A DNA stretch of 27,109 nucleotides. Origin: a virus. A program made the translations under genes and the position numbers. Under the pieces are notes generated by a model. The model did no database searches and was not told the origin of the DNA. It saw nothing but the letters and a program-made list of their open reading frames with translations. This document shows, piece by piece, positions 1-27,109 of the stretch (position 1 is its first letter; every line of letters starts with the position of its first letter). Location: IMG/VR virus record IMGVR_UViG_3300011114_000466, positions 1 through 27,109 of that record. One strand, written 5' to 3'.

Positions 1-138
1 GATCATACTGCAGACGGCAGGAAATACGCACAGCTACTGGTAAACTATGCAGCAGTACAGATATCAGATCAGAATGAGGTTGGCTGGATGTTACGCAAGG
101 ATACAATCGCAGGATACCAAGGAGGATACAATGTCTGA
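1..138 (+). CDS. C-terminal end of a protein cut by the window edge
   Basis: Frame 1 is open from the first base to a TGA at 136-138, giving the last 45 residues of a protein whose start lies outside the window. The fragment contains GRKYAQLLVNYAAVQ and ends in GGYNV. I do not recognise the family. Its stop overlaps the ATG of the next gene at 131, which is the translational-coupling pattern used throughout this block, so it is probably the upstream member of the same rightward operon of replication genes. Confidence 0.6.
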   Translation, partial: DHTADGRKYAQLLVNYAAVQISDQNEVGWMLRKDTIAGYQGGYNV

Positions 139-343
139 AGGACAGTTAACGAATAAGTACAGAGATAATCTCAAAACAGATGAACTACGTGCAGATATTG
201 ATGCACTCAAGGTAGACCTGACCAACTTCGTTGGTGCTCTATTGCAATCTGGTATTGTCGAATTAGTCAAAGATGAGACTGGTGAAGTTGTCTATAAAAT
301 CAACAAGGTCGTACTGGTAGATGAGTCAGTACAACAAGACTAA
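131..343 (+). CDS. small hypothetical protein, 70 aa
   Basis: The start is the ATG at 131, preceded by a strong AGGAGG ribosome binding site. The frame stays open further upstream to 47, but that start lacks a comparable site. The protein is charged. It has a predicted helical middle (DELRADIDALKVDLTNFVGA) and a beta-like C-terminus (EVVYKINKVVLVDE). No catalytic motif is visible and I do not recognise it. Its end overlaps the start of the nuclease gene at 321 by 23 bases, suggesting coupled translation. Confidence 0.65.
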   Translation: MSEGQLTNKYRDNLKTDELRADIDALKVDLTNFVGALLQSGIVELVKDETGEVVYKINKVVLVDESVQQD

Positions 344-671
344 AGGTTCTCAGTTTGAGACAGATGTAATGAAGTGGCTCCGTAAGGCGGGAGTTATTGC
401 AGAACGTTTGACTAAAGCTGGGGCAAAGGATGAGGGCGATATCGTTACTGTTATCGCGGGAGAAACTTACATCCTTGAACTCAAGAACAGGGCAACACTA
501 TCCTTGCCTGAGTTCTGGAGAGAAGCACAAGTTGAGGCGCTTAACTATGCTAAGGCTCGCGGTATCGGGGAAGTACCACTGTCATATGTAATAGTTAAGC
601 GTCGCAACGCTTCAATAGATCAAGCCTGGGTCATTCAGGACCTAGCACAATGGTTAAAGGAGAAACAGTAA
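321..671 (+). CDS. PD-(D/E)XK nuclease, Holliday-junction-resolvase-like
   Basis: A 116-aa protein with the layout of small PD-(D/E)XK endonucleases. KGSQFE near the N-terminus places the first acid at E13, GDI follows at about D40, and the ExK signature ILELKNR has E53 and K55. A long helix follows (FWREAQVEALNYAKARG), then a strand (PLSYVIVKR). This matches the Hjc/RecB-like resolvase layout found in phages, where such enzymes resolve branched DNA before packaging or act in recombination. It lies just upstream of primase genes, which fits DNA metabolism. The nuclease fold is well supported. Resolvase activity as opposed to another structure-specific nuclease is inference. Confidence 0.75.
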   Translation: MSQYNKTKGSQFETDVMKWLRKAGVIAERLTKAGAKDEGDIVTVIAGETYILELKNRATLSLPEFWREAQVEALNYAKARGIGEVPLSYVIVKRRNASIDQAWVIQDLAQWLKEKQ

Positions 672-772
672 TGCCAGTACCAGAAGGTGACATAACAACA
701 ACAGAGATACTAGTACCAGAAGTTGTACCAGAAGCAGAAGAGGTAGAAGATGATTTGCCCTTGGTGCCTTAG
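671..772 (+). CDS. very small acidic protein, 33 aa
   Basis: ATG at 671 directly follows an AAAGGAGAAAC ribosome binding site and overlaps the last base of the nuclease stop. The product is strongly acidic and Val/Pro-rich (VPEVVPEAEEVEDD) and probably disordered. The next gene starts inside it at 750. No function is recognisable. The good binding site and the overlap support it being translated. Confidence 0.45.
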   Translation: MPVPEGDITTTEILVPEVVPEAEEVEDDLPLVP

Positions 773-929
773 AGCCGGAGAAGAAAACAGTCTTGCCCAT
801 TACAAACGTGCAGATCGTTGGCACGACAAGTGCGATGCAAAGGGGTGTGTATGCCAGCACAAGACTGGTCCAGGGTACGTAAAGCGGGCAGATACAAAGG
901 TGCCATTGATGCAAACTCAATCCCCATAG
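750..929 (+). CDS. small zinc-binding protein, 59 aa
   Basis: This ORF opens with MICPWCLRAG and contains a second cluster, KCDAKGCVCQH. That gives a CxxC pair plus Cys/His ligands able to bind one zinc ion. Short proteins of this type are frequent next to phage primases, but the exact function is unknown. It overlaps the acidic ORF upstream (23 bases) and the CHC2 primase gene downstream (79 bases from the start chosen there). The dense overlap makes the exact start of the following gene uncertain. Confidence 0.55.
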   Translation: MICPWCLRAGEENSLAHYKRADRWHDKCDAKGCVCQHKTGPGYVKRADTKVPLMQTQSP

Positions 930-1228
930 GAGCAATCGTTTCCCACTTCGGTGGTGAAGTAAGAGAAGGTAAAAGCGCATCAGTAAGATGTTGCTTACAT
1001 AGCGACAGTCGCAGGTCTGCCGTTATCAATACCTATGACAACCTGTACTTCTGCCATACCTGCGGTAAGGGTGGCAATGCAGCTAACTTAGTGTGCATAC
1101 TAGAGAACTTGGAGTTTAACGATGGCCTCAAACGTGCAGTCGAAATTGCTACTGGAAGCGGCGCAACAATACGCTCAGGCAATAAGTCCAGAGGCTCTAG
1201 CCGTACTAAACGCACGTGGGATATCTGA
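851..1228 (+). CDS. DNA primase, CHC2 zinc-finger domain subunit
   Basis: About 125 aa carrying the CHC2 zinc finger of DnaG-type primases. The ligands are C47, H50, C68 and C71 (RCCLHSD then FCHTCGKGGNAANLV), followed by the helix that closes this domain. The domain recognises the priming site on single-stranded DNA. The start chosen is the ATG at 851, behind AAAGGGG. A longer version from a TTG at 818 is possible. The gene contains no catalytic core. That lies in the next ORF, which starts 107 bases before this one ends, in the +1 frame. Together the two make a split primase. Confidence 0.8.
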   Translation: MPAQDWSRVRKAGRYKGAIDANSIPIGAIVSHFGGEVREGKSASVRCCLHSDSRRSAVINTYDNLYFCHTCGKGGNAANLVCILENLEFNDGLKRAVEIATGSGATIRSGNKSRGSSRTKRTWDI

Positions 1229-1772
1229 ACAAACTGCAGCACGCTTTCAGTTAGGAACTATTACCAACCCAATCAATGGCCACGAGATGTATGCAGGGTG
1301 GCTTTCTATTCCATACATCACCGCATCTGGTGGTTGTGTTGGCTTTAAGTTTAGACGATTAGATGATCTTAAACCTAAGTATGGTTCACCTACTGGGCAG
1401 AAGGCACACCTGTATAACGTATGTGACATCACTCTTGACTCACCTTATATCGTTGTATGTGAAGGTGAACTAGATGCCATTGTTACTAGTGGAGAGTTAG
1501 GCATACCAGCAGTAGGTGTACCTGGTGTTGCAGCCTGGAAGAATCACTTTCCAAAACTCTTTACTGGTTATGAAACTATCTATGTGGTGGGCGATAATGA
1601 CGTCAAAGAGGATGGCTCTAACCCTGGAGCTGAGTTTGCAAAACGCGTTGCGAATGAGGTAATGAACTCACAGATTGTTACACTACCACCAGGTATGGAC
1701 ATCAATGATTACTACTTAGCCAACGGTGGTAGTGCTACAAAAAAGTTACTGATAGGGGAGTCCAATGTATGA
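1122..1772 (+). CDS. DNA primase, TOPRIM catalytic subunit
   Basis: A 216-aa protein equivalent to the catalytic core of DnaG. The N-terminal helix pair (LAVLNARGISEQTAARFQLG) resembles the segment just after the zinc finger in DnaG. The TOPRIM signatures are VCEGELDAI with catalytic E114, and VVGDNDVKEDG with metal-binding D158 and D160. It would synthesise RNA primers for phage replication, presumably together with the CHC2 protein upstream. A helicase domain is absent, so a separate helicase is needed. The ATG at 1122 has a GGAG-like site upstream. The start lies inside the CHC2 gene, so 107 bases are read in two frames. Confidence 0.85.
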   Translation: MASNVQSKLLLEAAQQYAQAISPEALAVLNARGISEQTAARFQLGTITNPINGHEMYAGWLSIPYITASGGCVGFKFRRLDDLKPKYGSPTGQKAHLYNVCDITLDSPYIVVCEGELDAIVTSGELGIPAVGVPGVAAWKNHFPKLFTGYETIYVVGDNDVKEDGSNPGAEFAKRVANEVMNSQIVTLPPGMDINDYYLANGGSATKKLLIGESNV

Positions 1773-2181
1773 TGATGACAAAGCAAGAGTGGGACATAAT
1801 GATACAGACTTTGCAGCATATGGGCTTTCAGATCTTGCAAGCACACTACGAAAGTCAGACCCTGTTGATAAGGCCTCAGCCAGTACGCCGTTAGTAGACC
1901 ACTTAGCTGTTGTTGGCTATCGTGCAATGGGTGTAAGTACTGAAGATTTAACATCTTTCATTGAAGCCTTTGCTTCTTTGCGTGCAAACCGCGTTAAGGG
2001 TGTAGGACACGAGCAGTATGCGATAGCACAAGGTCAGAAGTTTGAGTCCTTTACTACCGCAGATACTATTCGAGAGTTGATTGAAGAACTGGCAGATGCT
2101 AGTAATTACATAGACTTCCTTGCTATCAAACTACTCAACATCCAACACACTATAGATTTGGTGCTACCTGACTGTGACTGA
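1765..2181 (+). CDS. conserved phage protein, possible MazG-like segment
   Basis: A 138-aa protein whose ATG overlaps the primase stop. The N-terminal half (FAAYGLSDLASTLRKSDPV) is not diagnostic. The C-terminal half is helical, and RELIEELADASNYIDFLAIK resembles the E-E-L-x-D helix of all-alpha NTP pyrophosphatases (MazG/dUTPase-like), which clean up or limit nucleotide pools in phage infections. Only one of the usual two acidic helices is clear, so the assignment is tentative. Its place between primase and a sigma-like gene is consistent with nucleotide or replication work. Confidence 0.45.
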   Translation: MYDDDKARVGHNDTDFAAYGLSDLASTLRKSDPVDKASASTPLVDHLAVVGYRAMGVSTEDLTSFIEAFASLRANRVKGVGHEQYAIAQGQKFESFTTADTIRELIEELADASNYIDFLAIKLLNIQHTIDLVLPDCD

Positions 2182-2806
2182 ACTACATCCAGTAATCTAT
2201 GACCTAGTACCTAGCGTGGCTAGAACTATTCACCGCAGGTACAAGGCTCACGTTGAGTTTGATGACATCAAGCAGGAGTTAATGGCTTGGGCAATGACTC
2301 GCATAGCAGATCATACAGAAGATTTAATGGAGCCTATTGAAGAGCGACGCAGGCACAACGAGCAACGCATAGCGTGGCAGATGAGACGTGTAGCAGAGCG
2401 CTATGCACGCAAGGAGAAAGCATCTAAGTCTGGCTATCAGACTAACGATGAGGCTTACTATGAGTCAGCAACTCTTGGTCAACTACTTCCTTTTGTCATT
2501 GCATCAGTCATAGACGGCACAGTATTAGAGCAAGCACAAGAGATGATTAACGATGGACAACCTAAAGGTTCATCATCTCCAGCAGAAGGTGGCAACCTGC
2601 TGGCTAACCTTATAGACATCAAGCGTGGTTATCTGCAATTAGAACAAGATGACCAGATGATTCTTAGGCTACGCCACCACGAGAGATTTACTTTGCAACA
2701 GATAGCACAAGTACTAGAATGTGCTACATCTACTGCAGATCGCAGGTGTGAGAAGTCACTTCGTAGGTTGCAAGATAATCTTGGTGGGATTAGTCCTTGG
2801 CAATGA
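2174..2806 (+). CDS. sigma-factor-like DNA-binding protein
   Basis: A 210-aa protein from a GTG at 2174 that overlaps the previous stop. The N-terminus contains HRRYKAHVEFDDIKQELMAW, similar to the start of sigma region 2 (DDLxQE). The C-terminus (about residues 165-205) is a region-4-like helix-turn-helix: LRLRHHERFTLQQIAQVL followed by a recognition helix around ATSTADRRCEKSLRRL. The middle is variable. This matches the small sigma-70/ECF-like proteins often found in environmental phages. It may redirect host RNA polymerase to phage promoters, or act as another region-4-type regulator. No target promoter can be named from this window. Confidence 0.6.
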   Translation: MTELHPVIYDLVPSVARTIHRRYKAHVEFDDIKQELMAWAMTRIADHTEDLMEPIEERRRHNEQRIAWQMRRVAERYARKEKASKSGYQTNDEAYYESATLGQLLPFVIASVIDGTVLEQAQEMINDGQPKGSSSPAEGGNLLANLIDIKRGYLQLEQDDQMILRLRHHERFTLQQIAQVLECATSTADRRCEKSLRRLQDNLGGISPWQ

Positions 2807-3186
2807 ACGAAGAGTTGTTATTTACTTTCTTGCGTGAGGGTTTATACCCTGACCTAGTAAAATCTGAGGGCATCTATGATTCCTACGACTGTATCTCTAG
2901 GCAGGCCGGTCACTACATAGAGTTAAAGTGTAGGGCTACACACTATGATACCTTGCTCATTGAAGAGATGAAGTATCGCAAGCTCATCACCCAAGCTGCA
3001 GAGCGTGACCTTGTGCCTTATTACATCAACTCTACTCCGCTTGGTATCTACTCCTTTGACTTAATGGATGTGGCAGAGCCGGTGTGGTATGTCCACGAGA
3101 TGCCAGCTACTACTGAGTTTGATAACAACGATAAGAAGTACAAGTTAGTAGGTTACTTACCGATAGAAGAGGCAGTCCAGTTATGA
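2803..3186 (+). CDS. PD-(D/E)XK-like small protein, 127 aa
   Basis: The ATG at 2803 overlaps the stop of the sigma-like gene as ATGA. Residues 25-42 read YDSYDC then HYIELKCR, giving D29 and an E40-x-K42 pair that matches the minimal PD-(D/E)XK active site. The helix IEEMKYRKLITQAAER follows, then beta strands. A conserved phage family with this pattern exists, but no specific substrate is known to me. It could be an endonuclease or a non-catalytic relative, since the first acidic residue of the fold is not obvious. Confidence 0.5.
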   Translation: MNEELLFTFLREGLYPDLVKSEGIYDSYDCISRQAGHYIELKCRATHYDTLLIEEMKYRKLITQAAERDLVPYYINSTPLGIYSFDLMDVAEPVWYVHEMPATTEFDNNDKKYKLVGYLPIEEAVQL

Positions 3187-3356
3187 TCTATGACTATAAG
3201 TGTGGCAAGTGTAATTCAACTGTATCGGTTGAGCGTTCTATCCACGAGGAGGCCTCTACTCCTATGTGCTTTAACTGCCACGAGATTATGAATCGAGTAT
3301 GGGATTCACCCGCTATCACATTCAAGGGTAAAGGCTTCTACACTAACGGCGGGTAA
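3183..3356 (+). CDS. FmdB-type zinc ribbon protein
   Basis: A 57-aa protein beginning MIYDYKCGKC, with a second pair CFNC. The four cysteines (C7, C10, C29, C32) form a zinc ribbon. It ends in the family hallmark ITFKGKGFYTN. FmdB-type proteins are small putative regulatory or nucleic-acid-binding proteins whose role in phages is unclear. The start overlaps the preceding stop. This is the last gene of the rightward block and is followed by a strong hairpin. Confidence 0.8.
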   Translation: MIYDYKCGKCNSTVSVERSIHEEASTPMCFNCHEIMNRVWDSPAITFKGKGFYTNGG

Positions 3357-3359
3357 AGC

Positions 3360-3397
3360 AAGAACCCCACCGCCGAAAGGGTAACGGTGAGGTTCTT
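3360..3397. terminator. hairpin between convergent operons, likely bidirectional terminator
   Basis: A 13-bp stem pairs 3360-3372 with 3385-3397, with one mismatch and a 12-base loop. It begins four bases after the FmdB stop and lies 20 bases from the end of the leftward methyltransferase operon. The stem starts AAGAACC and ends GGTTCTT, so transcripts in either direction form the structure. Only a short U-rich end is present, so efficiency is uncertain, but the convergent position fits termination. Confidence 0.65.
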
Positions 3398-3416
3398 ATA
3401 GTGCTAACGGAAAGGG

Positions 3417-3824
3417 TTAAGAAACGTTAGCCACATCTACTATATTCTGTATGAGCCACTCTACCACAGGTACTGCAACTGCATTACCCATTTGCTTATA
3501 GCGAGCAGAGTCTGATTGCCCAGCAGTCCAGTCATCAGGAAAACCTTGCAATCTTTCACATTCTACTGGTGTTAAGCGGCGTACTGTTGTTTCTTTAGCA
3601 ACCATTGATACGTTGTTCCCTCCTGTACCCATAAAAGCTGTGAGTGTATTGATTACATCTCCTTGTAATCTAAACCCATCAAATCTGTGCGGATGAAAAA
3701 CAATAACAGTCGTTCTAATATCACCATTATCAAATGCGTTTAATGTAGGCATTACTCCTCCTTCAATCCACGTCTCGTAGTCTTGTTCATTCTGTGCTTG
3801 CCTACCCTTCGTGAACCACAACAT
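3417..3824 (-). CDS. C5-cytosine methyltransferase, C-terminal half (beta frame)
   Basis: This 135-aa frame carries the C-terminal elements of a DNA (cytosine-5) methyltransferase. A target-recognition-like region is followed by motif IX (RRLTPVECERLQGFPDDW, residues 82-99) and motif X (GNAVAVPVVEWL). The catalytic motifs are in the upstream frame (3802-4527). The two overlap by 23 bases and differ by one base in phase. An internal ATG at 3824 has GGAAG five bases upstream, so this part could be made as a separate subunit, as in M.AquI. Removing one G from the GGG at the end of the alpha frame would instead fuse them. Programmed frameshift, split enzyme and sequencing error all remain possible. 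Confidence 0.75.
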   Translation of the reverse strand: MLWFTKGRQAQNEQDYETWIEGGVMPTLNAFDNGDIRTTVIVFHPHRFDGFRLQGDVINTLTAFMGTGGNNVSMVAKETTVRRLTPVECERLQGFPDDWTAGQSDSARYKQMGNAVAVPVVEWLIQNIVDVANVS

Positions 3825-4527
3825 TGTCTTCCGGTCTTTTGTATGTAGTAGCGGTAAGAGTTGTCACTCCTGGTGAGTACTTGGCGAAGCCTGTTTGACC
3901 AAAGCTAAGCGGAGTGCTTCCGGTAATACCTTCTCTCGTCTCGATGATCTGCGTAGGATTCCTTCGCAAGCCCTCTGACTTAAATAGTATTTCGGCAATG
4001 CCTCGTTCAGAAGAACGTCGCCCAACGATGAAGATTCTTTTGCGTCGCTGGGGTACTCCGAAGTATTGAGCATCAAGCACACGCCAGCCGACAGAATACC
4101 CGAGGTCGGCCATCGTCCCGACGACGACTCCAAAATCTGCTCCCTTGTTACTGGATAGCAGACCAGGTACGTTTTCGAGAATGAAGTATTCGCTTTGCGC
4201 TTCTTCCACAATTCGGGCAGCTTCCCAGAATAACCCGCTTCGTGCGCCAGCAAGACCAGCTCTTTTGCCAGCAACGCTGACGTCTTGACAGGGAAATCCT
4301 CCTGCAATAATACCTCTGCTTGGATTAAATCCTGCTCCAATTAAGTCACTTCCTTTCACTGTAGTTACATCATCAAATTGTTTTGCATCAGGGAAGTGCC
4401 TTGCTAGTACCTCATTGCACTTCTTATCTATCTCAACAGAGGCTACAACCCTCACACCCTGTCGTTGCATAGCAAGATCAAAGCCTCCAACACCAGCGAA
4501 TAAAGATACGCCTGTTAACTTATCCAT
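3802..4527 (-). CDS. C5-cytosine methyltransferase, N-terminal catalytic half (alpha frame)
   Basis: A 241-aa frame with the core motifs of m5C DNA methyltransferases. The SAM-binding motif I is LFAGVGGFDLA (residues 9-19). Motif IV is GGFPCQDVSVAG with catalytic C80, motif VI is LENVPG, and motif VIII is QRRKRIFIVG. It ends at a TAG after VVVHEG, just before the target-recognition region, which continues in the neighbouring +1 frame. It transfers a methyl group to cytosine C5 at an unknown site and probably protects phage DNA from host restriction. No partner endonuclease is in view. Its ATG overlaps the stop of the preceding methyltransferase gene by one base. Confidence 0.85.
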   Translation of the reverse strand: MDKLTGVSLFAGVGGFDLAMQRQGVRVVASVEIDKKCNEVLARHFPDAKQFDDVTTVKGSDLIGAGFNPSRGIIAGGFPCQDVSVAGKRAGLAGARSGLFWEAARIVEEAQSEYFILENVPGLLSSNKGADFGVVVGTMADLGYSVGWRVLDAQYFGVPQRRKRIFIVGRRSSERGIAEILFKSEGLRRNPTQIIETREGITGSTPLSFGQTGFAKYSPGVTTLTATTYKRPEDNVVVHEG

Positions 4528-5159
4528 TACTGCCCTTCTATTACTTTAAGTAATTCTTCACCCAATGAATAAGGAACACGTGATCGTTCTCTTGCTCCCT
4601 TTAATCCTTGCGTACCTGTCCTGGCTCCACGTGGTGCAGCTACGTGGCAAGGCATACCGTTCTTACACATATCACGAGGTATCCAATTAGGTACTACTCC
4701 CCACAGATCTGTAGGTTTCATACGACCATCTCCGTACTGACAATAGGTAACTGTTGTGCGTGGTAGCCCAGCCACTACTGGTAGTTTACGAAGCATACCT
4801 CTAGGGTTCTCCATCAGCCAACCTTTAATTGGATTCAAATCTTTAATCAGTTTAACTGTATGTGCTACCAGGTCTTGACTTACTTTGGCAGCTTCGGTCT
4901 TAGGTTCATATGCTTTTGCACCACCGCCCCAATGGTGGCCCATAGAGGCCACACTAAAAGCGGTGCAAGGTGGACTAGCCCATATAAAATCAGGCTGACC
5001 ATACTTAGCAATCAAATCAATGGCGTTCAAGTTAAAGACATCAACGTGTTCAGTAGCTTCAAAGAACTCATCTATCTCAAAGGTGATAACAGTATGACCT
5101 GCATCTTTGAAAGCCTGTGTAGAACTACCAGTACCCGAAAAGAAATCAAATACCAGCAT
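4527..5159 (-). CDS. compact DNA cytosine methyltransferase-like protein
   Basis: A 210-aa protein with motif I FDFFSGTGSSTQAF, motif IV WASPPCTAFSV with catalytic C65, and motif VI MENPRG (residues 116-121). The C-terminal part (YCQYGDGRMKPTDLWG, then Cys/His-containing segments) differs from standard C5 methyltransferases, and a clear motif IX/X is missing. This short form is common in phages and is usually annotated as a DNA cytosine methyltransferase. A role in another cytosine modification cannot be excluded. Its ATG overlaps the end of the Dam-family gene by 14 bases, so the three methyltransferases are probably co-translated. Confidence 0.75.
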   Translation of the reverse strand: MLVFDFFSGTGSSTQAFKDAGHTVITFEIDEFFEATEHVDVFNLNAIDLIAKYGQPDFIWASPPCTAFSVASMGHHWGGGAKAYEPKTEAAKVSQDLVAHTVKLIKDLNPIKGWLMENPRGMLRKLPVVAGLPRTTVTYCQYGDGRMKPTDLWGVVPNWIPRDMCKNGMPCHVAAPRGARTGTQGLKGARERSRVPYSLGEELLKVIEGQ

Positions 5160-5634
5160 CTTCCACCTCTTTAGGCTTCATAATTACGGCAGCGCTTGGG
5201 AATGGTGCAGAGTTTTTGCCATCACCAAACTTGAGACGACCCTTAATGAAGCGAACCTCGTGGTGAATACAACTATCCCACCACCAGTTAGTATCAGTAC
5301 GGGCTGGTACCAGGCACACTACTGTTAAACCTTTCTTGCTTTCTTCGTTAGCCTTAGCAACCCAAGTATTGATACCTCTTCCATATGGTGGGTTCAACCA
5401 TACAGTTTTGCTTGGCGCATACTCTGACCAATCAAGAACCAAAGCATCACGCATACCAGGATTGATATGATCAGGGCCAAAGTATGTTTCACATAGAGCT
5501 GAGTCCTCTAAAGCAGCAGCATCTAAAGTGAAGTTAAACTCAGCGTGCATCTTTGCATAGAAAGATTTAGGAGTAGTCCAAGTATCATCTACTGATGATC
5601 TAAAAGTGTCTCCTTTATAGAATCCCTCACTCAT
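5146..5634 (-). CDS. phage N6-adenine DNA methyltransferase (Dam family)
   Basis: A 162-aa protein of the phage DNA N-6-adenine-methyltransferase type. The N-terminal DTWTTPKSFYAKMHAEF and FTLDAAA segments and the catalytic motif WLNPPYGRGINTWV (NPPY at 81-84) are characteristic. A later segment, GRLKFGDGKNSAPFPSAAV, is also typical. It would methylate adenine at N6 in phage or host DNA. Its ATG overlaps the transglycosylase stop as ATGA. It probably serves in restriction evasion together with the two cytosine methyltransferases downstream. Confidence 0.88.
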   Translation of the reverse strand: MSEGFYKGDTFRSSVDDTWTTPKSFYAKMHAEFNFTLDAAALEDSALCETYFGPDHINPGMRDALVLDWSEYAPSKTVWLNPPYGRGINTWVAKANEESKKGLTVVCLVPARTDTNWWWDSCIHHEVRFIKGRLKFGDGKNSAPFPSAAVIMKPKEVEDAGI

Positions 5635-5921
5635 CAGTACCAGCCCCTTCTATTGCTATGCTGGAGACTACGGCAGAAACTTCCGCCGTAGCGGTGCTCA
5701 ACATATCGCACAGCGTGGAGGATTTGGATAGCAGGTTCGCTACTTCTTTCTCTAAGGAGCTGAGCAATTCCTCTAGCACTTGATCGTTTGTTGGTTGCCA
5801 AGTGGTCGAGCCTGCTCTCACGGGTCCATAGGGTGATAGCGCATTTGACCTGAGTATCGTTGTAACCGAGTGCGTTGAGGTAACTAATGATAAGTGCCTT
5901 GTTCTCACGCTTCTCCTCCAT
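5634..5921 (-). CDS. short lytic transglycosylase / lysozyme-like protein
   Basis: The start is the ATG at 5921, behind GAAGG, giving 95 aa. The frame is open to 6200, but that part overlaps a well-supported gene. ITLWTRESRLDHLATN holds the catalytic Glu (E35) of the SLT/goose-lysozyme fold. SSARGIAQLL, then QILHAVRYVEHRYGG and a final GWY match the transglycosylases common in actinobacteria and their phages. It would cleave the glycan strand of peptidoglycan. No signal peptide or binding domain is present, so export would need a holin if it is the endolysin. Its position inside a methyltransferase operon is unusual. The gene overlaps the preceding one by 17 bases. Confidence 0.78.
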   Translation of the reverse strand: MEEKRENKALIISYLNALGYNDTQVKCAITLWTRESRLDHLATNKRSSARGIAQLLRERSSEPAIQILHAVRYVEHRYGGSFCRSLQHSNRRGWY

Positions 5922-6204
5922 AGTTGCCTTCGTCCTCTCCCGCATCTGCGGGATCTCCAAAGGGTGGTGTGCCGTTCGCTCTGGTATGAGTACCAACACT
6001 AAGGTTAGTAAGACCATCAATACCAATCCACTTCTTGCCCTCTTGCTCATCAAATGCCTTCTCAATCTCAAGCAACTGCTTGTATGTGTCGGGATATAAA
6101 TGAGCAAGGCGCACCAATGCACGATCTCTTGCCCGTCTGTAATTACGATCTCGTACTGCTTTTTTCTTTGCCGTAGTTGACCGGCGCATAGTGTCATCAA
6201 CCAT
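5905..6204 (-). CDS. small basic hypothetical protein, 99 aa
   Basis: The N-terminal half is Arg/Lys-rich and helical (DRNYRRARDRALVRLAHLYP, then DTYKQLLEIEKAFDEQ). The C-terminal half is Gly/acidic and probably disordered. The pattern of a basic helix followed by a YPxxYxxLL segment occurs in phage proteins I associate with actinobacterial hosts, but I know no tested function. Nucleic-acid binding is plausible from the charge alone. The ATG at 6204 overlaps the previous stop by 8 bases. Confidence 0.6.
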   Translation of the reverse strand: MVDDTMRRSTTAKKKAVRDRNYRRARDRALVRLAHLYPDTYKQLLEIEKAFDEQEGKKWIGIDGLTNLSVGTHTRANGTPPFGDPADAGEDEGNYGGEA

Positions 6205-6277
6205 TAAGATTATCCTCCACGATTATCAAGGCATATGCTATCAGCATCACCACTATTAGACCTAATACCAGGCTCAT
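6197..6277 (-). CDS. 26-aa single-pass membrane peptide
   Basis: The ATG at 6277 overlaps the preceding stop as ATGA and has AAGGCGG upstream. The product is almost entirely one hydrophobic segment (SLVLGLIVVMLIAYALIIV) followed by VEDNLNG. It is predicted to span the inner membrane once. A holin-like or membrane-targeting role is possible because the lytic transglycosylase is encoded two genes downstream, but it is very short for a holin and this is inference. The next gene overlaps its end by 8 bases. Confidence 0.5.
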   Translation of the reverse strand: MSLVLGLIVVMLIAYALIIVEDNLNG

Positions 6278-6516
6278 AGACTGGCCGCCTTGATAATGTC
6301 GGTAATATCGAGGGGCTGACCTACTAGGTGAGCATCCTCTTCGTCGCTCTCCCACCCTGATACCAGCACACGTGAGCCAGTAGGGGCAAGAGATAGCCAC
6401 TGCATACAATGCTCAGCACTATGACCGCCCCATTCAGCTCTGCCGTCCTCGTCCACTACCTCATAAAGTAGGATCAATGGAGACTTCTTTGGATGTATGG
6501 TGTAGATATTACTCAC
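6274..6516 (-). CDS. hypothetical protein, 80 aa
   Basis: It starts at a GTG (6516) that overlaps the previous gene by 8 bases. The protein is acidic, with WGGHSAEHCMQWLSLAP and a C-terminal segment VGQPLDITDIIKAASL. No family is recognised. Overlaps at both ends and regular codon content support it as real. It belongs to the run of small leftward genes. Confidence 0.6.
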   Translation of the reverse strand: MSNIYTIHPKKSPLILLYEVVDEDGRAEWGGHSAEHCMQWLSLAPTGSRVLVSGWESDEEDAHLVGQPLDITDIIKAASL

Positions 6517-6637
6517 TCTCTTTCTCCCCCTTCTCCTTTACCTTAATCCATACGAACCCGTCTTGGTGACGGGTAATCTGACTTAATATGTCGAACCATT
6601 CTTGATCTACCTCAGCAGTTATCACTCTCTTATTCAT
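6509..6637 (-). CDS. small hypothetical protein, 42 aa
   Basis: The ATG at 6637 overlaps the end of the preceding coiled-coil gene. The product begins MNKRVITAEVDQEWFDIL and ends in a charged tail rich in Lys and Glu. No known family. It fills exactly the space between two supported genes, with short overlaps on both sides, which is the main evidence for it. Confidence 0.5.
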   Translation of the reverse strand: MNKRVITAEVDQEWFDILSQITRHQDGFVWIKVKEKGEKESE

Positions 6638-6851
6638 CAGCCTCTCCCTCTTTGGTTGTTAATAGGTAAGGATTAGTGCGGTCTGCTCTTTCTTGCAAAG
6701 TTTCCTCCTCCTTTAATCCAAACAAGCGCGATAGCGCACTATTGGCACGCTCTAGGTTCTTGATAGCCTTCGCTATCTCCTCCTGCTTGAGATCTATCTC
6801 AGCTTGGTTAAGGCATAAGTTAGCTTTAGCCGCCAGGTATTCTTCGTTCAT
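6630..6851 (-). CDS. small coiled-coil protein, 73 aa
   Basis: Most of the protein is a predicted amphipathic helix or coiled coil (IDLKQEEIAKAIKNLERANS), followed by LFGLKEEETLQERADR. No enzymatic motif is present. It may be an oligomerisation or host-protein-binding factor, but nothing specific can be said. The ATG at 6851 overlaps the stop of the acidic ORF upstream by one base (TAATG). Confidence 0.6.
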   Translation of the reverse strand: MNEEYLAAKANLCLNQAEIDLKQEEIAKAIKNLERANSALSRLFGLKEEETLQERADRTNPYLLTTKEGEADE

Positions 6852-6955
6852 TAGTTTTCCCCTTCCATTTCTTCTAGTGTGTCAAACTCAGGGCTGAGTT
6901 CCTCAGCCTCGTCCTCTTCAAATACAGGATCATTAAGTGGTGGTTCGTAGCTCAT
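6851..6955 (-). CDS. very small acidic protein, 34 aa
   Basis: ATG at 6955 to TAA at 6851. About a third of the residues are Asp or Glu (FEEDEAEELSPEFDTLEEME), with a single pI-lowering composition and no motif. It is coupled to both neighbours by 1-5 base overlaps. Strong acidity can indicate a DNA mimic or an interaction peptide, but this is composition only. Confidence 0.45.
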   Translation of the reverse strand: MSYEPPLNDPVFEEDEAEELSPEFDTLEEMEGEN

Positions 6956-7194
6956 TTGGTCACCTCGCTTTCGTCAGACATATGCTCAAGCTCACCATAT
7001 AAATCAATAGGGTTATCGTAATCCTCTGCCCACTTAGGCCATTCAATCTCTTTTTCGTTGGCATCTTGGAACTTCAATTCATATCCGTCCCAAGTATCCC
7101 AACCAAATACAGCTTTATAAGTGACGCCCTCTACCTCTACTTCTATTATGCGACTCCAACTGTCTATCTCTTGCTTCAGGCATTTTACTTTCAT
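6952..7194 (-). CDS. small acidic hypothetical protein, 80 aa
   Basis: It begins MKVKCLKQEIDSWSRIIEVE, has a beta-rich centre (VTYKAVFGWDTWDGYELKF), and then a Trp- and Asp-rich acidic region. No family is recognised. The ATG overlaps the stop of the gene upstream by one base. It has an ordered-looking sequence and is likely a folded protein. Confidence 0.6.
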   Translation of the reverse strand: MKVKCLKQEIDSWSRIIEVEVEGVTYKAVFGWDTWDGYELKFQDANEKEIEWPKWAEDYDNPIDLYGELEHMSDESEVTK

Positions 7195-7349
7195 TACTTG
7201 CCCCCTTCTTCTTCGTCAATGATTGCCACAATTTTGGCTAAGGATTGATTACTAGCGATTGAATGGTGTTGATTGCGAAGAGCTTTGTAAATCTTCTCGC
7301 CGTTCACACCCTCACCTTCTGCGATTGTGTAACCTTTATATTGGATCAT
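7194..7349 (-). CDS. small hypothetical protein, 51 aa
   Basis: ATG at 7349 is preceded by AAGGGTGAAAG. The product starts MIQYKGYTIAEGEG and contains KIYKALRNQHHSIASNQS, then an acidic end. It is the first gene after the structured spacer 7350-7454, so it probably begins the second half of the leftward small-gene series. The binding site can pair with CCTT just upstream (CCTTAGATAAGG), so its translation may be sensitive to local RNA structure. No function is recognised. Confidence 0.55.
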   Translation of the reverse strand: MIQYKGYTIAEGEGVNGEKIYKALRNQHHSIASNQSLAKIVAIIDEEEGGK

Positions 7350-7396
7350 CTTTCACCCTTATCTAAGGAATTGGGACGTTCGCCCTCTCCCTCGTA

Positions 7397-7440
7397 CCCT
7401 TACTAGGTCGTGAACCTATGCCGACTGATCGGTGTAAGGG
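7397..7440 (-). other. three-way-junction inverted repeat in a spacer
   Basis: A 7-bp closing stem (CCCTTAC with GTAAGGG) encloses two perfect hairpins, TAGGT/ACCTA (loop 5) and CCGA/TCGG (loop 4), within 44 bases. Only three bases are unpaired between the stems. It lies between the 55-aa gene and the 51-aa gene on the leftward strand. It therefore sits in an RNA leader or intergenic processing site. It is too short for a tRNA and lacks a T-run. Confidence 0.5.
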
Positions 7441-7445
7441 CTGCC
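7420..7445. repeat. copy 1 of a dispersed 26-nt repeat
   Basis: It matches 8788-8813 at 21 of 26 positions. Both copies hold a GACTG-TCGGTG core, end in GGGCTGCC and are followed within 20 bases by GGATCC. This copy overlaps the three-way-junction element. The function is unknown. The two copies sit in the two largest spacers of the leftward region. Confidence 0.45.
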
Positions 7446-7454
7446 ATCAGGATC

Positions 7455-7622
7455 CTACATACGGATTCCATTAACGATGTAGCGGCCGCTAGCCAGGTGT
7501 TCAATGTCTGCAAAAATGGTTTTGAGGGTTTCGATCATTGAATCATCTGCCCCCATCCTCTTTTCCGTTTCGAGTTGGTTTGCCAAAATACTTTTCAGCT
7601 CTGCTTGTGTAATGGTTCTCAT
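7455..7622 (-). CDS. small hypothetical protein, 55 aa
   Basis: The chosen start is the ATG at 7622, which overlaps the stop of the membrane-protein gene as ATGA. A longer reading to 7760 would run through that gene. The sequence is a helical protein (TITQAELKSILANQLETEKR), then MIETLKTIFADIEHLASG. It contains one AGCGGCCGCT palindrome in its coding sequence. No function is recognised. Confidence 0.5.
   Translation of the reverse strand: MRTITQAELKSILANQLETEKRMGADDSMIETLKTIFADIEHLASGRYIVNGIRM
7481..7490. repeat. AGCGGCCGCT palindrome, copy 1
   Basis: Perfect 10-bp palindrome containing the 8-bp NotI site, within the 55-aa gene. Two further copies lie at 7745-7754 and 8693-8702. Confidence 0.5.
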
Positions 7623-7789
7623 AGTTTCACACACTCCGCCATCGTTCCCCAGCACCAGCCCAAGAAGTCGGCCTCTTCCTCTCCCACACCCACCCACCAA
7701 AGGCAGGCGGAAAGCTTCCATAGGATCAACATTAAAAATGCTCCAGCGGCCGCTGAGCATACCCAGCCAAGAGGATTCAAGATCTTCAT
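7619..7789 (-). CDS. small Trp-rich membrane protein, 56 aa
   Basis: The start at 7789 abuts the TAA of the gene upstream, and the TGA overlaps the ATG of the next gene, so the frame fits the operon exactly. The N-terminal half is hydrophobic (GWVCSAAAGAFLMLILWKLS) and probably forms one or two membrane segments. A Trp/Cys-rich end follows (EEEADFLGWCWGTMAE). A longer ORF in another frame covers this stretch but lacks such junctions. Possible holin or membrane-associated host-interaction peptide. Function unproven. Confidence 0.5.
   Translation of the reverse strand: MKILNPLGWVCSAAAGAFLMLILWKLSACLWWVGVGEEEADFLGWCWGTMAECVKL
7743..7758. repeat. NotI-containing 16-bp repeat, copy 2
   Basis: CCAGCGGCCGCTGAGC is identical to 8691-8706. 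Here it lies inside the 56-aa membrane-protein gene. The arms GCTC/GAGC extend the palindrome with one bulged base. Confidence 0.5.
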
Positions 7790-8008
7790 TTATGCCACCA
7801 GTCCTTTAAGTCGCTTGTATTCTTTCGGGGTTATGTTGATGGATGGATATCCTTCGCCTTCCTCGGCCTTCAGTTTTCTCAGGACTTCGCCCCCGTCGTC
7901 GTAGCCTTCAGGATAGAAACCTAGAAAGCGCCCATCGAGGTCGTAGCGAATCCAACCACGTCGAGGATTCCCATTAGTGTCATTTTCTGCATTAACTTTA
8001 ATTAGCAT
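7790..8008 (-). CDS. small hypothetical protein, 72 aa
   Basis: ATG at 8008 behind GAAAGGGTGAAC. The N-terminal VNAENDTNGNPRRGWIRYD, followed by a Gly/Asp turn region (GFYPEGYDDGG), recurs in small phage and bacterial proteins as far as I recall, but no function is established. It follows a spacer of three tandem hairpins and is the first gene after it. It looks like a compact beta-rich domain. Confidence 0.6.
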   Translation of the reverse strand: MLIKVNAENDTNGNPRRGWIRYDLDGRFLGFYPEGYDDGGEVLRKLKAEEGEGYPSINITPKEYKRLKGLVA

Positions 8009-8027
8009 TTGTTCACCCTTTCGTTAT

Positions 8028-8083
8028 CTGATGACCTCATCAGTAGCCGAATTACGGCTAGACCCCCGAAGGGGTTTCGGTCT
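8028..8083. other. three tandem inverted repeats in a spacer
   Basis: Three perfect or near-perfect hairpins are packed into 56 bases. CTGATGA-CC-TCATCAG covers 8028-8043. TAGCCG-aatta-CGGCTA covers 8044-8060. An AGACC...GGTCT stem with an inner CCC/GGG covers 8060-8083. They occupy nearly the whole gap between the 63-aa and 72-aa genes. A leftward transcript would fold them just before the ribosome site of the 72-aa gene. They could act as terminator, processing site or protein-binding operator. No T-run is present. Confidence 0.55.
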
Positions 8084-8084
8084 G

Positions 8085-8276
8085 TTAGCGGTTGAAGGCT
8101 GGGGTGTCTTCATAAAGACGGGCGCACTCTTTGCAGGTGTTGCCCTTCTTTGGGTTAAGTGAATTAACAAGGGCGTTGGCCTCTTTGGTAAGGCCAGTAA
8201 TTATTAGTGCTTCGATTTCTTTGTGGTGCTCGTCGCAAGTCCAAACTCGGCCTTTGTAGTTGGTAAGTGTTGTCAT
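8085..8276 (-). CDS. small Cys/His protein, 63 aa
   Basis: The start at 8276 has GGAGGAAATCTA directly upstream. The frame is open to 8306, but the upstream start has no such site. VWTCDEHHKEIEALI near the N-terminus and NTCKECARLYE near the C-terminus supply Cys and His residues that could bind one zinc. The middle is helical. No family is recognised. It overlaps the preceding gene by one base. Confidence 0.6.
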   Translation of the reverse strand: MTTLTNYKGRVWTCDEHHKEIEALIITGLTKEANALVNSLNPKKGNTCKECARLYEDTPAFNR

Positions 8277-8416
8277 TAGATTTCCTCCAATTGTTTGTTC
8301 CAGCATATAGCGCAGATTACGTTGTAGAAATCAACACCTGCCCAGTATGGGCGAAGGGTTGCTTTAGTTGAGTCACTTAAAAGGTTTTTGCTTGATTGGC
8401 ATAAGTCGCACTTCAT
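8276..8416 (-). CDS. small two-CxxC zinc-finger-like protein, 46 aa
   Basis: MKCDLC at the N-terminus and VICAICW near the C-terminus form a CxxC-CxxC pair about 30 residues apart, typical of a single structural zinc site. It begins at 8416, overlapping the preceding stop by one base (TAATG), behind AGGAAA. Short zinc proteins of this kind often bind nucleic acid or a host protein. No specific role can be assigned. Confidence 0.55.
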   Translation of the reverse strand: MKCDLCQSSKNLLSDSTKATLRPYWAGVDFYNVICAICWNKQLEEI

Positions 8417-8586
8417 TATTTTGTTTCCTTTCCTAGTTGATGAATTGTTTCTTCAGTAAATAGAACAAGAAATGACCAAGTTTGTTCTTCAATGTTGTTA
8501 TCGAAATTAGGGAAATGCTTCACGATTACTTCGGAGAAATCTTCCATCATCGCGTTGTGCTTTTCATTTCGTTGTTGTTGATCCAT
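8416..8586 (-). CDS. first gene of the leftward operon, 56 aa hypothetical
   Basis: ATG at 8586 is chosen because it follows GAAAGGGTGAACC. The open frame extends upstream without another good site. The protein is helical and acidic (MMEDFSEVIVKHFPNFDN, then EEQTWSFLVLFTEETIHQL). No family is recognised. As the gene nearest the divergence region it is expected to be transcribed first and is a candidate early gene. Confidence 0.6.
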   Translation of the reverse strand: MDQQQRNEKHNAMMEDFSEVIVKHFPNFDNNIEEQTWSFLVLFTEETIHQLGKETK

Positions 8587-8604
8587 TTGGTTCACCCTTT
8601 CAAG

Positions 8605-8631
8605 TTGTGGAAGTCCCACAAAGAAAGGATA
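8605..8631 (-). promoter_or_regulatory. candidate operator and -10 of the leftward operon
   Basis: TTGTGG-aagtc-CCACAA is a perfect 6-bp inverted repeat (8605-8621) placed 19 bases before the first leftward gene. On the leftward strand a TATCCT lies at 8631-8626 and could be a -10 element. The palindrome would then overlap the transcript start. No TTGACA-like -35 is found at the right distance, so the promoter may need an activator or a phage sigma factor. Confidence 0.35.
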
Positions 8632-8690
8632 GCATAAAAAGATGGGTGAGGCTCCCCCATTTGGTGGGTGAGTTTCAGCTCAAAAAGCTT

Positions 8691-8706
8691 CCAGCGGCCG
8701 CTGAGC
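8691..8706. repeat. NotI-containing 16-bp repeat, copy 3
   Basis: Identical over 16 bases to 7743-7758, here in non-coding DNA. The preceding bases (AAAAGCTT) also resemble those before copy 2. Confidence 0.5.
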
Positions 8707-8787
8707 GTGCCGTCGAGCTTTAGCCTGGTTTATGGGACAGGATCACGATTAAGGGCTGAATGATCAGAGAAGGTCGGCAGGGTCAGG

Positions 8788-8813
8788 GCTGACTGGTCGG
8801 TGCTTGGGCTGCC
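8788..8813. repeat. copy 2 of the dispersed 26-nt repeat
   Basis: Matches 7420-7445 at 21 of 26 positions. It is enclosed by its own inverted repeat, TCGGCAG (8774-8780) with CTGCCGA (8809-8815), and contains a GTCA/TGAC hairpin. Like copy 1 it therefore lies in a 7-bp-closed structure of similar size. Confidence 0.45.
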
Positions 8814-8869
8814 GAGTCCAGTAGTGGATCCTCTTTTGGTTGGGGGTTGGTCGGTTGGGTTGTTTGATC

Positions 8870-8928
8870 ATTGGGGTCGAACATCTGTTTGGTTGGGGTT
8901 GTTAAATGGGAATCGAACAATTGTTTGG
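8870..8928 (+). repeat. two iteron-like repeats spaced 36 nt
   Basis: TCGAACA-NNT-GTTTGG occurs at 8877-8892 and 8913-8928, exactly 36 bases apart, inside a tract of alternating TTGG and GGGG runs on the + strand (about 8834-8935). Being next to DnaA boxes, they may be binding sites for an initiator. Only two copies are clear. Confidence 0.45.
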
Positions 8929-8970
8929 GGTTGCCGGAAGTAGAGTCAGCCCCTGCCTTTTTTCTTAAAC

Positions 8971-9014
8971 TTATCCACAGGCTTTATCCACAGGGCAGGC
9001 TAGGGTGTGGATAA
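8971..9014. promoter_or_regulatory. cluster of three perfect DnaA boxes, candidate replication origin
   Basis: TTATCCACA occurs at 8971-8979 and 8984-8992, and its complement TGTGGATAA at 9006-9014. Three exact matches to the bacterial DnaA box within 44 bases are very unlikely by chance. They are flanked by a G/T-rich strand-asymmetric tract on the left and AT-rich stretches on the right (9081-9100 and 9131-9155) that could unwind. Divergent gene blocks start on either side. The likely meaning is that the phage recruits host DnaA for initiation or for regulation. Confidence 0.65.
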
Positions 9015-9048
9015 CTGGTCAGACCGCAGAAAGGCCGACCCCCCCTTG

Positions 9049-9077
9049 TTGAATTGTGGCGCGGGGGACTGTATACT
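9049..9077 (+). promoter_or_regulatory. sigma70-type rightward promoter
   Basis: TTGAAT (9049-9054) and TATACT (9072-9077) are separated by exactly 17 bases, a good match to the bacterial housekeeping consensus. It lies just right of the DnaA boxes and points toward the terminase and structural genes, about 500 bases upstream of terminase. It could drive the late block or produce an RNA primer or leader. No other comparable promoter was found in this spacer. Confidence 0.5.
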
Positions 9078-9255
9078 CCCCAACAAAATATATTTCCTAA
9101 AGTGAGATCGCAGAATACAGCTCTGACCTGCGGTTATATTATGTAATAGTAATGTGACGTAGTTCACATTGTAAAAACGAGAAACCCAGTCCATTTCCTG
9201 CCTTATATATAGTAGGGGAGTAAAACGGGGAGAGTATGTTTTACGACCCTTGGTT

Positions 9256-9336
9256 GGCCTCTAGCGAGGCCCCTAGGCCGAGTTAAGTATTACCCCTCAG
9301 TTCGCTGTGGCTCCCTCGGGCGCTAAGCCCGAACTG
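9256..9336 (+). other. structured leader with competing GC-rich hairpins
   Basis: GGCCTC-tagc-GAGGCC (9256-9271) competes with GGCC-ccta-GGCC (9268-9279). Downstream, CAGTTC (9298-9303) pairs with GAACTG (9331-9336) around a perfect TCGGGC-gctaa-GCCCGA hairpin. A T5 run follows at 9344-9348, too far away for a standard terminator. Located between the rightward promoter and terminase, it may control read-through, RNA processing or DNA packaging. Confidence 0.4.
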
Positions 9337-9418
9337 CCCAGTATTTTTAGTGGGGATAGCTCTGTCTCTAGTAGGAAAATGACCTTCGACCTAGTATAAG
9401 AAATGAGCATCCGCGCCG

Positions 9419-9583
9419 ATGAGACGTAACTATACAGAAGAAGAAATCTATCTTCAGATGACCTCTAGTAGAAAATTCTGGAACCAGTACAAGGCGCAGC
9501 GAGAACCCCGTCGCTTAGAAATGCGCCGCAAGATTGCGGCAGCAATTCTAGTAGAAGAGATGAGACGGGCAAACAATGGCTGA
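9419..9583 (+). CDS. small basic protein upstream of terminase, 54 aa
   Basis: ATG at 9419 to TGA at 9583, overlapping the terminase start by 8 bases. The product is Arg-rich and helical (KFWNQYKAQREPRRLEMRRK, then AAAILVEEMRRANNG). It lies where a small terminase subunit is usually encoded, but it is far shorter than known ones, and terminase itself carries an N-terminal HTH-like segment. The ribosome binding site is weak. Probably a real DNA-binding or regulatory peptide. Function unknown. Confidence 0.45.
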   Translation: MRRNYTEEEIYLQMTSSRKFWNQYKAQREPRRLEMRRKIAAAILVEEMRRANNG

Positions 9584-11435
9584 GAACAGCGCAGACATAG
9601 CCAAGAGAATTATCCTTGGCTGTGTAGCTGAAGGTATGACCATTGAGGCCGCCTGTACCTCGGCAGGCAAATCAATGAAGACCTACGAGTACTATCGTAG
9701 AACTGACAAGATCTTTACAGACAAGGTTGATAGAACACGCCTTGGTCTAAAGGATAAGAGCTTTGCCTCATCCGATGTACACGACTTATCTTTCCCAGAG
9801 TTTCGCCAGAAGTATCTACACTCCCGCACTTTCCCACACCAGCAGAATCTGATAGATGTAATCGAAGGCAGAGAACCTGGCTGGCTACATCCTAGTATGA
9901 AGTACGAAAAGGGTCTGGCTAATAACAGAATCCTTTTGAACATTCCGCCCAACCACGCCAAGTCTATGACTGTGACCATTGATTACGTCACTTGGCAGGT
10001 TTGTCAGAACCCTAACTTCAGAGTCCTGATAGTTTCACAAACGCAGCAATTGGCTGCTGACTTTCTCTACGCCATCAAGCAACGCCTGACTCATCCAAAT
10101 TATGAAGCACTCCAACAGGCTTACGCTGCTGGCGTAGGGTTTAACTCTAAGTCAGCCTCGTGGCAGGCTACCCGTGTCACCTTTGGTGATGAGCTACGTG
10201 AGTCCAGCGAGAAGGACCCGAACATTGAAGCCGTTGGTATCGGCGGTCAGATCTACGGCAAGCGTGCAGATATGATTATCGTAGATGACGCAGTAACCTT
10301 GAAGAACGCTAACGAGTTTGAGAAGCAAATCCGTTGGCTAACCCAGGACGTGCGCTCTCGTTTGAACCCTACTGGTAAATTGATTATTATTGGTACTAGA
10401 GTCTCTGCAGTAGATCTGTACAAAGAACTACGCTCCGAAGACCGCTACCCTGGTGGACAGGTCCCTTGGACCTACCTTGCAATGCCAGCTTTGCTTTCTA
10501 CAGACAATGACCCCGATAAGTGGGAAACCCTTTGGCCTGCATCTGATGCCCCTTTTGATGGTCAGATGGAATCTGATTTGAATGAAGACGGCCTCTACCC
10601 TAGATGGAATGGTCGCAACCTTTACAATGAACGCCAAGCTATGGATGCAAGCACCTGGGCTTTGGTTTACCAACAACAAGATATCTCAGATGATGCCATC
10701 TTTGACCCAGTATGTGTGCGAGGCTCTATAGATGGAATGCGTAAAGCAGGTCGTTTGGTTCCTGGTAACCCAGGCCATCCGCGTGATGTTAACGGCTTTT
10801 CTTTTATTTGTGGTCTTGATCCCGCTATGGTTGGTGATACAGCCGTCGTTTGTTACGCTGTTGATAGGGCTACACATAAACGCTATATCGTTGATGCTAT
10901 TAAAATTACTAGGCCAACGCCTGCTGCAATCCGTCAGTTAATCTTTGACTGGACTAGCCTCTACTCACCGAGTGAGTGGATAGTAGAGAAGAACGCATTT
11001 CAATCTTTCTTAACTCAGGATGAAGGTATCCGTGCAAACTTGGCCTCTCGAGGAGTGCTACTGCGGGAACACCATACTGGAACCAACAAGTGGGACTCAG
11101 GCTTTGGTGTTGCATCAATGTCAACTTTGTTTGGCACCAAGCAGTTCGATGGCAAGCACCACCGCGATAACCTTATTCACTTGCCTTCAGATCAAACTGA
11201 AAACATTAAGGCGCTCATTGAGCAATTGATTACGTGGTCGCCTAGTACTAAAGGCAAGACCGATATGGTGATGGCTCTGTGGTTCTGTGAGATTAGAGCA
11301 CGTGAGATGCTCAACCAAGGTATGCACAAGACCCACCATATGAAAAACCCTTTCCTATCTCGACAAGAAGTAGGCAAACGAACAGTTATCAACATAGATG
11401 AACTGCTCGCAGAGAAAGATCGTACATTCATTTAA
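9576..11435 (+). CDS. terL: terminase large subunit
   Basis: A 619-aa packaging motor. Residues 1-60 form an HTH-like segment (MTIEAACTSAGKSMKTYEYY) reminiscent of small terminases. The ATPase has a Walker A-like IPPNHAKSM (123-131), adenine-side VLIVSQTQ, Walker B MIIVDDA (233-239) and the coupling motif IIIGTR. The nuclease domain starts at ICGLDPAMVGD (D415), with a second acid at WIVEKN (E471). It cuts concatemeric DNA and pumps it through the portal. Length and motif order are normal for TerL. A recognisable separate small subunit is missing, so the N-terminal segment may contribute DNA recognition. Confidence 0.93.
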   Translation: MAENSADIAKRIILGCVAEGMTIEAACTSAGKSMKTYEYYRRTDKIFTDKVDRTRLGLKDKSFASSDVHDLSFPEFRQKYLHSRTFPHQQNLIDVIEGREPGWLHPSMKYEKGLANNRILLNIPPNHAKSMTVTIDYVTWQVCQNPNFRVLIVSQTQQLAADFLYAIKQRLTHPNYEALQQAYAAGVGFNSKSASWQATRVTFGDELRESSEKDPNIEAVGIGGQIYGKRADMIIVDDAVTLKNANEFEKQIRWLTQDVRSRLNPTGKLIIIGTRVSAVDLYKELRSEDRYPGGQVPWTYLAMPALLSTDNDPDKWETLWPASDAPFDGQMESDLNEDGLYPRWNGRNLYNERQAMDASTWALVYQQQDISDDAIFDPVCVRGSIDGMRKAGRLVPGNPGHPRDVNGFSFICGLDPAMVGDTAVVCYAVDRATHKRYIVDAIKITRPTPAAIRQLIFDWTSLYSPSEWIVEKNAFQSFLTQDEGIRANLASRGVLLREHHTGTNKWDSGFGVASMSTLFGTKQFDGKHHRDNLIHLPSDQTENIKALIEQLITWSPSTKGKTDMVMALWFCEIRAREMLNQGMHKTHHMKNPFLSRQEVGKRTVINIDELLAEKDRTFI

Positions 11436-11444
11436 GGAGATACC

Positions 11445-11759
11445 GTGAACGAAAAAGAAATTAAGGCTTTAATTAAAGAAGCAGAAGCTGCTGCTAAAAG
11501 ATACAAGGCGCAACTTAATGCTAAGTCAAAGTCTCCTGATGATGCTCGCAAAGCAAACAGCAAGGCAATATCAAAAATGACACCTGCTGAACTTAAAGCA
11601 TCCCAAGCAGTCTTAAAAAATAAAAAGGCTATGGAAACAAAGAAGTTGCAAAATAAAAATACCACCATTGTTAATAAAATTAAGGGTGGCTCTGGTATGC
11701 GTGGTGGTATTGGTTCACTCGGCACTGGCGGCGGTCTTCGCGGCTCAGTAAACAAGTAG
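11445..11759 (+). CDS. Lys/Ala-rich small protein, 104 aa
   Basis: GTG start at 11445 behind AAGGAGATACC. It is strongly basic and helical at first (EIKALIKEAEAAAKRYKAQL). Around the middle it has SKMTPAELKASQAVLKN, and it ends in a Gly-rich tail (GGSGMRGGIGSLGTGGG). It lies between terminase and portal, so it could be a head-associated or DNA-binding minor protein. No family is recognised. It shares the KMTPA motif with the next gene. Confidence 0.6.
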   Translation: MNEKEIKALIKEAEAAAKRYKAQLNAKSKSPDDARKANSKAISKMTPAELKASQAVLKNKKAMETKKLQNKNTTIVNKIKGGSGMRGGIGSLGTGGGLRGSVNK

Positions 11760-11767
11760 GAGATACA

Positions 11768-11917
11768 ATGGCACAAATGAAGAAGCCAACACCAACGCCT
11801 AAAAAGACGCCTGTTAAAAAGAAGGTGCTAGTAATGCCAAGTAAGATTTCTCCATCCAAAATGACACCGGCGCAAAAGGCTCGTTACCTAAAGAACCCAG
11901 AACGCTACGACGGTTAA
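11768..11917 (+). CDS. Lys/Pro-rich small protein, 49 aa
   Basis: ATG at 11768 after GTAGGAGATACA. The N-terminus is Lys/Pro/Thr-rich (KKPTPTPKKTPVKKK) and the C-terminus reads KMTPAQKARYLKNPERYDG. It is too short to have appeared as a long frame but has a good ribosome site and fills the gap before portal. The basic composition suggests DNA or RNA contact. Function unknown. Confidence 0.55.
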   Translation: MAQMKKPTPTPKKTPVKKKVLVMPSKISPSKMTPAQKARYLKNPERYDG

Positions 11918-11926
11918 GGAAAACAA

Positions 11927-13684
11927 TTGTTATCAGTCAAAGAAGTAGACGCTAAGCTAGCACGCTTACGTACGCGCTCATCAGCGCGAGATCAACGTAT
12001 GCGTGATGTGCTCTCGGTGCGTCAGGGAGATATCTCTAAGGTATACCCTGCAATGTTTTCAGAGGAATACCCAAAGCCTCTGGTTGCAAACTTCATTGAC
12101 GTAGCAGCACGTGACTTAGCAGAGGCAATGGCACCACTGCCATCCTTTAACTGCTCAGCAACCAATATGGTCTCAGATGCAGCTCGCAAGGCTGCAGATA
12201 CTAGAACTCGTATTGCAAACTTTTATGTAACAAACTCTGACTTACAACTGCAGATGTACACAGCCGCAGACTGGTATAACACCTACGGTCTTGGTATCGG
12301 TATGGTTGAGATGGACTTTGAGGACAACAATCCTCGCATTCGTATGCTCAACCCATTCGGTACTTACCCAGAGTTAGATCGTTATGGTCGTGTGCTATCT
12401 GTTATGCAGGTCATCGTTACCGATGCTGAGACATTAGCAGCCCAATACCCAGAGTATTACGATTTGATTCTAGGTCGAAACCAGTACGGCCTTTCTTCTC
12501 CTTATATCTCAATGGTCAAGTACCACGATAAAGACCAAGACTTGCTCTACTTACCAGAGCGAAAGAACTTAGTACTATCACGCACACCAAATATCTTAGG
12601 ACGACCAATGGCATCTGTCATTATGCGTTCCTCCTTGGATGGTGAAGCACGTGGACAGTTTGATGACGTTCTATCAGTTCAACTTGCTCGTGCTCGCTTT
12701 GCAATCCTGCAGATTCAAGCTGCAGAAAAATCTATCCAAGCACCTATTGCTATCCCACAAGATGTGCAAGAGTTGGCACTTGGTCCAGATTCCATTATGC
12801 GCTCTGCCAATCCACAAGGCATTCGTCGTGTTTCATTAGAACTACCACCTGGAGTCTTTACAGAGTCAGGCGTGCTAGAGCGTGAACTACGCCTCGGTGC
12901 TCGTTACCCTGAATCTCGTTCAGGTAACATTGACGCATCAGTAGTTACTGGTCGCGGTGTACAGGCCCTACAAGCTGGCTTTGATACACAGATCAAGGCA
13001 GCACAAGCACAGTTTGCTCGTATGTTCCAAGAACTTATCTCTGTTTGCTTTGAAGCAGATGAGAAAGTATTTGGTGGTATTCCAAAGACTATCAAGGGAA
13101 CAGATGACGGAACACCTTACGTTCTCAAGTACACACCATCTCGTGACATCAAGGGTGAGTACGGCGTAGATGTACGCTACGGAATTATGTCTGGTATGGA
13201 TCCTAACCGTGCCATTATCGCTTTATTACAAATGCGTTCAGATAAGCTCGTATCTCGTGACTATGTACGTCGTGAGATTCCTATGGACTTAAATGTTACG
13301 CAGGAGGAACAACGTGTTGATATCGAAGAAATGCGCGATTCTCTGCGGGTGGCTGTTGCTCAGTATGCACAGGCCATTCCAGCGTTGGCAGCGCAAGGTC
13401 AAGACCCTAGTGAAATCATTACCCGTATTGCGTCCGTTATCCAAGGTCGCCAAAAGGGTCAATCGCTAGAGAGCACAATCGAAAAAGCATTTACACCAGA
13501 ACCACCTCCAGCCCAGCAGATGCCACCTATGGCTCCAGGTATGGAACAACAGCTTCCAGCAGCAGGTGCGGCCCCCGCTCCTGCCTCGCAGCAACCTCCA
13601 CCAGAACAAGCTGGTCAGGCCCCTGCTGCTGGTCAAAAACCCGATATAGCCCAACTACTAGCTGGTATCACCGGCGCAGCATAA
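11927..13684 (+). CDS. portal protein
   Basis: A 585-aa protein beginning at a TTG behind AAGGAAAACAA. The N-terminal half (VYPAMFSEEYPKPLVANFID, WYNTYGLGIGMVEMDF, NPFGTYPELDRYG) and the helical C-terminal half match the general layout of phage portals. The gene follows terminase, as usual. The last 75 residues are a low-complexity Pro/Gln/Ala tail (PPPAQQMPPMAPGMEQQ and similar). Twelve copies would form the channel at the capsid vertex for DNA entry and exit. The assignment rests on size, position and pattern, without a short diagnostic motif. Confidence 0.75.
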   Translation: MLSVKEVDAKLARLRTRSSARDQRMRDVLSVRQGDISKVYPAMFSEEYPKPLVANFIDVAARDLAEAMAPLPSFNCSATNMVSDAARKAADTRTRIANFYVTNSDLQLQMYTAADWYNTYGLGIGMVEMDFEDNNPRIRMLNPFGTYPELDRYGRVLSVMQVIVTDAETLAAQYPEYYDLILGRNQYGLSSPYISMVKYHDKDQDLLYLPERKNLVLSRTPNILGRPMASVIMRSSLDGEARGQFDDVLSVQLARARFAILQIQAAEKSIQAPIAIPQDVQELALGPDSIMRSANPQGIRRVSLELPPGVFTESGVLERELRLGARYPESRSGNIDASVVTGRGVQALQAGFDTQIKAAQAQFARMFQELISVCFEADEKVFGGIPKTIKGTDDGTPYVLKYTPSRDIKGEYGVDVRYGIMSGMDPNRAIIALLQMRSDKLVSRDYVRREIPMDLNVTQEEQRVDIEEMRDSLRVAVAQYAQAIPALAAQGQDPSEIITRIASVIQGRQKGQSLESTIEKAFTPEPPPAQQMPPMAPGMEQQLPAAGAAPAPASQQPPPEQAGQAPAAGQKPDIAQLLAGITGAA

Positions 13685-13701
13685 TAAGAGGAGGTGTAAA
13701 T

Positions 13702-13842
13702 ATGAACAAAGGATCTCGCGCAGCAGCGCCAGTTTCAAAGCCAGTTGAAGGCAAGAAAGATACCTCTAAGCCAGCAGGTGGCAAGGTATTCTTCGGAATG
13801 ACTCCAGCAGGAAAGCGTGGAAACGCAGTAAAAAAGGGATAA
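13702..13842 (+). CDS. basic Ala/Lys/Gly small protein, 46 aa
   Basis: ATG at 13702 behind a strong AGGAGGTG site. The sequence is low-complexity and basic (SKPVEGKKDTSKPAGGK), with VFFGMTPAGKRGNAVKKG at the end. It again carries an MTPA element like the two small genes before portal. Role unknown. The strong ribosome site suggests high expression. Confidence 0.55.
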   Translation: MNKGSRAAAPVSKPVEGKKDTSKPAGGKVFFGMTPAGKRGNAVKKG

Positions 13843-13870
13843 TAACTTTTAACGGAGGGTGCGCTGGGCG

Positions 13871-14083
13871 ATGAATGATGACAAATATGTTCCTCGTCCA
13901 GTGCGCTTTCTTGATTTTGTTGTAGTAGGCATAGGCTTTATACACAACATTGCATCATCTATTGAAACTTTAACAGGTGAGTTAATGGAGTTAACAATTT
14001 ATCAATCAAATCATCTTACCCAAACTAATAGAGCGTGGGAAGATATGACAGCAGATTTAGAAAGATTAGAGGAGGACAAATGA
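13871..14083 (+). CDS. small hypothetical protein, 70 aa
   Basis: The chosen start is the ATG at 13871, though GGAGG lies 12-13 bases upstream. The GTG at 13859 immediately follows that site and is too close. The protein has a hydrophobic stretch (FLDFVVVGIGFIHNIASS) and then a helical acidic tail. The hydrophobic part could be an amphipathic or membrane-associated helix. It overlaps the next gene as ATGA. No family is recognised. Confidence 0.55.
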   Translation: MNDDKYVPRPVRFLDFVVVGIGFIHNIASSIETLTGELMELTIYQSNHLTQTNRAWEDMTADLERLEEDK

Positions 14084-14490
14084 CAACTGCACCGATGAAC
14101 CCAAGAGCAGGCGTATCAGGTCCAGGTAAGTTCTCAGTTCGTACTGACAAATTAGAAATGGGTTCAACAGCATACGGCGAAGGTATTGATACACAGGCTA
14201 TTAAGTCTGGCGCTCCACTTGCTAAGACCGGTGATGTACGTCCTGCTCGTGCAGGCGATGTGCGTGAAGCAGCCGCACAAGGACCAGTAACAGAATTATT
14301 TGCGCCAACACAACGTCCTGATGAACCAATTACCACAGGTATTGATCGTGGTGCAGGACAAGGTTCTTCAGCTTTAATGATGACAAAAGCAACAGCAAAG
14401 ACTTCAGATGCTCTTGCAAAAATGTTAGCATTCGATACAACTGGTGAAATTGGAATTTTATATCAACAAGCATTAGCGCGGGGTGACTAA
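14080..14490 (+). CDS. hypothetical virion-block protein, 136 aa
   Basis: ATG at 14080 behind GAGGAGGACAA. The sequence is low in hydrophobics and rich in Gly, Ala and Thr (GPGKFSVRTDKLEMGSTAYG), so it is probably extended or disordered for much of its length. It has a helical end (KTSDALAKMLAFDTTG). It lies between portal and the 1566-aa protein and overlaps the latter by one base, so it probably belongs to the same virion assembly unit. Function unknown. Confidence 0.6.
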   Translation: MTTAPMNPRAGVSGPGKFSVRTDKLEMGSTAYGEGIDTQAIKSGAPLAKTGDVRPARAGDVREAAAQGPVTELFAPTQRPDEPITTGIDRGAGQGSSALMMTKATAKTSDALAKMLAFDTTGEIGILYQQALARGD

Positions 14491-17400
14491 TGGCTGATAA
14501 CTTAAAGGCAGCAGCATTTGCGGCTGGTTTAAGTGATGCTGAACTTCGTGAGATTGAAGCGCTTAATAAAACTCTTAATGTTCACAGAGAACTATCTAAC
14601 CTTCCGCAATCAATTGCAACTCAGGCTTACGCATCAAAGAGCGAAAAACAACAAGCCGCACTTAAAGCAGCAGCAGGTGATACAGTAGAACCATCTCGTG
14701 GATGGTTAGGAACTACTTGGCACTATACAGGTGGCGCACTCCTTAGTGGTCTTCAAGAAGTATCTGATGTAACAACTCGCGCCTATCGTGCTGCAAATAT
14801 TGCTAACAAAAAGATTCCTTTAGGTAGTGCTGAATATTATTTACCAAAAAACTTTTCTATTCTTAAAGATGCTTGGGATGAAGCTAACGATAAAGGTGAT
14901 AAGGTCTTTGACCAAAGCCGTATAGAAAAAGCTCGCAAGCGCTATGGAAGTTCAACAATTGATGTTGCAATTCGTGTTGCTTCAGGTGAACCATTAGACA
15001 AGATTCTTGTAGATGGCACAGAAGAAGAAAAGCAAGTAGCACGTGTTGCTCAAAAGAACTTTGAAACAGACAAACTTAATGGTTCAATCTTCCAAGATGC
15101 TATGGATGCAGTCAATGCTTCTAAATATTCACCAGGTCGCCAAGTTGCTAACGCTCTTCTTCCGGGTCAACTAGAAGGTTCAGGTTTATTTTACAAGCCA
15201 ATTTCTGGAACCATTGATGCCGCTTATCGTATATTTGCTGATCCTACATTGGTACTTGGTAAAGCCAAGCGCTTTTGGGATGCTTCAAAGTATGCACTTG
15301 ATGTTGTAGTAGGTGGCAACAAAATTGATGAAGTATTTGCTAATCCAAAAATAATTAACTTTTGGGATACATATGGTGCTCAACTAGATAATCTTAAAAG
15401 TGCTAGAGACGCAAAAAACACAGTCGCAGCAGTTCAAGCAACTAACCAGTTGAAGACACTTGCTCCTGAGTTTGGCCCAGCAGTAATTAACTCATTACTT
15501 AAGGCTGATGTCCCAGTGACTAATGCTATGACAGCAAAAGCATTCTTTGAAAATACAAAGCAATTAGATGAAATGATGAAAGGTCAAATCGGACGCAAGC
15601 GCATTCTAATGCCACGTCTTACTGCTTCTCGCCAAGCACGTATTGTTGTAACAACTACTGCTAATAAGATATTTGATATTGACCGTATGGGTTCAAAGTT
15701 TGTTGACACACTATTCTTTGGTGGAGCAGCAACTAACGATGGTATTGCTGAAACTCTTATTGATGGTAGAAAATCAATTGTAGATGCAGTTAAAGGTGAT
15801 GCTAAAAGTAAGGGAGTTGCCCGTTTTTCAACGGCAATGATTCAAACTCGCATTGATCGCTTTAAGGCACGCTTTGAAAGTATCCCATTCTTTGATGGAG
15901 ATGTACTAGATGTTACTTCTAAAGACGCATCAACAAAGATTTATCAACTAGCACGCCTAACATTGCCACAACGTGAATCTAAATTGATTGCTGAAGCATT
16001 CCAAAATTCTGGTGTTGGTCGTAAAAAAGAAATCTTTTACGGTTTACAGGGAACTATCCTAGATATTCGTGGGGCTACAGCTACTAAAGAAGCTCGTGAG
16101 ATTGCATTGCGTGCTCAGGGCAAAACAAATGCTATATATGCAGCGCGTAACGCAGATGGATACAATCCATCAATATTACCGGATGGTGAATCTATTGGTT
16201 TGATTCCTTCTGACTTTTCTAACTTTGTATCTACTCTAAGTGTAAGAGATATTGACCGACTATCTGTACGTAGCGGTTGGATTCAACGCACGATGGGAAT
16301 TGCTCATTCTGACTGGGTAGAGAAAATGACTGGTCTATGGTCATTTGCTACTCTTGCCGGTCCTCGCTATGCACTTCGTAACGCAACTGAAGACTTACTT
16401 GTACACCTTGCAATTGGAGAATCTCCTTGGGGACTAGTTGCAGGACGTGGTTTATCAACACGCCTTCGTACAGTTCGTGGAACTGAAAAGGGTTTAACTA
16501 AAGTTCAAAAGACTGCTACTAATCCATTAGGTGCAGTACTTCGCTTTGTAAACAAGAGTGAAGCAGAAAGTTATGCGAAGGCTATTGATGATGCAGAAGG
16601 AGATGTGCAGGTAATTCGTGAAATTACAGCCAATGCTCTCAATGAAGGAAAGATGGCACGTTTCTATAAGCGTGTTGGTCTAGGCAAATTTACTTCAGAG
16701 GATCGTGAACTTCTTGCAGAACAGATTAAACACGGAGATCTTGACAACGCTTTAGGAGATGTTGTAGAAGGTGGACGTAACGCCTTTACTGGTATTGACC
16801 ATTATAATAAATCAGTTGCATTTACACGTAAAAATAAAGTTCGCACTGCTGAACTTCAGTATGATATGGGCGCAGGCTTTAGACGTGCTAAGGGAACCAA
16901 AGGATTTGACGAACTTAAGCCTGATATTGTCAGCGAAGGAAGTCTTATCGCTTGGATTATGCGTATTGGGTATTACTCAAATGATAAACTAGGTGCCATT
17001 GCTGTTTCTAATCTTAATGATGAAAAGACAGCAATCTCAAAGATTCTTACTTGGATGGATGAGAACCCAGCTATTATGGCTGAGGCTCGTATGGAAGAAC
17101 GTGGCGTTAGCCAAGCAGAACACGCAAAACGTATCTACCAAGCAGCTCGTCAATTATTTGTAAAGCGTGATGGTAAGACCATTAACGAAGAACTACTCGG
17201 TAAAGTTCGTAAACTTGATGAGACAACTGGTGAGTACAAGATTTCAGGTCAACTATCAATGGATGACTTGCCAACTAGTAATGCAGATATGCCTGATTAT
17301 ATTGTTGGGCCACAATTAGTATCTGTTTCGGACTCAGGAAACTACGCATCATCACTGATGGAGTGGGGCTGGGACTGGTTAGGTAATGCTAATGCTCGTT

Positions 17401-19190
17401 TATCACGTGAACCAATGGTTATTGCAGAACTTGTTAAGATTCGCAAACAGTTTAAGTCAACAGGTTTTGAAGATGCTTTCATTGCATCATACAAAAAGGG
17501 TGTAACTGAACCAGCAGGTTTAGTAAAAGCAGAACTTGCTGCTAAAAGAAAACTAGCCGAGATTGCAGAAGACCGTGCACGTATGCAAGTACTTGCTTAT
17601 GTAGATAATCCTGCAGTACAAAGTCAGTTTGCGTTCTCTATTCGTAACTTTGCACGCTTCTATCGTGCTACTGAAGACTTTTATCGTCGTCTATATCGTG
17701 GTGTGCGCTATAACCCAGAGTCAATTCGTCGTGCAGCGCTTACTTATGAGGGTATTACTCATTCAGGTTGGGTGCAAAACGATGATCAAGGTGAACCATA
17801 CTTCGTATACCCAGGAACAGAACACGCATATCGTGTAGTTCAGGGTGTTATGCAGGCATTTGGTGTACCAGCAGAGTTTAAGGTACCAATGCCAGTACAG
17901 TTTGGCGCACAAATTAAGATGATTACTCCATCTTTGAACCCAGAGTCAATGGTTCCTACATTTGCAGGCCCACTATCAGGTATTTCTTTCAAGGTCGCAG
18001 CCAACCTAGTTGATATTTTCAATCCAGGCGCGGCAGACACTATTACAAAGTACACAATGGGTAAATATGCTGTAGATCAATCATTTGTTTCAGCGTTCTT
18101 ACCAGCACACGTTAATCGTATCTATTCAGCAATGAGTAAAGATGAGCGTGATGGTCAGTACGCATCAGCTATGCGTAAGGCTATGACATATCTTGAAGCA
18201 TCAGGCAATGGAATTGCAGAAAAGATTGATGCTGACGGTAATCCAATTCCACCTAGTGCTGGTGAATTAGATACTTATAAAGAGCGTCTTAATAGTGTTA
18301 CACAATCTATTCTAGGACTACGTGTTGTCTATGGATTCGTTGCTCCAGCAACAGCATCTGTACAACTTAAGTCTGATATGGCTGACTGGGTACGAGAAAA
18401 TGGTAAAGCTAACTTTAAGCAGGCTTGGTATGGTCTACTAGACCGCTATGGTGACTATGACACTGCAATTAAGGAATGGGTACGCTTGTTCCCAGACCAG
18501 ATTCCATTTACTATATCTGAATCTGAGCGTTCAACAGTTGCCTACTTCCGTTATGCAGAAGAATCAGGCAAGTTTGTTGACAACAACGAGAAATTATTTA
18601 AGCAATATCCTCAAGCAGCAGCATTCTTGATTCCTCACAAGTCTGGCTATTCTTGGAATGCTTACAAGACTATGACTGATATGGGTCTTCGTAAGAATAA
18701 AACTGTTTCTGATTTCCTTCGTGAAGTACAAACTGCAGCAGATATGCAGGCTTATTACGAAAAGAAGAATGAGTACGAAACTAACCTTGACACAGTAGGA
18801 ACAGACTTTGAACGCAGCCAACTACGTGCTGAGTGGACAGACTGGGCAACTAACTTCAAGAAGTTCCGCCCATTAGTTCAAGAAGAACTTGCACAAGGTG
18901 GCAGAAAGGCCGTTGAGCGTATGAAAGCGCTTAACGATGTACAGAAGATGCTTGCGGATTCAACAGCTCGAAAGGCATCTCCTAAAACATTTGATGTTAT
19001 TAAGAAGATGTCAGACCTTTATACGCAGTACAAGGAAAATGCAGATTCTTTGGATCAGTTCTCTGGTGCACAGATTCTTAAAGATTCAGAAAAAGAATCA
19101 ACAATTATCAAGATGCGTGAACTATCACAGTTTAATGAAAATACTTTGAGTGCATATAATGTGCTCTTCGGCAGATTACTAGGAGACTAA
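14490..19190 (+). CDS. giant virion protein, 1566 aa, probable internal/ejection protein
   Basis: At 1566 aa this is the largest gene of the window. The sequence is mostly helical, Ala/Lys-rich, with a few distinctive segments. Near residue 625-645 it reads LAGPRYALRNATEDLLVHLA. Near 1145-1165 it has MVPTFAGPLSGISFK. The last third is charged helices. I see no polymerase, lysozyme or protease motif. Large proteins of this kind in podovirus-like phages are internal virion proteins that leave the capsid with the DNA and form a conduit through the cell envelope. That role is inferred from size, composition and place among structural genes. A polyvalent or tail protein remains possible. It overlaps the previous gene by one base. 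Confidence 0.6.
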   Translation: MADNLKAAAFAAGLSDAELREIEALNKTLNVHRELSNLPQSIATQAYASKSEKQQAALKAAAGDTVEPSRGWLGTTWHYTGGALLSGLQEVSDVTTRAYRAANIANKKIPLGSAEYYLPKNFSILKDAWDEANDKGDKVFDQSRIEKARKRYGSSTIDVAIRVASGEPLDKILVDGTEEEKQVARVAQKNFETDKLNGSIFQDAMDAVNASKYSPGRQVANALLPGQLEGSGLFYKPISGTIDAAYRIFADPTLVLGKAKRFWDASKYALDVVVGGNKIDEVFANPKIINFWDTYGAQLDNLKSARDAKNTVAAVQATNQLKTLAPEFGPAVINSLLKADVPVTNAMTAKAFFENTKQLDEMMKGQIGRKRILMPRLTASRQARIVVTTTANKIFDIDRMGSKFVDTLFFGGAATNDGIAETLIDGRKSIVDAVKGDAKSKGVARFSTAMIQTRIDRFKARFESIPFFDGDVLDVTSKDASTKIYQLARLTLPQRESKLIAEAFQNSGVGRKKEIFYGLQGTILDIRGATATKEAREIALRAQGKTNAIYAARNADGYNPSILPDGESIGLIPSDFSNFVSTLSVRDIDRLSVRSGWIQRTMGIAHSDWVEKMTGLWSFATLAGPRYALRNATEDLLVHLAIGESPWGLVAGRGLSTRLRTVRGTEKGLTKVQKTATNPLGAVLRFVNKSEAESYAKAIDDAEGDVQVIREITANALNEGKMARFYKRVGLGKFTSEDRELLAEQIKHGDLDNALGDVVEGGRNAFTGIDHYNKSVAFTRKNKVRTAELQYDMGAGFRRAKGTKGFDELKPDIVSEGSLIAWIMRIGYYSNDKLGAIAVSNLNDEKTAISKILTWMDENPAIMAEARMEERGVSQAEHAKRIYQAARQLFVKRDGKTINEELLGKVRKLDETTGEYKISGQLSMDDLPTSNADMPDYIVGPQLVSVSDSGNYASSLMEWGWDWLGNANARLSREPMVIAELVKIRKQFKSTGFEDAFIASYKKGVTEPAGLVKAELAAKRKLAEIAEDRARMQVLAYVDNPAVQSQFAFSIRNFARFYRATEDFYRRLYRGVRYNPESIRRAALTYEGITHSGWVQNDDQGEPYFVYPGTEHAYRVVQGVMQAFGVPAEFKVPMPVQFGAQIKMITPSLNPESMVPTFAGPLSGISFKVAANLVDIFNPGAADTITKYTMGKYAVDQSFVSAFLPAHVNRIYSAMSKDERDGQYASAMRKAMTYLEASGNGIAEKIDADGNPIPPSAGELDTYKERLNSVTQSILGLRVVYGFVAPATASVQLKSDMADWVRENGKANFKQAWYGLLDRYGDYDTAIKEWVRLFPDQIPFTISESERSTVAYFRYAEESGKFVDNNEKLFKQYPQAAAFLIPHKSGYSWNAYKTMTDMGLRKNKTVSDFLREVQTAADMQAYYEKKNEYETNLDTVGTDFERSQLRAEWTDWATNFKKFRPLVQEELAQGGRKAVERMKALNDVQKMLADSTARKASPKTFDVIKKMSDLYTQYKENADSLDQFSGAQILKDSEKESTIIKMRELSQFNENTLSAYNVLFGRLLGD

Positions 19191-19191
19191 A

Positions 19192-20505
19192 TTGGCACAA
19201 CTAACGCTAACGGATTTTCTCAAGAATCTCTATAACGCCGACGAAAAAACACGTCTTGCAATTGCTAAGGATCTTAAGACAGCAGGATTCCTTAGAGGAA
19301 CACCTAGTGGAAAAGTAGATGCTTTCCTAATATTGCAAAATGCAATTATTGATGCTGAAAAAGAAATTGCTCAACTTAAGCCAGTAGCAGGTGAGATTGA
19401 CCGTATTACTTATTACAAGACACGTCGTACTCAACCAGCAACAGGTGGGGCAACGGGTGGTCCATCTTCTAGTACTCAGAAAGTTACTCGTGTAACAAAC
19501 CCTACTGATGCTACAGCTTTAATCAATAGTGTATTTACAAGCGTATTAGGTCGTCCAGCGACTGCTGAGGAAATGAAAGAAATTAAACCTCAGTTGCAAA
19601 AGGCAGAAACTGCAGCTCCTGTAACAACTAAATATAAGACAGTCAACGGCGTAACAACAGCCGATACAACAGGCGGTATTGATTCACAGCAGTTCATTAT
19701 TAACTTAATCAATAAAACTCCTAAGTTTAAGGCTGAGTTAACAAAGCGTAAGAAGACAGCACCTGATATTCTCAAGCGTCAAGAAGAAAAAAATATCTAT
19801 GATACAGAAGTTGCTGGACTTGACCCAGAAGCAGTAATAGAATTTAACAAAACTTCAGAGTATGGTCGTGGTATTGAGAGCACAAAGGCTGCTCTTGCTG
19901 AATATGCCATAAAACTAGGTGTAGAATTAGATGATACTGGATTAACAGAACTTGCTAAGCAAGCATATGACCAAGCAATTGAAACAGATCCTACAAGACT
20001 GCGTGATTTAGTACAGCAGAAGATTGGTTATACTCCAGGCGGTGCGATTAAAGGCGCAGCAGGAGATGACTTAGCAGACTTAAGAAAAGTAGCTGCTGCA
20101 AATGGACTAGACCTAGAAAATACATTTGGCTCCAGTCTTGGCAGTTGGTTGCAAAACATTGCCAAGGGTGAATCAATTGATACATATAAGCGTTTGATTC
20201 GTAGCACAGCAAAAATTGGTATGCCAGCGACAGTAGCAGGACTATTAGACCAAGGTGTTGATTTAGAGTCAGTTTACTCACCATACAAAAATCTAATGGC
20301 ATCTACACTAGAGATTAACCCAGATACGATTACTTTGAATGATCCAGTATTACGTGGGGCAATTACAGGTGATAAAGAATTACCTCTATATGAATTTCAA
20401 CGTCAACTCCGCAAGGATACACGTTGGCAGTATACCAATCAGGCTAAAGAAGAAGTATCTGATGTAGCACTTAAAGTCCTTCGTGACTTTGGATTCCAGG
20501 GGTAA
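19192..20505 (+). CDS. large virion-associated protein, 437 aa
   Basis: TTG start at 19192 behind CTAGGAGACTAAA. A Thr/Gly-rich linker around residues 75-95 separates an N-terminal helical domain from the rest. FTSVLGRPATAEEMKEIKP resembles the short LGRxxTxxE repeats seen in secreted and phage proteins. The C-terminal portion contains LEINPDTITLNDP and then LRKDTRWQYTNQAKEE. As I recall, this segment recurs in environmental and actinobacterial phage structural proteins. It is most likely a partner of the giant protein upstream, as internal or tail-tip component. No enzymatic motif was found. Confidence 0.5.
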   Translation: MAQLTLTDFLKNLYNADEKTRLAIAKDLKTAGFLRGTPSGKVDAFLILQNAIIDAEKEIAQLKPVAGEIDRITYYKTRRTQPATGGATGGPSSSTQKVTRVTNPTDATALINSVFTSVLGRPATAEEMKEIKPQLQKAETAAPVTTKYKTVNGVTTADTTGGIDSQQFIINLINKTPKFKAELTKRKKTAPDILKRQEEKNIYDTEVAGLDPEAVIEFNKTSEYGRGIESTKAALAEYAIKLGVELDDTGLTELAKQAYDQAIETDPTRLRDLVQQKIGYTPGGAIKGAAGDDLADLRKVAAANGLDLENTFGSSLGSWLQNIAKGESIDTYKRLIRSTAKIGMPATVAGLLDQGVDLESVYSPYKNLMASTLEINPDTITLNDPVLRGAITGDKELPLYEFQRQLRKDTRWQYTNQAKEEVSDVALKVLRDFGFQG

Positions 20506-20508
20506 ACA

Positions 20509-21777
20509 ATGGGCGCATACGAAGACGCAGCCGAAGCGCGTATGGCTGCTGCAAAAGCAGCAGCAAAAGCGGCAGATATAGCAGAAAAAGCCAGAATTAC
20601 TGCAATGGGACAAGCAAACGCTGCATCAAAACCTTTAACCCGTGCTCAACAAGTAACTGCAAATCGCCTTGCAACATCTCCTGTTGCTCAAGAGGCAGCA
20701 AGAACAACTGCAGCACTTAAGTCTTTTACTGCAAAAGGCGGATTACTTGGTGTACCTGGTTCTAATCTTCAAGGTACTGGTGCTACAGGTGGATCTACTG
20801 GAGGTACAGCAGGAGCAGGAGCAGGAGCAGGAGCGAGTACAGGTGGAGACACAGCAGCAGCTATTGCTACAGCAGAAGCAGCAAAATTAAAGTTACTTGC
20901 AGATCAAGAAGCAGCACGCATTGCTGAAGAAAAGCGTAGTGCAGGACAGTCTGCTTATGATCTATTATTTCAACAGTTTAGCCAATATGGGATGGGCGCT
21001 CTAGTAGAGCCACTTAAGCAGTTTATCCAACAAGGTGTATCTGCATCAGAGTTTACTCTTCGTCTACGCGATACAGATGCTTACAAGAAGCGCTTTGCTG
21101 CTAATGCTCAACGTATTGCTAAGGGTCTATCTGCTCTTAATGAAGCAGAGTATATTGGACTTGAGGACCAGTATCAGAATGTTATGCGTAACTATGGTCT
21201 ACCTGCAGAGTATTACACACGTGGTGATATGGGTCGTCAAGAAGGATTTGAAAAGTTCTTGGCTAACGATGTATCTGCAGCAGAATTAGAAGACCGTGTT
21301 ATGACAGCACAGTCCCGTGTTCTTAATGCTAACCCAGAAGTTCTTTCTTCTCTTAAATCATTTTATCCAGATATTACCAATGGTGATATTTTGGCTTATA
21401 CACTTGATCCTACTAAGGGTCTTGCATCAATTAAGCGTAAGGTAACTGCAGCAGAAATTGGTGCAGGTGCAATGCAAGCAGGACTAGGTATATCAGGTAC
21501 TCGTGCTGAAGAACTAGGCGCAGCAGGCATCACTAAGCAGCAAGCGCAACAAGGCTTCCAGACAGTTGCAGAAGTTGCCCCACGTGGTGGACAACTAGCA
21601 GAGATTTACAAGCAATCTCCATACACACAGACAACGGCAGAGGCTGAAATCTTTGGACTTGCTGGTTCAACAGAGGCTGCAAGACAGCGCAAGAAATTAA
21701 CATCACTAGAAACTGCCGCATTTGGTGGCAGTGCCGGTGCTGGTGCGATAGCACGAGACAGAGCCGGAACACTATAA
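20509..21777 (+). CDS. large Ala-rich virion-associated protein, 422 aa
   Basis: The N-terminal 140 residues are Ala/Lys helices and a Gly/Ala/Thr linker. The folded core from about 145 has AYDLLFQQFSQYGMGALVEP, then LRDTDAYKKRF, EAEYIGLEDQYQNVMRNYGLP and FLANDVSAAELEDRV. A domain with this order of elements is common in phage virion proteins next to the preceding type of gene, by my recollection. The C-terminus is again Gly/Ala-rich. Together with the two genes upstream it forms a three-gene set between portal and scaffold. Internal virion or ejection role is inferred. Confidence 0.5.
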   Translation: MGAYEDAAEARMAAAKAAAKAADIAEKARITAMGQANAASKPLTRAQQVTANRLATSPVAQEAARTTAALKSFTAKGGLLGVPGSNLQGTGATGGSTGGTAGAGAGAGASTGGDTAAAIATAEAAKLKLLADQEAARIAEEKRSAGQSAYDLLFQQFSQYGMGALVEPLKQFIQQGVSASEFTLRLRDTDAYKKRFAANAQRIAKGLSALNEAEYIGLEDQYQNVMRNYGLPAEYYTRGDMGRQEGFEKFLANDVSAAELEDRVMTAQSRVLNANPEVLSSLKSFYPDITNGDILAYTLDPTKGLASIKRKVTAAEIGAGAMQAGLGISGTRAEELGAAGITKQQAQQGFQTVAEVAPRGGQLAEIYKQSPYTQTTAEAEIFGLAGSTEAARQRKKLTSLETAAFGGSAGAGAIARDRAGTL

Positions 21778-21785
21778 AAAGCCTG

Positions 21786-21809
21786 CCACTAGAACGACTG
21801 GCCTAGTGG
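21786..21809 (+). terminator. hairpin between ejection-protein block and scaffold
   Basis: CCACTAG (21786-21792) pairs with CTAGTGG (21803-21809) around a 10-base loop, nine bases after the stop of the 422-aa gene and within a 121-base spacer. There is no T-run, so it may be an RNA processing or stability element rather than a strong terminator. Confidence 0.35.
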
Positions 21810-21898
21810 AGCGATAATAATACCAGTAGCTAGAGCCATACCGTTTCCCCAAACGAATATGAGGCTAGTGCCAACAACTAATAGGGAGAAGGACCACT

Positions 21899-22366
21899 AT
21901 GTCCAATTACGACTACGAGGATGATGACGACATCACACAAGATGATTCGTCTAACGATCTAGTAAAGCAACTACGCAAGGCATCAAAACAAAAAGATAAA
22001 GAACTAAACGAGCTTCGTGCTCAGTTTGAATCTTTGAGTAAGGGCCAACGCGAAAGAGCAATAAAGGATGCCCTCGCAGCTCGCGGGGTAAACAGCAAAA
22101 TTGCTTCATTTATCCCACAGGATATAGACCCAACTGAAGAGTCTGTATCTAAATGGCTTGAAGACTATGCCGATGTATTCGGCATTGAAGTAAGCCAAAC
22201 CCAGACACCTAATGTAAATCCAGCCGATGCTGCAGCATATAAGCGTATGACAAACTCCGCAGACTCTGGTGTTTCACCAGAGCACAATGGAGACATTATG
22301 CAAAAACTAATGAATGCAAACAGCAAAGAAGAACTGGATGATGTTATTAGATTGTCTGGACTCTAA
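21899..22366 (+). CDS. probable scaffolding protein
   Basis: A 155-aa protein immediately upstream of the capsid gene, the usual place for scaffold. The N-terminus is very acidic (YDYEDDDDITQDDSSND), followed by a coiled coil (LVKQLRKASKQKDKELNEL) and a short C-terminal helical region (NANSKEELDDVIRLSGL). This matches internal scaffolds that guide shell assembly and then leave or are degraded. No protease gene is seen nearby. ATG at 21899 is preceded by GGGAGAAGG. Confidence 0.7.
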   Translation: MSNYDYEDDDDITQDDSSNDLVKQLRKASKQKDKELNELRAQFESLSKGQRERAIKDALAARGVNSKIASFIPQDIDPTEESVSKWLEDYADVFGIEVSQTQTPNVNPADAAAYKRMTNSADSGVSPEHNGDIMQKLMNANSKEELDDVIRLSGL

Positions 22367-22396
22367 TCCGATCCTAAAACAGAAAGGCTAGACCAA

Positions 22397-23578
22397 ATGG
22401 CTATCCCAACAGGTACCCCCACTACCACGTCTAGCATCAGCTCACTCGTACAAGCAGCATACGACCAGTATGTAAGAATGGCACTACGTTCCATTCCTGT
22501 TATGCGTTCATTAGCTGATGTTAAGCCCGTGCAACAGGCTATGCCAGGATCATCAGTTGTTTTCTCAATCTATTCAGATTTGGCTCAGGCTACATCTACA
22601 TTGACAGAAACTTCAGATGTTTCAAGCATCGCACTAGGTAACCCATCACAGGTTACAGTAACACTGAACGAATACGGTTCAGCAGTTACAACAACAAAGA
22701 AGTTAAACCTAACTTCATTTAACGATGTTGACTCAGCACTTGCTGACATCATCGCTTACAACGCAGCAGATTCTATTGACAACGTAGTAGGTCAGGTCCT
22801 CTCAGCAGGTACCAACGTAATCTACTCAAACGGTCCATCAGGAACTGCTCCAACTTCATCAGCAACAGTTCTACCAGTAGACACAATGACAGTTGCGGAT
22901 ATCCGTAACGCTGTTGTATCACTACGCACAAACAAGGCATTGCCTCGTATGGGTGAACTATATGCTGCATACCTACACCCACGTCAGTCAGCCGATCTTC
23001 GTGCTGAAACTGGTACAGGTGGATTCCAGGAACTAACAAAGTACGTTGAGCGTACACCGTTCGTTGCTGGTGCAGTAGGCGTTATCGAAGGCGCTTTCAT
23101 CGTTGAGACACCACGTGTTCTTAACGGTCTAAAGTTGGCTACAGGTATCACACCTACAGTGTCAATCACTAACGTTGCTTTGACAACTAACGTAGTAACT
23201 ATTACTACAGCAGTTGCTCACGGTCTTGGTGTAGGACAGGTTGTAACAGTTGCTGCTACAACTAACACAGCAGTTAATGGAACATACACAGTTGCGTCTG
23301 TTCCAACAACAACAACATTTACCTATGCACTTACAGCATCTAATATCACATCAGTTGCTGACACAGGTACTGTTACATTTACTAACAACTACCGCGCAAT
23401 CGTCGCTGGTCGTGAAGCATTGGCTGAAGCACAAGCAGCAGATATCTCAACCGTTATCGGTCCAGAGATTGATGCGCTACGTCGTTTCCGCACAATCGGT
23501 TGGTACTACTTCGGAGGCTTTGCACGCCTTCGTGAAGCAGCGCTCTATCGCATTGAGTCTGCTGCAACAAACGGATAA
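22397..23578 (+). CDS. major capsid protein, N4-gp56-like, with inserted beta domain
   Basis: A 393-aa protein. The N-terminal arm and core (LVQAAYDQYVRMALRSIPVM, VTVTLNEYGSAVTTTKKLN), the YLHPRQSADLRAE segment, VGVIEGAFIVETPR, and the end (IDALRRFRTIGWYYFGGFAR) fit HK97-fold capsid proteins of the N4-gp56 type. Residues about 251-330 are an extra Thr/Val-rich beta-sandwich-like stretch (VVTITTAVAHGLGVGQVV, then NGTYTV). This module is common in phage tail and decoration proteins and here is placed just before the conserved C-terminal strands. It probably projects from the shell surface. Start ATG behind AGAAAGG. Confidence 0.8.
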   Translation: MAIPTGTPTTTSSISSLVQAAYDQYVRMALRSIPVMRSLADVKPVQQAMPGSSVVFSIYSDLAQATSTLTETSDVSSIALGNPSQVTVTLNEYGSAVTTTKKLNLTSFNDVDSALADIIAYNAADSIDNVVGQVLSAGTNVIYSNGPSGTAPTSSATVLPVDTMTVADIRNAVVSLRTNKALPRMGELYAAYLHPRQSADLRAETGTGGFQELTKYVERTPFVAGAVGVIEGAFIVETPRVLNGLKLATGITPTVSITNVALTTNVVTITTAVAHGLGVGQVVTVAATTNTAVNGTYTVASVPTTTTFTYALTASNITSVADTGTVTFTNNYRAIVAGREALAEAQAADISTVIGPEIDALRRFRTIGWYYFGGFARLREAALYRIESAATNG

Positions 23579-23596
23579 TTCCGCTAGTGCAACGGC

Positions 23597-23620
23597 AGGG
23601 GTGGGGTCAAACCCACCTCT
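23597..23620 (+). terminator. strong hairpin after the capsid gene
   Basis: A 9-bp stem with one G-U pair joins AGGGGTGGG (23597-23605) to CCCACCTCT (23612-23620), loop of 6, starting 18 bases after the capsid stop. Lacking a T-run, it may partially terminate or protect the capsid mRNA 3' end, helping raise capsid levels over the genes that follow. Confidence 0.45.
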
Positions 23621-23641
23621 GTCACTTAGGAAAGGTTGGAT

Positions 23642-23965
23642 ATGCCATACACACTAATGACTCCTTACCAGTGGCAAACTTGGGGCGCAGGTGGTAGTGA
23701 GTTCACTCCATACTCACGCCTTGCAGGTCGTCGCTTAAATGGTGGCACTATTGATGGTCCTATTCCAATTAGCCTTACAGATGTAGCACGAGGTCAGACT
23801 TTAATTGTTAATGGAACTCAGGTAACCATTACATTGACTCCAAGCCAAGATGATCTAGCAGCAGCAAGTTACTATTTCCTTGGTGGTCACGAATATACTA
23901 TTAGTGATTATCAGGCACAGGTTCTTATTGATGCAGGTTATGGCGATTGGGTTACTCCAGTATGA
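23642..23965 (+). CDS. hypothetical head/connector-region protein, 107 aa
   Basis: ATG at 23642 follows TTAGGAAAGG. It is beta-rich with aromatic residues (MPYTLMTPYQWQTWGAGG), a repeat-like GTIDGPIPISLTDVARG, and HEYTISDYQAQVLIDAGYG at the end. It lies directly after capsid, where decoration or head-completion proteins are encoded. No family is recognised with certainty. It overlaps the next gene as ATGA. Confidence 0.55.
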   Translation: MPYTLMTPYQWQTWGAGGSEFTPYSRLAGRRLNGGTIDGPIPISLTDVARGQTLIVNGTQVTITLTPSQDDLAAASYYFLGGHEYTISDYQAQVLIDAGYGDWVTPV

Positions 23966-24234
23966 GTTTACATAGACGCACTACGCATCTTGAGTATGTC
24001 GAAGATTGCTTTGGATGCAAGGTTGGGGAACTAGAGTTGAGCGTAGGTGTAGCAAACCATAGAGGTTTACCTACCGCTAAGCAGCACGATAGGGAACTAC
24101 AATCCTATTATGATGCCACACGTCAAGGAATAGAACCACGTTCAACAAAGAGTAAAGATATAGATGCAGCAGTTAAACTTTCCAACGATGCTGGTAAGGC
24201 TTTCGATGGAATCTCAATGACATTTAAGGAGTAA
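23962..24234 (+). CDS. conserved phage protein with Cys pair, 90 aa
   Basis: It contains CFGCKVGELEL (C17, C20) and HDRELQSYYDATRQGIEPR, followed by AVKLSNDAGKAFD. The order of a CxxC element, the ELxxYxxAxxxGIxP segment and SxxxGxAxD resembles a small protein common in actinobacterial phages, as I recall, often in structural blocks. Function unknown. A structural zinc could bind the CxxC with the nearby His. Start overlaps the previous stop. Confidence 0.55.
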   Translation: MSLHRRTTHLEYVEDCFGCKVGELELSVGVANHRGLPTAKQHDRELQSYYDATRQGIEPRSTKSKDIDAAVKLSNDAGKAFDGISMTFKE

Positions 24235-24236
24235 CA

Positions 24237-24386
24237 ATGAGTCAAAACGGTATGGAAACAACCGCTATGGAGCAGGATGAAAACATCCCTGCCTATGCAC
24301 CAGCAGATAAACAGTATGCAAGCAATACAAAGTACACAACTTATGAATCACTACAAACTGGATCAATGGGAAAGGCGGCAAAGTAA
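24237..24386 (+). CDS. small hypothetical protein, 49 aa
   Basis: ATG at 24237 after TTAAGGAGTAAC. Acidic at first (METTAMEQDENIPAYAPADK), then a Tyr/Thr/Ser segment ending in MGKAAK. Its TAA overlaps the next ATG (TAATG). No family known. The strong site and tight junctions support translation. Confidence 0.5.
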   Translation: MSQNGMETTAMEQDENIPAYAPADKQYASNTKYTTYESLQTGSMGKAAK

Positions 24387-24454
24387 TGAAGAAGAAGCCT
24401 ATGGCATCAAAGTGCAAGAAGTGCGGTAAGTCAAGCAAAGCGTGCAAGTGCTAA
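24386..24454 (+). CDS. 22-aa Cys/Lys peptide
   Basis: A complete reading frame of 22 codons from ATG 24386 to TAA 24454, joined by TAATG overlaps to genes on both sides. The mature part is KCKKCGKSSKACKC, four cysteines in ten-odd residues, able to hold one metal ion. It is exceptionally short for a gene, but both junctions fit. Function unknown. Confidence 0.4.
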   Translation: MKKKPMASKCKKCGKSSKACKC

Positions 24455-24624
24455 TGAACAAAGCAGAAAAGAAAGCCAAAGTTGCTAAAGTAATGAAAGA
24501 GTTTAAGGGTGGAACACTTCACTCTGGCAAGAAAGGCCCAGTAGTAAAAGGCAAGAAGCAAGCAATTGCTATTGCATTATCTGAGGCAAAGATGTCCAAT
24601 AAGAAAATGGGTAAGAAGAAGTAA
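24454..24624 (+). CDS. DUF6496-like small basic protein
   Basis: 56 aa, start at the ATG overlapping the previous stop. The core VMKEFKGGTLHSGKKGPVVK followed by KQAIAIALSEA is the hallmark of a widespread family of small basic proteins (DUF6496) found in bacteria, cyanophages and environmental phages. The role is unknown. The Lys-rich surface suggests nucleic-acid contact. It is directly adjacent to the next gene, with no spacer. Confidence 0.75.
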   Translation: MNKAEKKAKVAKVMKEFKGGTLHSGKKGPVVKGKKQAIAIALSEAKMSNKKMGKKK

Positions 24625-24903
24625 ATGGCAAAGACTCCAGCGTGGCAGAGAGCAGAAGGTAAGAACCCTAAGGGTGGCCTGAATGCAAAAGGTCGTGCCT
24701 CTGCCAAGGCTGCGGGTATGAATCTCAAGCCTCCAGTTAAGAAGGCCGAGGCTGCTAAGTCTCCTAAGTCTGCAGCAAGACGCAAGTCTTTCTGTGGTCG
24801 TATGTGTGGGATGAAAGCCAAGAACACTTCTAGTAAGACAGCAAAAGATCCAAACTCAAGAATCAACAAGTCACTTCGTGCTTGGGATTGTAGTTGCAAA
24901 TGA
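24625..24903 (+). CDS. DUF6321-like conserved basic Cys protein
   Basis: 92 aa starting immediately after the previous stop. It has three linked segments: TPAWQRAEGKNPKGGLNAKG, ARRKSFCGRMCGMKAKN and DPNSRINKSLRAWDCSC. These conserved blocks are typical of a small family known from environmental phages and bacteria (DUF6321-type by recollection). Four cysteines may bind zinc. Function is not established. It overlaps the following gene as ATGA. Confidence 0.7.
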   Translation: MAKTPAWQRAEGKNPKGGLNAKGRASAKAAGMNLKPPVKKAEAAKSPKSAARRKSFCGRMCGMKAKNTSSKTAKDPNSRINKSLRAWDCSCK

Positions 24904-25061
24904 AGAAGACAGCATTCTGGGATAAACCAAATCCTAAAAAGAAATCAACACCATTAACGCCAGAGCAAAAGAAACAAGCAAAGGCAAAAGCCAAAGCAGC
25001 AGGGCGACCATACCTCAATCTAGTAGATAATGCTGCGGTCAAGAGAACTAAGAAGAAGTAG
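24900..25061 (+). CDS. Lys-rich small protein, 53 aa
   Basis: ATG at 24900 overlaps the previous stop. The sequence begins MKKTAFWDKPNPKKKSTPLT, then a Lys/Ala helix (PEQKKQAKAKAKAAG) and a basic C-terminus. It resembles the other tiny basic proteins of this block. It is followed by GTAGGAGACATAG, the ribosome site of the next gene. No function is assigned. Confidence 0.5.
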   Translation: MKKTAFWDKPNPKKKSTPLTPEQKKQAKAKAKAAGRPYLNLVDNAAVKRTKKK

Positions 25062-25070
25062 GAGACATAG

Positions 25071-25355
25071 GTGGCACTAGGACAATACGGCACAACGTTA
25101 TTAGATGAACTTAATCGTTTGGCTAATGGTGGCACCTATCGAGCACCAGGAGCAATGGTTGGTGAAGCACTTGCTGCTCGTCAATGGGCAGTTGCACGTT
25201 CGGTATCTACAAACTTAACAGACACAGTAGGAGTTCTTAATGCAATTGCGGGTACGGCTACTACTAATCGTCTTGATTACAACGGTGTATGCAATGCTAT
25301 CGCTGGGACTTTTCAACTACCTGCAGCGCAGGCTCTCAGAGCGGTGTCATCTTGA
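25071..25355 (+). CDS. hypothetical tail/connector protein, 94 aa
   Basis: GTG start at 25071 behind TAGGAGACATAG. The sequence is helical at first (LLDELNRLANGGTYRAP), then small and aliphatic (AARQWAVARSVSTNLTDTVG, VLNAIAGTATTN). It lies just before the tail beta-domain gene and overlaps its start by 4 bases. I do not recognise the family. A virion assembly role is inferred from position. Confidence 0.5.
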   Translation: MALGQYGTTLLDELNRLANGGTYRAPGAMVGEALAARQWAVARSVSTNLTDTVGVLNAIAGTATTNRLDYNGVCNAIAGTFQLPAAQALRAVSS

Positions 25356-25692
25356 GTGCTAAATATAACTTGGTCTGTGATCAGGCCACTACATTTAACT
25401 TTCAGTTCCAGATACTTAACGACCAAACTCCTTGGAGTTTAGGTGGTTATACTGGCACTATGACTGTTAGACCATTCGTTGGTGCATCTACTACAACTAT
25501 AGTTGCAACCACAGAAAATGGCGGTATGACTTTAGACCAATCAACAGGTCGAGTAACAGTCACATTTAGTGCTACTGCTACAGGTGCTATTGCAGCAGGT
25601 CGTTATTCGTATGACCTAATACTTACATCTGGTGTAACAGTTACCAGAATTTTAGAAGGCAAATTTATTGTGACAGGAGCGGTGACAACAGC

Positions 25693-25696
<4 letters not shown>
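25352..25696 (+). CDS. tail-associated beta-sandwich protein, 114 aa
   Basis: The start is probably the TTG at 25352, which overlaps the stop of the preceding gene (TTGA). The sequence is an alternating beta pattern: [65 protein letters not shown]. This arrangement is typical of a small phage tail or baseplate domain (BppU-N-like) that often precedes collagen-like fibres. It likely anchors or joins the fibre encoded next. The next gene overlaps it by 4 bases. Confidence 0.6.
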
Positions 25697-26574
<878 letters not shown>

Positions 26575-26583
26575 GATTCTCTT

Positions 26584-27109
26584 ATGAGATTCCACGTTAT
26601 CAGCCTGCCCCATACACAAACAACTAAAGAGTACGTCAACTGCGCCTATACCGAAAAGGTAAGACGCTTTTGTATAATGATGAAATCACTAGGCCATACG
26701 GTCTATCTCTATGCTAGTGAAGATAACGAAGCCCCAGTAGATGAGTTAATTACTTGTATTACTAAAGAGCAACAAGTAGAAGCACTAGCAGGTAAACACT
26801 TTACAGAGGCAGCCTTTGATAATAGTTTACCGCACTGGCAAATCTTTAATGGCAAGGCTATTGAAGAGTTAGGCAAGCGCCTAGAGAAGAAAGACTTTAT
26901 CTGTCTTATCGGTGGTGCATCACAAGAACCTATCGCTAAGGCTTATCCAAGCCACATCAGCGTAGAGTTTGGTGTGGGTTACGGTGGAGTATTTAGTAAG
27001 TTCAAAGTGTTTGAGTCTTACGCTTGGATGCACAGCATCTATGCAATGTTTAAGAACCCAACGCTAGTAGATGGCAACTTCTATGATGCGGTAATCCCAG
27101 GATATTTAG
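26584..27109 (+). CDS. glycosyltransferase-like protein, truncated by the window end
   Basis: ATG at 26584, open through the last base (175 residues visible). It begins MRFHVISLPHTQTTKEYVNC and then KVRRFCIMMKSLGHTVYLYA, the opening strand and helix of a Rossmann fold as in GT-B glycosyltransferases. A later segment reads IGGASQEPIAKAYPSHISVE and FESYAWMHSIYAMF. Similar proteins in environmental phages are annotated as glycosyltransferases. A donor-binding motif is not in view because the C-terminal half is missing. Its neighbour is the collagen-like fibre, a plausible substrate. Confidence 0.65.
   Translation, partial: MRFHVISLPHTQTTKEYVNCAYTEKVRRFCIMMKSLGHTVYLYASEDNEAPVDELITCITKEQQVEALAGKHFTEAAFDNSLPHWQIFNGKAIEELGKRLEKKDFICLIGGASQEPIAKAYPSHISVEFGVGYGGVFSKFKVFESYAWMHSIYAMFKNPTLVDGNFYDAVIPGYL

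Follow-up and report, generated by a model that had tools for sequence, protein, structure and literature searches.

What does a phage do with a tight cluster of perfect DnaA boxes, and do these boxes mark a replication origin of the host type? The window, meaning the whole stretch of DNA that was analysed, is a 27-kb IMG/VR fragment (27,109 nucleotides, ~45% GC) of a freshwater phage in which two gene blocks diverge around such a cluster. The last minus-strand gene lies at 8416-8619, and the first plus-strand genes at 9419-9583 and 9576-11435, the second of which encodes the terminase large subunit (terL; PHROG 38). These coordinates, with minus-strand genes up to 8619 and plus-strand genes from 9419, bear out the divergence at the boxes described in a first-pass annotation of this DNA, which had read the locus as a host-type replication origin.

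DnaA boxes and their replacement in related phages

Two of the three boxes, both matching TTATCCACA on the plus strand, occupy positions 8971-8979 and 8984-8992 with a 4-nt spacer between them; the third (TGTGGATAA, 9006-9014) is inverted on the minus strand and is found in a minority of relatives. All three fall within 44 bases, at the positions claimed for them earlier, and TTATCCACA has no further perfect copy in the 27,109-base window. By first-order Markov simulation, 0.26 perfect boxes are expected per window by chance, and none of 1500 simulated windows had two perfect boxes within 50 bp of each other, nor three, which places the clustering beyond chance.

A terminase search of IMG/VR returned hundreds of relatives, and scans that used the terminase and a conserved stretch of DNA as anchors yielded 99 distinct copies of the region. 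Perfect DnaA boxes occur in 58 of these 99 regions (D type). At least two tandem plus-strand boxes are present in 55, mostly 11-13 or 20-21 bp apart from start to start, or about one or two helical turns; the D pairs have a constant orientation and spacers mostly of 2-4 or 11 nt. The 6,960 bp of D cassettes hold 126 perfect boxes (18/kb versus 0.05/kb in the genomes, ~350-fold denser), and TGTGGA occurs in all D cassettes and is absent from the remaining ones. The DnaA-type sites are genuine, conserved and selected. Because 58 of the 99 related regions keep the 9-mer perfect amid variable flanks, predicted binding of the boxes by host DnaA is well supported, and from the established specificity of DnaA we infer that the pair would be bound cooperatively.

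The other 41 cassettes lack any perfect box and have other sites in its place, mostly TAGACA-N13-TGTCTA (T type). Further sites at the same place include TGCATAACTATGCA repeats, GAACAGTTGTTC and others (O type), and a LexA-type site occupies the cassette itself in L057 and L060. In a near-complete T-type genome of 39.7 kb (G003), TTATNCACA is entirely missing. Some box-less regions have 98-99% identical terminases. Conservation of the boxes in related phages, which the first-pass annotation had proposed as a check, fails in 41 of 99 regions, close relatives included. Given that close relatives do without boxes and carry other sites in that position, the DnaA cassette appears to be optional and exchangeable.

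The extent of this exchange can be read from the terminase DNA tree, on which the cassette label requires 24 changes overall and the D label alone at least 16, forced by the starred branches. One pair captures the pattern: starting at the right-hand side of the cassette, L047 (D) and L048 (T) share 99% identity, and to the left of the cassette nothing is alignable in the stretches compared. No left-arm gene family was found to track cassette type across 9 kb in 74 regions (lowest uncorrected p, 0.07). Frequent switching without a matching left-arm phage gene suggests that the proteins binding the cassette are host-encoded, within the 9 kb and 74 regions that the left-arm test spans. On these sequence comparisons, the cassette is a genuine, exchangeable module, predicted to bind host DnaA, at a putative genome end.

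A putative terminal repeat and its surroundings

The phage group to which the window belongs encodes a DnaB-like helicase, a split primase and a Cas4-type nuclease. The split primase of the window (zinc-finger and Toprim proteins, 818-1772, plus strand) belongs to the phage's own replication set, in agreement with the earlier claim that the phage encodes its own primase. A Beephvirinae-like gene set is present in the form of terminase, portal, a ~1,560-aa protein, capsid, split primase and RusA-like genes, together with a DnaB-like helicase, a Cas4/RecB nuclease and a sigma-like protein. The nearest named isolates are the Beephvirinae that infect Streptomyces (phages Immanuel3, Manuel, WRightOn, Stella, FlowerPower and Dennebes), with terminases 43-44% identical over 98%, and by gene set and terminase the window phage is allied with these actinobacterial Beephvirinae. 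A host search with the terminase and promoter sequence against genome contigs gave no match; Beephvirinae kinship and the LexA-type sites described below are the two indications of a putative actinobacterial host. Elsewhere in the window, a run of DNA methyltransferase genes lies on the minus strand at 3417-5634, with C5 methylase pieces at 3417-3824 and 3802-4527 (possibly a single gene split by a frameshift), a second C5-type methylase gene at 4527-5159 and a Dam-type gene at 5146-5634. Among the structural genes, 25693-26574 encodes a collagen-like protein with long G-P/A-T-G-X-T repeats.

Exact terminal repeats, 253-276 bp long, are present in six Beephvirinae isolates and end at a motif homologous to one flanking the boxes. 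The right edge of the Beephvirinae repeats reads ACCC(G/C)NGGGTTGTTAA...GAGTG^AGTCCC. Its counterpart in the freshwater regions, at the equivalent position before terL, consists of ACCCCCC or ACCCGGGG followed by TTGNTGAAT...ACTCCCC. In the window this right edge motif, GACCCCCCCTTGTTGAAT..N..TATACTCCCC, lies on the plus strand at 9037-9081 (Beephvirinae, ACCCGGGGGTTGTTAA..GGGGGAGTG^AGTCCCC). The left edge motif GTAGAGTCAGCCC, a consensus of 59 relatives, lies on the same strand at 8940-8952; the GTACA^GTCCC found at this edge in most Beephvirinae resembles the freshwater GTANAGTCNGCCC. The two edge motifs precede terL in the expected order, with a strong match on the right and a short one on the left. 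From this homology to the Beephvirinae edges, the boxes would be enclosed in a direct terminal repeat (DTR) of ~130 bp at 8945-9074, an assignment that we regard as probable. Across 38 relatives the repeat so delimited measures 121-149 bp, with a median of 129.

The sites are placed with respect to the left edge. The first box of the window lies ~20 bases from the left edge motif, and the corresponding distance is 17-20 nt in 42 of the 45 D regions whose edge is clear, and 19-22 nt to the T site in 14 of 14 T regions. The distance to the right edge is variable, the boxes and the right-hand motif being 36-82 nt apart. A promoter candidate at 9049-9077, TTGAAT-17-TATACT, was dropped because it coincides with the conserved right edge, the counterpart of the DTR end in Beephvirinae. 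One genome, G002, wraps into a circle of ~38.8 kb, which is compatible with a terminal repeat and is no proof of one. Contig starts cluster 242-280 nt before the conserved motif TATATATAGTA, an accumulation explained equally well by assembly breaks at hypervariable borders, and among contigs of the GGTCTGACCAG class, right ends show no evident accumulation at that edge of the repeat.

Perfect DnaA boxes are absent from the Beephvirinae terminal repeats, where near-boxes amount to a few one-mismatch TTGTCCACA in two isolates and TTGTACACA in a third. CGGACAT/ATGTCCG is ~42-fold denser in these repeats (L328 and L330-L334) than elsewhere, at 9.5/kb versus 0.22/kb. A seventh isolate, Abafar (L335, PP750865), was deposited with a terminal overlap of 396 bp, differing in extent from the 253-276 bp of the six; the deposited Beephvirinae ends are therefore not all consistent, and the discrepancy is probably one of assembly or end definition.

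The sequence to the left of the putative repeat had been described as a G/T-rich tract with a 36-nt repeat. The tract is there, and the repeat resolves into two LexA/SOS-type palindromes spaced 36 bases apart, CGAACatctGTTTG / CGAACATCTGTTTG at 8878-8891 and CGAACaattGTTTG / CGAACAATTGTTTG at 8914-8927, each with one mismatch to CGAACN4GTTCG and together the sole matches with at most one mismatch in the window. Perfect sites of this type are found in L005 (two), L057 and L060, and most other relatives have no such sites. Candidate LexA/SOS-type operators lie beside or inside the putative terminal repeat in some phages of the group.

To the right, a CRP/GlxR-type palindrome (TGTGACGTAGTTCACA, of the form TGTGAN6TCACA) at 9153-9168 is present in all 99 regions, perfect in 69 and with one or two mismatches in 30. 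Its centre lies 43/44 or 59 nt before TATATATAGTA (9204-9214, plus strand), the probable -10 element of a rightward terminase/structural promoter, and this spacing fits a class I activator position. A CRP-type palindrome also lies right of the DTR in the Streptomyces Beephvirinae, and in Beephvirinae and freshwater regions alike it is followed by a TATA-like stretch. Between TATATATAGTA and terL, a highly conserved leader (9215-9365, plus strand) is probably structured, as judged from alignment and fold. In relatives the two arms of its hairpins are both altered (GTAAAAC/GTTTTAC, GCAAAGC/GCTTTGC; GGCCTC/GAGGCC; CGGGCG/GCCCG, CGGGAG/CTCCCG), with weak covariation by RNAalifold on a rough alignment that includes one wrong row (L274), and the leader matched no family in Rfam.

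Possible replication start and alternative roles

For an origin speak the cluster of consensus DnaA boxes, three of them perfect in 44 bp, the exact match of the boxes to the DnaA consensus across diverse subclades, and a very unstable stretch in the vicinity. The arrangement met most often in bacterial origins is a tandem of boxes no more than 3 bp apart (PMC8287927). In none of the 58 D regions do DnaA-trios, sought by the BUS rule of the same work (PMC8287927), lie within 16 nt of the boxes on their CACA side, against a background of 27%. The cumulative GC-skew minimum of the window falls at 8067, near the boxes as the origin reading had anticipated, but gene direction accounts for it: the skew follows the coding strand, whose fourfold sites are rich in C to either side, and no strand-composition switch beyond that of gene direction occurs at the boxes. 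We rejected GC skew as an origin test, as a signal that tracks gene direction is uninformative. The AT-rich stretches reported on the right exist, and the least stable 30-mer (9134-9164), ~120 bases from the boxes, ranks in the lowest 0.1% of the window for stability; the AT-rich stretch overlaps the CRP-type site, and the DNA directly flanking the boxes is GC-rich, not AT-rich. The host-type origin first proposed is partly supported: the DnaA sites stand as perfect and recurrent, and the signs of an origin are mixed, with the lack of DnaA-trios, the GC-rich flanks, a skew that follows the genes, and close relatives without boxes counting against it.

The best reading overall, which we hold tentatively and at somewhat less than even confidence, is a host-DnaA cassette in the short DTR of a Beephvirinae-like phage that may be used for replication start. 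Once the genome ends have joined, host DnaA bound at the cassette would start, or help to start, replication, and the phage helicase and primase would work with the host polymerase. Use of host DnaA and polymerase is proposed because no phage initiator or DNA polymerase is recognisable among the genes of the group, Beephvirinae isolates included. Taken by itself, an origin or origin-helper function of the boxes seems to us conceivable and short of probable. Since placement of the boxes in a putative DTR makes other roles possible, such as packaging or an operator, a host-type replication origin is one possible reading among several.

The cassette might instead be an operator, a landing place where host regulators (DnaA, itself a known transcription factor, LexA, or the binder of TAGACA-N13-TGTCTA) control transcription, of the early genes to the left or of the terminase operon to the right, according to the state of the host. 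This is possible but on the whole unlikely. The position between divergent gene blocks agrees with it, as do the palindromic, operator-like form of the alternative cassettes, the two LexA-type sites 44-93 bases left of the boxes and the one inside the cassette in L057 and L060, the CRP-type site whose distance from the rightward TATATATAGTA is fixed in all 99 regions, the left-arm phage genes that do not covary with cassette type, and DnaA footprints near ori-lambda (PMC3985674). Yet the spacing between boxes and right-hand motif varies over the range given above, there is no convincing leftward promoter at the boxes, and the sites are anchored to a left edge motif that resembles a DTR edge rather than a promoter.

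That anchoring, with its constant left and variable right distances, would suit a factor acting at the genome end, where DnaA in the terminal repeat, and other proteins in relatives, would act at the packaging cut, either as an architectural helper, the part that IHF plays at lambda cos, or as a block titrated away as copies accumulate. The location of the boxes inside the putative DTR, their constant orientation and the enrichment of another short motif, CGGACAT, in Beephvirinae repeats point the same way. We nevertheless consider this role doubtful: we know of no precedent for DnaA in packaging, the terminus and cut positions are themselves deduced, and the right ends of the GGTCTGACCAG-class contigs do not obviously gather at the right edge. 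We give equally little credence to a docking cassette in the terminal repeat for a host master regulator, DnaA in most of these phages and others in close relatives; the cassette would tie the processing of genome ends, or the onset of infection, to the replication state of the host and be swapped by recombination at the genome end. Least plausible, and in our judgement very improbable, is a simple sink in which the sites titrate host DnaA and so restrain host replication; high-affinity sites would presumably accumulate with phage copies, but two or three oriented, edge-anchored sites per genome have more structure than a sink needs.

Comparison with known systems

The DnaA cassette resembles the basal unwinding system of bacterial oriC in its perfect TTATCCACA copies in same-orientation tandem, with a few-base spacer and constant polarity. 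Unlike oriC, the window has no DnaA-trios, GC-rich surroundings and no dnaA or dnaN neighbours, and its cassette is exchangeable in close relatives. Among phage systems, P1 oriR has host DnaA boxes near replication control, and in both lambda and P1 the phage encodes its own initiator nearby (O and RepA, respectively). The window differs from lambda and P1 in having no detected initiator and in the position of its boxes, in a putative terminal repeat upstream of the terminase. It shares with lambda ori/pO the setting in tailed-phage DNA, where DnaA leaves a footprint near pO (PMC3985674). Pseudomonas phage PseuGes_254 likewise combines DTRs with DnaA boxes in a predicted origin, but this phage is unrelated and its origin is predicted at 70.5 kb, inside the genome and not in a DTR (PMC11512268).

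Tandem TTATCCACA pairs with spacers of 2-4 nt are also widespread, occurring in at least 120 stretches of other, unrelated viral contigs (L103-L222). They are often intergenic, with mixed neighbours, terminases and replication genes alike, and lie closer to contig ends than a uniform distribution would have them (p = 2e-4, 38 full contigs), a bias that could come from assembly breaks.

The closest comparison is with the Beephvirinae, which share with the window's group the gene set listed above, including a ~1,600-aa protein, and the order DTR edge, cassette, DTR edge, CRP-type site, TATA-like stretch, leader and terL. They differ in a DTR of 253-276 bp against ~130 bp, in repeats with repeated CGGACAT in place of DnaA boxes, and in infecting Streptomyces soil hosts, whereas the window has ~45% GC and its relatives are environmental contigs. 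Host DnaA boxes in phages are already known; a conserved, exchangeable cassette of them in the terminal repeat, as in this large group of uncultured freshwater phages, was not found in the literature searched. If DnaA is used there, the group would offer natural swap pairs, such as L047, with boxes, and L048, without them, in which to compare what the initiator does at phage genome ends. The location and exchange of the sites are the interesting part; given how often close relatives swap them, the sites probably amount to more than a mere replica of a bacterial origin.
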